52,652 nt of DNA from Alphaproteobacteria bacterium. GTDB lineage: Bacteria > Pseudomonadota > Alphaproteobacteria > Rhizobiales > Beijerinckiaceae. The notes beneath the pieces are model-generated. The model saw only the letters and a list, made by a program, of their open reading frames with translations, was not told where the DNA came from and searched no databases. The stretch lies in contig VGCJ01000006.1 of assembly GCA_016870035.1 (NCBI GenBank), positions 1-52,652 on the forward strand, written 5' to 3'. This document shows, one piece after another, positions 1-52,652 of the stretch. Both the position numbers and the translations under genes were made by a program. How positions within the stretch are numbered: position 1 is the first letter of the stretch; every line of letters begins with the position of its first letter.

Positions 1-26
1 GTTAAAGTAAGACGGGGATACGCAGT

Positions 27-1724
27 ATGACCGACGTGAATGTTGTGACAGTGACGCAAACCGTACCGGTTGCTACGCGCGTGAGTCAAGGGATCAACGC
101 ATTCCGTAATTTCTTGCGTCAGCCTGCCGTCGTCCGTTCCATGCCGATGATCCTGGTGGCCGCCGTGATTGCCGTCGGCCTTCTTGCGATTACCGTTCTA
201 CGTGAGCCCGCTTATGTCGTGCTATTTCCACAACTTGAAGAGAGCGACAAAGCCACCGTTCTTCAAACACTCACCGAAAAAGGCATCAAGGCAAAGCTTG
301 ACGGTACAACCGGTCAGATGACTGTGCCGCGCGCAGATTTTTATCGCGCGAAAATGCTCTTGGCGTCTGCCGGTCTTCCAAAAGCCTCGAGCTCCGGTTA
401 CGATCTTCTTGGTCAGATGCCACTCGGCACCAGCCGCTCTGTTGAAGCCGCGAAGTTGAAGCAAGCGCAAGAGACAGAATTGGCGCGTTCAATCATGGAA
501 ATCCGTGATGTTGAGAGCGCACGCGTTCATTTAGCTATTCCTGAGCGTTCAGCTTTCGTGCGCGATCAAGCACCACCTTCAGCCTCTGTTGTTTTGAAAC
601 TCGCTGCCGGCCGCGCACTGGGTCAAGGCCAGGTACAATCAATCGTTCACATGGTGAGCTCAAGCGTGGCCTTCATGCCCATCGATAGCGTCACGGTTAT
701 TGATCAGTTTGGTAATTTATTATCGGGTCCAAAGCGCGAAGCCGATATTGGGCTCACATCTCAGCAGCTCGATTATAAAGTGCGGGTTGAGAAAATGTTA
801 CGCGAACGCGTGATGAATTTGATCGTACCCATCGTCGGCGAAGGCAATGTGAATACTGAAGTCAATGCCGACCTTGATTTCACGCGTATGGAACAAACGC
901 GCGAAATGTTTGATCCGCAAGCGCAAGCCGTTCGTTCACAACAGGACTCGTTACAAGAGAGCGCTGAGGCGCGCGCCAAAGGCGTACCTGGTTCAACATC
1001 CAATCAGCCACCACCGGCTCCAAGTGTATCTGCAACACAAGGCGCCGACACGGCCACATCGAATGACACGACCAAGAACCGCTCATCGACATCCGTGCGT
1101 AACTTCGAAGTGAGCCGTGAAGTTAAGTCAGTTCGCTCGGCTCTTGGAAATATCAAAAATCTTTCGGTGGCTGTCGTTCTGCGCTCGCAAATGACAACGG
1201 ATGCTGAAGGCAAGCCTGTCGAAAAGCAGATGACGGATGATGAACGCAAATATTTGACCGAGGTCATTCAGCAAGCAGTCGGCTTCAGCGAGAACCGTGG
1301 TGACAAGGTCACTTTGGTTCAGAGCCCCTTTGCTCAGGAACTCCCCGCCCTCGAACGCACATGGTATGACGCGCCATGGCTTGAAGATGCGGTCAAGCAA
1401 ATCGGCGTGCTCGCCATCCTTGCGATCATTGTTCTCGGTGCTCTGCGTCCATTCCTAGCCCGCTTGTTAGCTATGTCCGATTTTGTCTCGTCGCCCGACG
1501 AAGCCATGCTTGGTGATGGTGAGACTGTGCAGGTTCGGGAAGGCGAAACGCTTGAAGAAATCAAGGCTCGGCTGAAGCCAAAGAAGGGTGGTATATCGGT
1601 CGATCTCCTTGACACCGCCAATACCTATGATGACAAGATTGCTTTGATCCGTATGCTCGTTGGCGACGACTCTGGTCGTGTGACCGCGGTGTTGAAGTCA
1701 ATGATCCAGAAAGAACTCGTCTAA
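27..1724 (+). CDS. fliF: Flagellar MS-ring protein FliF
   Basis: FliF forms the inner-membrane MS ring on which the rotor and export gate are built. The 565-aa product has the family's usual length and layout: a transmembrane helix at about residues 39-58, a long periplasmic region with the YscJ/FliF-type ring-building domain in its first half, a low-complexity Pro/Ser/Thr stretch around residues 310-350, a second transmembrane helix at about 456-478, and a cytoplasmic tail that binds FliG. The ATG at 27 is the only sensible start. It leads the long fli operon, with fliG 18 bases downstream. fliE, its usual partner, is not seen between position 1 and the start, so it lies outside the window. 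Family assignment is secure. Confidence 0.97.
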   Translation: MTDVNVVTVTQTVPVATRVSQGINAFRNFLRQPAVVRSMPMILVAAVIAVGLLAITVLREPAYVVLFPQLEESDKATVLQTLTEKGIKAKLDGTTGQMTVPRADFYRAKMLLASAGLPKASSSGYDLLGQMPLGTSRSVEAAKLKQAQETELARSIMEIRDVESARVHLAIPERSAFVRDQAPPSASVVLKLAAGRALGQGQVQSIVHMVSSSVAFMPIDSVTVIDQFGNLLSGPKREADIGLTSQQLDYKVRVEKMLRERVMNLIVPIVGEGNVNTEVNADLDFTRMEQTREMFDPQAQAVRSQQDSLQESAEARAKGVPGSTSNQPPPAPSVSATQGADTATSNDTTKNRSSTSVRNFEVSREVKSVRSALGNIKNLSVAVVLRSQMTTDAEGKPVEKQMTDDERKYLTEVIQQAVGFSENRGDKVTLVQSPFAQELPALERTWYDAPWLEDAVKQIGVLAILAIIVLGALRPFLARLLAMSDFVSSPDEAMLGDGETVQVREGETLEEIKARLKPKKGGISVDLLDTANTYDDKIALIRMLVGDDSGRVTAVLKSMIQKELV

Positions 1725-1742
1725 GAGTAATGGAGACACTCC

Positions 1743-2786
1743 ATGGTCGAAGCTATAGCAGAATTACAAGCATCAGAAGCACGAGAAGCTTTCGAGCTTC
1801 TCAACGGAACGCAAAAATGCGCGATCCTCATGTTATTGCTTGGTGAGGAGGAAGCCTCAGAGATCCTCAAAAATCTTTCGCCACGTGAAGTGCAGCAGCT
1901 CGGCACCGCAATGTATTCAGTGGCTGATGTTAATCAAGACACCGTCAATATGGTGCTTGATGAATTCTTAGCGATTATTAAGGCACAGACATCGATCGGT
2001 CTTGGGGCTGACACCTATATTCGCCGCGTTCTCACAAAGGCCTTAGGTGAAGACAAAGCGGGCAGCGTGCTCACGCGCATTACACCGTCCCAGACCGGCA
2101 AAAATATTGAAATTCTGCAATGGATGGACGCGCGTTCAATTGCTGAAATGATCTCCGGAGAGCATCCGCAAATCATCGGCATCATCGTTGCCCACCTGGA
2201 ATATGCTGTGGCAGCCGATGTTCTTGTTCTTATGCCGGAAGATATCCAGGCTGAAGTGATTCAACGCATTGCAACTCTCGACTCGGTTCAGCCCGAAGCC
2301 ATCGCGCAGCTTGAACGCGTGATGCAGTTACAATTCAAAGCCAATACCTCCTTGCGTGCCTCAAAAATTGGCGGTGTAAAGGCTGCGGCTAAGATCATGA
2401 ACTTCACGAAGACGGCCATGGAGCAACGCATCATGGGCAAGCTCGCGAAAACGGACAAGAATGTTATGACGCAAATTCTCGACAATATGTTCATGTTCGA
2501 AAATCTCATTGCCGTTGACGACAAGAGCATGGGTACGCTGTTGCGTTCAGTCGAGCCGAATACGCTCGCGATTGCGCTCAAAGGCGCAGATGAAAGATTG
2601 CGTGACAAGATTTTCGGCGCCATGTCTTCACGTGCAGCGGCATCACTCAAAGACGAAATGGATTCGAAAGGTCCGATGCGTGTCTCCGAAGTGCAGGAAG
2701 CGCAAAAACAAATCATTGCCGTAGCACGCCAACTCTCAGATGCGGGCACAATCATGCTCGCCGGCCGAGGCGACGACTATGTCTGA
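1743..2786 (+). CDS. fliG: Flagellar motor switch protein FliG
   Basis: FliG couples stator force to rotor rotation and sits between FliF and FliM in the C ring. The 347-aa product matches the family length. The N-terminal domain (about residues 20-110) contacts FliF, the middle and C-terminal armadillo-like domains follow, and the C-terminal part carries the charged torque helix (region around IFGAMSSRAA, DEMDSKGP). ATG at 1743 follows a purine-rich stretch (ggagacactcc). The last 8 bases overlap the start of fliH, implying translational coupling. Nothing looks truncated. Confidence 0.97.
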   Translation: MVEAIAELQASEAREAFELLNGTQKCAILMLLLGEEEASEILKNLSPREVQQLGTAMYSVADVNQDTVNMVLDEFLAIIKAQTSIGLGADTYIRRVLTKALGEDKAGSVLTRITPSQTGKNIEILQWMDARSIAEMISGEHPQIIGIIVAHLEYAVAADVLVLMPEDIQAEVIQRIATLDSVQPEAIAQLERVMQLQFKANTSLRASKIGGVKAAAKIMNFTKTAMEQRIMGKLAKTDKNVMTQILDNMFMFENLIAVDDKSMGTLLRSVEPNTLAIALKGADERLRDKIFGAMSSRAAASLKDEMDSKGPMRVSEVQEAQKQIIAVARQLSDAGTIMLAGRGDDYV

Positions 2787-3597
2787 GAAAGCTTCACGTC
2801 GTTTGCGGCCAAAAGACGTCGCCATGCTCGTCAAGAGTGGCGGCGACTTTACCGAAGAGACGCGCTATTCACCACAAAGCGGCGGCGGCTTCGTGCCTTG
2901 GGGCAAAACCAATTTTAAAGTGGTCAAAGCCGAAGACGCGTTGAACTCGAACGAGCAGCAAGACATAGACCAAAACTCTGAGGCCCCCGAGGCAACAGCG
3001 CATGCGGATCACACCACGAACGCGGAAAAAACCGCCGCTCATGCAGAAACAACAACGACCGAGGTTCCACCAGCCGCTCTCCCTGCGGGCCCGCAAGACG
3101 TAGCGCCCTCAAGCGCCGACATCATCGCTGAGATAGACAAGGCACGCGAAGATGGTCGGGTGATTGGATATCAACAAGGCTTGGCCGCCGGTCGACAAGA
3201 ATTTGAAGCGGCTCTTGATCTGCTGCGTCGTCTTGAAGAACGCATCATTCCCCTCGCTGATGAAGCGATCGCGAAGAACACCGAGATCATCGCGCGTCAC
3301 GTTCGCCGCATCGCGCAAGATCTTTCGGGCACCATGTTCGCAACGATCCCCGATGCATTCGTGCAACGCATTCATCGCGCGGCGGAAACTTTTATACGCG
3401 CGAATATGGAATTTACTTTTGCTATCAACCCGAAAGACGCAGAGATTCTGATCCCCGCGCTTCGCGGAGATGAGCTGTTCAAACATATCAAAGTCAATGA
3501 AGATCCTGCCCTGCCTTCAGGTGGATTTAAAATCTCGGCGCGTGATCTGGAAGTGGAAGATTTTCCGCAATTACTTGGCGCGGGAGATGACGAATGA
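2779..3597 (+). CDS. fliH: Flagellar assembly protein FliH (export ATPase regulator)
   Basis: Cytoplasmic stator/regulator of the export ATPase FliI. I place the start at ATG 2779, overlapping the fliG stop, because it gives a normal-looking N-terminus (MSEKASRRL...); an upstream ATG at 2740 in the same frame lies deep inside fliG. The 272-aa product has a variable, acidic and Ala/Thr-rich first half (about residues 55-125, likely disordered), then a helical region with Gly-spaced repeats (GYQQGLAAGRQEFEAAL) and the conserved FliH/YscL-type C-terminal domain. Identity rests on position between fliG and fliI plus this architecture, because FliH sequences diverge strongly. Confidence 0.88.
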   Translation: MSEKASRRLRPKDVAMLVKSGGDFTEETRYSPQSGGGFVPWGKTNFKVVKAEDALNSNEQQDIDQNSEAPEATAHADHTTNAEKTAAHAETTTTEVPPAALPAGPQDVAPSSADIIAEIDKAREDGRVIGYQQGLAAGRQEFEAALDLLRRLEERIIPLADEAIAKNTEIIARHVRRIAQDLSGTMFATIPDAFVQRIHRAAETFIRANMEFTFAINPKDAEILIPALRGDELFKHIKVNEDPALPSGGFKISARDLEVEDFPQLLGAGDDE

Positions 3598-4919
3598 TCG
3601 ATCTCGCCCGGTCACTTGATCGCGAATTATCAATTCTTCGCGGCACACGCCGCATTCATGCGGTCGGTCGTGTCAAAAGATTTGATGGTCAAATCGTTCA
3701 TGCGAGCGCGTTTCCGGCAGCCGTCGGCAATGAATGCCGTATCGAATGTGGTGATGGAAAATGGGCCGAAGCAGAAGTGATCGGCTTTCTTGATGAATAT
3801 ACGGTTCTTGTTTTAACAGGCGGACCTGCTTCACTGATCGCTGGTGCACGCGTTGAAACCGTGCGTCGTGTTGATGTTGTTACTGTTGGGCCTGCCCTTC
3901 TTGGCCGCGTTTTTGATGGCGCCGGAAAGCCGCTTGATGAAAAGCCCGAACCGCTTTTGCGTGAACATTGGCCATTAAAAGGCGAGCGCGTGAACCCGCT
4001 TCGCCGTCGCCCGGTCCGTGAGCCACTCGATACAGGTGTGCGTGCGATTAACGCGCTCCTCACAATGGGGCGTGGACAACGTGTCGGCATCATTTCCGGT
4101 TCCGGGGTTGGCAAATCATCTTTGCTGTCGGCTATGGCGCGTTTTACCGAAGCTGATGTTGTCATTCTCGGTTTAATCGGTGAGCGCGGTCGTGAAGTTG
4201 CAGGTATGGTTGAGGAACTTTCAGCTTCACCAAGCTTTGCAAAAACAATTATCGTTGCTGTTCCTGCAGATCAATCACCGGTATTGCGTATTCGTGGCGT
4301 TCATCGTGCCACGGCTTACGCGGAATATTTCCGGTCGCAAGGCAAAAATGTTCTTTTGATGATCGACTCGCTCACGCGTGTCGCTCATGCCCAGCGCGAG
4401 CTCGGGCTTGCCCTCGGCGAACAGCCCACAACCAAAGGTTATCCCCCTTCGGTTGTTTCATTGATCGGTCAATTGCTTGAACGTTCGGGACTTGACGGTG
4501 AAACACAGGGCAGCGTGTCCGCGATCTACACCGTGCTTGCTGATGGCGATGATATAACAACCGATCCGATCGTTGATTCCGCTCGCGCCATTCTTGATGG
4601 CCATATTGTGCTTTCGCGTCGACAAGCGGAACAAGGTATTTATCCCGCCATCGATCTCTCGGCATCCATCAGCCGTACGATGGTCGATTGCGTATCATCG
4701 GGTCATACCGTTCGCGCACGCAAATTCCGTCGCTTGCTCAGTCTTTACGAACAGAACCGCGATCTGATGATGCTTGGCGGCTATCAACCCGGTCAAGATC
4801 CCGAGCTTGATCTTGCGTTCCAGATCAATCCTTCGCTTGTTAATTTCATCAGCCAAGCCACAGATGAACGCTCAGGCTTCATTGAAAGCGAGGCGAGATT
4901 GCAGGCACTCATTCCATGA
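3594..4919 (+). CDS. fliI: Flagellum-specific ATPase FliI
   Basis: F1-beta-like ATPase that energises and orders substrate unloading at the flagellar type III export gate. The 441-aa product shows the Walker A motif GSGVGKS at residues 169-175, the preceding GERGREV-type motif of the family after it, the Walker B stretch LLMIDSLTR near residue 255, and the LGEQPTTKGYPPSV segment typical of FliI/SctN. Length is normal. Its ATG overlaps the fliH stop (ATGA), and its own stop overlaps fliJ the same way, so the three are translationally coupled. Confidence 0.97.
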   Translation: MIDLARSLDRELSILRGTRRIHAVGRVKRFDGQIVHASAFPAAVGNECRIECGDGKWAEAEVIGFLDEYTVLVLTGGPASLIAGARVETVRRVDVVTVGPALLGRVFDGAGKPLDEKPEPLLREHWPLKGERVNPLRRRPVREPLDTGVRAINALLTMGRGQRVGIISGSGVGKSSLLSAMARFTEADVVILGLIGERGREVAGMVEELSASPSFAKTIIVAVPADQSPVLRIRGVHRATAYAEYFRSQGKNVLLMIDSLTRVAHAQRELGLALGEQPTTKGYPPSVVSLIGQLLERSGLDGETQGSVSAIYTVLADGDDITTDPIVDSARAILDGHIVLSRRQAEQGIYPAIDLSASISRTMVDCVSSGHTVRARKFRRLLSLYEQNRDLMMLGGYQPGQDPELDLAFQINPSLVNFISQATDERSGFIESEARLQALIP

Positions 4920-5326
4920 GTGTTTCACGGATCACGCGATTGGCCGCGCTGAAGAGAAAAGTCGAATATCGCAAATGGCAAATGGAAACGGGGCGGCTCG
5001 TTTCCGAGATCCAGCGTCTTGACGACCGCATCAGCCAGGTGGAAGCGCTGAAATCCATTTATCAGAGCCATCTGACCAACCCGTCTTTGACCGCGCGCGA
5101 ACTGATCGGCATCCGGATCATCAATATGCACCTGAATGACCGACGCGACCTCGATCAAAGCCGCCTCACCCTTCTGGCTGAAGAGCGGCAGAGGCTTATG
5201 GCGATGTTGGCCGCGAAAAAGCGCGAAGTGGATATGCTTGAGGACGAAACCAAGCGTCTCAAGCGTAACGAAGCCGAAGAAAAACTCGAGAAAATCCAAG
5301 CGCTTATACCCACCCACCGCGTTTGA
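4916..5326 (+). CDS. fliJ: Flagellar export protein FliJ
   Basis: Small coiled-coil protein that acts as the central stalk of the FliI ATPase ring and as a chaperone escort. The 136-aa product is almost wholly predicted helical: long Glu/Arg/Lys/Leu-rich heptads from about residue 15 to 130, with no membrane segment. Size and position directly after fliI (ATGA overlap) fit FliJ. Sequence conservation in this family is low, so the name rests on context and architecture. Confidence 0.85.
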   Translation: MSVSRITRLAALKRKVEYRKWQMETGRLVSEIQRLDDRISQVEALKSIYQSHLTNPSLTARELIGIRIINMHLNDRRDLDQSRLTLLAEERQRLMAMLAAKKREVDMLEDETKRLKRNEAEEKLEKIQALIPTHRV

Positions 5327-5365
5327 GCGCGTGGCACGGATGTTGCTATCAAAAGTTGCGTTATT

Positions 5366-7981
5366 TTGCCTGCAATCCTAGCGGGATCGCAGCTATTTGA
5401 GGATGTGGATGTGGTTCAGGCCCTGTCTGTGAACACACGCGTTCCAACCCCCCTCGGCGAGACCTTCGCTGCGGATCAATTCCTCACATCTGGACTAAAG
5501 TCTGCGGTTTTTGACATTGCCTTCCTCGCGCCAACCCTGACTTCAGAAGGGTCAGCGGATGAAGTTGAAACGGTTACGGTAAATACCGCCGACTCCACTC
5601 AGTCAGCGGAAGGAATTTCTGGCGAGGCTTCTGTCGAAATGTCGACAGGCAACGATGCAGCGCCCGTGGTATCAGTCCTCCCCACTTCACACGTTTCAGC
5701 GCAAGCTGTTGCGGATCATGATATCGCGCTAGTACTTTCCGCCCTTGCTGCTCTGGAGCAAACGAGCCGCTCTCCTCTGATTGCGCAAGAGGCCAGAGCC
5801 GACCTTCTGCCCCCCTCATTAAAGACTCGAATCAGCAATGAGCTCGCAGCGCCAAATTCTGAAAAATCTGTTGAGATGTTGTCGGACACAGGGCTACTAT
5901 CGCAGGCCATCAATCTTGCATCCTTCGCATCGATAAAGCGGGATGAAGCACACATTGATATCGCGCGACAGCAAAATGATCATCGCGGCGAAGATAGCAA
6001 TCTACGCGTAACGATTTTCCCGGAAGAGGGCGCAAATCAGGCCCCTATAGCGGCCTTAAACGATATGACGGCCACTCCCATTTTAGGCACTTCTGATCAA
6101 GACATCATCATACTGGACGTGACTGAGCCAAAATCAGAAATAGTTGATGATCTTGCCCCATCAATTTTTGTTGAGCATCATGCGCATTGGCCGGAAGCGA
6201 TTGAGATTTCAAGTTCGCCAGATAAAAAGTCACAACCTGTTATATCGGATATCTCCATGGCGAGCGCTTTCATCGCGCAATCTGATTTAGCGATGCAGGA
6301 CCATGTTTCAGTTTCGCGCAATGACATCGTTGTTCCCGCGATCATACCGGCTCCATACGAAGATCGGCCTTCATTCATCGGTGAATTGATCGAAACACCA
6401 AAACCAATGATTCTTCCCAATGAGCCCGTACCGAATGCGCCGCGTTTGCCTCTTGCCGACCCATCATCGCACCTTGATAAACCGGTCTCTGTGTTTACGA
6501 AAGAGGCCCTCCCTCCCATGCACGTTCATGACGAAGCATTTCAAGGAATTAACCAAAATCTGATCTCAAATCCGGAACTCTTGATTTCACCGGTGCTTGA
6601 AATTATTGCGCTAGAAAAGTCTGAAAAAATTGACAAGACGCTTAAAAATACGAATGTTTTGACGGGCTTATCTACGAATTTTACTGACCCTTTTGATCAT
6701 AAATACAAAGAAAATTTATCTCTAACCAAAAATGTAAATGTCACTTTTATGAATAACCTCGACATGATGGTTGTTCATGATATATTTCGGCATGAAATAA
6801 GTTCAAGCGAGCAACTTATTGCGCCAGAATCCAACGTGACGCCGGATATCATAACCGATGATTTAACGAGTCGTAACAAAATAAATCCCGAGACATTTCA
6901 GAAGTCACTTAATAGTGCCATCGCTCGTAATAACGATAATGCCCTATTTGCTCCGATGGTGGAAGTTGATCCAATCAATGACCAAGTTCAACCGGCACTC
7001 ATAGACAATGCCATCATCAGATCTAATTTACTGGCTCAAAAAATAGAAATTGCTACAGGGCAACAGACAGTGTCGTCGATACAAAATGACGACGCGGATT
7101 TTGATCTAGCCGAGAAAATTTGTAACCCCGCTGTCCTTATGCGTGATAATGGGTGGGCGAAAGATCAAACCGGCTCGCAAAGCGAACCACACGAGCCTCT
7201 TCAGCGGCATACCACATTCGCAATGCTCCGCTCGAATCTGAACATGGATCAAAATGATGATCAGAAGAATGTTCCGTTCAACACACTTATGGATAAAAAA
7301 TCGACACTCGAAAATTTCAATCGTAACCCAATCATTCGTCTTGTTGCGGATGAACAAAATGCGCCGAATGTTATTAAAAACAAAATAGTCTTACCTGAAC
7401 AGTATATAAATCAAAAGCCTGACAGCGCCAAAATTCGTGAAGTTACACTTGTGATCCGGTCTGTCGATCAAAGCGAAACAGGTTTGGTTCACCGCACCGG
7501 TTTCTCCGCTCCGACATTGACGCCCGAAACCTTCACCGGATCCGCCGCCACACCGTTCACTTCAACGCGTGAGGCCTCTACCGCTACCGTTTACGCTTCA
7601 AGCGATAATCCCCTGTTCCAATTCCAGCGCGATCGCGCCCTCGAGGCTCAAATTATTGCCGCACTGAAGTCGGGACAGGATAAGGTGCGCCTGTCGCTCT
7701 ATCCGCCGCAATTAGGCCAAGTGACCATCAATCTAGCCCTCGACGGCCACAAGGTTAAAGTCGGCCTCAAGACGGCAAACCGCGAAGCGACTAATTTGTT
7801 AACCACCGAGCAACTATCACTATCTCATGCGTTGCAGCAGGAAGGTTTTACACTCGAAGGTTTTGACGTGACAGAAGACGACACGCATAAACATCGCGCA
7901 AACGGCGACGATCAGACCAAGGCATCCCTAGTCCCGGCCGTTTCGGGATCATCCGAATTTTCAATAGACATAACAATCTGA
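5366..7981 (+). CDS. fliK: Flagellar hook-length control protein FliK, oversized
   Basis: FliK is the secreted ruler that measures hook length and switches export specificity through FlhB. The C-terminal part (about residues 755-835) carries the Flg_hook domain: KVRLSLYPPQLGQVTINLAL followed by a helical segment ending in QEGFTLEGFDV. The rest, about 740 residues, is a low-complexity, probably extended region with no recognised domain, much longer than in the roughly 400-aa Salmonella protein. The start is uncertain: no ATG lies near the fliJ stop; TTG at 5366 gives 871 aa, and GTG codons at 5405 and 5411 are alternatives. The middle (about 6550-7400) is visibly A+T-richer than its neighbours. 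Confidence 0.88.
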   Translation: MPAILAGSQLFEDVDVVQALSVNTRVPTPLGETFAADQFLTSGLKSAVFDIAFLAPTLTSEGSADEVETVTVNTADSTQSAEGISGEASVEMSTGNDAAPVVSVLPTSHVSAQAVADHDIALVLSALAALEQTSRSPLIAQEARADLLPPSLKTRISNELAAPNSEKSVEMLSDTGLLSQAINLASFASIKRDEAHIDIARQQNDHRGEDSNLRVTIFPEEGANQAPIAALNDMTATPILGTSDQDIIILDVTEPKSEIVDDLAPSIFVEHHAHWPEAIEISSSPDKKSQPVISDISMASAFIAQSDLAMQDHVSVSRNDIVVPAIIPAPYEDRPSFIGELIETPKPMILPNEPVPNAPRLPLADPSSHLDKPVSVFTKEALPPMHVHDEAFQGINQNLISNPELLISPVLEIIALEKSEKIDKTLKNTNVLTGLSTNFTDPFDHKYKENLSLTKNVNVTFMNNLDMMVVHDIFRHEISSSEQLIAPESNVTPDIITDDLTSRNKINPETFQKSLNSAIARNNDNALFAPMVEVDPINDQVQPALIDNAIIRSNLLAQKIEIATGQQTVSSIQNDDADFDLAEKICNPAVLMRDNGWAKDQTGSQSEPHEPLQRHTTFAMLRSNLNMDQNDDQKNVPFNTLMDKKSTLENFNRNPIIRLVADEQNAPNVIKNKIVLPEQYINQKPDSAKIREVTLVIRSVDQSETGLVHRTGFSAPTLTPETFTGSAATPFTSTREASTATVYASSDNPLFQFQRDRALEAQIIAALKSGQDKVRLSLYPPQLGQVTINLALDGHKVKVGLKTANREATNLLTTEQLSLSHALQQEGFTLEGFDVTEDDTHKHRANGDDQTKASLVPAVSGSSEFSIDITI

Positions 7982-7996
7982 CGCGAGGACCCCATC

Positions 7997-8719
7997 ATGG
8001 CCGCAGCAGCAGCTCCTAAAGAAGCCGAACAAGAAGGCGAGAAGAAAAAAAAGCCGATCCTCAAGATCTTGCTTTTCGTCGTCGGTGGCATCGCCCTCAT
8101 AGGCGCAGGCTTTGGCAGCGCCATTCTGTTTATCAAGCTTACAACTCCGAAGGATGAAAATCCGCTCGCAATAGTGATCCAGAAGCAGGACGAAGGCGGT
8201 TTAGCTGAGACAGAAAAAAAGGCGGAGGGCGAAAGCGAAGCCGAGACCAAAATTCCACGTAAAGTCACCGAAGCTGAGAAAAAGGCAGAAGAAGCTGCGG
8301 CCGCAAAGAAAGACGACAAAAAAGATAAAGATGGTAAAGGTGGTAAAGATGGTAAAGATGGTGCTGTAGAGAGTGGTAAGCCTGTTCCAAAAGAAGAAAA
8401 ATTCGTCACCTCTTACTATGAATTCCCAACTGCTTTTACGACTAATCTTAAAAATTCACGTAAATTCGTCCAAGCCGGTCTCGGGATCGGCACGCAATAT
8501 GACGCAAGCGTGATCGAGAATCTCAAAAAGCACGAATTGGCTATTCGCTCGGAAGTGCTACTGATTTTGGCCGACCAGACCGAAGCCGATCTCATCGGAA
8601 TTGAAAACCGGAAGAAGGTCCAGGACAAAATTCGTGACGGAATCAATATGATTTTGACCGAACGCGAGCGTTTTGGCGGAATTGAAAACGTTTTCTTTAC
8701 CACTCTGGTTATGCAGTAA
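7997..8719 (+). CDS. fliL: Flagellar basal body-associated protein FliL
   Basis: FliL is a single-pass inner-membrane protein that surrounds and supports the stator. The 240-aa product has a lysine-rich cytoplasmic start, one transmembrane helix at about residues 19-45, a charged Lys/Glu/Asp linker (about 70-125) and the FliL domain from about 135 to the end (YYEFPTAFTTNL, a helix with LAIRSEVLLIL, and the terminal GGIENVFFTTLVMQ). The linker contains a tandem KDGKGGKDG repeat encoded by a 9-base DNA repeat. It starts 15 bases after fliK. The position before fliM is the standard one. Confidence 0.93.
   Translation: MAAAAAPKEAEQEGEKKKKPILKILLFVVGGIALIGAGFGSAILFIKLTTPKDENPLAIVIQKQDEGGLAETEKKAEGESEAETKIPRKVTEAEKKAEEAAAAKKDDKKDKDGKGGKDGKDGAVESGKPVPKEEKFVTSYYEFPTAFTTNLKNSRKFVQAGLGIGTQYDASVIENLKKHELAIRSEVLLILADQTEADLIGIENRKKVQDKIRDGINMILTERERFGGIENVFFTTLVMQ
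8327..8362 (+). repeat. Short tandem repeat in the fliL linker
   Basis: About four imperfect copies of a 9-base unit (ggtaaagat or ggtaaaggt) lie here, encoding Gly-Lys-Asp/Gly units. As the unit is a multiple of three, changes in copy number would alter linker length without breaking the frame. Confidence 0.8.
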
Positions 8720-8748
8720 ACCCGTCGGTTCTGTTTATTAGTTGAGTC

Positions 8749-9708
8749 ATGTCCAGTTCACGTAAACTCAGTAATGAAGAAGTCGCCGCCCTCCTCGAAG
8801 GCCTCGAGGACGGCGCCCTGGACGTCGGCACGGGCGTTTTACCGGGCAAGGAATATCAGCCCTATGCGCTCGGCAATGATGACGCGAACCTCCTGGGCGA
8901 CCTCTACACGCTACGCCTGATTAATGAGCGCTTTGGCCGTCAATTCCGGAATATTCTTCTGCCCATGTTGCGTTTCGCGCCGCGCGTGCAAACCATGCCG
9001 CCGGAAACAAAGCGCTTCGATGAATATCTCTCTGGACTTGATTCATTTCTCAGTCTGACAACGCTTCGGGTCGATGAACTCAAGGGTTCGATTCTCGCGA
9101 CCGTTCCAGCACGCCTCGTCAGCATCTTGGTTAATTCCTTTTTTGGTGGACGCGGCGACAGCGCTGTAACGCGCACAAGCGAATTCACGCCCACAGAAGA
9201 GCGCATCATCCAAATTGTTATGGAAGGTGCGACAAAAACACTCTCGGAGGCCTGGAAAGAAGTTTACGAAGCTAATTTCGATGTGATGACGAGCGAGATG
9301 AACCCGGCCTTTTTGTCTTTTATCGAGGCCAATGAGCAAGTGGTCATCTGTTCTTTTGTTGTTCAGCTGCCTTTTGCGAAGCCAGCGGCTATTGAACTTG
9401 TCTATCCTTTGCAAATGCTGAAATTGATCGCGCCGCTTCTACGTTCGAAAGTGCAACGGATTGGTGAAAATCGCGATGAAAGTTGGGCAGTCCGCTTGCG
9501 CGACGCCGTCCTGCATGTTCCTATCATTATTGCGCCGCGCGTGGCCGAGCCCACAGTCAATCTGACACAGCTTTTGCGGCTTCAGGCAGGCGCTGTGATT
9601 TCAATCGAAGCCTTCAACGACATCCCAATTTTCATCGAAGGTCACCACCTCTTCACCGGTCGCATCGGCGAGAAAGACGGCAAGATGGCCGTCTCCATCA
9701 TCGACTAA
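8749..9708 (+). CDS. fliM: Flagellar motor switch protein FliM
   Basis: C-ring switch protein that receives phosphorylated CheY. The N-terminal motif LSNEEVAALLEG (about residues 7-18) matches the CheY-P-binding peptide of the family. A middle CheC/FliM-type domain follows (about 45-225), then a C-terminal SpoA domain (about 245-315) that pairs with FliN. The 319-aa length is typical. ATG at 8749 gives the expected N-terminus; the start lies 29 bases after fliL. Confidence 0.96.
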   Translation: MSSSRKLSNEEVAALLEGLEDGALDVGTGVLPGKEYQPYALGNDDANLLGDLYTLRLINERFGRQFRNILLPMLRFAPRVQTMPPETKRFDEYLSGLDSFLSLTTLRVDELKGSILATVPARLVSILVNSFFGGRGDSAVTRTSEFTPTEERIIQIVMEGATKTLSEAWKEVYEANFDVMTSEMNPAFLSFIEANEQVVICSFVVQLPFAKPAAIELVYPLQMLKLIAPLLRSKVQRIGENRDESWAVRLRDAVLHVPIIIAPRVAEPTVNLTQLLRLQAGAVISIEAFNDIPIFIEGHHLFTGRIGEKDGKMAVSIID

Positions 9709-9729
9709 GATCAGAAACGGATTCGTTCC

Positions 9730-10041
9730 ATGTCAACAGTAGAAAATGAAAAGATAGATCAAGAGGGTGCTCCTCAAGCCTCGGTACAAAATCTGAAGCT
9801 CCTCGAAAATATCGAGGTGAAACTCACTGTCGAAGTAGGCGGCACGAGGATCATCATTCGCGATCTCTTGAAATTGAATGAAGGCTCTATTGTAGAACTT
9901 GATCGCCTCGCCGGTGAACATCTCGATATTTTGGTGAATGGTACTTTGCTTGCCAAGGGTGAGATCGTTTTGATCGGTGAAAGCCTAGGTATTCGGTTCA
10001 CAGAAATCATCTCACCGGAACAAAGGTTGCGGAGTATCTAG
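9730..10041 (+). CDS. fliN: Flagellar motor switch protein FliN
   Basis: Small C-ring protein and docking site for FliH-FliI. The 103-aa product is mostly one SpoA domain: NIEVKLTVEVGGTRI, then LLKLNEGSIVELDRLAGEHLDILVNG and GESLGIRFTEIISPEQR. Short N-terminal leader of about 20 residues. The stop overlaps the GTG start of fliO (TAGTG). Confidence 0.95.
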   Translation: MSTVENEKIDQEGAPQASVQNLKLLENIEVKLTVEVGGTRIIIRDLLKLNEGSIVELDRLAGEHLDILVNGTLLAKGEIVLIGESLGIRFTEIISPEQRLRSI

Positions 10042-10310
10042 TGGCAAGCGTCACCTCCATCATCTCGGTTTTTGTTCTTCTCGGCGGCCTCGTGGCCGCC
10101 GCGATTCTGCTGAGACGTTATCGCGATCAATTGAATACCGCCTTCGTGAAGGGTCCTCTTTCGATCAAGAGTGTGGCTAATCTCGGCGATGGGTCTCGCG
10201 TCATATTGATCGAAGTCGATGGCCAGCAAGCGCTCTGTGGTGTTGGTCGCCACGGCGTTGGCGCCATCACACTTCTTCCCCGATCACCTCACCAAGGTGT
10301 ACCTTCATGA
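10041..10310 (+). CDS. fliO: Flagellar biosynthesis protein FliO
   Basis: Membrane protein that assists assembly of the FliP pore of the export gate. The 89-aa product has an N-terminal membrane helix (about residues 5-24) and a small cytoplasmic domain with IKSVANLGDGSRVILIEVDG and QALCGVGRHGVGAITLL, typical of the FliO/MopB family. The GTG start at 10041 shares a base with the fliN stop, and its stop overlaps the fliP ATG. Small, but within the range of the family. Confidence 0.87.
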   Translation: MASVTSIISVFVLLGGLVAAAILLRRYRDQLNTAFVKGPLSIKSVANLGDGSRVILIEVDGQQALCGVGRHGVGAITLLPRSPHQGVPS

Positions 10311-11080
10311 CGCGTCAAAGGATTACGCTGTCTCTTTTCGTTTTGGGCGGCGCTCTGGTGGTGGCCAGCGGCGCTTCTGCCGCGCAGTCTTCACTCTTTG
10401 ACCTGCCAGTTCTAAAACTTGAGAATTTGCCTGCCGGCGGCCAGTCACTCTCGCTCTCGTTGCAAACTTTGATCTTGATGTCAGCATTAACAATTCTGCC
10501 GTCAATGCTGCTTGTTACCACGAGCTTCACACGCATCATCATTACATTATCACTTTTACGTCTTGCGCTTGGTACACAACAAACGCCACCCAATCAGGTA
10601 CTTGTTGGTATTGCACTCTTTCTTACACTTTTCATCATGACACCCACATTTAAAGAAGCAAATGATGCCGCATTCCAACCCTACTCCGCAGGTCAAATCG
10701 GTATTGAAGAAGCAGGCGCGAGAACGGCCACCATAATGAAAGGCTTTATGCTGAAACAAACGCGGCAAAGCGATATCGCAATGATAGCCGAGTTACGTGG
10801 TGACGCCGGCTACCAATCAGCATCCGATGTGCCTTTTGTGGTGGCAGTTCCTGCTTTTCTCATTAGCGAATTGCGCACAGCATTTACGATTGGCTTTCTG
10901 CTTTTCTTGCCCTTTCTTGTTATCGATATTGTTGTTTCAAGCATTCTCATGTCGCTTGGCATGATGATGCTGTCCCCTATGCTTGTATCTCTTCCCTTTA
11001 AGCTTTTGATGTTTGTGATCGTTGATGGTTGGGCGCTGACCTTGAATTCACTCGTCGAAAGCTTCACACGCGGATTATAA
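10307..11080 (+). CDS. fliP: Flagellar export gate protein FliP
   Basis: Core pore subunit of the flagellar type III secretion gate. The 257-aa product has a cleavable-looking N-terminal signal sequence (to about residue 26, ASGASA), followed by four membrane helices and the family signatures LLVTTSFTRIIITLSLLR and a C-terminal helix pair ending KLLMFVIVDGW. Length and order (fliO-P-Q-R) are standard. ATG overlaps the fliO stop by four bases. Confidence 0.97.
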   Translation: MTRQRITLSLFVLGGALVVASGASAAQSSLFDLPVLKLENLPAGGQSLSLSLQTLILMSALTILPSMLLVTTSFTRIIITLSLLRLALGTQQTPPNQVLVGIALFLTLFIMTPTFKEANDAAFQPYSAGQIGIEEAGARTATIMKGFMLKQTRQSDIAMIAELRGDAGYQSASDVPFVVAVPAFLISELRTAFTIGFLLFLPFLVIDIVVSSILMSLGMMMLSPMLVSLPFKLLMFVIVDGWALTLNSLVESFTRGL

Positions 11081-11084
11081 TATT

Positions 11085-11354
11085 ATGGCATATGAACAGT
11101 TCATCGCTATCGGTCATGAGACGCTTCTGAGCACGGTTCTCACTGTAACTCCAGTGCTGCTTGCGGGTCTTGTGGTTGGCTTGATCATAGGCATATTTCA
11201 AGCTGCAACTTCAATTAATGAGGCAACTTTGGCCTTCGTGCCTAAACTCTTCATTGTCGGAATTGTACTTTTGCTTGCAGGCCCCTTCATGATGGCGACG
11301 ATCACAAGTTTTTTTCAAACCGTGTTCGCCGAAATTGGGCGTATAAACCGATGA
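11085..11354 (+). CDS. fliQ: Flagellar export gate protein FliQ
   Basis: Small two-helix export-gate subunit. The 89-aa product has helices at about residues 16-38 and 52-74 with the conserved LLAGLVVGLIIGIFQAATSI and EATLAFVPK segments. It sits between fliP and fliR, and its stop overlaps the fliR ATG. Confidence 0.96.
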   Translation: MAYEQFIAIGHETLLSTVLTVTPVLLAGLVVGLIIGIFQAATSINEATLAFVPKLFIVGIVLLLAGPFMMATITSFFQTVFAEIGRINR

Positions 11355-12142
11355 TCATCCTTGATAACGCGGCACTTCTCGACACTCTTGTTGCGTTTAT
11401 GCTCGTTTCTATTCGCATCTCTGCGATGATGCTCGCGGCACCAATCTTCTCCGCTTCAAGCGTTTCTATTCCTATTCGTATCGTAATCTCATTAGCAATT
11501 GGAGTGATGTTGGTTCAAGCTGTGGCAACGCCGAAAATTGATTTGCTGTCGCCAATTGGCGCTTTGGCGATTACCGGTGAAGTTATTGTTGGTGTAGCCA
11601 TCGGATTTATTTTCCAAATAGGTTTCGCCGCCGTCCAACTTGCCGGTGAACAAATCGCAACGTCAACAGGTTTAGGTTTCGCAGCGGTGGTTGATCCGCA
11701 AACCGGTACGCAATCTCCTGTCATCAGTCAGTTTTTGAGCATCATGATGCTCTTGTCATTTTTGACACTTGAAGGTCACCATATTTTATTGAAGCTTCTT
11801 GCCGCGAGTTATGATGCTCTGCCCATTGGAGCTGCCTTTTTCGGTGTAAACGCGCTGATCGGAATTTCCAAAGCAGGTGCATTGATTTTCACGGCAGGCA
11901 TGTTGGCCTGCTTGCCCATAATCGTTGCATTATTCCTCGTCACACTTGTGATTGGTATTTTGACACGCGTCGCCCCGCAAATGAATCTATTTTCAGTGGG
12001 TTTCGCGATATCAATTCTTGCAGGGCTTGCATTGATGCTTGTGGCCTTTCCCGGACTTACAGCGAGCATGGCAGGCATTCTTGATGACACAGCCAATCGC
12101 GCCCGAAACTTGATTCTCAACGGAGGAGCGCCTGATGGCTGA
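11351..12142 (+). CDS. fliR: Flagellar export gate protein FliR
   Basis: Export-gate subunit that completes the FliP5-FliR1 pore. The 263-aa product is strongly hydrophobic with about six membrane helices, and contains the family segment GFAAVVDPQTGTQSPVISQF (about residues 109-128). ATG overlaps the fliQ stop; the 3' end overlaps the flhB start by eight bases. Confidence 0.96.
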   Translation: MIILDNAALLDTLVAFMLVSIRISAMMLAAPIFSASSVSIPIRIVISLAIGVMLVQAVATPKIDLLSPIGALAITGEVIVGVAIGFIFQIGFAAVQLAGEQIATSTGLGFAAVVDPQTGTQSPVISQFLSIMMLLSFLTLEGHHILLKLLAASYDALPIGAAFFGVNALIGISKAGALIFTAGMLACLPIIVALFLVTLVIGILTRVAPQMNLFSVGFAISILAGLALMLVAFPGLTASMAGILDDTANRARNLILNGGAPDG

Positions 12143-13277
12143 GACCGACGAGGGTCAAGAACGCACAGAAGCCCCAACGGGCAGAAAACTCGAACGCGCG
12201 CTTGAAAAAGGCCAAATTCTGACTTCGAAAGAGTTGCTGATGCTCGCCGTTTTACTCGTCGGCGGGCTTCAGATTTTCATTGGTGGATATTATTATTTTA
12301 ATCAATTCCTTACGGCCTTTCGAAAAAGTCTTGATTTTTCTGATTTCTTACAACGCGATTTACCACTTCCTTTAGCCTTCGTAGCAGGCATTGCCGATAT
12401 CTCATTACCATTGATCTTTTTTACAATTCCGCTTGTGATTATTCTGATTACAACACAAATCGCTTTCGGCGGTTTCCATTTTGTGACTGCAAATATTGGT
12501 TTCAAATTTAACAAGCTCTCACCCTTGAAAGGTTTTAGCCGTATCTTCGGTATTGGCGGCCTGTTTGAGCTTGTGAAATCGATCGGAAAAACAATTTTGA
12601 TTGGAATTATAGGCGCTATTTATATTCTGTATCGCCTCCCGGAAGTGATGGCACTCGGACGTATGCCTTTTGAAACCGCATTGAGCCATGCGGGATACAT
12701 CTTGGCATCAACTCTGCTCGTTCTTATTTTCGCAAATCTTATTATCGCTGCGGGTGATGCGCTTTATCAATGGTACCGTCACCAGCAAAGTCTAATGATG
12801 ACGAAGCAGGAAGTGAAAGACGAAATGAAGGAGACCGATGGATCTCCAGAAATCAAGAGCCGAATTCAAAAATTGCAACGCGAGGCAGCTGAAAGAGGCT
12901 CAGTCGCCAATATTAACCAAGCCCAGGTGATTATCACCAATCCACAACATTTTGCGGTTGGTTTACGTTATGATTTTGTGAAAGGGACCGCTCCGAAAGT
13001 CGTTGTCAAAGGCTCGGACGCCATCGCCAAAATGATCCGTGAAAAGGCGGTTGAGAAAAAGATGCCGGTACTCGAATATCCGATGCTCGCCCGCGCCATC
13101 TATTTCACGTCCGAAATTGGCGGCGAAATTCATACGGAGCTTTATCGTGCGGTCGCGACCGTATTGAGCTTTGTGTTCCATGCCGGCGCTGAAGGCGAAA
13201 AGCCAGATATTGAGGTACCAAAAGAACTTCAATTTGATATGACCGGCCGACTAATGGAGCGTCGCCGTGTCGCATAA
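12135..13277 (+). CDS. flhB: Flagellar export switch protein FlhB
   Basis: Export-gate component whose self-cleaving cytoplasmic domain switches export from rod/hook to filament substrates together with FliK. The 380-aa product begins with the usual DEGQERTEAPTGRKLERALE, has four membrane helices (about residues 30-210), and a C-terminal cytoplasmic domain. The autocleavage motif, normally N-P-T-H, reads N269-P270-Q271-H272 here; the scissile Asn-Pro is kept and only Thr differs. The last 11 bases overlap the next gene. Confidence 0.96.
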   Translation: MAETDEGQERTEAPTGRKLERALEKGQILTSKELLMLAVLLVGGLQIFIGGYYYFNQFLTAFRKSLDFSDFLQRDLPLPLAFVAGIADISLPLIFFTIPLVIILITTQIAFGGFHFVTANIGFKFNKLSPLKGFSRIFGIGGLFELVKSIGKTILIGIIGAIYILYRLPEVMALGRMPFETALSHAGYILASTLLVLIFANLIIAAGDALYQWYRHQQSLMMTKQEVKDEMKETDGSPEIKSRIQKLQREAAERGSVANINQAQVIITNPQHFAVGLRYDFVKGTAPKVVVKGSDAIAKMIREKAVEKKMPVLEYPMLARAIYFTSEIGGEIHTELYRAVATVLSFVFHAGAEGEKPDIEVPKELQFDMTGRLMERRRVA

Positions 13278-13488
13278 GGTTGACCCAGCCTCCTCTGAAA
13301 TGTCATGCCATGGATGCTTTAATTTCTATGTGACACATCAACCAACCTGGCCATATGGCTGTCGGGCATTTGGTATGCGCTCGCGGCAGCACCCGGCACG
13401 AGATGTGCTAGTCAATTCGGGAAAACCATGTCGCATGCGCCAAAGTCAGCCGGTCAAAGAATTTTCGCTTAAGGATGTCCCATCATGA
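13267..13488 (+). CDS. Small Cys-rich protein overlapping flhB, function unknown
   Basis: A 73-aa product starting at GTG 13267 inside the flhB end. The core has four cysteines in the pattern C-x2-C ... GCRAFG ... SGKPC, with FNFYVTHQPTWPYGCRAFG between, which suggests a small metal-binding fold. I recall similar small proteins beside flagellar genes in other proteobacteria, without an established role. The overlaps at both ends (with flhB and with the next ATG at 13485) argue that it is a real, co-translated gene. The function is not known to me. Confidence 0.7.
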   Translation: MSHKVDPASSEMSCHGCFNFYVTHQPTWPYGCRAFGMRSRQHPARDVLVNSGKPCRMRQSQPVKEFSLKDVPS

Positions 13489-14372
13489 GTAAAAAGCCCG
13501 AAAAAGCCGCTCCCAAGGCCGAAGTAAAAGCCGCCGCTCCTGTCGAAGCGCATACGGACGATCAACACGCCGCGGACGCTTCGTCGGAAGCGGGCGAAGG
13601 CGCTGATCAGGAGAAAGTCAAAGCAAAAGCGGCGGGCAAAGACGACACAAAAGCAAAAGCACCCTCGATTGAGGAAGCTATTCAGATTGCGCTTGCCACA
13701 GCAGAGACAACTGCCGAAGCCAGTAAAGATGTAAATAAAATCAAGAAGCAAGTTGCGGAACTTGTTGCTGGAGCGTCACGCTCGAACAAATTATTGATTT
13801 CGACTGGTGTTATCTTTCTTTTCATGGCGTCTATTGCCCTTGGCATCTCAGTCGCCTTCTATTTCAAGGCCATGAACCGCTTTGATTCCATGACCAATGT
13901 GAACCGTGATGCTTTGATGGCTTTCGCCGAGGAAGTGAACGCCTTCACGACAGCGGCATCGCGGGTTGAGAAGGCTGCAAGCGAATCGGAGAAGCGCCTT
14001 GCCGCTCTGATGGCACAACAAGAAGAAATCAAGGCGCTCATGCAGGGTGACCTCGCAAATCAACAAGCAATTCAAGGCAAAATCGCCGAAAATTCGGAGG
14101 CGATGAACAATCTGCAAGAAGCCACACGCAAAATCATCGAGGATTTGGTTGCGTCTAATAAACTTGTAGTCGCCCAGATCGCTGATGCGATAAGGGAACA
14201 AATCAAAGCGATGGAAGCCTCAAATCCAAAGATTGACCTTGCAAAACAGATCGAGGAAATTGTAAAAAAACAACAGGCAGAGGCTACGCGCATAGCAGCC
14301 ATCGAGGCGCAAAAGGCGGCCCGAAACCGGAAAGCGGCACCACAACCCGATATCACCATCAGATATCCGTAA
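13485..14372 (+). CDS. Membrane-anchored coiled-coil protein, function unknown
   Basis: Unrecognised 295-aa protein. The first 65 residues are Lys/Ala/Glu-rich and likely disordered, a helical segment follows, then one transmembrane helix at about 104-126 (LLISTGVIFLFMASIALGIS), then a long coiled-coil of about 140 residues rich in Glu, Gln and Ala, and a basic/Pro tail. The predicted shape is a cytoplasmic tail with a periplasmic rod, or the reverse. ATGA overlap with the gene before it places it in the fli operon. A role at the basal body or stator is only an inference from position. Confidence 0.8.
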   Translation: MSKKPEKAAPKAEVKAAAPVEAHTDDQHAADASSEAGEGADQEKVKAKAAGKDDTKAKAPSIEEAIQIALATAETTAEASKDVNKIKKQVAELVAGASRSNKLLISTGVIFLFMASIALGISVAFYFKAMNRFDSMTNVNRDALMAFAEEVNAFTTAASRVEKAASESEKRLAALMAQQEEIKALMQGDLANQQAIQGKIAENSEAMNNLQEATRKIIEDLVASNKLVVAQIADAIREQIKAMEASNPKIDLAKQIEEIVKKQQAEATRIAAIEAQKAARNRKAAPQPDITIRYP

Positions 14373-14400
14373 TTACGGATTAAGTGAGAGCCAGAGTTTC

Positions 14401-15069
14401 ATGGCCAAAGAAACTTTTTCCGGCACTGCGGTTCGCGTAACCGAGGTCGAAAAACTCTCTCCCGGCGACAAACTCGGTTTGTTACCGAGCGATATTCTTC
14501 TGAAAATCGGCAAACGTGAACCACTCGAAGCTTTAGAAATGCCAAGCATTCTTGAAGAAATCGGCGCCGAAAAAGAGTGGATCACGGTTTTGCGTGACAA
14601 GATCATTTTCAAAGTTGCAACTAAGGGCGGGGCCACGGGGATCACGCTCGAACCATTTCCCTTGCAAGAAGAGGTTAACCTCGAAGTGAAAGGTTTTTGG
14701 ACACCGTTCTATTCCGCAATAAGACTTGAAGATTCACTTCTTTTGCTGCCCGAACGCATCTCAGCTCTGTGGCTTCCTTTCCCGATCATTGCCTATGGAT
14801 ATTTCCGGCTTTGGCAAATGATGGGCGCAACAATTTTCATGTATGGGCTCGGTTACGCCACAAGCACTTTGGGCTTTATTGTTGTTTACATTGCGAGCAT
14901 TATTATATTGGCAATGGGTGGGCCAAAATTTCTCCGCGACACGGCAGTAAAAGACGGTTTTCTACCACGCGCCCGAATAGCGCTTGCTGATTTGGATGAT
15001 GCCGCTAAATTAGAAATGACAACAGGCGCAATTCTTCGCCTTGATCGCGATAAGAACAAAAAGCGCTAA
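14401..15069 (+). CDS. PDZ-like membrane protein, function unknown
   Basis: 222-aa protein with no family I can name with certainty. The N-terminal 40 residues read like a PDZ-type loop (GTAVRVTEVEKLSPGDKLGL, then LPSDILLKIG), followed by a beta-rich stretch to about residue 90 and two membrane helices at about 120-140 and 150-182. The C-terminal 40 residues are charged. It follows the coiled-coil gene by 28 bases and is the last gene of the operon before the convergent minus-strand operon. Confidence 0.78.
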   Translation: MAKETFSGTAVRVTEVEKLSPGDKLGLLPSDILLKIGKREPLEALEMPSILEEIGAEKEWITVLRDKIIFKVATKGGATGITLEPFPLQEEVNLEVKGFWTPFYSAIRLEDSLLLLPERISALWLPFPIIAYGYFRLWQMMGATIFMYGLGYATSTLGFIVVYIASIIILAMGGPKFLRDTAVKDGFLPRARIALADLDDAAKLEMTTGAILRLDRDKNKKR

Positions 15070-15081
15070 TACCGTTTAAAT

Positions 15082-15495
15082 TTAACGCCGTCCATGAAGT
15101 GAAATGATTGATTCAACGGCGTGAACAGGCAATCCGGTCTTGGCAACAATCAGATCGCTTGACACCCCTTCACGCGCCAAACGAATGGCAGCATCAACCG
15201 ACTCGGGATTCTCACGAGGACTTTGTCCAGCGCCCCGAAAGACAATTTCAAGCGATTTGATTTCTGCCTGAACTTTACGGATCGCATCCGTGAATGAGCT
15301 TTCAAGCGTGATGCTTGAACGGACGGTGTTCGAGTCCAATCCGCCCATCTGATCGGAGAGTTTTTCAAGGCGAGCTTCAAGCGCCAGTTGAGCCTTACGA
15401 TGACGAAGTTCGAAAAAAATAAGTGCAGCCAGAACAGGGCCCGCACCAAACAGAACAATAAGAACAACGAACAAGAACCAATCAGACGCAACCAT
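15082..15495 (-). CDS. DUF2802-like membrane protein
   Basis: 137-aa protein: a membrane helix at about residues 6-28 (FLFVVLIVLFGAGPVLAALI), a coiled-coil (about 30-80), and a C-terminal helix-turn-helix-like segment, DAAIRLAREGVSSDLIVAKT then GLPVHAVESIISLHGRR. That tail resembles DUF2802, a family often found beside flagellar genes. Function unknown. It is the last gene of the minus-strand flgP operon. Confidence 0.72.
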   Translation of the reverse strand: MVASDWFLFVVLIVLFGAGPVLAALIFFELRHRKAQLALEARLEKLSDQMGGLDSNTVRSSITLESSFTDAIRKVQAEIKSLEIVFRGAGQSPRENPESVDAAIRLAREGVSSDLIVAKTGLPVHAVESIISLHGRR

Positions 15496-15541
15496 GGAAA
15501 ACTTTCACGCCGAAAACACACACCACACAATAGATGTCCGG

Positions 15542-15856
15542 TCAGGCTTGATAGGTCACAAGGCCCGGACGATGTTTCGGCTTGCGCCGAACAGGAACAC
15601 TATCCTTGGAAGCCATCCGGTCGGCAAGCAATTTCTCGAGTTTGATTGTCATTTCATGAATGCGGACAACGGCGGCATGATCTTCCGGCGAGCCGGGCAC
15701 TCGCCCGATGAACCCCGACATTTCCGCATGGAGATCAATAGTAAGGTTCTCGATTGCGGGGCGATTCTCATCAATGATTGACCGTTCGATCGCAGTCAAA
15801 ATTTCAGCAGTCCGGCCCACGGCGTCAAGAAAGCCCGTATCGGTCACTTGTTCCAC
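15542..15856 (-). CDS. Small helical protein in the flgA operon, function unknown
   Basis: 104-aa product from a GTG at 15856, with an aggat element about nine bases upstream. Mostly helical for the first 80 residues (AVGRTAEILTAIERSIIDEN, MTIKLEKLLADRMASK), with a basic tail (PVRRKPKHRPG). Size and position after flgA recall the FlgN chaperone, but I cannot see convincing FlgN conservation, so no name is given. Confidence 0.65.
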   Translation of the reverse strand: MEQVTDTGFLDAVGRTAEILTAIERSIIDENRPAIENLTIDLHAEMSGFIGRVPGSPEDHAAVVRIHEMTIKLEKLLADRMASKDSVPVRRKPKHRPGLVTYQA

Positions 15857-15871
15857 AACACAAATCCTGAC

Positions 15872-16612
15872 TCAACGAATAATCACTGTACCACTTTGGG
15901 CAACACGACCGGACAGAATAATTCCGCTTCTTATATTGCGGACCGAAACCAGATCGCCTTCGAAACCGTCTTCTTCGGCCCGACCGGTCGCTGAAATAGA
16001 AAATCCATCACCTTCCGCAACCAATTTAACGGCTTCGCCTTTCATTATGGTTGGAGCCCGCGCGACATTACGCGTTGTCAAAACATTACCCGGTTGCAAC
16101 GCACTTATCAAACGTAAACCCACCGCTTCTTGGACACCTCTCATCAAGGCGCCACCTGGGGGTTGTGAGGTTAAACGTTCCTCGAGCATATCGCTCCTCA
16201 AAATTGTACCCGCGGCTAAAGCAAGGCGCGGCACAACAATTGACCATTGTTTGATTGGACCACCAGCTGTTACCGAACGCGGCACAGTCGCCGTCGCCGG
16301 CGTATCGACGCCATCAACGCGAAGAGTAAAGCTCCAAGATTTTGGCGAGGCACACGACACGTCAAGACTTGAACTATAGGTGCTGCGTGGCTGCACATCT
16401 GGCTTCACCGAACACGCGGATATCTTCATCCGATCATCAAGAGGTCCGATGCGCGCGTCTGGCGGAAGCGTGCGGCCACTGGCTTCAAAATAGGCTCGAA
16501 TGACTTCTTTTAAATCTTCTGCATTCCAGCTTGCATCGTCAGCATTTGCGTGAGACATAATACCAAGGGCCATCATAATACTGACAATGAGAGTGCAAAA
16601 CGGCATTTTCAT
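15872..16612 (-). CDS. flgA: Flagellar P-ring assembly chaperone FlgA
   Basis: Periplasmic chaperone for P-ring formation. The 246-aa product has a signal sequence (to about residue 24, ending SHANA) and a C-terminal SAF-type domain with APTIMKGEAVKLVAEGDGFS and a terminal GDLVSVRNIRSGIILSGRV, as in FlgA. The ATG at 16612 overlaps the upstream flgT-like stop (ATGA). The P-ring gene flgI it serves is in another operon at 33720. Confidence 0.92.
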   Translation of the reverse strand: MKMPFCTLIVSIMMALGIMSHANADDASWNAEDLKEVIRAYFEASGRTLPPDARIGPLDDRMKISACSVKPDVQPRSTYSSSLDVSCASPKSWSFTLRVDGVDTPATATVPRSVTAGGPIKQWSIVVPRLALAAGTILRSDMLEERLTSQPPGGALMRGVQEAVGLRLISALQPGNVLTTRNVARAPTIMKGEAVKLVAEGDGFSISATGRAEEDGFEGDLVSVRNIRSGIILSGRVAQSGTVIIR

Positions 16613-17721
16613 TGTAATAACACCGCAATAGAATTCGCTTGGATTATGGGTTTGGGTTTCATCAAACGTGCAACAGACTGATTGGCGCCAGCAGATTCAA
16701 CACGAATAATCTGCCAAGAATTTTTTGTTTCTGAAGGAAGCTCGACCAAGAAATAGTCGCCCGGCTTCACGCCATTAGAAGTGCCCGCTGAAAGTGTTGC
16801 CCTATTACCGGAGACGGATGTAACAACCGCGCGCACGTTATCACACCCCACATGATCCGCGACACGCGCCGCTACTTCTTGCCAAAGATCATCAAAACTG
16901 CCAGTTATATTTGGGGGTAATAAAATATTTGTACCCCATACCCGGGACTCAAGCGGCACTTGTGCGCGCTCGACAATGCGCTCGCGCACAGCTCCGGTCA
17001 TCGTATCAACAATCTGCAGATCCGCAGTCACGTCGATCGCCGTTTCAGTAACGAATTGATTGCTCATTCGCGTGCGCTCAAGCTTCACAATGCCATCAAG
17101 ACGCAACACACCGGGCGTAGGACGATAATTTTCAACAATCGCCAAATACCCGAGATTTTGTTTCACCGCTTTCGCGCTACGGGTCACGGGGTTAAAACGA
17201 CGATCATCTACTGCGCGCAAAGAGGGCTCTTCATTCAAAACTGAAAATAGACGTTCGACACCTTCACGACCTTGTCGCTCAACGCGTCCGGTCAAACCTG
17301 GCGCTACACGAATATCAATGGCACCAATCGCTACGTCTGATTTTTTGGAAGAGCCGCATTCGCCTTCTTCCGTATTGGCAAGTGCATTGATAGTGACAAC
17401 GAAATGATCCCCTTCACGACGCTCATCGAGAACTTGATAACCCTTCAATTGACCTGAGACGATGATACCACTTTCTTCTCGGAGTGCTCCAGCGTCTGAA
17501 ACCATCGTCGAACCACGCACAGACATACGCACCTGACCGGCAGCATCATAAAGCGCCTCTGCCAGCGCAGATTTGCGCGCGCCCGCCAAATCGCCATTGG
17601 CAATGGCGGCGCGTCCAACAGCATGGACAAGCCGCGTACCTGCCATCACTTGATTAAGTGTCAGGAGAGCGAAGGCCGCGCTGAAGATAATAATACTAAT
17701 GCACCGCATTATGAAGTTCAC
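16609..17721 (-). CDS. flgT: FlgT-like outer basal-body (H-ring) protein
   Basis: In Vibrio, FlgT is a periplasmic protein of the H ring that surrounds the LP ring and helps anchor stators. This 370-aa product has a signal sequence (ending near residue 27, NQVMAG), an N-terminal domain with VHAVGRAAIANGDLAGARKS and ALAEALYDAAGQVRM, a middle domain around residues 130-260, and a C-terminal domain that includes GTSNGVKPGDYFLVELP. This three-part layout fits the FlgT family. GTG 17721 overlaps the flgP stop (GTGA); ATG 17709 is an alternative. The name is at family level. Confidence 0.75.
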   Translation of the reverse strand: MNFIMRCISIIIFSAAFALLTLNQVMAGTRLVHAVGRAAIANGDLAGARKSALAEALYDAAGQVRMSVRGSTMVSDAGALREESGIIVSGQLKGYQVLDERREGDHFVVTINALANTEEGECGSSKKSDVAIGAIDIRVAPGLTGRVERQGREGVERLFSVLNEEPSLRAVDDRRFNPVTRSAKAVKQNLGYLAIVENYRPTPGVLRLDGIVKLERTRMSNQFVTETAIDVTADLQIVDTMTGAVRERIVERAQVPLESRVWGTNILLPPNITGSFDDLWQEVAARVADHVGCDNVRAVVTSVSGNRATLSAGTSNGVKPGDYFLVELPSETKNSWQIIRVESAGANQSVARLMKPKPIIQANSIAVLLQ

Positions 17722-18197
17722 TTATATTTAGGGGCGCCCTGCGCCACCATTGCGGCAGCATCCGACGCATCGATTTCCAAAATTGTTTCGTAGATGTCAC
17801 TCTTGATCGGTCCGATTGATACTGTGCGCGCGCTGCGCACGATGCCGGCGACCGAGCCGCGCAACGTATCGGCCTGCATCACGCCTTCTGAGAGAGACGC
17901 ATAGGAATTCAGATCAAGGCCATAAATCTTCTCGGCTAGTTCGCGCATCGCCATCAAGCGTGAGGCACGGATTGCCATCAATTGCTTTTGCACCCGAGTG
18001 CGGCCGGGCTGGATGGAAATGGCTGCATAACCGATGCCCCGAATGGCGCCCGTCTCAACCGGAGCCGCCTTAGCTAAGTTCGCTGCAGCCGGCGTTGCCG
18101 CCGCCAACTTTGTTTTATCAGTGGCGGTCGCACAGCCAGAGAGCAAAGCGCCTGAGAAAGCGAGGGTGGTAAAAAGAGCAAGATGAGAGAGTTTCAC
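17718..18197 (-). CDS. flgP: FlgP-like outer-membrane lipoprotein (LPP20 family)
   Basis: FlgP is a lipoprotein forming a collar or disk under the outer membrane around the flagellar motor in Vibrio and Campylobacter. I start it at GTG 18197, which has an aaggat element about ten bases upstream; an in-frame extension to 18326 gives no signal sequence at its start. The 159-aa product then has a short hydrophobic signal with lipobox L-S-G-C and Cys22, and an LPP20-type domain (IRGIGYAAISIQPGRTRVQK, LMAMRELAEKIYGLDL). First gene of the minus-strand operon, divergent from flhA. Confidence 0.77.
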   Translation of the reverse strand: MKLSHLALFTTLAFSGALLSGCATATDKTKLAAATPAAANLAKAAPVETGAIRGIGYAAISIQPGRTRVQKQLMAIRASRLMAMRELAEKIYGLDLNSYASLSEGVMQADTLRGSVAGIVRSARTVSIGPIKSDIYETILEIDASDAAAMVAQGAPKYK

Positions 18198-18275
18198 AGC
18201 GGTACATCCTTTGCAGGCTTCAGAATCACGCTCAAGGCGTAACCTCTGCATCGAGAAATAGGTCAAAATCCTTTC

Positions 18276-18291
18276 AGCAAATTCCATGCCG
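18276..18291 (-). promoter_or_regulatory. Sigma-54 promoter for the flgP-flgT-flgA operon
   Basis: On the minus strand this reads CGGCATGGAATTTGCT, one base off the TGGCAYR-N4-TTGCW form, with GG and GC the correct distance apart. It gives a leader of roughly 70 bases to the flgP GTG. Confidence 0.65.
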
Positions 18292-18320
18292 ACTGCGCTG
18301 CGATACAAAATTTTTCCCGC

Positions 18321-18336
18321 TGGCATACCCCTTGCT
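18321..18336 (+). promoter_or_regulatory. Sigma-54 promoter for the flhA-flhF-flhG-fliA operon
   Basis: TGGCATACCCCTTGCT matches the sigma-54 -24/-12 form at all defined positions. It lies about 100 bases upstream of the chosen flhA start and only 29 bases from the divergent site for flgP. Confidence 0.8.
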
Positions 18337-18434
18337 TTCGCCTATCCGAACCACCGCGAAACCCACCCAAAACAAGGGCCAAGTGGACATTTTGAGTGAA
18401 TTCGTCGGGATTCCGACATGAGGCGGGGACGATT

Positions 18435-20540
18435 GTGAGCGACGCACTGTCGATAAACCAACAGGCTGGCAGTGGACGCTGGGCGCAATCCCTGCTGCTG
18501 CCTTTGGCGCTTGTGGCATTCATCGTCATGATGGTGGTGCCAATCCCACCCTTCCTGCTCGACATCTTCTTTACCGCCAATATCGTCATCTCGCTCTCGA
18601 TTCTGATGGTGAGTGTGAATATGTATCGGCCGCTCGATTTCTCGGCGTTCCCGACCATTCTGCTTTTTGCAACCATCCTCCGCCTCGCGCTCAACGTCGC
18701 GTCGACCCGCGTCGTGCTCGTGCATGGGCATGAAGGTACCGCCGCTGCTGGCCATGTCATTGAATCTTTTGGTGAATTTGTCATCGGCGGCAATTTTGTC
18801 GTCGGCATTCTCGTCTTTATCATCTTGATGGTGATCAACCTGGTCGTGATCGTGAAAGGCACCGGCCGCGTGTCGGAAGTCGCGGCCCGCTTCACACTCG
18901 ACGCCATGCCCGGGAAACAGATGGCCATCGACGCCGATTTGAACGCCGGGATCATCACCCCCGACATTGCCCGTAAACGCCGCGAGGAAGTGGCGCGCGA
19001 GTCAGATTTTTATGGCTCGATGGATGGTGCGACCAAATTCGTTAAAGGCGACGCGATCGCCGGCGTGCTCATTCTTACCGTAAACATTATTGGCGGTTTG
19101 ATCATCGGCATGGTGCAACATGGTTTGCCGGCGAACGAAGCGGCGTCAACTTATGTGACTCTCACCGTTGGTGACGGTCTCGTGGCCCAAATTCCTTCGC
19201 TGTTGCTCTCGATCGCAACGGCCGTGATCGTGACACGTGAATCGGGCGAGTCTGACCTTTCAAAAAAACTGTTGCACCAAATCGGTGGACGTCGTGCATG
19301 GTATCCGGTTGCCGGCATTCTCGCTTTGATTGGCATTTTGCCCGGCATGCCGCATCTTCTGTTTCTCACCGCGGCCGCCGGAGCTGCTGCCATCGCGCAT
19401 TTTGTGAACAAGCGCGACAAGAAAGAAACTGAAGAACAAGCGCTTGAAGCAACAAAGCCAACCATCAGCTTGGAAAGCAGTGCCGAAGACGAGGATAAAA
19501 GTGAAGTCACAATCAATGATGTGGCAAACACAACACCACTATTGATCGAAGTCGGTTATGGCCTCATCCCATTGATTGAAGATGCGGCGCGTGGTGCGCT
19601 TGTGTCGCGCATTACCGGCATTCGTAAACAGGTTTCGCGTGATCTTGGCTTCATCATTCCGCAAGTGCGCATTCGAGATAATCTCTCACTCATGCCTTCT
19701 GCCTATCGCATCACGATCGCCGGCGTGATTGCTGCCGAGGACCAAGTGATCAATGGCAAGTTACTTGCCATTCAAGGTGCAAATTCAAATGTGGTTCTTC
19801 CAGGGCAAGCCGTAAAAGATCCCACATTCGGTCTCGACGCCGTATGGATTGATCCTTCAGATAAACCGCGAGCCCTTGCTGCAGATTATACAGTTGTTGA
19901 TGCGGGCTCTGTGATTGCAACACATCTTCATCAATTGCTGGTGCAACGTGGAGCGGACCTGCTGGGCCAAGACGATGTTCAAGAAATCGTAGATCATTTT
20001 GCCAAGTCAGCACCCAATCTTGTGCAAGGGGTCGTGCCGAAAATCGTCTCGCTGCCGCAACTGACGCAAGTGTTGAAGTCGTTGGTTGCTGAGCAGATTC
20101 CAATCTCGGACATGAAGCGTATTCTTGAAGCAGTCTCGAGCTCGAAGGGTCGCGAAACGGAGGATCTCATTGAAGCGGCACGTATTGCTTTGGGGCCAAT
20201 TCTGATCCAACGCATCTCGTCACCGAAAGAAGAGTTGCCGATTGTCACGCTCGATACTGGGCTTGAACAATTGATGATTCAGAACGCCAAGCAAAATGGC
20301 GCGATGGGCAATGCGATAGAACCGGGTCTCGCGCGCAAACTCATCGAAGCTTTTGAAGAGCAATCAAATCTTTTGGCTAAAACCGGAAAAACGCTTGTCG
20401 TTGTTACAACACCGATTTTGCGTCGCGAACTTGCAAGCCTCGTAAGACAAGCCGCTCCCGATGGTCTTGTTTTGTCTTTCAAAGAACTTCCTGAAACCAA
20501 ACGTATCAATGTTGTCGCCATAATTGGCGGCGCGTCCTGA
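18435..20540 (+). CDS. flhA: Flagellar export gate protein FlhA
   Basis: Major export-gate protein: a nonameric ring with an N-terminal membrane domain and a C-terminal cytoplasmic domain that receives substrate-chaperone complexes. I choose GTG 18435 (ggcgggg just upstream); GTG 18396 in the same frame is possible and would add 13 residues. The 701-aa product has about eight membrane helices in its first 330 residues, the FHIPEP-type conserved segment (YRPLDFSAFPTILLFATILR; VKGTGRVSEVAARFTLDAMP), a charged linker near 330-360, and the cytoplasmic domain to the end. Confidence 0.96.
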   Translation: MSDALSINQQAGSGRWAQSLLLPLALVAFIVMMVVPIPPFLLDIFFTANIVISLSILMVSVNMYRPLDFSAFPTILLFATILRLALNVASTRVVLVHGHEGTAAAGHVIESFGEFVIGGNFVVGILVFIILMVINLVVIVKGTGRVSEVAARFTLDAMPGKQMAIDADLNAGIITPDIARKRREEVARESDFYGSMDGATKFVKGDAIAGVLILTVNIIGGLIIGMVQHGLPANEAASTYVTLTVGDGLVAQIPSLLLSIATAVIVTRESGESDLSKKLLHQIGGRRAWYPVAGILALIGILPGMPHLLFLTAAAGAAAIAHFVNKRDKKETEEQALEATKPTISLESSAEDEDKSEVTINDVANTTPLLIEVGYGLIPLIEDAARGALVSRITGIRKQVSRDLGFIIPQVRIRDNLSLMPSAYRITIAGVIAAEDQVINGKLLAIQGANSNVVLPGQAVKDPTFGLDAVWIDPSDKPRALAADYTVVDAGSVIATHLHQLLVQRGADLLGQDDVQEIVDHFAKSAPNLVQGVVPKIVSLPQLTQVLKSLVAEQIPISDMKRILEAVSSSKGRETEDLIEAARIALGPILIQRISSPKEELPIVTLDTGLEQLMIQNAKQNGAMGNAIEPGLARKLIEAFEEQSNLLAKTGKTLVVVTTPILRRELASLVRQAAPDGLVLSFKELPETKRINVVAIIGGAS

Positions 20541-20552
20541 GGAGAGTGAACC

Positions 20553-21848
20553 ATGATGCAACGCACAAAAATCGTGGCGGAAGACAGCCGTGAAGCCATG
20601 GCCCGGATCATGCGCGATTATGGTGAAGATGCGGTCATCCTCTCGACACGCAAAGTCCCAGGAGGCATCGAGATTGTTGCCGGCCACCCAGCCAAGGGGG
20701 CTTCAAATTATGATGCAGATGATGAAGAGCCGACTTTGGCGCGTTTGAAAAAAGCACAAAAAAAGCAGCAGGCCGATGTGATTGCCGAGCGGACAAGCGA
20801 TGTGCTGAAAAAGCCCGCCACATCGAAGAACCCCTCACAAAAATTCGCCGACATTCTTCTTGAAAGCGGTCGCGCAGAAGAATTACTGCGCCCCTCAGGG
20901 TTTCAATTCCGCCCCGCTCAAAAGGCCAAAGCAACTTCGCCAAAAAGCGAAGAGCCAAAGATAGACGCACCGGAGGCCCAAGAAGCCGCTGCAGTTGAAT
21001 CACCAAAATTTCATGATCGTCGCCTCGATGCCATCGAACAATCAGTTAAAGAAATCCGTGCGATGCTCGGTCAGGAAGTCATGATGAGTGGGCTGAAATC
21101 TGCAGGCGCCTCGCCGGCGCTGATTTCCGTCTTTCTCGCACAATCAGGCGCGCTTGCTTCAATCGATCCTGATCGCCGCTTTGCCAAATTTTTGGCTGAC
21201 CGGATGCTACATAAGGCGCCGCCAAAGTTAACCGGTGGCCCATGCGTTGTGTTAACACTCGGTCCCAGCGGCTCGGGCAAGACAACATTGCTCGCGCAAT
21301 TGGCTGCGAAAGCCCGCTTGGAGTCACCCGATGAAAAACTCACTTTTGTGAATGCCGACGCCAATCGTTTTGGTGCCGCTGAACAATTGCGTGCTTATGG
21401 CAAAATTCTCGATGTCCCGGTGATCGATGTCGAGCATCCTTCTGAACTTGCCAAACTGACCACAAATTCTGGCCAGCGTTTGTCTCTCTTCATCGATATG
21501 CCGAGCCAGCCGCATGAAAATAGTGTCTTGCTCGATATCCTCGAACGTCACCGTGATGAATTGCCCGAAATGTATAATGTCGGCGCGATTGCCGCCAATC
21601 TGTCAACGGATGCGGTGGATCGCATGTTGTCGCGCTACCCTAATCTTGATGCATTGGCGTTGACAAAGCTCGATGAAGCACCGCTCTCGCTTTCAACCTT
21701 CAGCCTTTTGAGCTTGCGCGGCCCGGGCGTTGCCTTTCTTGCCTCGACCTCGCATCTTGTGAAAGGATTGATGGAACCTGATTCGGATATGCTCGAAAGC
21801 GTCATTCATTCGAGCCTCGTGGGCAGCGAAGCCGAACAGCTGAACTGA
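20553..21848 (+). CDS. flhF: Flagellar SRP-type GTPase FlhF, altered G3 motif
   Basis: FlhF sets the place and number of polar flagella; it is a GTPase of the SRP/FtsY family. The 431-aa product has the short N-terminal FlhF motif (SREAMARIMRDYGEDAVILS), a variable Lys/Ala-rich middle, and a GTPase domain with P-loop GPSGSGKTT at 237-245 and G4 TKLD at 371-374. The G3 motif, normally D-T-A-G, reads D315-M-P-S, and the G2-equivalent region reads NADANRFGAAEQLRAYG instead of DTYR. So nucleotide binding is plausible but hydrolysis is doubtful. It lies between flhA and flhG as usual. ATG at 20556 is an alternative start. Confidence 0.9.
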   Translation: MMQRTKIVAEDSREAMARIMRDYGEDAVILSTRKVPGGIEIVAGHPAKGASNYDADDEEPTLARLKKAQKKQQADVIAERTSDVLKKPATSKNPSQKFADILLESGRAEELLRPSGFQFRPAQKAKATSPKSEEPKIDAPEAQEAAAVESPKFHDRRLDAIEQSVKEIRAMLGQEVMMSGLKSAGASPALISVFLAQSGALASIDPDRRFAKFLADRMLHKAPPKLTGGPCVVLTLGPSGSGKTTLLAQLAAKARLESPDEKLTFVNADANRFGAAEQLRAYGKILDVPVIDVEHPSELAKLTTNSGQRLSLFIDMPSQPHENSVLLDILERHRDELPEMYNVGAIAANLSTDAVDRMLSRYPNLDALALTKLDEAPLSLSTFSLLSLRGPGVAFLASTSHLVKGLMEPDSDMLESVIHSSLVGSEAEQLN

Positions 21849-21887
21849 CCTTTGTTGTAAATGATCACGTAGCGTCGGTAGCGTAAT

Positions 21888-22709
21888 ATGAAACGTCCTC
21901 AGGCCACGGCCATCACGAGCGGAAAAGGCGGAGTCGGTAAGACAATTCTTTCCGTCAATCTCGCCCTCGCCCTCCATAAGGCCGGCGAACGCGTTGGCAT
22001 TTTCGACGCCGACCTCGCGCTTGCCAATGCACATCTCGTTTTGGGTTGCCGACCCAATCGCACAATCGTTGATGCGCTCTCGGGTCAATGCACGATGGCT
22101 GAGACCGTTGTTGAATCGCCTCTGGGCGTGAAGATGATCGCTGGCGGCAGCGGCCTTGCAGAGGTCATGGGGCTCTCCGTCGAGAAGCGCCAAGAAATTA
22201 TCAGAAATTTTTCTGAACTCTCCGGCACAATTGATCACTTGATTGTCGATACCGCAGCAGGTATCGAAGCTAATGTCATCGATTTCGTAGCTGCCTGCGA
22301 TCGTGTGATCGTGGTTGTTGTTGGCGAGCCGACTGCTTTTGTTGATGCCTATGCGTCGATCAAAGTATTGCATCAAGACACAGGTCGCGATCGTTTCGAC
22401 GTGATCATCAATCGCGCGGCCAATGACGCGGTAGGCGCTCAAATCTTCACGCGATTTCGGGCCATTACGGATCGCTTTTTGAAAGTGACACTCAATCACA
22501 TTGGCACAGTTCCGGAAGACGAGCGACTTGCGCACGCCGTTGGGAAATGTGAGCCCGTTGTGTCGAGTTTTCCGAATTCTGTTTCAGCAAAAGCCATTAT
22601 GCGGATCGCCGAAAAGCTTCATACGACGACGCCGCCTGCAGTTGATGAAGGTTCAATTGGCTTCTTCCGCCCGACACTTTCGACGGAACAAAAAGCGTTT
22701 GGAACCTGA
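21888..22709 (+). CDS. flhG: MinD-like ATPase FlhG (FleN)
   Basis: Regulator of flagellar number that works with FlhF; MinD/ParA ATPase family. The 273-aa product has the deviant Walker A motif KGGVGKT at residues 13-19, then FDADLALANAHLVLG and a DTAAGIEANVIDF segment. The Walker A lysine starts only 12 residues from the N-terminus and a stop codon lies three codons upstream of the ATG, so the N-terminal DQAxxLR region that stimulates FlhF in Bacillus is absent. Gap to flhF is 39 bases; fliA follows within 3. Confidence 0.93.
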   Translation: MKRPQATAITSGKGGVGKTILSVNLALALHKAGERVGIFDADLALANAHLVLGCRPNRTIVDALSGQCTMAETVVESPLGVKMIAGGSGLAEVMGLSVEKRQEIIRNFSELSGTIDHLIVDTAAGIEANVIDFVAACDRVIVVVVGEPTAFVDAYASIKVLHQDTGRDRFDVIINRAANDAVGAQIFTRFRAITDRFLKVTLNHIGTVPEDERLAHAVGKCEPVVSSFPNSVSAKAIMRIAEKLHTTTPPAVDEGSIGFFRPTLSTEQKAFGT

Positions 22710-22712
22710 GCC

Positions 22713-23426
22713 ATGAGTCTCAAAGCCTATCCAACGCAAGCTTTAAGCGTTCAGGACATCAATGAACGCGTACGCCTTCATATGCCGCTTGCGCGGAAAA
22801 TCGCGTGGCAAATTCATGGTCGCGTCCGCGATCTTCTCGACATTGACGATCTCATTCAAATCGGAATGACAGCGCTTGTTGAAGCGGCCCAACGATTTCA
22901 AGATACAGGTGAAGCCACTTTCGGCGCTTACGCATCAATCCGAGTGCGCGGAGCATTAATCGATCACGTGAGAAATAATCTCAATTTAACGCGCACCGCC
23001 GTTCAGCGTCGCGACCGGATCGCTCAGGCGCGTCGCGGTCTTCTCGACGAGGGTAAAGATCCTGATAATCAAAGCTTGATCGCAGAAAAAATCGGGATCG
23101 GCATTTCTGAATTACAAGTCTGGTACGGCCAAGTTGCAAAGTATGCCCACAAGTCACTCGACGAAATCTATGACGATCACTCGGTATGGTTTGCTGACGA
23201 GAGACCAACGCCAGAACACGCTCTTCTTACCGGCGAATTGCGCGAGAGGCTCGCTGCAAATCTCAAAAAGCTCAATGAGCGCACGGCAATGGTTTTGCAG
23301 CTTTATTATGTTGAAGAGATGAATCTCGAAGAAATTGCCGAGACCTTGTCCATCTCCATTGGTCGCGTATCACAAATCAAAAAGGCTGCGATCAGTCAAT
23401 TGCGTGAATGGATGGGCGAAGGCTAA
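22713..23426 (+). CDS. fliA: Flagellar sigma factor FliA (sigma-28)
   Basis: Alternative sigma factor for late flagellar genes. The 237-aa product has region 2 (PLARKIAWQI...DLLDIDDLIQIGMTALVEAA), a region 2.4 segment ASIRVRGALIDHVR, region 3, and a C-terminal region 4 helix-turn-helix (EEMNLEEIAETLSISIGRVS). Length is that of FliA rather than a housekeeping sigma. Its likely targets in this window are the shared TAAA-N15-ACCGTCTT sites before flagellin 1 and fliD. No FlgM anti-sigma factor was recognised here. Confidence 0.94.
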   Translation: MSLKAYPTQALSVQDINERVRLHMPLARKIAWQIHGRVRDLLDIDDLIQIGMTALVEAAQRFQDTGEATFGAYASIRVRGALIDHVRNNLNLTRTAVQRRDRIAQARRGLLDEGKDPDNQSLIAEKIGIGISELQVWYGQVAKYAHKSLDEIYDDHSVWFADERPTPEHALLTGELRERLAANLKKLNERTAMVLQLYYVEEMNLEEIAETLSISIGRVSQIKKAAISQLREWMGEG

Positions 23427-23866
23427 ATCGGGGGAGGCAATTCGCGAAAAAGCCATTGATCAAGCTTGCCAAGTTTCACCGCATGTTTGATTTCAGCAAG
23501 AATTTGTTCAACCACTTCAGGAGTAGAGACAGCTAAAACGATTTCTTGATCGCCTTTTCGCGTTAACGGCAAAAAGCGCCCTTGCCATTCAATTGAGATG
23601 ACCGTCATGCCATCACGACGCTCGACAATATTGTGAGAATGCCGCCAGCGCCCCGGCACATGAACTTCATAAGCGTTGCCGCTCCGCGGATCAAACCGGG
23701 TTTCGAGATAGGAGTAATCACTCGGATTGCAATAGAAGCGCCAATAATCATCGATGAGGGCAATGAGCTCGACCCGCACATCAGCGATCGGGGTCGGAAC
23801 CGGAACGATCTGCCGCGACTTCGCTTTGAAGCCTTGCAATAATTTGGGGCTGATCATGACGCGCAC
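23423..23866 (-). CDS. Uncharacterised protein convergent with fliA
   Basis: 147-aa soluble protein of unknown function, transcribed toward fliA with a 4-base tail overlap. The sequence has a Tyr/Arg-rich centre (IDDYWRFYCNPSDYSYLETR, GNAYEVHVPGRWRHSHN) and a helical C-terminus. No membrane segment or signal. GTG 23866 gives the listed length; ATG 23857 is an alternative. Placement inside the flagellar cluster hints at a related role, but nothing in the sequence names one. Confidence 0.65.
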   Translation of the reverse strand: MRVMISPKLLQGFKAKSRQIVPVPTPIADVRVELIALIDDYWRFYCNPSDYSYLETRFDPRSGNAYEVHVPGRWRHSHNIVERRDGMTVISIEWQGRFLPLTRKGDQEIVLAVSTPEVVEQILAEIKHAVKLGKLDQWLFRELPPPI

Positions 23867-23961
23867 TCACTCATAAAAACCTACCTACAAAAAGCGGCGC
23901 GACTTTAACGGCAGGTTTTTGAGACGGCAATTCCTCCCGAACGAGAGAGTTTACACCCTGA

Positions 23962-23977
23962 TGGCATGAGACTTGCT
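23962..23977 (+). promoter_or_regulatory. Sigma-54 promoter before the extra rod/hook-family gene
   Basis: TGGCATGAGACTTGCT fits the TGGCAYR-N4-TTGCW form at every defined base, about 65 bases before the ATG at 24043. Confidence 0.8.
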
Positions 23978-24042
23978 GATCCATTTTTGGATTATTGCGC
24001 CTGAATACGGGCGCATCGTGAACGCTGATTTTAGGATCGATT

Positions 24043-24867
24043 ATGCTTCGCACGCCACTCACAGGACTGACCGCTGCCTCAAAACAGCTGAGTACGATCT
24101 CGAACAATCTCGCCAATGCGAGCACGACCGGCTTTAAGAAGTCGATGGCTCAATTTGCTGATTTCATGGGGGAAAGCACGTCGACCCGCCCGGGCTCAGA
24201 AGCTGGTAAGGGCGTCATGGCAATCGCCATGCGACGTTCGGTTGAACAAGGCAGCCTAAAGCAGACAGGCGGTAGCCTCGATGTCGCGCTGCAAGGCGCA
24301 GGCTACATGGTGTTCGGAGATCCCGCCAATCCCACGGGCGAGGGCGATCTGAGTTTTTCTCGCGCTGGCACTCTCACCATTACACTCGATGGCTTTCTCG
24401 TAGATGAGAGTGGCGCGCCCGTCATGGGCAATCCGGCGCTTGCAGGAGGGCTCCAAAACCCTAATCTCCAAGCGATAAATATTTTCAAAGCTGTCGGCAA
24501 CAATCCGGCGAATCTGGGGTCGATTACCGTCGACGCCCAAGGCCTTTTATCGGTGGCTAATGCGGCTGACGGCTCAATCAATAAAGTTACCTATCTCGCT
24601 GTCGCACGCTTCGAAAATGACAATGGCCTTAAAGCGATAGGCAATACACGATACACCACGAGCAACGACTCAGGCCCCCCCCAATTTGGTCGCGGGGGCT
24701 CTGATGGCCTTGGCGTCTTTGCACAAGGCAATCTCGAGCAATCCAATGTCGATATTACCTCTGAGCTCATGAATATGATCTCGGCCCAGCAGGCCTACAA
24801 TGGCAGCTCGCGTGCGCTTCAGGCCGGCAGCGAGATGCTTCGGACGGCTGCTGAACGAATTGGATGA
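24043..24867 (+). CDS. Extra flagellar rod/hook-family protein (FlgE/F/G-like)
   Basis: Secreted axial protein of the rod/hook family. The 274-aa product has the N-terminal signature ISNNLANASTTGFKKS (about residues 20-35) and the C-terminal signature NVDITSELMNMISAQQAYN with a terminal coiled-coil, so both D0 ends are complete. Length is closer to FlgF/FlgG than to the 1235-aa FlgE at 27473. flgF, flgG and flgE all exist elsewhere in the window, so this is a paralogue with unknown place in the axial structure. It has its own sigma-54 site and an aggat-type ribosome site. Confidence 0.85.
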   Translation: MLRTPLTGLTAASKQLSTISNNLANASTTGFKKSMAQFADFMGESTSTRPGSEAGKGVMAIAMRRSVEQGSLKQTGGSLDVALQGAGYMVFGDPANPTGEGDLSFSRAGTLTITLDGFLVDESGAPVMGNPALAGGLQNPNLQAINIFKAVGNNPANLGSITVDAQGLLSVANAADGSINKVTYLAVARFENDNGLKAIGNTRYTTSNDSGPPQFGRGGSDGLGVFAQGNLEQSNVDITSELMNMISAQQAYNGSSRALQAGSEMLRTAAERIG

Positions 24868-25106
24868 TCTTTTAAGCATAATTGACCCTAAGGAGCCTCT
24901 GATTGAACTCTGAATCCCCCTGAAATCAGCCGGTTGATTTCTGCAAACGGGGGACAATCATCGTAAGCCCTCTTTGAAAACTGGCCCAACGGGCGAGTGT
25001 CGGGGTCTGCTAACCTTTTTTGTAGCGCCATGGATCAATTTCAATTAAATAATGTCTTTAACGACAGAGCCGCGCCTAGGGAGCGTCGCCTGCCGTTGGG
25101 GTCGAC
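24868..25106. other. Intergenic stretch with an inverted repeat
   Basis: 239 bases without a credible gene. It holds an inverted repeat, GAAATCA (24922-24928) with TGATTTC (24935-24941), flanked by CCCCC (24916-24920) and GGGGG (24949-24953). There is no T-run after it, so it is at most a weak terminator for the preceding gene. No sigma-54 or sigma-28 site was seen in it. Confidence 0.5.
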
Positions 25107-25556
25107 ATGGCAATTTCAGACGCACTCTCCATCCGTCAATCGGTGCAAAACGCCGTGCTTCCGCCGCTTACCGCTGCGCAACGCCTTGCCGCCATTGGAG
25201 ATGTTCCGACCACGCCGCGGCCATTGGCCGAAGTCGGCGGCGCGTCACCCGATAATCTGCCGCCAACCGACGCGTCGGCGGCCATCCTGCCCTTCTCCCC
25301 GGAAGCTCGACGCAAACCTTCCTCACGTGGCGGTGATCCGATGCGGCCGAGCGTCAGTCCAGACGAGCCGTTGCGGCTCGTCTATAATCAGCGCGGCGCG
25401 CCATCTGACGCCATTCCCGCTCTTACCCGCCTCGAGGCACGCATCGCGCTCGAGCCGGTTTTTATGCATCATTATGCTTCGACCCTCTATGCCATGGTCT
25501 CGCGATTACCCACGACACCCACAGAGCGACGCGTGGCCTTTGACCTCTTCGCCTGA
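25107..25556 (+). CDS. Uncharacterised Pro/Ala-rich protein
   Basis: 149-aa product, ATG at 25107 after ggggtcgac. The first 100 residues are rich in Pro, Ala and Arg and look disordered; the last 45 (IPALTRLEARIALEPVFMHH, STLYAMVSRLP) look helical. No signal or membrane segment. No family recognised. It precedes another small gene by 15 bases, and both lie just upstream of the flgB operon, with no promoter that I can identify. Confidence 0.6.
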   Translation: MAISDALSIRQSVQNAVLPPLTAAQRLAAIGDVPTTPRPLAEVGGASPDNLPPTDASAAILPFSPEARRKPSSRGGDPMRPSVSPDEPLRLVYNQRGAPSDAIPALTRLEARIALEPVFMHHYASTLYAMVSRLPTTPTERRVAFDLFA

Positions 25557-25571
25557 CATGGTGAGGTCTGC

Positions 25572-25787
25572 ATGAACCAACAAGAATTTCTCGACGCCAT
25601 CCGAGCGCTCCTTAAAGAATATGGCGGCTACACGCTTGAGGGTCCCGATTGGGCCGGGGATGTCATTTTGCGTCGTGATCTCAACGGCGAAGAGAAACGC
25701 CGCCGGGGCGCAAGCCATTTTGCGGCTGCGTTGCGCCAGATCATGGGGCAAGACATTAAGAAAAATCCACCGGCAGGGTTCGTTTGA
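25572..25787 (+). CDS. Small uncharacterised basic protein
   Basis: 71-aa product, ATG at 25572, preceded by a ggtgaggt ribosome-site-like element. Sequence is compact and charged (MNQQEFLDAIRALLKEYGGY, LRRDLNGEEKRRRG), with no membrane segment. Not recognised. Position between an unknown gene and the sigma-54 site of flgB suggests only loose linkage with flagellar genes. Confidence 0.6.
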   Translation: MNQQEFLDAIRALLKEYGGYTLEGPDWAGDVILRRDLNGEEKRRRGASHFAAALRQIMGQDIKKNPPAGFV

Positions 25788-25828
25788 GCATTTTAACCGA
25801 GCGTTAACCATAGCTCGCAGAATAAAAC

Positions 25829-25844
25829 TGGCATAGAAGTTGCT
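25829..25844 (+). promoter_or_regulatory. Sigma-54 promoter for flgBCDE
   Basis: TGGCATAGAAGTTGCT matches the sigma-54 form fully, about 48 bases before the flgB ATG. The short distance suits a direct promoter for the flgB-flgC-flgD-flgE run. Confidence 0.82.
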
Positions 25845-25891
25845 GTTATTGTCTCGCAACGCGTTCCTCAGGGATCGACGAGACGGGACCC

Positions 25892-26278
25892 ATGAACAGC
25901 CTAGACGCACTCTTCAAAGCCGATGCCACCGCCCTGTCATTACGACAGAAGCGCTTGGAAATACTTGGCTCAAACATCGCGAACGCCGCGACGCCGCATT
26001 TTAAGGCGCGCGATATCGATTTTGAAGCCGCCTACAAAAGTGCAATGAACAGCGGCGAACTCACAAAAACCGCGTCAGCCCACATCGATGTCGGTGGCAC
26101 CGCTCAGTCTGCCGAAGTGCGTTATCGTGTGCCCCTCTCACCCTCACTTGATGGAAACACCGTGGAGCTGCATGTCGAACAACTTCAATTTGCCGAAAAC
26201 GCAACACACTACGAGGCGACCCTGAATTTTCTCAATGGCCGCATTAACTCGATGCGCAAGGCGCTGAAGGGCGAATAA
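25892..26278 (+). CDS. flgB: Flagellar proximal rod protein FlgB
   Basis: Proximal rod subunit in the periplasm, exported by the flagellar type III system. The 128-aa product has the rod signature LEILGSNIANAATPHFKARD (about residues 23-42) and a C-terminal helix. Length is standard. The stop overlaps the flgC ATG (TAATG), so the two are coupled. Confidence 0.95.
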   Translation: MNSLDALFKADATALSLRQKRLEILGSNIANAATPHFKARDIDFEAAYKSAMNSGELTKTASAHIDVGGTAQSAEVRYRVPLSPSLDGNTVELHVEQLQFAENATHYEATLNFLNGRINSMRKALKGE

Positions 26279-26694
26279 TGGCAAACAAGCTAACAATCTT
26301 TGACGTGGCAAGCCGCTCAATGGCGGCACAGCAAGTGCGTCTCAACACGATCGCCTCAAACCTTGCCAATGCGGCATCAGTTTCCGGCAATCCGGACACG
26401 GTCTTTCGTCCAATCAAGCCAGTCTTTGAGGCACAATATCATGATGTCATGGAAAAAACAGGCATCGCAACCGTCGACGTAACCGCCATTTCAAAGTCGT
26501 CTCTGCCGCCCGAGAAGCGTTACGCGCCAAACCATCCCTCAGCTGATCGTGAGGGTTATGTTTACGCACCGCCAATCGATACGAATGCCGAGATGATCGA
26601 TATGCTCGAGAGTTCGCGTCAGTATCAAAATAACATTGAGGTGCTCTCAACTGCGAAGGCGCTTCTCATCAAAACACTCAATGTCGGAAAATAA
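26278..26694 (+). CDS. flgC: Flagellar proximal rod protein FlgC
   Basis: Second proximal rod subunit. The 138-aa product has VRLNTIASNLANAASVSGN near the start and a C-terminal helix EMIDMLESSRQYQNNIEVLS, as in FlgC. In many alphaproteobacteria fliE follows here; in this cluster flgD follows instead after 19 bases. Confidence 0.95.
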   Translation: MANKLTIFDVASRSMAAQQVRLNTIASNLANAASVSGNPDTVFRPIKPVFEAQYHDVMEKTGIATVDVTAISKSSLPPEKRYAPNHPSADREGYVYAPPIDTNAEMIDMLESSRQYQNNIEVLSTAKALLIKTLNVGK

Positions 26695-26713
26695 ATTTTA
26701 GGAATACCTCGCC

Positions 26714-27424
26714 ATGGCCACGTCGAATATCTCAAACCAAGCGCAGCAGTCCCTGGACGCCCTTCTCTCCAAGATCGGCGCAAAGAAACTTTCAGATGCG
26801 CAAGCTGCGAGTGGACCAAAGACGACCCTGGGTCAAGAAGATTTTCTTAAATTGATGACTGCCCAAATTTCAAACCAGGATCCGTTCCAACCACAATCCA
26901 ACACCGAGATGATTGCACAAATGGCACAATTCTCAACAGTGACAGGCATCCAGCAGCTCAATAAAACGATGTCGAGCGTGCAATCAGAAATTGCACAAAA
27001 TCGTATTGCCACCGCGGCAAGTTTTGTCGGTCGTACGGTCCTTGTTCCGGGTTCAGTCGCACTTGCCGATTCAACCGGCAGCATCAGCGGTGCCGTTGAT
27101 CTGCCCTCTGCTGCCACGAGTTTGAGCGTTCAGATTTCACGTTTAACGGGCGAGCTCGTTAAAACCATTGATCTTGGTTCCAATCCCTCAGGCCTTGTTG
27201 GCTTCAGCTGGGATGGCAAAAACGCCAAAGGCGAACCCATTAACGACAATAGCTACACCGTGAAAGCCATCATGACATCAGGCTCAACGCAAAGCGCTGC
27301 GGCAACGGAGGTCTATGGCCCGATCACCGAAGCATCAATCCCAAGAGGCACTGAGCCACAAACATTCACCGTTGAAGGTGTTGGTAAAATCAATCTGACC
27401 GACATCAAGAGCATCAAATTCTAA
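26714..27424 (+). CDS. flgD: Hook capping protein FlgD
   Basis: Scaffold at the growing hook tip that is replaced when the hook is complete. The 236-aa product has the N-terminal FlgD segment LGQEDFLKLMTAQISNQDPF and NTEMIAQMAQFSTVTGIQQL, then a FLG-type beta domain with GLVGFSWDGKNAKGEPI. Size is usual. It precedes flgE by 48 bases. Confidence 0.95.
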   Translation: MATSNISNQAQQSLDALLSKIGAKKLSDAQAASGPKTTLGQEDFLKLMTAQISNQDPFQPQSNTEMIAQMAQFSTVTGIQQLNKTMSSVQSEIAQNRIATAASFVGRTVLVPGSVALADSTGSISGAVDLPSAATSLSVQISRLTGELVKTIDLGSNPSGLVGFSWDGKNAKGEPINDNSYTVKAIMTSGSTQSAAATEVYGPITEASIPRGTEPQTFTVEGVGKINLTDIKSIKF

Positions 27425-27472
27425 ATAGAGACGTGACAAAATCTCTTTATCAAAAGAAAGGTACGCAGGCCC

Positions 27473-30400
27473 ATGTCATTCTATACCTCACTCACAGGCC
27501 TTAATGGTGCTCAGGCAGATATTTCGACGATTTCGAACAATATTGCAAACGTCGGTACGACAGGTTTCAAACGTGCTCGCGCTGAATTCGGCGACATCTT
27601 CGCCACGTCACCTTTACAAAATGCTTCAAGCGCCATCGGCTCGGGTACTATTTTGAAGTCGATTAAACAACAATTCACGCAAGGTAATATCAGCTCATCT
27701 TTGAATGCGCTCGACTTGGCAATTTCGGGTCAAGGCTTCTTTGCCATGAAGCCAAGTCTTACATCAAGCCAAACTGTCTATACACGAAACGGTTCTTTTA
27801 GCGTTAATAATGACCGATATGTGGTCGACTCTAAGGGTCAATATTTGCAGGTTTTCCCAGTTAACGCCGACGGCTCCGTGACTTCGACCTCAATATCATC
27901 GGCCCAAAACCTTCAATTACCGGTAAACTCAGGCTTACCGGCGGCAACCACGAACATCCAGCTCGGCCTTAACTTGCCAGCAGACGCGACAATCATTCCG
28001 AATGACCCCAAATTTACGGAATCAAACCCTTATCAATTCAATCGCACAGATCCGTCAACCTTCAACCAGTCAACCTCAATCACAATTTTTGACTCACTCG
28101 GCAATCCAACGATCGCTACAATTTATTATGTCAAGACTTCAAATGCGACGGATGTTTCGCCCTTTAACAAGTGGCAGACATATGTTTACGTCGGCGACAA
28201 AGAGCTTGATCCGGCTCTGATCACTGCCAAAGACGAGCAAGGTAGAACACTTTACATCAATAAATTTGGCGAAATCACTTCAGATCCACAGTCTTTGGAC
28301 TCGACCTTCGTCGCCGGTGCGCCGCATCCGCTCTATAAATTTGACGATCAACTTGAGAAAGCACAGTCTTCGCCCGCCAAAGCAACCGGCATCAACATCA
28401 AGGCTTTGGGTTTTGATTTTGGCGATACAGACTCAAATACTGTCACGATCACCGATGACCCAGCCAATTGGTCTAAAACCCGCGAGGGTGGCAATACTGA
28501 CGCCTCAGCCCAATACTGGGGCAAAAACATGTTCACGGTTTCAGATGGCAATTCGCAGCCTGTATCTGTCAGCATTCGCGCCGGTAAATACACGGGTACA
28601 GCATTGGCATCCGAATTGACGCGTGCTGTCAATGAAGCCTTCGGAGATGATAAATTTGTAAAACTGACTGATACCTATAAGCGCATCGACGGCACGATCG
28701 TTCCCGGTAATGACATAATCAAACTCAATCTTTTTGCGCTGGACGATAATGGAACGCCGAAGGGCTTGATCAATCCGATTGAAATCGATCTCTTGGGCAA
28801 TGCCGGTTCTACGGGGACGCTTCCTGACACGGCCTCGACACCCGTTGCAGCCCCTGAGCGCGATCTACAATTAACCCGCAGTGATCTTGTCAGTCTCGTT
28901 CAGAGCCGCTTGAACGATGCGATGAACCTTCGTGCAAAGGAATTTGGAAAGAGTGCAAATTGGGTTGACGCAGACAAATCCGATACTTGGCCGGTGACCG
29001 TTGGCTACGATCCCTCGACACGATCACTGACCTTCACACCGAACCGAAATCTGATTGGTCCGAACGCTTCGGAATTACAAGCCCGCTTCAACTCGTTGCA
29101 GGTCTTTTCGCCCACATCCTCCAATTTAGGTGTTCCAACTGTTCAAACGAGCCCGAACGTGCTCATTCGTGCCGGCAGTCGTTGGTTGGGCGACGAACTT
29201 GTGCCGAATGGCGACCCAATCCTTGATCCTGCCGATCATCGTTATGGCATTGACGTGACTTACAACAAAGACACAAGACAATTCTCTTTCGTCTCTGGTT
29301 CAACCGGTGAGCAAAGTGCTATCCGTATTGGCCGCGCGGCCCTCAATAATGACAGTGCCGTGGAAAGCCAGATTGACGGCTATGATTTCTCGAGCACAAC
29401 CTTGGCAGAAGGCGACACAATTTCAATTGCCATTGATGGTAAGTCGTTTACTTATAAACATACTGGCGCTTCTGTAACAGGGTCAGCGTTGGCTGATGCT
29501 GTTGTGGAAGCATTCGACGATCTAGATGGAGAAAATACAGCTGAAAAACAGACACTTACTTTCAAAACCACGGCTTCAACCACCGCCTTTGTCATCACAG
29601 TCGGTGGCGTGAATGTTACGATAGATCCAACTACACTTAACACTGCGGCCAAAATTGCCGATAAAGTCCACACGGCTTTAAAAGCAAGTGCAGCTTTTGC
29701 TGGCTATACCTTAAATTATACGGATGGTGCTGAAACATTTACTGTGACGTTTGATGCAAAAGCGGGAGACGTTCCACCGCTTTCGATCGTGATCCCCTCA
29801 AACATCGATCAAGATATTTTAAAAGTATCTGAAACGGTTAAGGGTGCTAGCCTTCCCTCCTCTATTTACACACTTACCTCGGAAGAAATAGATGGAGAAA
29901 AGACAGGGAAAATCACAATTACGGGTGATGATTACGGAACAAGCTTTGTTTCAACTGTTCGCTTAAACGGAACAGTCCGTCCGAAAGACGCTGTGGGTGC
30001 AACAGGCACCTCAAGTGTGTCGGGCATCATGCTCGGAAGCGCCGCACTCGGCAAGACTGATGATTCTCCCTTCCTGGGATCTAACAACGATCTTCTTGGC
30101 ATTGGTAAAGATGCCGATGCGCAGGTGCAAAAGAAGGCTGGCACGGGCCTTAAATCTACCTCGGCCACCGCTATCGGTAGCCGCGCCATCACATCGCTCG
30201 CGCAGACCTTTGTTCCAAATGAAAGCTTGGGCGAAAACAAGATGACCTTTACCATCGACGGAATTGTCGGCACAGTTACGCTCCCTGTGCGCGCTTATAC
30301 GGGTGATACTTTCGCTTCTTCAATCGAAGAGCGCGTCAATCTGATTGAAGATCCGAAAACGGGAAAAACGGTGTCGGGCGTTAAAGTTCGCTTCGATCCC

Positions 30401-31180
30401 GACAACAACCGTCTGGTTTTCCAATCCGGAACGGCAGGCGGAAGCTCGCAAATCAACGTCGTGGGTTCACCAAATTATGGTCTTCGGAACGTAACGACGA
30501 AACAAGGCGAGATCCCTGTGGTTACCGTCTTAAAACAGGCAGAAGACAACGATCAAAACAAACTCTTTATTGACGCCGATGGGAAAATCACGACACAAAC
30601 ACAGCCCAAACCTAATTGGTCCCCTCTCTATCTCAATCAGGGCCAATTAACTTTCGACACAATCGGTAAACTGGCTTCACCTAAAGAAGGTGTCGTGTAT
30701 TCACCCTTTGATCCGGGCAATGGTTCAAACCTCATCAACCTAAACGTCGACTACGGTAAATTTTCGACGCAATTTGCACAACCATTCTCGGTGTTGTCAC
30801 TCCAACAGGATGGCTTTACATCTGGTAAGCTCGATGGCTTGAATATCGACGCGAGCGGCACAGTAAAAGCGAACTACACAAATGGCCAGACGCAGGCCTT
30901 GGGTAAAATCATGCTCGCAAACTTCGCCAACCCGAACGGTTTGAAGCAGGTCGGTAACTCGAATTATGTTGCGTCATCAGTCTCGGGTGAAGCCAATCTC
31001 GGCCAGGCCGGCGGCGACGGCTTCGGGTCGATCCAATCGGGCTCGCTCGAACGTTCGAATGTCGACATTACCGAAGAACTCGTAAACCTGATTACGGCTC
31101 AACGTAACTTCCAAGCGAACTCGAAAGCGATCGAGACCGAAACAACCCTCACCCAGACGATCATTCAGATCCGTGGGTGA
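27473..31180 (+). CDS. flgE: Flagellar hook protein FlgE, oversized
   Basis: Hook subunit, the universal joint outside the cell. N-terminal signature TISNNIANVGTTGFKRARAE (about residues 19-38) and C-terminal signature NVDITEELVNLITAQRNF are intact, so this is a full-length axial protein. At 1235 aa it is about three times the usual length; the extra material is in the surface-exposed middle and consists of Thr/Ser/Asp-rich beta-type sequence. One part (about 29380-29900) has visibly more A+T than its flanks. The flgD neighbour, the sigma-54 operon and the C-terminal match make this the hook protein and not the shorter paralogue at 24043. Confidence 0.93.
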   Translation: MSFYTSLTGLNGAQADISTISNNIANVGTTGFKRARAEFGDIFATSPLQNASSAIGSGTILKSIKQQFTQGNISSSLNALDLAISGQGFFAMKPSLTSSQTVYTRNGSFSVNNDRYVVDSKGQYLQVFPVNADGSVTSTSISSAQNLQLPVNSGLPAATTNIQLGLNLPADATIIPNDPKFTESNPYQFNRTDPSTFNQSTSITIFDSLGNPTIATIYYVKTSNATDVSPFNKWQTYVYVGDKELDPALITAKDEQGRTLYINKFGEITSDPQSLDSTFVAGAPHPLYKFDDQLEKAQSSPAKATGINIKALGFDFGDTDSNTVTITDDPANWSKTREGGNTDASAQYWGKNMFTVSDGNSQPVSVSIRAGKYTGTALASELTRAVNEAFGDDKFVKLTDTYKRIDGTIVPGNDIIKLNLFALDDNGTPKGLINPIEIDLLGNAGSTGTLPDTASTPVAAPERDLQLTRSDLVSLVQSRLNDAMNLRAKEFGKSANWVDADKSDTWPVTVGYDPSTRSLTFTPNRNLIGPNASELQARFNSLQVFSPTSSNLGVPTVQTSPNVLIRAGSRWLGDELVPNGDPILDPADHRYGIDVTYNKDTRQFSFVSGSTGEQSAIRIGRAALNNDSAVESQIDGYDFSSTTLAEGDTISIAIDGKSFTYKHTGASVTGSALADAVVEAFDDLDGENTAEKQTLTFKTTASTTAFVITVGGVNVTIDPTTLNTAAKIADKVHTALKASAAFAGYTLNYTDGAETFTVTFDAKAGDVPPLSIVIPSNIDQDILKVSETVKGASLPSSIYTLTSEEIDGEKTGKITITGDDYGTSFVSTVRLNGTVRPKDAVGATGTSSVSGIMLGSAALGKTDDSPFLGSNNDLLGIGKDADAQVQKKAGTGLKSTSATAIGSRAITSLAQTFVPNESLGENKMTFTIDGIVGTVTLPVRAYTGDTFASSIEERVNLIEDPKTGKTVSGVKVRFDPDNNRLVFQSGTAGGSSQINVVGSPNYGLRNVTTKQGEIPVVTVLKQAEDNDQNKLFIDADGKITTQTQPKPNWSPLYLNQGQLTFDTIGKLASPKEGVVYSPFDPGNGSNLINLNVDYGKFSTQFAQPFSVLSLQQDGFTSGKLDGLNIDASGTVKANYTNGQTQALGKIMLANFANPNGLKQVGNSNYVASSVSGEANLGQAGGDGFGSIQSGSLERSNVDITEELVNLITAQRNFQANSKAIETETTLTQTIIQIRG

Positions 31181-31197
31181 TAAACAAGAAGTGAGCC

Positions 31198-31284
31198 GGG
31201 CCGCTTGAAACGGGGCGGTCCGAAACTCCCGTTTAGTTGATTTATTCGCCCCAGCTGGGCGTGAGCGGTCTTTTTTAAGATCGC
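31198..31284 (+). terminator. Inverted repeats after flgE, possible terminator
   Basis: Three hairpin-forming segments lie in tandem: GGGCCGC/GCGGTCC (31198-31221), CGCCC/GGGCG (31247-31261), and GCGGTCTT/AAGATCGC with a TTTT loop (31265-31284). A run of six T's lies within the third. Together they probably end flgE transcription before the flgF promoter. Confidence 0.5.
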
Positions 31285-31325
31285 GATTGATAATTTAAGC
31301 TCACTTTTTCCGTCGTGATGGTTAA

Positions 31326-31341
31326 TGGCACGTCTTTTGCT
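31326..31341 (+). promoter_or_regulatory. Sigma-54 promoter for flgF-flgL
   Basis: TGGCACGTCTTTTGCT is the best match in the window to the consensus. It sits about 68 bases before the flgF ATG at 31409, and rules out the in-frame ATG at 31325 as the start, because that ATG overlaps the -24 element. Confidence 0.85.
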
Positions 31342-31408
31342 AACTTGTGAGCGTGTGTCAGGCTTTTGGCATCCCAACCGACGACCTCAAAAGTTGACAG
31401 GACGGACC

Positions 31409-32158
31409 ATGGATAGGATTTCACAGATTTCGCTAAATACGATGCGGCTTCTGAGCGACAATCAGAAGATTACAGCAGCAAATTTAGCCAATCTAAACAC
31501 GATCGGCTTCCGTCGCGATGTAAACACCGCAATCGGCTCAGCCTTTTTAATTGATCCAAAATCCTATGAGGATCGTGTTTTCGCACGTCGTGGAGCGGCC
31601 GGCGTCGACACAACAGTTTCAAACTTGATTAGCACCGACCGTCCATTGGATGTCGCGATATCCGGCTCGGGCTTCATGGTCGCAACCAATCAAAAAGGTG
31701 AGAAAATTCTAACGCGTCGTGGCGACATGGCCGTCCGCGCAGACGGAAAACTCAAACTCGGCGATGACACGCTCGTGCAAGGTGGCGGTGGCGACCTTAC
31801 CATTCCCCCTCATGAGAAAATCGAAATCGGTCAAGATGGAACGATCTCCTACAAGCCGGTGGGTGCCGAAGGAAATACGCTTCTGGTTGCAGGTCGAATA
31901 GATCTTATCAATATTCCCGCAAACAATGTCGTTCGCGGACTTGATGGCTTTCTTCGTCCAAAAGATGGTCGTTTTCCTGCCAATGATGCCACCATAAAGA
32001 TCGTAAGTAATTCACTCGAAACCAGTAATGTCGATGCTGTTGAGTCAATGGTCGAGATTATTCAAACACAAAGATCTTATGAGATGCAGATAAAACTCAT
32101 AAAAACTGCGCAGGATCTTGATGACCAAACCTCAAAACTTATGCGGTCTTCAAGTTGA
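31409..32158 (+). CDS. flgF: Flagellar proximal rod protein FlgF
   Basis: Rod subunit. The start is ATG 31409, because the in-frame upstream ATG lies in the promoter. The 249-aa product begins MDRISQISLNTMRLLSDNQK, has the N-terminal ITAANLANLNTIGFRRD and the C-terminal NVDAVESMVEIIQTQRSYE, and contains the usual hook-rod middle. It is followed by flgG after 30 bases, the standard order. Confidence 0.93.
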   Translation: MDRISQISLNTMRLLSDNQKITAANLANLNTIGFRRDVNTAIGSAFLIDPKSYEDRVFARRGAAGVDTTVSNLISTDRPLDVAISGSGFMVATNQKGEKILTRRGDMAVRADGKLKLGDDTLVQGGGGDLTIPPHEKIEIGQDGTISYKPVGAEGNTLLVAGRIDLINIPANNVVRGLDGFLRPKDGRFPANDATIKIVSNSLETSNVDAVESMVEIIQTQRSYEMQIKLIKTAQDLDDQTSKLMRSSS

Positions 32159-32188
32159 TTCATTAAGGATAATATAGTGGGGTGAGCC

Positions 32189-32974
32189 ATGCCTGATGCA
32201 TTAAATGTCGCAAAAACAGGATTAAACGCACAGCAAGCGCGCATGAGCGTAATTTCGAATAACCTCGCCAACGTCAATACGATTGGTTTCAAGCGTGACC
32301 GCGCAAATTTTGAAACACTTCTCTACCAAGATCTTCGGGAAGTCGGTGCACAAACCTCAGAAAATACACAATTACCGACGGGCCTGGCTATCGGTACTGG
32401 CGTGCGTATTGTCTCTTCTGAAAAACTTCATAGCCAGGGTAGTATTATCAACACCGATAATTCCCTTGATATGACGATTGATGGTGCAGGTTTTTTCCAA
32501 GTGCTCATGCCTGATGGTCAAATCGCTTATACACGCGCCGGCAATTTCACAAAGAGCTCAACGGGTCAAATCGTATCAGCGAATGGCTACTCGCTTGAGC
32601 CTGCGATCACCATTCCAGAAAATGCATCAAGCATAACGATCTCGCGCGACGGGATCGTGTCTGTCGGCATCCCCGGACAAACAGAACCACAAGTCGTCGG
32701 AAATATTGAAATTGCGTCATTTCCAAATAATGGCGGCTTGAAGCCCCTGAGCGAAAATATGCTCGCGGCCACGGGGGCGTCGGGCGCTCCGATCGTCGGT
32801 GCTCCAGGCGCAAATGGTCAAGGTAAGCTGATGCAAGGTGCGCTCGAAGCTTCAAATGTGAATGTCGTTGAAGAGCTTGTGAATATGATTGAGACGCAGC
32901 GCGCTTATGAAGTAAATTCAAAAGCCATAAGTGCCGTCGACAATATGCAGAAATTTCTGACACAGAATGTGTAA
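32189..32974 (+). CDS. flgG: Flagellar distal rod protein FlgG
   Basis: Distal rod subunit. The 261-aa product has ISNNLANVNTIGFKRDRANF near the N-terminus and NVNVVEELVNMIETQRAYE near the C-terminus, both close to the family consensus, and normal length. flgH follows at once, with the L-ring gene start inside 13 bases. Confidence 0.96.
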   Translation: MPDALNVAKTGLNAQQARMSVISNNLANVNTIGFKRDRANFETLLYQDLREVGAQTSENTQLPTGLAIGTGVRIVSSEKLHSQGSIINTDNSLDMTIDGAGFFQVLMPDGQIAYTRAGNFTKSSTGQIVSANGYSLEPAITIPENASSITISRDGIVSVGIPGQTEPQVVGNIEIASFPNNGGLKPLSENMLAATGASGAPIVGAPGANGQGKLMQGALEASNVNVVEELVNMIETQRAYEVNSKAISAVDNMQKFLTQNV

Positions 32975-32986
32975 TGGAGATTGATC

Positions 32987-33682
32987 ATGAAGGCCTTCCT
33001 CCTGACCATGATTACATCGTTTATCTTTTTGACGGGATGCTCCGCTCAGCGCGAAGAAAAGATTTCTGCTAATTTACAGGAAGATTACGACAAGGTCGTC
33101 TCGGTTCAAGAAAAGCCGATTGATGGCTCGATTTTCTCCGCCGGAAGGCCCGGATTTTTTGTTGGCGATCGCCGCGCTAATTCTGTTGGCGATGTTTTGA
33201 CAATCAATTTATCTGAACAGACGCAAGCATCAAAATCAGCCAACGGCGCACTGTCTCGCAAAGGTAGCACAGCCACCACATTGCCAGGATCAATCTTCGG
33301 CGCAACTGGTGTTTTGGGCCTCACAAATCCATCCATTTCGACATCGGGCAATTTTAGTTCATCAACCGATCAATCTTATACGGGCAAGGGCACGGCCGAT
33401 CAATCGAACAGCTTGAACGGCACGCTGACTGTAATGGTGACGCGCGTTTATGAAAACGGGAATATGTGGGTTGAAGGTCAGAAAATGCTCACTCTCAATC
33501 AGGGTGAGGAATATATTCGCGTGAGCGGCCTTGTGCGTCCAGAGGATATCAAGCCGGGCAATCTTGTTGACTCAAGCCGTATTGCGCAAGCACATATCAG
33601 CTACACTGGCGCCGGCGATCTTGCCGATGCGACAAAACAAAATTGGTTCGGCCGTTTCTTTGGCTGGGCCGCGCCGATTTAA
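32987..33682 (+). CDS. flgH: Flagellar L-ring lipoprotein FlgH
   Basis: Outer-membrane L-ring subunit. I start it at ATG 32987, with ggaga upstream; the TTG two codons earlier is less likely. The 231-aa product has a lipoprotein signal with lipobox L-T-G-C and Cys18, then the FlgH domain (GRPGFFVGDRRANSVGDVLT, FSSSTDQSYTGKGTADQSN, and GLVRPEDIKPGNLVDSSRI near the end). It lies between flgG and flgI as usual. Confidence 0.95.
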   Translation: MKAFLLTMITSFIFLTGCSAQREEKISANLQEDYDKVVSVQEKPIDGSIFSAGRPGFFVGDRRANSVGDVLTINLSEQTQASKSANGALSRKGSTATTLPGSIFGATGVLGLTNPSISTSGNFSSSTDQSYTGKGTADQSNSLNGTLTVMVTRVYENGNMWVEGQKMLTLNQGEEYIRVSGLVRPEDIKPGNLVDSSRIAQAHISYTGAGDLADATKQNWFGRFFGWAAPI

Positions 33683-33719
33683 TGGTCCCCGTAATGTGAT
33701 GGCTTGACAGAGTTTCATA

Positions 33720-34937
33720 ATGACAAAAGTGATTGCCACTCTCGCCGCTCTTTTGATCGCATTTCCCGCGACGGAGGCGATTGCACAACAACAGGCAGCA
33801 CCCACTTCCCAAGCGGTGCCACCACAGCAACAAGCGTCAAACCCAGCGACTGATTCGCAAGAAACGCCACGAATCCCTTCCGAACGCATTAAAGACATCG
33901 CAAGCGTTGCGGGCGTTCGCTCGAACCAACTTGTTGGTTATGGCATTGTTGTTGGACTTAATGGTTCCGGTGATGGCAACGTCGCCGCTACGCTTCAAAG
34001 TATGCAGAGCATAGTGTCACGTTTTGGTATAAATATCGATGCCAGCTCGTTGAACGCAGGAAATGCTGCCGCCGTAATAGTCACAGCTGACCTTCCAGCT
34101 TTTGCGAAGCCGGGACAAAAAATCGACATCACGGTCGCAGCCATCGGCAAAGCGAAAAGTCTTGTGGGCGGCAATTTATTGATGACGCCGCTTGTTGGTG
34201 CTGACAATGAAACTTACGCAATGGCGCAAGGCAGCCTCGCTGTGGGCGGCTTGGGTGTGTCGGGTGCAAATGGATCATCGGTTTCCGTAAACGTGCCGAC
34301 TGTCGGGCGTATTCCTGGCGGCGCTACGGTTGAACGCACTGTGGCGACGCCTTTTGAAACCATGCCGGCGATGATGCTCAATCTACACACACCCGATTTC
34401 TCAACGGCGCAACGTCTCGTCAACGCTATTGATAAAACAATGGGTGCTGGCACCGCATCAGCCATTGATGCCGCAACCGTCAAAGTGAGTGCACCGCGTG
34501 ATGTCAATCAACGCGTATCTTTCATGGCTGCCGTCCAAGATATTCGTGTAGATCAATCGGCACCGCCTGCGCGCGTGATTGTTAACTCGCGAACGGGAAC
34601 AATCGTCATTGGTGACGGTGTATTTCTTACGCCCGCAGCGGTGTCGCATGGCAGTCTCACCGTAAGAATTACGGAAAGCCAAAACGTCACGACGGGCCAA
34701 GGTGGGATCGCAACGGGACAGGGCTTTGCACAAGGCGGACAGAATACTGTGACGCAAGCAAGTCAAATCGACGTGAAACAAGAAAAAGCAAAAATGTTCC
34801 TCTTTGCCCCAGGCGTTCAGCTTTCCAGGATTGTCGATGCCGTCAACTCAGTTGGCGCATCGCCAAGCGATCTTGTTGCGATCTTGGAAGCCCTAAAACA
34901 AGCCGGCGCTCTTCATGCCGAATTGATTGTGATTTGA
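33720..34937 (+). CDS. flgI: Flagellar P-ring protein FlgI
   Basis: Periplasmic P-ring subunit around the rod. The 405-aa product has a signal sequence (to about residue 22, ATEAIAQ), a Gln/Pro-rich spacer, then the family segments RIKDIASVAGVRSNQLVGYG, GLNGSGDG and a C-terminal ILEALKQAGALHAEL. Length is within the family range. Its chaperone FlgA is encoded separately at 15872-16612. Confidence 0.96.
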   Translation: MTKVIATLAALLIAFPATEAIAQQQAAPTSQAVPPQQQASNPATDSQETPRIPSERIKDIASVAGVRSNQLVGYGIVVGLNGSGDGNVAATLQSMQSIVSRFGINIDASSLNAGNAAAVIVTADLPAFAKPGQKIDITVAAIGKAKSLVGGNLLMTPLVGADNETYAMAQGSLAVGGLGVSGANGSSVSVNVPTVGRIPGGATVERTVATPFETMPAMMLNLHTPDFSTAQRLVNAIDKTMGAGTASAIDAATVKVSAPRDVNQRVSFMAAVQDIRVDQSAPPARVIVNSRTGTIVIGDGVFLTPAAVSHGSLTVRITESQNVTTGQGGIATGQGFAQGGQNTVTQASQIDVKQEKAKMFLFAPGVQLSRIVDAVNSVGASPSDLVAILEALKQAGALHAELIVI

Positions 34938-34952
34938 AGAAGGCACACAATC

Positions 34953-35318
34953 ATGACCGCACTCAAGCTTGATCCAACTTCTTTAGTCGTCGCCAGAGGC
35001 ACAGCTGTTTCCAATAAATCATTGGCCAATGCGGCTTTGTCTCTTGATGATGCAAAAAAAGTTGGCTCAAAAGTAACACTGGATCAAGCGGCAAAGAGTT
35101 TCGAGGCTCTTTTCGTGCAAACGATGCTCAAAGAGATGCATAACGCCAAACTCGACGATGGCCTCTTCCAAAGCGAGGAAGAAAAGCCATTTCAGTCAAT
35201 GCTAGATCAAGCCTATGCCGATTTGGCGACGAAAAAAAATCGCTTTGGCATCGCGGATGCGATCAAGCGTTCATTTGAAAAGAATGTCGACGCGTCAGGA
35301 TATGGAAAGACATCATGA
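34953..35318 (+). CDS. flgJ: Rod-binding protein FlgJ, N-terminal domain only
   Basis: 121-aa protein with the rod-binding (FlgJ-N) domain: LDQAAKSFEALFVQTMLKEM, LFQSEEEKPFQSMLDQAYAD. The muramidase domain of enterobacterial FlgJ is absent; a separate lytic transglycosylase gene lies at 40913. Single-domain FlgJ is common in alphaproteobacteria. Position between flgI and flgK supports the call. Confidence 0.9.
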   Translation: MTALKLDPTSLVVARGTAVSNKSLANAALSLDDAKKVGSKVTLDQAAKSFEALFVQTMLKEMHNAKLDDGLFQSEEEKPFQSMLDQAYADLATKKNRFGIADAIKRSFEKNVDASGYGKTS

Positions 35319-35351
35319 CGACGGTGTCAATCATGGTAGGGACTGATCATC

Positions 35352-38300
35352 ATGGCTGATATTCTGAGTATCGGCTCATCGGGCCTGTCTGCCTATCGAC
35401 GTTCACTTGAAGTGACCGGTAACAATATCGTTAATGCAAATACGGAAGGCTACGCGCGTCGCGATGTTCAATTACAGGGCCTTATTGAAGCCGGAACGAC
35501 CCCAACTACATTGATAACGGGTTCCGGCGGCGGCGTTGCCATTGATATGATCCGGCGGGCAAGCGATACTTTCGTACAGGCCGAAATGCGAACCGCGTCT
35601 TCATTATCGGCGCAAGCGACGGCCATTGCCGAGCGTCTAGACCGTTTGGAAAAAAATCTCTTTTCAGCTGACACAGATCTCTCGGCATCCATTCAAAACT
35701 TTTTTGGAAAAATTCAAGATTTCGCCAGTACTCCAACATCAATACCAATCAGGGTGACTGTTTTGCAGGCCGCAGATGCACTCGCCGCCGACTTTCGCGC
35801 GCAAGCTGATAAGCTCACGAATGAAGCAACTGCTATCTTTAACGATGTTGATGAGCAGCTCAATCAAACAAATGCGTTGACAAGTTCAATTGCGACTTTG
35901 AATAAGAAACTTGACAGTCTTGGTGGCGATCCTAGTAAAGTAAATGATCTTCTTGATCAACGTGACAAGCTCGTTGATCAGCTTGTTAAATTTGTGGGCG
36001 TTACGGTCGAAGCTCGAAAAAGTGGTGCAGTTAATATCTATCTGGGTGACAGTATAAATGGCCCAAAACTTGTTGATGAAACAAAATCTAAGCCCTTAAG
36101 TGCCGCCAAAGTTGGAATACAAGTTGCATTAACACTTGATCCCTATGGACGCTCGATACCAATTGCGAAGATTGAAGGTGGCAGTGTCGGCGGTGTATTA
36201 TCATTTGGCGACCATGTCACGTCCGCCCTCAACCAATTGAATCGATTAGCAACTGGATTTACAGCTTTAATCAATAAGCAACATGCACAAGGCCTCGATC
36301 TTAAAGGTAATTTTGGTCTACCCTTTTACACGAGTTATAATCTCGGTGTGGAGGTCCCAAATACGAATAAAGGCAATGCGACGGCACTTCTTGACCTTTC
36401 AAATGCGTCCTCTGAAAAGGTGAGCTCTAAAGGGTATGAAGCACGCTATGATGACGAAAAAAAGAAGTGGGCAATCACAAATTTAGAGACACAAGAAATT
36501 GTCAACTCCGGAATGACAGGCAGCATAAATGGAATCAAAATTACTTTTTCTGGTATGCCGGAGACGGGTGACACGCTCTCATTTTCTCCTCTAAAAGATG
36601 CAGCCGCGGGGATCAGAATGCTGATCCAAGATCCAACACAATTAGCAGCATCACTTCCGCAATTTGCCGAAACAGGAGACGGCAACACGGGATCTGCAGA
36701 GATAACACTCACGGGTACGCAAAGCGACGTGCTCGCACCACCCATAGCACAACTTGATAAAATTTTTAATTATTCACTTTCACCGGTTGATGCGATTTCC
36801 TTCAAATCAGACGCTGTTATCGGTACAATCCCGTCAGGAGCAAGCAAAGTATCTCTTATTTCACTTGCGAATATTTCGGCAGCTTCATTTACTCCTGATC
36901 CTCACGCATTAAAGCAGGCTGGTTCAACATTAACGATATCTTTGAATGGTGTTTCGAAAACGATTACATTACCAACCGAGGGTGACATGAGGCTAAGCTC
37001 GGAAGCGATGCTTGACCCAATGGAAAGCCTTGTCGAACGAATTAATAAGGCATTCGAGACAGAAACTCCACCGGTTAATCAAAAGCTCTTTGCCAATCGC
37101 GTGGGTGGATCATTGATTATCAATGCACTCGGTACAAACATAATTGACGCAACGCCAAAACCTTATTTCACGTTTTCGCTAAGCGACGGCACTTCGCAAA
37201 AAATCATTGCTGAAGAAGTTGAAACACCCGTAGAGGCGGCTGATCTTCAGATATTGACGAGAGAGGGACGACAAGTTGCAGGGGCAATGGCGCCCGACAC
37301 AAGTATAATCACCACAGCCAATGGCTTTTCTTCCGATGCAGCTCTAAAGTCAATTGACGCCTATCGCAATTTGTCAATTCAAACCACAACAAGCCCGTTT
37401 TCCACAAAAGAAAGACTGGCGACCGGTCAAAAGCTTATCACTGATTTGGGTTTTGCAGCGGGTAAGAAATTTTCAATCTCGATTGGCGGTGCGACAGCTG
37501 TCGAAGTTCTTACTGTAAAAGCTTCAAGCGGCTCTTTACCAGAGAAGACAGTTGGTGACCTAATTGCTGCCATTAATAGCAATACGACTTTAAATCCCGC
37601 CGAAGGCTCTGTTGTCGCATCCCTTGGTCCGACAGGCCAACTCGTTATTACCGTTGCAAGTGGACAGTCACTGACACTCAGCACGGATGACACATCAGCA
37701 AAATTAACGCCATTAGTCGGCGGTACTTCAGCATCTGTTACTTCTGGTGCGGCAGAGGGTGCCAACACATATACTGGCAGCCTTTCACGGTCAGCTCGAC
37801 TTTCAATCGACGCCAATTCAACGACTGATGGCGCGTGGACATCGGCGACAAAAACTTCAAGCGTCGCCGCGGGATCAGTATATGTTTTAGGCATTGCTGG
37901 ACTGCCCACCATTCGTTTAGCGGGTGACACCATTGCCGGAAAAGATTCGGCTTCAATTGCCGAGACATTCGAGAAACGTCTTCATGCACTCGCACCCTCT
38001 CGCCTGGTCGTTGGAGAAGCGACGACATTGTCTGATGCATTACAATCAGCGAAATTTACCGTTACGATTGATAACAAAGACCATCATATTGTCTTCAACC
38101 GTTCTTTTGGAGCTGACGGCACGCCACTTCCTGGTGGCGTCTTTCAACTAACTGATAAATCTGATTTGAAAATCGATATGGTGCCAGCTGCTTCAGACCC
38201 GACAAAGCAGCAGGTGATCATTTCCCTTCCGAAGAAATTGGGAAGCAATGCGCCGTCTCTAAAAATAACGGGCAGTGATGCGTCAGTTTTTGGATTGGGG

Positions 38301-39338
38301 AGCACGGCCACGCTACGACAGAGATTGATTGCGACACAACCGACATCAATCAGCGTAGCGGACGCGGCAACGAAATTGGAGAACGATTTTGGGTTAACAG
38401 GCCCGACGGTCACAAAAGTTGACGAGTGCCTCGTTGTTGAACTTGCCTTGTCGTCGGTTTCGACAACTGCGCAAAATTTGGCATCTTTATCAGCAAATTA
38501 TGCCGGCGCCGCTTCAAAAAAGGCACTCCGTGACGAAGCCGTATCGCTCGGCTTTCTCGGCACTGATCTGACCCTTTCACGCAATCAAACAAATTTCTTG
38601 ATTTCATCTTTGGCCACTGATGATGACGCCGCTTTGCTTGATACAAGCTCAACTGTGTCACGCGTTGCTCAAAAGATCAGTGTTTCAACAAAAAATGGCG
38701 TCGATCCAATTCCCGAGGATTTGATTGTTTCTGTGAAAGGATCGGCTACAGGACAACGAAAAATTCTGACCGATTTACCGCCTACCATGGTTCGCAGCAA
38801 TCCGATTTTCCCCGATATTGAAATTGCGGTTATCGGAGCAGACAAAATCGAGATTTTTGACCGTATAAAAAATGCAGACGGGTCTGTCAGCCGTGGCGCA
38901 AGTCTGGGGACGCGCGACTTCACCTCTGGAAAGGCGGTAAAATTCCTTGGTGCTACATTCCAATTAGACGGCAACTCGTCTGTCGGCGACACCTATACCA
39001 TCACCACGGCTTTAAATCGTATCGGCGACAACCGTAACGGTCTTGCTCTCGCAAAATTGCAACAACAGGATGTCTTGGGACCCGGTTCAGGAACATTCCA
39101 GGAAATTTATCAGGATGAAATCGGTAAAATCGGTGCTTCATCACAGGCGGCTCAGACCTCTGCCGTATCCCTAAAGACAGTGGCTCAAAATCTAAAAACT
39201 GCTTTTGACTCGGTAACAGGCGTAAATCTTGATAGTGAAGCGGCCGACCTTATTAAATTACAACAAGCATACTCCGCGTGCGCACAAATCGTATCGACGG
39301 CGCGTGATATGTTTAACACTATTTTGAAAACATTTTGA
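35352..39338 (+). CDS. flgK: Hook-filament junction protein FlgK, oversized
   Basis: First hook-associated protein, which joins hook to filament. The N-terminal signature (SSGLSAYRRSLEVTGNNIVN, ANTEGYARRDVQL) and C-terminal signature (VNLDSEAADLIKLQQAYSAC) are clear, with the usual helical D1 region between about residues 90 and 230. At 1328 aa it is more than twice the roughly 550-aa Salmonella protein. The insert (about residues 330-1150) is a run of Thr/Ser-rich beta segments, some with an alpha-helix and a flagellin IN-like pattern (KTVGDLIAAINSNTTLN). Located between flgJ and flgL. Confidence 0.93.
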   Translation: MADILSIGSSGLSAYRRSLEVTGNNIVNANTEGYARRDVQLQGLIEAGTTPTTLITGSGGGVAIDMIRRASDTFVQAEMRTASSLSAQATAIAERLDRLEKNLFSADTDLSASIQNFFGKIQDFASTPTSIPIRVTVLQAADALAADFRAQADKLTNEATAIFNDVDEQLNQTNALTSSIATLNKKLDSLGGDPSKVNDLLDQRDKLVDQLVKFVGVTVEARKSGAVNIYLGDSINGPKLVDETKSKPLSAAKVGIQVALTLDPYGRSIPIAKIEGGSVGGVLSFGDHVTSALNQLNRLATGFTALINKQHAQGLDLKGNFGLPFYTSYNLGVEVPNTNKGNATALLDLSNASSEKVSSKGYEARYDDEKKKWAITNLETQEIVNSGMTGSINGIKITFSGMPETGDTLSFSPLKDAAAGIRMLIQDPTQLAASLPQFAETGDGNTGSAEITLTGTQSDVLAPPIAQLDKIFNYSLSPVDAISFKSDAVIGTIPSGASKVSLISLANISAASFTPDPHALKQAGSTLTISLNGVSKTITLPTEGDMRLSSEAMLDPMESLVERINKAFETETPPVNQKLFANRVGGSLIINALGTNIIDATPKPYFTFSLSDGTSQKIIAEEVETPVEAADLQILTREGRQVAGAMAPDTSIITTANGFSSDAALKSIDAYRNLSIQTTTSPFSTKERLATGQKLITDLGFAAGKKFSISIGGATAVEVLTVKASSGSLPEKTVGDLIAAINSNTTLNPAEGSVVASLGPTGQLVITVASGQSLTLSTDDTSAKLTPLVGGTSASVTSGAAEGANTYTGSLSRSARLSIDANSTTDGAWTSATKTSSVAAGSVYVLGIAGLPTIRLAGDTIAGKDSASIAETFEKRLHALAPSRLVVGEATTLSDALQSAKFTVTIDNKDHHIVFNRSFGADGTPLPGGVFQLTDKSDLKIDMVPAASDPTKQQVIISLPKKLGSNAPSLKITGSDASVFGLGSTATLRQRLIATQPTSISVADAATKLENDFGLTGPTVTKVDECLVVELALSSVSTTAQNLASLSANYAGAASKKALRDEAVSLGFLGTDLTLSRNQTNFLISSLATDDDAALLDTSSTVSRVAQKISVSTKNGVDPIPEDLIVSVKGSATGQRKILTDLPPTMVRSNPIFPDIEIAVIGADKIEIFDRIKNADGSVSRGASLGTRDFTSGKAVKFLGATFQLDGNSSVGDTYTITTALNRIGDNRNGLALAKLQQQDVLGPGSGTFQEIYQDEIGKIGASSQAAQTSAVSLKTVAQNLKTAFDSVTGVNLDSEAADLIKLQQAYSACAQIVSTARDMFNTILKTF

Positions 39339-39346
39339 GGATCATC

Positions 39347-40291
39347 ATGCAAATTAGTTCAAAAGAATTTTTCCGAACACAACTGACGGGTATGAGTGAC
39401 TTGCAAAGCCGCATTGCAAGATTGCAGCAGGAAGTCTCTACCGGAAAAAAGCTTTTGCAGCCGTCCGATGATCCGTCAGGCTACGTGAAAATACAAAGTT
39501 TGAAACAATCAGAGGCTGCCTTCGAGCAATATGGGCGCAATATCAGCGTTGCCAACCAACGTCTTTCGCAAGAAGATTCAGTGCTTGGCGAAGTCGTAAT
39601 TTCGACGACGCGCCTTCAAGAACTCGCTATTGCGGGCGCAAACGGAACAAATGACCCCTCCGCGCGTCGAGCCATCATTTCGGAAATGGAGCAGATCTCT
39701 GATGAAATCGCCACACTTGCAAATTCAGTCGACAGCAGTGGCGACTTTATATTTGCCGGCTTTCAATCGCGTATAAAACCCTTCTTAAAGGCGACGGATG
39801 GATCAATTTCATATCTTGGAGACTCTGGTCGCCGTGAAGTTGAAATCGCAAAAGGTGTATTGACGGCGACGTCAAGTAGTGGTCGCGAAGTCTTTATGCA
39901 AGTGAGCCAGCCTGATGGTCTGCCTTCAGCCTCGATTTTTAGCATTATCAAATCGGCTATAGAAACCTTGAAGCTTGGAGACAGTCCCAATCCGGCTACA
40001 CAAGCGAAGGTTAATCAAGCGCGTACGGATGCCGTTTCGAAAATGAAATCAGCGATGGAGCATTTTTCGACCTATCAAACCATTTGTGGCTCTCGGCTTC
40101 AGAAGGTGGAGAGCGTGCGGGACATAGGTCAATCGGCGATCACGAGCAGTAAAATCATGCGTTCGACGATAGAAGATTCAAAAATTGAAGAAGTGGCAAC
40201 AGAACTTAGTCAAAAATCGTTGAACTTAACCGCTTCGCAGACAACATTCGCCAGGATCGCGCAACTATCGCTCTTCAACTTCCTCCGCTAA
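39347..40291 (+). CDS. flgL: Hook-filament junction protein FlgL
   Basis: Second hook-associated protein. I start it at ATG 39347, which has gagg just upstream; the TTG at 39335 overlaps the flgK stop and is less likely. The 314-aa product has the flagellin-type N-terminus (MSDLQSRIARLQQEVSTGKK), the D1 helix (QRLSQEDSVLGEVVISTTRL), and a C-terminal helix (KSLNLTASQTTFARIAQLSL). Normal length, in contrast to FlgK and FlgE. The 3' end overlaps the convergent gene by 17 bases. Confidence 0.95.
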   Translation: MQISSKEFFRTQLTGMSDLQSRIARLQQEVSTGKKLLQPSDDPSGYVKIQSLKQSEAAFEQYGRNISVANQRLSQEDSVLGEVVISTTRLQELAIAGANGTNDPSARRAIISEMEQISDEIATLANSVDSSGDFIFAGFQSRIKPFLKATDGSISYLGDSGRREVEIAKGVLTATSSSGREVFMQVSQPDGLPSASIFSIIKSAIETLKLGDSPNPATQAKVNQARTDAVSKMKSAMEHFSTYQTICGSRLQKVESVRDIGQSAITSSKIMRSTIEDSKIEEVATELSQKSLNLTASQTTFARIAQLSLFNFLR

Positions 40292-40787
40292 GGGGCGGCA
40301 ACGATCCCTTCGAGACGGGGCCACTCTCCGATATACTGGAGGCACCCATTTGAGTGGTCGAGTTATTTTCTGCTGCAAAACTTGCGGCCAAGAATGCGTT
40401 TTTGATGATGGGCAATCTTTCAAGCGCTTCATGCCAATCAAGGTCGAAGGGTGGGCCCATCCAATGCCGCATATTCACAAGCTGCTGATTGATGGCTTTT
40501 GTGCGATTGCGCGCGTTTTCAACAAAGATCAATTCCTCTTCGGTGAGTTGCTGACTCCCGCGTGAAACGAGTTCGGCTTCAAGCAAGGAAAGCGGATCAA
40601 GAGTGCCGGAGCGCTCGGCGCGCAAAGCGCGCGCCTCCTGTTCGAGCATTTCAGCTTGCCGGATTTCGCGAAGGCGGTCCTGAATTTCACGATATTGGGC
40701 GTTTTGTTGATATTGCTGGACAACAATGATGATGAACACAAGGCCAACAATGAGTGCAATCGCCCCAATCGAAAAAACACTATCCAT
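40275..40787 (-). CDS. Small membrane protein with coiled-coil, function unknown
   Basis: 170-aa product: one membrane helix at about residues 4-23 (VFSIGAIALIVGLVFIIIVV), a charged coiled-coil (about 24-70), an alpha-rich region with LTEEELIFVENARNRTKAIN, and a Ser/Gly-rich tail. No family recognised. Divergent from the transglycosylase gene and convergent with flgL. No promoter was seen on the minus strand. Confidence 0.65.
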   Translation of the reverse strand: MDSVFSIGAIALIVGLVFIIIVVQQYQQNAQYREIQDRLREIRQAEMLEQEARALRAERSGTLDPLSLLEAELVSRGSQQLTEEELIFVENARNRTKAINQQLVNMRHWMGPPFDLDWHEALERLPIIKNAFLAASFAAENNSTTQMGASSISESGPVSKGSLPPLSGGS

Positions 40788-40859
40788 TATGACCCCCTCA
40801 AGGTCTTCGTTAATTCAAAGTCATCCGCCATCCAGAATATAAGTCTAAATTGTAAAACT

Positions 40860-40875
40860 TGGTATAGGAATTGCT
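40860..40875 (+). promoter_or_regulatory. Sigma-54 promoter for the lytic transglycosylase gene
   Basis: TGGTATAGGAATTGCT has one mismatch (T for C at the fourth base) from the sigma-54 form, and correct spacing. It lies about 38 bases before the ATG at 40913. Confidence 0.65.
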
Positions 40876-40912
40876 GTTTTGCCGGGAGCCATCTTTTCTG
40901 GAGCCGCTGCCC

Positions 40913-42019
40913 ATGACGGTTGATCATATTGTAAAGACGAGCGATCTTTTCGGACAAATCAGCCAGTCCATTCGGTACGCGGCTGATCAGGTGGGCGTTA
41001 ACTTTGATTATCTGTTTCAACAGGCAAAAATCGAAAGCGGTCTCAATCCGGACGCGCGGGCACGCACGAGTTCGGCGACGGGTCTATTTCAGTTCACGCG
41101 CGGCACGTGGCTGCAGGTTGTCGCTCAACATGGCGAAGTGGCTGGCTTGAGCCAAGAATCAAATGCGCTCCGAAGTGGTATCGCCACCGCAGCCGATCGC
41201 CAACGCATTCTTGATCTGAGAACCAATCCAGATCTCTCGGCTCGCCTCGCCGCCCACCACGCCCTCGATAATGCGCGGGCACTCTCAGCACAGGGCATAA
41301 AGCAGTCGGGGCCGACAGAGCTCTATCTCGCGCATTTTTTGGGTTCAAATGGGGCTGCTAAATTTTTGAACGCTATGAAGTCCAATCCACACGCGCCGGC
41401 AGCCTCTCTCCTGCCAGAAGCCGCACAATCAAACAAAACCATCTTCTTTAGGGATGGCACGCCGACGTCATTAAATGACATCTATCAACGCTTTAACAAA
41501 AAGTTCGATGGCGCAGCCGCCCCTTCGCCGACAACGCTCGCTCTTGCGAAATCTGCAATCAAAGCGGACATTGCCAAAAACAATGGTCTCGCGGGTGATA
41601 GGCTGATCGCGCAATTGAAGGCGCAGGATACATTGTTGGCTCGACAATCCCCACTTAAAACTCTGCCCAAATTACCCAAAGATTTACTTAGTGGTGCGGG
41701 CAAAGAGGTGGCAAATGGGCTAGCAGATGAAATGGCGGGTGAGACGGGCTTCGGTCAACACATCCAGAGCTCTGACCAAGCCACCGCATCCATCTATCAA
41801 CCCCGCCGCGCCGTAAGGGGCGAAATGAAACCTCAAGCCTCTGACGCTTACACAGGCTATCAAATGCCAATGTTTGAAGGTGATGCACCCGTCAGTGTCG
41901 ACTCGCTTGCAAAATTTCTTGATGCTGCCAGCAAATGGAGCCCCGATCCCGGCGCTCTTCAAAAACAGGCGCAACACGGCTTAACAGCCCGCAATGCCTT
42001 TGAGGGTTTGAGAACGTAA
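40913..42019 (+). CDS. Lytic transglycosylase (SLT domain), flagellum-linked
   Basis: Peptidoglycan-cutting enzyme. ATG 40913 is chosen; the TTG at 40871 is in the promoter. The 368-aa product has the SLT catalytic motif KIESGLNP with Glu41-Ser42, and ARTSSATGLFQFTRGTW, then a helical domain up to about 180 and a low-complexity C-terminal half. No signal peptide or membrane helix is seen at the N-terminus. Since FlgJ here lacks a muramidase domain, this enzyme could open the wall for the rod, like SltF of Rhodobacter. That link is an inference, supported by the sigma-54 site and the location next to flgL. Confidence 0.85.
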   Translation: MTVDHIVKTSDLFGQISQSIRYAADQVGVNFDYLFQQAKIESGLNPDARARTSSATGLFQFTRGTWLQVVAQHGEVAGLSQESNALRSGIATAADRQRILDLRTNPDLSARLAAHHALDNARALSAQGIKQSGPTELYLAHFLGSNGAAKFLNAMKSNPHAPAASLLPEAAQSNKTIFFRDGTPTSLNDIYQRFNKKFDGAAAPSPTTLALAKSAIKADIAKNNGLAGDRLIAQLKAQDTLLARQSPLKTLPKLPKDLLSGAGKEVANGLADEMAGETGFGQHIQSSDQATASIYQPRRAVRGEMKPQASDAYTGYQMPMFEGDAPVSVDSLAKFLDAASKWSPDPGALQKQAQHGLTARNAFEGLRT

Positions 42020-42033
42020 CGAGCCTCAGAAAT

Positions 42034-42855
42034 TCAAGACATTCTTTTGCTCTCATCAGACGAAGCGCCATCCTCAATAATTTCGGCTATTCCTTCATCA
42101 ATCAGGTGCTGAGCATCCAACGGATAAACGAGAACAATCGTTCCCGCTTCAAGGACGCTGCCCATAAGAACACCATCTTGAACCATGCGGAGACGCCTGC
42201 GAACAATTGCTGGCTCTGGGTCGGCTTCCGTTCTTTGAGGAATTGGAGGCTCCTCGAGGGTGTTAATTTCATGAGCCCCTGTGGGAGCCGACGAGGGTTC
42301 TTCTTCTGCCAAGGCTGGCGGCTTATGCTCGGCAATAAGCTCAGGTGACAACGCTCCCTCTCCGCCTGAAGTCTCAAGTTCTTGGGAAATGTCGACGGCT
42401 GTTGCGGCCTGCAGTTCCTCGACGGGCTCATGAGGGACATCGCCCTCAGCGGATTTTCCATGCTCCTCCACCGGAGGCTCTTGGGGAACCTCTGGGACCT
42501 CAAGAACTTCAAAAACCTCCGATACGGAGACGGGATCGGGCTCCTCAACATACCAGGCCAGGGCATTCCATATCCGGATCAGTTTGACGCGGTCGCTAAG
42601 ATCAACGGGCATCCCGTCTTTGCCCTTGGCCAAAACCGAACGGATCTCTTCAATCAGGGCACGGCAATCCGCAGGCTTTAGGGCGCTGACATCAATCGAT
42701 TTGAAGCGGTGAAGCAAGATGCCAGAGGCTGTCGTTGGTGGTGAAATCTTCTCATGAGCGTCATCGTGAGGGTCATGGGATGCGTCCGCGGGTATTGCGG
42801 TCTTCGCCTCCTCGACCACCTTCTGATGCGCGTCTTTACTTGCCGGTTTTGCCAT
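42034..42855 (-). CDS. Acidic, Pro/Glu-rich protein of unknown function
   Basis: 273-aa product without signal or membrane segment. Residues about 45-110 form a compact helical region (LLHRFKSIDVSALKPADCRA), residues 110-215 are very rich in Glu, Pro and Val (disordered), and the C-terminal 50 include a structured-looking segment (RRLRMVQDGVLMGSVLEAGT, then IVLVYPLDAQHLIDEGIAEI). No family recognised. Convergent with the transglycosylase and divergent from flagellin 1. Confidence 0.65.
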   Translation of the reverse strand: MAKPASKDAHQKVVEEAKTAIPADASHDPHDDAHEKISPPTTASGILLHRFKSIDVSALKPADCRALIEEIRSVLAKGKDGMPVDLSDRVKLIRIWNALAWYVEEPDPVSVSEVFEVLEVPEVPQEPPVEEHGKSAEGDVPHEPVEELQAATAVDISQELETSGGEGALSPELIAEHKPPALAEEEPSSAPTGAHEINTLEEPPIPQRTEADPEPAIVRRRLRMVQDGVLMGSVLEAGTIVLVYPLDAQHLIDEGIAEIIEDGASSDESKRMS

Positions 42856-42945
42856 AAAGGCCTGATCCTTCCGAAGAATTTACCGGCCAAAGCATCTCTT
42901 AACGACGCCCAATTCGCAAGTCCCAGAGACGCACATGTGGCGGGC

Positions 42946-42972
42946 TAAAGAATTCCAAAGTCCGACCGTCTT
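42946..42972 (+). promoter_or_regulatory. Probable sigma-28 promoter for flagellin 1
   Basis: TAAA (42946-42949), 15 bases, then ACCGTCTT (42965-42972). The same two boxes at the same spacing occur before fliD. The leader to the ATG would be about 125 bases. Confidence 0.55.
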
Positions 42973-42996
42973 CTTGATCGACTAGCCTTCCTGAAC

Positions 42997-43030
42997 GGGG
43001 GCGTCGCCCCCTAATCCCTCAGGGGCTTTT
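42997..43030 (+). promoter_or_regulatory. Two overlapping hairpins in the flagellin 1 leader
   Basis: GGGGGC-gtc-GCCCCC (42997-43011) is a perfect 6-bp stem with a 3-base loop. Its 3' arm GCCCC (43006-43010) can pair instead with GGGGC at 43022-43026, and that second pairing is followed by TTTT (43027-43030). The two structures exclude each other. Confidence 0.4.
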
Positions 43031-43105
43031 GAAACTGAAACGATCATATTGATCCGTTCGAGCCAAAAGCTCTCGCGGGGTCATTTACGGAAACGGAGAT
43101 ATCCA

Positions 43106-44599
43106 ATGACGGTTATCAATTCCAACATCAAAGCTTTGAAGGCGCAAGCGAGCGGTGAAAATAATTCCCGCAGACTTGATAACGCCATGGAGCGTCTTGC
43201 GACGGGTGCACGCATCAACAGCGCAAAAGATGACGCAGCGGGTCTCGGCATTGCCACGAAGATGACCGCTCAAATCAATGGTTTGAACCAAGCCATTCGT
43301 AACGCCAATGATGGCTTGTCAATGGTCAACACAATTGAAGCGTCGCTGCAGCAATCTTCAACCGTCCTTCAACGTATTCGTGAATTGGCTGTGCAATCGG
43401 CAAACGATTCAAACAGTGTTGAAGACCGCCAATTCCTGCAAAGCGAAATTGTTCAAATGCAAGCCGAGCTTGATCGTATTGCTAATCAGAGCCGCTATAA
43501 TGGCATGAAGGTCCTGGATGGCACGTTCACCAACAAGCAGGTCCAGCTTGGTGCCAATGGATATGAAACGTTAAGCTTCAACCTCGACGCGGCTTCATCG
43601 GCTGATGTTGGCGCGCATCAAAAACGTTTAGGTACAATGGGAGCTGTTGCTGCCGACACAAACCTTACTTCTGCAGCAAATCCAGTCACGGCAGGCACCA
43701 TGACTGTTTCGGGGTATCTTGGTACAGAAACAGTCACAATTGTTGCTGATGTTTCCGCAAGAACGGCGGCCATTGCGGTAAACAACAAATCTTCACTTAC
43801 GGGCGTTGCAACTCAGGCTGTAACTAAAGCTAAGATAAGCAGCGTAGCGGCAGGTACCGTCACCTTTGACGTAACCGGCAAAAATTCCACTGCGGTGACT
43901 GTCAGCGCCACACTGACATCCACCTCTGATCTTACGTCCCTGTCGAATGCCTTTAATCTCGTCTCCGCCCAAACCGGAATAACGTCCGAATTAGGATCCG
44001 ATAAGACTTTTATTATTCTGACCAATGCTGAAGGCTACGATATTGGTCTTGAGGGCTTTACGCACACTACAAACCAGTCGACGGTTACAATTCAGGGTAT
44101 GACCGGCTCAGGTACCACAGTAGTCGGTACGGCAAGAACGGTAACAAGCACTGCGGCTCTTGATACAACACGTGTCGTCGGCGACTTGTTGTTCTCTTCT
44201 TCAAAGGCCTTCACTTTGAAAGACTCAGCGGGTACGATCGGCACGGATGCTTTTGCTGGTACTTCGGCTCAATCCTCAGCCTTGGCGGCAGTGTCAGGCG
44301 TATCTGTCGCTACAGCATCCGGCGCGGCACTTGCCATTGATATCGTTGATGGCGCGATTGCTAAAGTCTCGAATATGAGAGCCGATCTTGGTGCCATTGC
44401 TTCGCGACTAGAAAAAACCGTTGACGCGCTCACCGCAGCATCGACCAACGTCTCCGCCGCAAGGTCGCGTATTCAAGACGCAGACTACTCGGTCGAGACG
44501 ACCAATTTGAGCAAAGCGCAAATCATTGCTCAGGCTTCGACGGCGATGCTCGCGCAGGCGAACCAGCAGGCTTCAATCGTTCTTTCACTGTTGAAGTAA
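43106..44599 (+). CDS. fliC: Flagellin 1
   Basis: Filament subunit, 497 aa. I start it at ATG 43106 with ggaga upstream; the in-frame upstream ATG at 43049 would add a non-flagellin leader. The N-terminal D0/D1 (MTVINSNIKALKAQ, LDNAMERLATGARINSAKDD, AAGLGIATKMTAQINGLNQA) and C-terminal D1/D0 (ADLGAIASRLEKTVDALTAA, ending QQASIVLSLLK) are complete. The middle 180-400 is Thr/Ser-rich and variable. A probable sigma-28 promoter and a strong terminator bracket it. A close paralogue follows at 44872. The symbol fliC is generic. Confidence 0.95.
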   Translation: MTVINSNIKALKAQASGENNSRRLDNAMERLATGARINSAKDDAAGLGIATKMTAQINGLNQAIRNANDGLSMVNTIEASLQQSSTVLQRIRELAVQSANDSNSVEDRQFLQSEIVQMQAELDRIANQSRYNGMKVLDGTFTNKQVQLGANGYETLSFNLDAASSADVGAHQKRLGTMGAVAADTNLTSAANPVTAGTMTVSGYLGTETVTIVADVSARTAAIAVNNKSSLTGVATQAVTKAKISSVAAGTVTFDVTGKNSTAVTVSATLTSTSDLTSLSNAFNLVSAQTGITSELGSDKTFIILTNAEGYDIGLEGFTHTTNQSTVTIQGMTGSGTTVVGTARTVTSTAALDTTRVVGDLLFSSSKAFTLKDSAGTIGTDAFAGTSAQSSALAAVSGVSVATASGAALAIDIVDGAIAKVSNMRADLGAIASRLEKTVDALTAASTNVSAARSRIQDADYSVETTNLSKAQIIAQASTAMLAQANQQASIVLSLLK

Positions 44600-44624
44600 C
44601 AGGGCTGGGTTTAACTCCACCGGA

Positions 44625-44655
44625 CCCCCGGACATTTTGTCCGGGGGCTTTTTTT
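44625..44655 (+). terminator. Rho-independent terminator after flagellin 1
   Basis: Perfect 9-bp stem CCCCCGGAC (44625-44633) / GTCCGGGGG (44639-44647) with a 5-base loop, followed by seven T's. The strongest terminator in the window; it separates the two flagellin transcripts. Confidence 0.92.
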
Positions 44656-44823
44656 GTACTGTGAACAAAACAGGAACACATTTTTTACCCATATAGATTT
44701 GCTCGTTCCGTGATTGAAATGAAGGACGTTAAAGACCCTTTTTTGAGCGGCTCAATCGAGCACAATAGTCCTCGTCCCTGTGCATAACCATCAGTAAACT
44801 ATTGATTTTAATAAAAAAATTTC

Positions 44824-44839
44824 TGGCATGGAAAATGCA
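44824..44839 (+). promoter_or_regulatory. Sigma-54 promoter for flagellin 2
   Basis: TGGCATGGAAAATGCA keeps the GG and GC cores at the right spacing; the base before TGC is A in place of T. It lies 33 bases before the ATG. Confidence 0.7.
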
Positions 44840-44871
44840 ACTTTCCGGTCAACTCTAACCGGAGCTCGACC

Positions 44872-46386
44872 ATGACCGTAATTAACTCAAACATCAGTGC
44901 GTTGAAGGCTCAGTCGAGCCTGACGAAAAACGCAATAAAGCTCGATACTGCGATGGAGCGCCTCTCCACCGGTTATCGGATCAATTCGGCCAAGGATGAT
45001 GCGGCCGGTCTTGCCATCACCAACCGCATGACCTCGCAAATCCAAGGCCTCAATCAAGCCGTGCGCAATGCCAATGACGGCATTGCCATGATTGCAACCA
45101 TTGAAGGCGCGCTTGCCCAGACAACCAATGTCATGCAGCGTATGCGTGAACTTGCGGTTCAGGCCGCCAACGATTCAAACAGCACCGAAGACCGTCAGTA
45201 TCTGCATGCGGAAATGGTTCAGCTCAATAACGAGCTTGACCGTATTTCCTCGCAGGCACGCTTTAACGGCATTCGCGTTCTTGATGGCACTTTCACCAAT
45301 AAACAGCTCCAAGTCGGCGCTAATGGCAGTGAAACCGTTGCCTTCTCCGTCGACAGTGCAGCCGCCGCCGATATTGGTGTCCACCAAAAGCGTGTTGGCA
45401 CGATTGGTGTTGTCAACACCGAAACCACGTCAACAGCAACCGCATCCGTTCCGGCAAGTCCAATTTCGGGCGGGACACTCACAATTTCGGGCTTCTTGGG
45501 AACAACCGGTGTAACGATCGACCGTCTCGATTCTGCCCGACTTGTAGCGGCTGCAGTCAACGATGCATTTTCTAACACCGGCGTGGCGGCCAAAGCCGTA
45601 ACCAAGGCGAAACTGTCAAGTCTGTCAGCTGCAGGGACGATTACTTTTTCCGTCACAGGCAAAAATTCGACAGCAATTACGGTCAGTACGACAATTAGCA
45701 GTACATCTGATCTTACTTCACTTGCCGCTGCTTTTAATACTTTTTCGTCACAAACAGGGATTACGGCAGAATTATCAACCGACAAACTCAATGTTATCCT
45801 GACAAGTGGCGATGGATACGATATTCAACTCGCGGACTACACGAATAATGGAAACGGGACAATAAATGTAATTGGCCTTGCTGGTAATGGTGAAGCAATT
45901 TCAGCTGCCGATACGGCAATTACGTTAACGGCAACCACGACCCTTGATTCGGCCAGAATTATCGGTGATGTTCTCTTCGAATCGTCGAAAGAGTTTACAC
46001 TTAAAGATAATGCTGGAACGGCTGCTCAAACAAATTTTGTTGGCCAAACCGCTCAACCATCGTCGCTAGCCTCAATGTCGACTGTAAATATTCAGACGCA
46101 AAGTGGTGCCGGAACTGCAATATCAATCATCGATGGAGCATTGACACGTATCTCGTCTATGCGTGCTGATCTTGGTGCAATTTCTTCACGTCTCGAAAAA
46201 ACGGTTGATGCGTTGACCTCATCATCCGTGAATACTGCCGCTGCGCGTTCCCGTATCCTTGATACGGACTACGCCGCCGAAACCAGCGCCTTGGCAAAAT
46301 CACAGATTATTGCTCAGGCCTCAACGGCAATGCTTGCTCAGGCTAACCAACAGCCTCAACAAGTTCTCCAGCTGCTTAAGCAGTAA
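44872..46386 (+). CDS. Flagellin 2
   Basis: Second filament subunit, 504 aa. N-terminus MTVINSNISALKAQSSLTKN and LDTAMERLSTGYRINSAKDD; C-terminus ADLGAISSRLEKTVDALTSS, ending QQPQQVLQLLKQ. The ends are near those of flagellin 1 and the middle part, although more diverged, keeps shared blocks (STSDLTSL, VVGDLLF/IIGDVLF, FTLKD), so the pair arose by duplication. It has a sigma-54-type site instead of the sigma-28-type one of flagellin 1. Confidence 0.95.
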   Translation: MTVINSNISALKAQSSLTKNAIKLDTAMERLSTGYRINSAKDDAAGLAITNRMTSQIQGLNQAVRNANDGIAMIATIEGALAQTTNVMQRMRELAVQAANDSNSTEDRQYLHAEMVQLNNELDRISSQARFNGIRVLDGTFTNKQLQVGANGSETVAFSVDSAAAADIGVHQKRVGTIGVVNTETTSTATASVPASPISGGTLTISGFLGTTGVTIDRLDSARLVAAAVNDAFSNTGVAAKAVTKAKLSSLSAAGTITFSVTGKNSTAITVSTTISSTSDLTSLAAAFNTFSSQTGITAELSTDKLNVILTSGDGYDIQLADYTNNGNGTINVIGLAGNGEAISAADTAITLTATTTLDSARIIGDVLFESSKEFTLKDNAGTAAQTNFVGQTAQPSSLASMSTVNIQTQSGAGTAISIIDGALTRISSMRADLGAISSRLEKTVDALTSSSVNTAAARSRILDTDYAAETSALAKSQIIAQASTAMLAQANQQPQQVLQLLKQ

Positions 46387-46410
46387 GCGAAAGCTCCGGT
46401 GGAGAAGGCT

Positions 46411-46431
46411 GCCCCGGTCGGTGACCGGGGC
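46411..46431 (+). terminator. GC-rich hairpin after flagellin 2
   Basis: Perfect 9-bp stem GCCCCGGTC (46411-46419) / GACCGGGGC (46423-46431) with a GGT loop, but no T-run follows. It may be a weak terminator or protect the 3' end of the mRNA. Confidence 0.55.
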
Positions 46432-46440
46432 GGTTCGGCC

Positions 46441-46467
46441 TAAAACGGCTATATTTCTAACCGTCTT
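46441..46467 (+). promoter_or_regulatory. Probable sigma-28 promoter for fliD
   Basis: TAAA (46441-46444), 15 bases, ACCGTCTT (46460-46467): the same boxes and spacing as before flagellin 1. It lies 33 bases upstream of the fliD GTG. Confidence 0.55.
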
Positions 46468-46500
46468 AAGCAACCGGACTTTTAAAATGGAGCCTTTAAC

Positions 46501-48135
46501 GTGGTCGATTTGATTTCCGCTCTCGGCGCTGGATCTGGAATCGATATTAAAAAGCTTGCGAAAAATCTTTCGGACGCCACACATGCTTCCGAACAAAGCC
46601 AGCTTAATTCAAAAAAGAAAGCTGCCGAGGCTAGAATATCATCTGTCGGAAAAATTATGTCGACTGTTAATGATTTCACAGACGCATTGAAGTCGCTCGG
46701 CAATAGCTCAACATTCCAAAGAATTCCCACAAGCAGTGATACCACAAAAGTAAAAGTCAATTTTATTGATGGTACTATTCCACCAACTTTCAATAGCACA
46801 GTAAAAGTTGTAAAAAAGGCGATCGAAGCAAGCGTCATCATGCCTAAAATTTCGAGCCTTGAGGCGAACCTCCTTTCATCAGGCGCCACCGGAAATTTTA
46901 AGCTTGTAAATACTGACACGGGCGCAACACTGCAAGAATTCGATTTAAGTACATATAATACTCTCCCAAAATTAAGGGATGCAATAAACGCACTGACTGG
47001 ATATACGGCATCGATCATCCAAGGCGGAACTTCCACCACTCCTCACTATTATCTTTCAATTAAACGTGATTCAGGAGCCGCCAACTCATTTCAAACTCAA
47101 TTAAGTACAAGTGATTCAATGCAAAATTTTGCGGGGACGGTGGTGGCCGGAGACAGCCCTACGACGACGGCTGGTCAAGACGCTGAAATTCAAATTGATG
47201 GTATATCAATTACCTCCGCTACGAATGACTTTAAAAATATATTACCGGGTCTTCAAATAACAGCTGTGGACACGACGGGCGCTACGGATGCTTTAATTTC
47301 GTCGAAGACGGACACTGCCACTCTCAGTAATGCCATATCTACAGTGGTTGTCGGGTTCAATGCGCTTGTGAAAACGATCCAAAGCGAGACAGCATATAGT
47401 GAGGATCCAACAAAGCGGGGCGCTTTGGCTAATAATTCATCCGTGAAACAACTGTTAAATAATTTGCAAAAATTTACAACTCAGCGTATTTCTGGTTATG
47501 CAAGTACTTCGCACACGATGAGCGAGATTGGTATCTCGACTAATAAGGACGGTACAATATCTTTAAATGAGAGAACTTTTGCCAAAGTCCTGAGAGATAG
47601 TCCGTTGACGGTAGAGGCCGTGCTTGCTTCAAAACGCCAGATTTTAGATACTCGTATAAAGTTTGGCTCCGCGGGAGCCTCATTCCCACAGGGCGTTTAC
47701 GAAATCAGTAAAACAGGATCAACGACCTGGTCAATCAACGGCCAGGACGCTCAATACGCAAATGGTATTCTTAAATTTGGAAACGATAATGCTTCAAGCC
47801 TATCTCTCGTGGTATCGTCAGAATTGGGTGATAGCGGCGTTACAAGTTTTTCGACAAAACTTAATTATGCAAAAGGAATGATTGAGCGTTTTTCGGATAT
47901 GCTGACGGATGTGGCCAATACAAATTCAAGTATTCAAAAAATAACAGCCGTTGCCACGACCGAGATTACCAAAATTAATACGGGCCAATCAAATCTAAAT
48001 AATAAAATGACGGCGCTAAATAACCGGTACGTGAAGCAATTTGCTACGATGCAGACCTTCATCACTCAAGCCAATGACACAAAAAAGTCACTTACAAGTA
48101 TGATGGATGCGTGGTCAAATTCGATGAAGGGATGA
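46501..48135 (+). CDS. fliD: Flagellar filament cap protein FliD
   Basis: Cap at the filament tip that folds incoming flagellin. The 544-aa product starts at GTG 46501 with ggag upstream. It has the FliD N-terminal segment SALGAGSGIDIKKLAKNLSD, a central region with a flagellin IN-like part (TTAGQDAEIQIDGISITSAT, then NDFKNILPGLQITAVD), and a C-terminal FliD_C domain (GIERFSDMLTDVANT-like, ending in coiled-coil). fliS does not follow; the next gene is a glycosyltransferase. Confidence 0.92.
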   Translation: MVDLISALGAGSGIDIKKLAKNLSDATHASEQSQLNSKKKAAEARISSVGKIMSTVNDFTDALKSLGNSSTFQRIPTSSDTTKVKVNFIDGTIPPTFNSTVKVVKKAIEASVIMPKISSLEANLLSSGATGNFKLVNTDTGATLQEFDLSTYNTLPKLRDAINALTGYTASIIQGGTSTTPHYYLSIKRDSGAANSFQTQLSTSDSMQNFAGTVVAGDSPTTTAGQDAEIQIDGISITSATNDFKNILPGLQITAVDTTGATDALISSKTDTATLSNAISTVVVGFNALVKTIQSETAYSEDPTKRGALANNSSVKQLLNNLQKFTTQRISGYASTSHTMSEIGISTNKDGTISLNERTFAKVLRDSPLTVEAVLASKRQILDTRIKFGSAGASFPQGVYEISKTGSTTWSINGQDAQYANGILKFGNDNASSLSLVVSSELGDSGVTSFSTKLNYAKGMIERFSDMLTDVANTNSSIQKITAVATTEITKINTGQSNLNNKMTALNNRYVKQFATMQTFITQANDTKKSLTSMMDAWSNSMKG

Positions 48136-48256
48136 TTGTACATTTTGCTCTAAATAATTATCTAAATATAAAATACGTGATCTTGCCTAATTAAGCGAAT
48201 ACTCTGATTAAATACAAATTTCAATTTTCGACCACTAAACTCATTCATTAAAATTT

Positions 48257-48272
48257 TGGCATAATATTTGCT
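48257..48272 (+). promoter_or_regulatory. Sigma-54 promoter for the glycosyltransferase gene
   Basis: TGGCATAATATTTGCT matches the sigma-54 form at all defined bases. It lies 29 bases before the ATG at 48301, and ties this gene to the flagellar regulon. Confidence 0.8.
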
Positions 48273-48300
48273 ACTTTTTAAAGTGAATCAGAGGTGGCAA

Positions 48301-49005
48301 ATGAAACTGAAGATATTTGTTGGTTGGGATCCCCGCGAAGATATCGCTTGGCAAGTATGTCGACACTCAATTCTTTCGCGGACTGATCCGCGCGAAGTAT
48401 CGGTTACCCCACTTGTTCAAGCAGAATTACGTTCTCAAGGCTTATATTATCGTGACATTGATAAAAAAGCAGCAACCGAATTTAGCCTGACACGTTTTTT
48501 GACACCTGTGCTCGCAGATTACGAGGGGTATGCCCTTTTTGCCGATTGTGACTTTATCTTTTTGACAGATATTCAGAAAATCCTCAACGAAATTGATATC
48601 GGAAAGGCTGTCTCAGTTGTAAAACATGACTATCAACCGACCGATACTCATAAAATGGATGGTTGTGTACAATACATCTACCCTAGAAAGAATTGGTCCT
48701 CATTTATACTTTTCAATTGCGCCAACGAAAGTAATAAAGCTTTAACGCCTGCTCTCGTTAATTCAGCCGATCCGTCCTTCTTGCACAGGTTCAGTTGGCT
48801 TGATGATAGCGAAATTGGTGAACTGGATAAAGGATGGAACTATCTGGAAGGCGTATATCCAGCACACTACAACAATCTCAAGGCAATACATTATACGTCA
48901 GGCGGACCTTGGTTTGATCACAAGCAAGATTGTGACTTCGCGGATCTTTGGCTCGAAGAGCAAAAAAGATATATGGCTAATGGATTATCTAATGTTGCGG
49001 CATAG
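48301..49005 (+). CDS. GT8-like glycosyltransferase, possible flagellin modifier
   Basis: 234-aa protein. ATG 48301 has agaggt upstream, so the further upstream in-frame start at 48268, inside the promoter, is rejected. It starts KIFVGWDPREDIAWQVC, has a D-x-D motif (LFADCDFIFLTD, Asp82-Cys-Asp84) that would bind metal and nucleotide-sugar, and a C-terminal HYTSGGPWFD block as in GT8-like enzymes. No signal peptide, so it acts in the cytoplasm. Flanking fliD, the sigma-54 site and a TPR-glycosyltransferase nearby suggest flagellin glycosylation; substrate unknown. Confidence 0.82.
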   Translation: MKLKIFVGWDPREDIAWQVCRHSILSRTDPREVSVTPLVQAELRSQGLYYRDIDKKAATEFSLTRFLTPVLADYEGYALFADCDFIFLTDIQKILNEIDIGKAVSVVKHDYQPTDTHKMDGCVQYIYPRKNWSSFILFNCANESNKALTPALVNSADPSFLHRFSWLDDSEIGELDKGWNYLEGVYPAHYNNLKAIHYTSGGPWFDHKQDCDFADLWLEEQKRYMANGLSNVAA

Positions 49006-49069
49006 TGATCGATAATTTTGATATAATTAATTTCAAATTTTACTAACGATCGTAGGAGATCGGAGATAG

Positions 49070-49851
49070 AAAACATCCGCACGGTATGATCTGTCGAAAT
49101 ATCCCACTTGCTTAAACTTTCTTGAATTTCTCGGAGCGGCGAAAACTTATGGTGCTAGCCATATCAATTTCGTTACCGCAAATGGTATTATAAACAAATA
49201 CGATTTAGTGCAAACACAAGAGAGTATTGAAACTATACTTCTGCCGTTCTGTCGGATTTTTGGTGTTGGATATTCTTTTGATACCTTTAATACTGTTAGC
49301 GATGGCTTGATGATTGATCCAAATTATCATGTTTCGGTTCTATTTTCTGCACATGCAATAAATAGAACAATTGGTAAAGTTGAGTTATATCCATATTCAT
49401 CAATGAAGGGTAATTATTCGATTACACTCCGTAATGGTAAAAGATTTCTCTCTAGAGATTCAAATATTTTAGCCTGGGAAAAATTTGCTAACCAAATTGG
49501 GGCTAGAATAATTCCTGATTATGATAATGATAAAACAATAACTCTTATTCAAAAGACAGAAATATGGTCAAAATCAGTGGTAAATTTTTTTGTAAATAAT
49601 GGGCCTGCAATGGTAGCATATCTATCAAGCTATAATTACATGAGTTTTTTAAATGGCACCATGTCGAATATTAAAATTATCATGGCTTTCCTGAAGGCTC
49701 GCAATTCCCGTGGGCTGATAGTAGGCAAGAAATTATCTGGAAAAATGACGATTATGATACTCTGATGTATCATTTTGAGAAATATTACGAAACTGAAGGA
49801 AATGTTATTCTAACCGAATCAAGCTCTCAAGCTATACTGTTTCAAAGCTAA
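49070..49851 (+). pseudogene. Frameshifted gene of unknown function, near the glycosyltransferase
   Basis: An open frame runs from after the stop at 49067-49069 without any ATG (LSKYPTCLNFLEFLGAAKTY), passes the GTG at 49208, and ends at 49765. Reading continues in a different frame near 49670-49700 (YHGFPEGSQFPWADSRQEII ... AILFQS, stop 49849-49851) with good codon sense. So the gene appears to have a lost start and one frameshift. It includes NFFVNNGPAMVAYLSSYNY, a pattern I loosely associate with uncharacterised glycan-locus proteins. A sequencing error could explain the frameshift but not the missing start. Confidence 0.6.
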
Positions 49852-50046
49852 GTATTTTTTCAGCTTTTTCAATTAGCTGATTTTATTGAACATTTCGACC
49901 AAGTCGGTGTATTGTCTTAGCACCCTAAAGTTGAGCCATTATTGTGGTGCCAATGGGAGGGGTTGAGCCGCTACCCAAGTTTAGTCCACTGAGTACCAGA
50001 ATCTCCGGGGTTAAAGCTCGGGACAGTGCTGCCGCCGATCAGCCAT
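49852..50046. other. Intergenic stretch left of the IS remnant
   Basis: About 195 bases with no gene, promoter or terminator that I can support. It probably contains the degenerate left end of the insertion sequence. Confidence 0.4.
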
Positions 50047-51230
50047 TTAGTAGTGATATCGGCAATTTATTGCCGATCGCGCTGTGATCGCGCTGTGTGG
50101 TCGGATCTCATTATAGTTGTTGTGCCAAGCCTCCATTTTTGTTCGCGCGTCGTCAAGGTTCATGAACCAATGAGTGTTAAGGCATTCAGCTCGGAACTTG
50201 CCGTTGAGGCTTTCGATGAAGCTGTTGTCCGTCGGTTTACCAGGTCGGGAGAGCCGCAGGCGGGTGCGGAGCGTCCCATTCCAGAATGACGCCTTTGTGG
50301 TAGGCCCAAAGATCAAGATGCCGCGAAATAAATTCCGAGGCCTGATCAATGCGGATTGTTTTTGGATAGCCAACATTTTTGCAGACGGGTTTTAGTGTTT
50401 GAATAATATCTTCGTCACGATAGCTAAGATGAGGATCCACAACTGGTGAGAGCCGACTGAAGGTATCGACAACCGTCAGGACGCAAATCTTGGTTCCGGT
50501 GGCCAGCTGATCGTGGACAAAATCCAACGCCCAGATCTCGTTTATCTGAACAGCATTCGTCCGATCATTTCGAAGCTTCGCCTTTACCCTGAGCTTTGGA
50601 CTATCGGCAGGCAAATGATTCGCCGGATTAATTACTTCTCCGCTTCACTGTTTCGCGATTGCAAACCCATTTCTTTGTAAAGGCGATAAACCCTTTTCGG
50701 ATTGACCGCCTACCCCTCGCGTTTAAGCAGGATGTGGATGCGGCGATAGCCGTAACGCAGATACGTCTCACTGGTATATCTAATCTTAACCTTCAGATCT
50801 GCCTGATCATTCCGCCTGGACTTTTAGTTTTAAATCGATCGTGCAACGCGAAGAGTGACACAATCCCGTCGGGCCGACACTTTCCAATCAGATCGCAACT
50901 GATCAATAAGCTGACGTATACGAGCAGGCCTTGAATCTTTTTTTTTAGTACACTCTGAAGCATCGCTTTATCCAAAGACAGTTCCATTACGATCTGCTTC
51001 AACTTCGCGTTCTCATCTTCCAATTGCTGGAGCCGCTTCATTTCCGTCGGCAGTAAATTGCCGTACTACTTCCGCCAGCCGTAAAAGGTGGCCTCCAAAC
51101 CAAAGTTCCGCACGGCGAAATTCGTGCCTTACGACAGAATTCAGCAACTGCCGTACTCTCTTCTGCCTGCTTCAAAACAAACAAAATCTAGGCCTCAGTA
51201 TACTTTGATGCCTCCAAGGAACTCTCCTTG
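50047..51230 (-). mobile_element. Degenerate IS3-family insertion sequence
   Basis: Read on the minus strand. An orfA remnant (about 51220-50930) contains ILFVLKQAEESTAVAEFC and, after a frame change, MKRLQQLEDENAKLKQIVME, with stop codons where Gln and Lys codons would be expected. The orfB remnant (about 50880-50047) shows YGYRRIHILLKREG then a stop, the integrase core IWALDFVHDQLATGTKI and TIRIDQASEF, and in another frame GKPTDNSFIESLNGKFRAEC with HNNYNEIRPHSAI. The D, D and E catalytic segments are all present but in broken frames. Ends and target duplication were not identified. The nearest group by motif is IS407/IS2-like. Confidence 0.8.
50075..50096 (+). repeat. 11-base tandem duplication in the IS remnant
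   Basis: gatcgcgctgt occurs twice in direct tandem (50075-50085, 50086-50096) in the tail of the transposase remnant. As 11 is not a multiple of three, it would shift the frame. Confidence 0.85.
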
Positions 51231-51303
51231 TTCCCGATCGGGGATCATAATTGGAAAATTCCTGTTCTAAATGACCTAATTTACGGAAAGCAGATCAAGA
51301 ATT

Positions 51304-52652
51304 TTATATTTGCAGTATACATTTTTGTAATATTCTTAATTCAGGATCCCAATCTCCGATTACTTGCTGCCGGATCAATCTGACTGATCTATACCAAGGC
51401 AATTTAATTCCATGATGACCATATCGCCACTCGGGGTTGGCATTAATTAGAGCGAAACATTTTTTTCCTATCGCCCCTGACAAATGGACATTGGTATTCT
51501 GAACGGAGATCACATAATCCATATTTTCAATTAGGCCACATAAATTATCAATATCTTTTAACGATTCATTTGAAAAATGATGAAGATTTAAGTTAAATTT
51601 TTCTTGAATTCTATTTAAGTCAACTTCATAATCACCGTGTTGAATGCAATAGAGATTTATATCTTTTTTGGAATCAAAAATTTTGAGCAAATTTTCAATC
51701 TCAATCGATCGTTCTTTTGCTCTGGATAGGCTCGTTCCTCCCTTCCAGGATATTGCAATTTTTGGTGCGTCATTATTTTGCGAATTCTCAATGATCGACT
51801 TAAATTTTGACACAGATTCGTCGGTAGGCTGTAAATATGGGAGACCATTAAAATCCTTTATGAATCTCCTAAAGATAAACGGAAGACTACCCATACGGAT
51901 AATTAAAGCGTCTTTAAGAACTTGATCAGCAATCGTTTCTTGTTTTGAGATAAAATTGATTTCATTAAAAGAGTTTGAGAATATCCTCAGGAGACGATCA
52001 TCTATCTGGCAGGTAATCTTTTTTGCCACTACTTGCAAATCAGGAAGAGCGCTCAAGAACATTACTTGATCGCCTATCCCTTGCTCAAGAATAATGAAGA
52101 TATTTTTGTTCTTTACATCATCAATCGTTGGAAATTTCATGATGTAATTTTCAGGTATTGATTTTGGTCCACTCGACATTATGTGGAACCCATCGACGTT
52201 AAATCGATATTCATAACCCTTCCAGCCAAGTTCGAAATTTCCAAGAGATAGATCCATAAGTGACTTATGCCAATTAGCATTTGCATCCTCAGGATCCAGA
52301 TTTAAACACTCTTGGTAAATTTTATCGGCCTGCTCGAATTGCTTCAGATCTCGGAGAATATTGGCCTTTAGGGTTAGGATCTTTATATCTTTATGCAGGC
52401 ATTGATCCAATATTTGCAGAGCGTGCTCATTATTTTTGAGGTCTTGATATATTTTTGCCTTATTGATTACAATATCAATTGTTTCATTGTATTCATTTGT
52501 AGATTGCTTCTTTTGTAAAAATTCTTCCGCTTTTTTACAACATTCTAGAGCATCGTCATAGCGGTTGAGTGCGCGTAAAACATTGGCTTGATTGATGTAA
52601 ATTTCGTATCGTTCGGGTTCGATCTGAAGCGCATACTGATAGGATTTTAAAG
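51304..52652 (-). CDS. TPR-containing glycosyltransferase-like protein, 5' end outside window
   Basis: The frame is open from the stop at 51304 to the window edge, so at least 448 residues are encoded and the start lies beyond 52652. The first part has TPR-type helices (YALQIEPERYEIYINQANVL, LKANILRDLKQFEQADKIYQ, ECLNLDPEDANANWHKSL). The second half resembles the GT9/GT41-like domain in TPR proteins: ILEQGIGDQVMFLSALPDL, AISWKGGTSLSRAKERSIEI, and QNTNVHLSGAIGKKC before the WRYGHHGIKLPWYRSVRL tail. Such proteins occur in flagellin-glycosylation loci, but this role is inferred. A+T-rich like its surroundings. Confidence 0.8.
   Translation of the reverse strand, partial: LKSYQYALQIEPERYEIYINQANVLRALNRYDDALECCKKAEEFLQKKQSTNEYNETIDIVINKAKIYQDLKNNEHALQILDQCLHKDIKILTLKANILRDLKQFEQADKIYQECLNLDPEDANANWHKSLMDLSLGNFELGWKGYEYRFNVDGFHIMSSGPKSIPENYIMKFPTIDDVKNKNIFIILEQGIGDQVMFLSALPDLQVVAKKITCQIDDRLLRIFSNSFNEINFISKQETIADQVLKDALIIRMGSLPFIFRRFIKDFNGLPYLQPTDESVSKFKSIIENSQNNDAPKIAISWKGGTSLSRAKERSIEIENLLKIFDSKKDINLYCIQHGDYEVDLNRIQEKFNLNLHHFSNESLKDIDNLCGLIENMDYVISVQNTNVHLSGAIGKKCFALINANPEWRYGHHGIKLPWYRSVRLIRQQVIGDWDPELRILQKCILQI

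What the first reader, a model, noticed from the sequence alone, without database searches (positions are those of the whole stretch)
42946..46467. Identical TAAA-N15-ACCGTCTT boxes before flagellin 1 and fliD: likely sigma-28 promoters
Both late genes have the same two boxes at exactly the same spacing and lack sigma-54 sites. The gene for sigma-28 (fliA) is in the cluster. The -10 box differs from the enteric GCCGATAA but keeps CCG, which would make it a lineage-specific form.
Basis: partly seen in the sequence, partly recalled or inferred. Interest (0 to 1): 0.6.

Follow-up and report, generated by a model that had tools for sequence, protein, structure and literature searches.

The report
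FliA promoters of late flagellar genes
Two matching DNA boxes in front of a flagellin gene and the filament-cap gene are very likely switches read by the flagellar sigma factor FliA, in a spelling that differs from E. coli's but resembles that of related bacteria and of Shewanella.

Summary
In detail: TAAA-N15-ACCGTCTT occurs exactly twice in the window, 133 nt before flagellin 1 and 33 nt before fliD. The sigma-28 reading is supported by sequence evidence only. Two-box matrices trained on relatives' flgM or flagellin sites rank the two sites 1 and 2 of 105,252 window positions. In the same draft genome the boxes also precede flgM (anti-sigma-28) and fliS on other contigs. They occur at spacing 15 before 12 of 21 relatives' flagellins and 25 of 45 flagellins at other alphaproteobacterial fliA loci; shuffled means 0.1 and 0.2. 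Flagellin 2 has a sigma-54 site instead. After CCG the box has T, not the enteric A. That is general in the alphaproteobacterial sites found, but not exclusive: three non-alpha genomes show it, and GCCGTTAA is a published FliA consensus in Shewanella (PMC3765264). FliA here belongs to an alphaproteobacterial branch lacking the D87-W88 pair of all 40 non-alpha FliAs compared. No site was found at motAB, and no chemoreceptor family in the genome.

The parts
42946..42972 (+). predicted sigma-28 (FliA) promoter of flagellin 1: -35 TAAA (42946-42949), N15, -10 ACCGTCTT (42965-42972)
   Evidence: exact match; rank 1 of 105,252 window positions with two-box matrices from relatives
46441..46467 (+). 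predicted sigma-28 (FliA) promoter of fliD: -35 TAAA (46441-46444), N15, -10 ACCGTCTT (46460-46467)
   Evidence: exact match; rank 2 of 105,252 with the same matrices
43106..44599 (+). flagellin 1, 497 aa
   Evidence: Pfam Flagellin_N and Flagellin_C
46501..48135 (+). fliD, filament cap, 544 aa, GTG start
   Evidence: Pfam FliD_N and FliD_C
44824..44839 (+). predicted sigma-54 site of flagellin 2, TGGCATGGAAAATGCA
   Evidence: pattern, 48 nt before the start codon
44872..46386 (+). flagellin 2, 504 aa
   Evidence: Pfam Flagellin_N and Flagellin_C
22713..23426 (+). fliA, sigma-28, 237 aa, after flhA, flhF and flhG
   Evidence: Pfam Sigma70_r2 and r4; NCBIfam FliA models are the two best hits but under their cut-offs; closest solved chains are FliA
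18321..18336 (+). predicted sigma-54 site TGGCATACCCCTTGCT before flhA, perhaps driving flhA-flhF-flhG-fliA
   Evidence: pattern, 75 nt before flhA; the operon is inferred from gene order

Best explanation
The two boxes are promoters for RNA polymerase carrying FliA (sigma-28) of an alphaproteobacterial branch. Proposed working: a sigma-54 step switches on hook-basal-body genes, fliA (in flhA-flhF-flhG-fliA) and flagellin 2. FlgM holds FliA inactive until the hook is finished and FlgM is exported. FliA then reads TAAA-N15-NCCGTNNT-type promoters before flagellin 1, fliD, fliS and flgM itself. Shown by sequence: the boxes, their fixed spacing, their recurrence before the same late genes here and in relatives, and the presence of fliA, flgM and sigma-54 activator genes. 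Inferred: that FliA binds these boxes, that FlgM export is the switch, and the order of expression.
For: Exact boxes at identical spacing. Outside-trained two-box matrices rank them 1 and 2. Own genome: TAAA-N15-ACCGTTTT 53 nt before flgM on contig C69 and TAAA-N15-CCCGTCTT 28 nt before fliS on contig C129. Of the 6 genome hits, 3 are before flagellin 1, fliD and fliS, and the other 3 lie inside or opposite ORFs of at least 100 aa. Relatives with fliA (8 of the 13 found were sampled): TAAA-N15-NCCGT before 12 of 21 flagellins, with 1 at spacing 14 and 0 at 16; 25 of 45 flagellins at other alphaproteobacterial fliA loci, with 4 at spacing 14 and 0 at 16; shuffled means 0.1 and 0.2, largest 2. 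flgM: 13 of 14 loci found by Pfam in the fliA-bearing set, own genome included (two start codons re-read by me). fliS: 3 of 3 in relatives. Nine weaker flagellin-like hits, presumably of another flagellar system, have no site. Of 23 flagellins 14 have only a sigma-28-type site, 6 only a sigma-54-type site, 3 neither, none both (Fisher p 0.0008, relatedness ignored). E. coli fliD shows TAAA-N15-ACCGATAA by the same scan.
Against: No RNA or binding data. Raw genome counts do not exceed the reversed control. 9 of 21 relatives' flagellins lack the exact boxes. Only 2 of 7 relatives' fliD genes have a sigma-28-type site, one with TTAA, while 5 of 7 have a sigma-54-type site, one of them both. In the wider tblastn set flgM lacks a T[AT]AA-N15-NCCG site in 4 of 12 family loci and 19 of 44 other loci; the 8 with a site include the own genome and one gene counted twice, and 23 of the 25 sites in the other loci have TTAA. 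A matrix from other-alphaproteobacterial flagellin sites alone ranks the two window sites only 12 and 16, and 27-column matrices with the spacer included rank flagellin 1 at 1 or 17 and fliD at 143 or 533. No fitting site at motA/motB. Close relatives are counted separately, so counts are not independent.
Confidence: 0.93

Rival explanations
1. The boxes bind another late-flagellar regulator and are not polymerase contact sites; the fliD site is nearly an inverted repeat.
For: The fliD site reads similarly on the other strand (TAAG-N15-GCCGTTTT from 46468, minus strand).
Against: The flagellin 1 site shows no such symmetry. TAAA, the spacing and CCG equal the published sigma-28 consensus TAAAGTTT-n11-GCCGATAA (PMC2859248, passage seen), and the sites go with fliA and flgM.
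Confidence: 0.03
2. The boxes are sigma-70-type promoters, alike because an upstream region was copied.
For: Short boxes; two sites only in the window.
Against: The spacers differ in sequence. The boxes recur before flgM and fliS on other contigs and before flagellins at sphingomonad fliA loci.
Confidence: 0.02
3. Chance matches picked out by eye.
For: Genome-wide pattern counts do not exceed the reversed control.
Against: Two-box matrices from relatives rank them 1 and 2; sharp spacing peak at 15 in relatives.
Confidence: 0.02

Closest known systems
E. coli sigma-28 (FliA) promoters, consensus TAAAGTTT-n11-GCCGATAA (PMC2859248, passages seen)
   Same: TAAA, distance between the boxes, CCG, late flagellar targets (E. 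coli fliC and fliD scanned)
   Different: after CCG the box reads TCTT here and not ATAA
Shewanella oneidensis FliA consensus TAAAG-N14-GCCGTTAA (PMC3765264, passage seen)
   Same: same spacing and CCGT
   Different: GCCGTTAA there, ACCGTCTT here; a gammaproteobacterium
Flagellin promoters at Sphingomonadales fliA loci, mostly TAAA-N15-GCCGTTAN (found here)
   Same: spacing, CCGT, the same side of the FliA tree, flgM often with a site
   Different: GCCGTTA there, ACCGTCTT here; sphingomonad flgM sites mostly have TTAA
Two-sigma flagellin pair of Shewanella putrefaciens (flaA FliA-independent, flaB FliA-dependent; PMC6299084, passages seen)
   Same: neighbouring flagellins, one FliA-type and one not
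   Different: here inferred from sites only; order and roles untested
Rhodobacter sphaeroides fla1 system (RpoN1/FleQ/FleT early, FliA late; PMC6180460, passages seen)
   Same: an alphaproteobacterium with sigma-54 first and FliA later
   Different: its FliA and promoter letters were not compared here

Membership tests
sigma-28 (FliA) promoter, general | -35 TAAA at the sigma-28 distance from the -10 box (TAAA-N15) | tested here: met
sigma-28 (FliA) promoter, general | lies before late flagellar genes in a genome with FliA and FlgM | tested here: met
   flagellin 1 and fliD, fliS and flgM, fliA
sigma-28 (FliA) promoter, general | transcribed by FliA holoenzyme and lost without fliA | not testable with these tools
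   needs bench work
enteric form of the sigma-28 promoter | -10 octamer GCCGATAA | tested here: not met
   ACCGTCTT shares CCG only; not filed as the enteric form
CCGT form of the sigma-28 promoter (Shewanella consensus GCCGTTAA; alphaproteobacterial sites found here) | TAAA-N15 followed by NCCGT | tested here: met
   T in 12 of 12 family flagellin sites and 25 of 26 other alphaproteobacterial counts, and in 36 of 36 flgM/fliS sites
FliA (NCBIfam TIGR02479 and NF005413) | curated score cut-off | tested here: not met
   170 vs 189.6 and 173.8 vs 201 bits, though these are the two best families; gene order, a FlgM in the genome and the tree support a divergent FliA branch
FlgM (PF04316) | curated cut-off | tested here: met
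   40.9 vs 25 bits

The most novel reading that the evidence does not exclude
Alphaproteobacterial FliA is a long-separated sigma-28 whose changed region 2.4 (the D87-W88 pair replaced, usually by L-T, A-T or S-N) reads a changed -10 element, here ending TCTT, so that promoter and sigma have shifted together and would work poorly with enteric partners.
Probability: 0.2. Interest if true: 0.6.

Novelty: new member of a known kind. Interest (0 to 1): 0.38.

Why it matters
A 2025 paper states that no flagellum-specific sigma factor is known in Alphaproteobacteria (PMC12826043, abstract and passages seen). Other held papers already name FliA-dependent late genes in Rhodobacter sphaeroides (PMC6180460, passages seen) and a putative sigma-28 in Sphingomonas wittichii and fliA in Sphingomonas sp. 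A1 (PMC8921679, passages seen). The sites found here add a testable promoter model for a FliA-FlgM checkpoint in these groups, and a sigma branch with an altered region 2.4 on which -10 reading can be tested.

Tried and rejected
Looked for the site near motA/motB (loci L317, L318): L317 had none, L318 one CAAA match inside an ORF. Chemoreceptors: none; cheA was not searched. The 43 one-mismatch genome hits were not examined one by one. A candidate at 25823, first in the sphingomonad matrix, overlaps a sigma-54-type site before flgB and was rejected as sigma-28. A conserved hit before a 113-aa protein of no Pfam family in four relatives was left open. The non-alpha and other whole-genome lines had wrong start codons for minus-strand loci and were replaced; only its E. 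coli lines are used. The sigma-54 pattern had a wrong gap and was replaced. The fliD count missed G010 and was redone. The idea that loss of D87-W88 explains CCGT is weakened: three non-alpha genomes (G107, G141, G212) have CCGT flagellin boxes while all 40 non-alpha FliAs aligned have D-W, and Shewanella uses GCCGTTAA.

Literature searches: (no paper). In the listings and passages seen I found no alphaproteobacterial promoter letters for FliA, but most listed papers were not opened. For that reason I lowered novelty from 'new variant' to 'new member', interest from 0.45 to 0.38 and the novel case from 0.3 to 0.2.
Full report
WHAT IS THERE. The window is a 52.7-kb flagellar gene cluster of a draft genome (2.38 Mb, 177 contigs, 98% complete). 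The nearest records that carry this fliA are metagenome genomes titled Hyphomicrobiales, Rhizobiales or Beijerinckiaceae, with a few other titles. TAAA-N15-ACCGTCTT occurs exactly at 42946-42972 and 46441-46467, before flagellin 1 (start 43106) and fliD (start 46501). The spacers differ in sequence, so this is not a copied segment.

CHANCE. Because the pattern was read off the two sites, I used training data from elsewhere. A matrix over the two boxes from ten different flgM sites of relatives, or from twelve flagellin sites of relatives, places the two sites first and second among 105,252 window positions. Less favourable: a matrix from 25 flagellin sites at other alphaproteobacterial fliA loci, which read GCCGTTA, ranks them 12 and 16, and 27-column matrices that include the spacer rank flagellin 1 at 1 or 17 and fliD at 143 or 533. 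Genome-wide the pattern is not over-represented: 6 hits against 6 for the reversed pattern, 5 against 4, 49 against 60 with one mismatch allowed. The information is in the positions of the hits.

SAME GENOME, OTHER CONTIGS. One of the five own-genome hits lies 53 nt before flgM on contig C69 (FlgM 40.9 bits, cut-off 25). Two are the window sites. The other two lie just after flgM on the opposite strand and opposite an ORF on C22. Of the six hits, two are the window sites, one lies 28 nt before fliS on contig C129 (FliS 80.2 bits, cut-off 26.7), and three lie inside or opposite ORFs of at least 100 aa. So flagellin 1, fliD, fliS and flgM share the element. No fitting site was found at motA/motB, and the genome has no PF00015 chemoreceptor (7 of 14 control genomes ring).

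RELATIVES. fliA was sought in 80 genomes, the own one included. Besides the own genome, 13 have a match at E 1e-38 or better: G001, G002, G004, G005, G006, G008, G009, G010, G011, G015, G023, G039 (a fragment) and G040. Flagellin regions were scanned in 8 of these 13 (G001, G002, G008, G009, G010, G015, G023, G039): 12 of 21 flagellins have TAAA-N15-NCCGT within 300 nt, with 1 at spacing 14 and 0 at 16. Of 80 fliA loci from named contigs (some are the same genomes), 31 contain flagellins, 30 of them with sphingomonad titles; 25 of their 45 flagellins have the site, with 4 at spacing 14 and 0 at 16. Dinucleotide shuffles give means of 0.1 and 0.2, largest 2. flgM has a site in 13 of 14 loci found by Pfam in the fliA-bearing set, own genome included; G039 lacks it and no FlgM was found in G001 (two start codons re-read by me). 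The wider tblastn set (E up to 0.01) gives 8 of 12 family loci, among them the own genome, G003 and one gene counted twice, and 25 of 44 others, 23 of those 25 with TTAA; two more loci had too little upstream DNA. fliS has it in 3 of 3. Nine weaker flagellin-like hits, presumably of another flagellar system, have none.

TWO SIGMA FACTORS. Flagellin 2 has TGGCATGGAAAATGCA 48 nt before its start and no sigma-28-type site. Sigma-54-type matches also lie before flhA, fliK, a flgF-like gene, flgB and an unknown gene at 48268, though the pattern has 38 window matches in all. The genome has genes with a sigma-54 activator domain, one beside fliS. In relatives fliD has a sigma-54-type site in 5 of 7 and a sigma-28-type site in 2 of 7, one genome with both and one with neither, so fliD seems to have moved between the two controls. 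Shewanella putrefaciens is a tested case of neighbouring flagellins of which one needs FliA and one does not (PMC6299084, passages seen).

THE -10 BOX. The published E. coli consensus is TAAAGTTT-n11-GCCGATAA (PMC2859248, passages seen); E. coli fliD reads TAAA-N15-ACCGATAA by the same scan. In the alphaproteobacterial sites T follows CCG in 12 of 12 and 25 of 26 flagellin counts (the one A is a second site in a region that also has a T site) and in 36 of 36 flgM/fliS sites (pattern not requiring T). This is not exclusive. Among 25 non-alpha genomes whose flagellin loci were scanned, 9 show an exact TAAA-N15-NCCG site; the next letter is A in five, T in three (G107, G141, G212) and only C in one. 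A published Shewanella FliA consensus is TAAAG-N14-GCCGTTAA, the same spacing with CCGT (PMC3765264, passage seen). What remains unusual here is the TCTT ending.

THE SIGMA FACTOR. FliA of the window scores below the curated FliA cut-offs although FliA models are its best. A tree of 128 FliA proteins separates 40 non-alpha from 88 alphaproteobacterial ones with support 100/100 (midpoint root, several long branches). At E. coli positions 87-88, 40 of 40 non-alpha proteins have D-W and none of 98 alphaproteobacterial rows does (one further row is a fragment; rows include near-copies); D81, R84 and R91 are kept in all of them; positions 225-226 in region 4.2 are K-K in 93 of 99 alphaproteobacterial rows and in none of the 40 others. 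A joint change of sigma and promoter is possible, but CCGT boxes in genomes with D-W FliA speak against a simple rule.

CONCLUSION. The sites are, with high likelihood, FliA promoters of late genes in a sigma-54/FliA/FlgM cascade. All steps beyond sequence (binding, FlgM export, timing) are inferred.

Noticed in passing
genome G000, whole: No PF00015 chemoreceptor in a 98% complete draft genome that has a flagellar cluster: possibly a swimmer without chemotaxis.
   Followed up: no
L345 2361-2387, L346 2552-2578, L347 2431-2457 (plus), L348 2409-2435 (minus): A conserved TAAA-N15-ACCGTTAT 40 nt before a 113-aa protein of no Pfam family in four relatives; could be a further FliA target.
   Followed up: partly
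L349 (G003): G003 has a flgM with a TAAA-N15-CCCGTCTT site, but only weak sigma-factor matches and no clear FliA: a relic of a lost cluster or an assembly gap.
   Followed up: no
L328-L331 at 968 and L333 (reverse complement) at 984: A second conserved TAAA-N15-GCCGTTAT about 335 nt before flgM in five relatives; a similar match is in G003.
   Followed up: no
window 48257-48272: Sigma-54-type match TGGCATAATATTTGCT overlapping the listed TTG start of the 245-aa ORF at 48268, which is therefore probably too early; the ORF matches no Pfam family.
   Followed up: no
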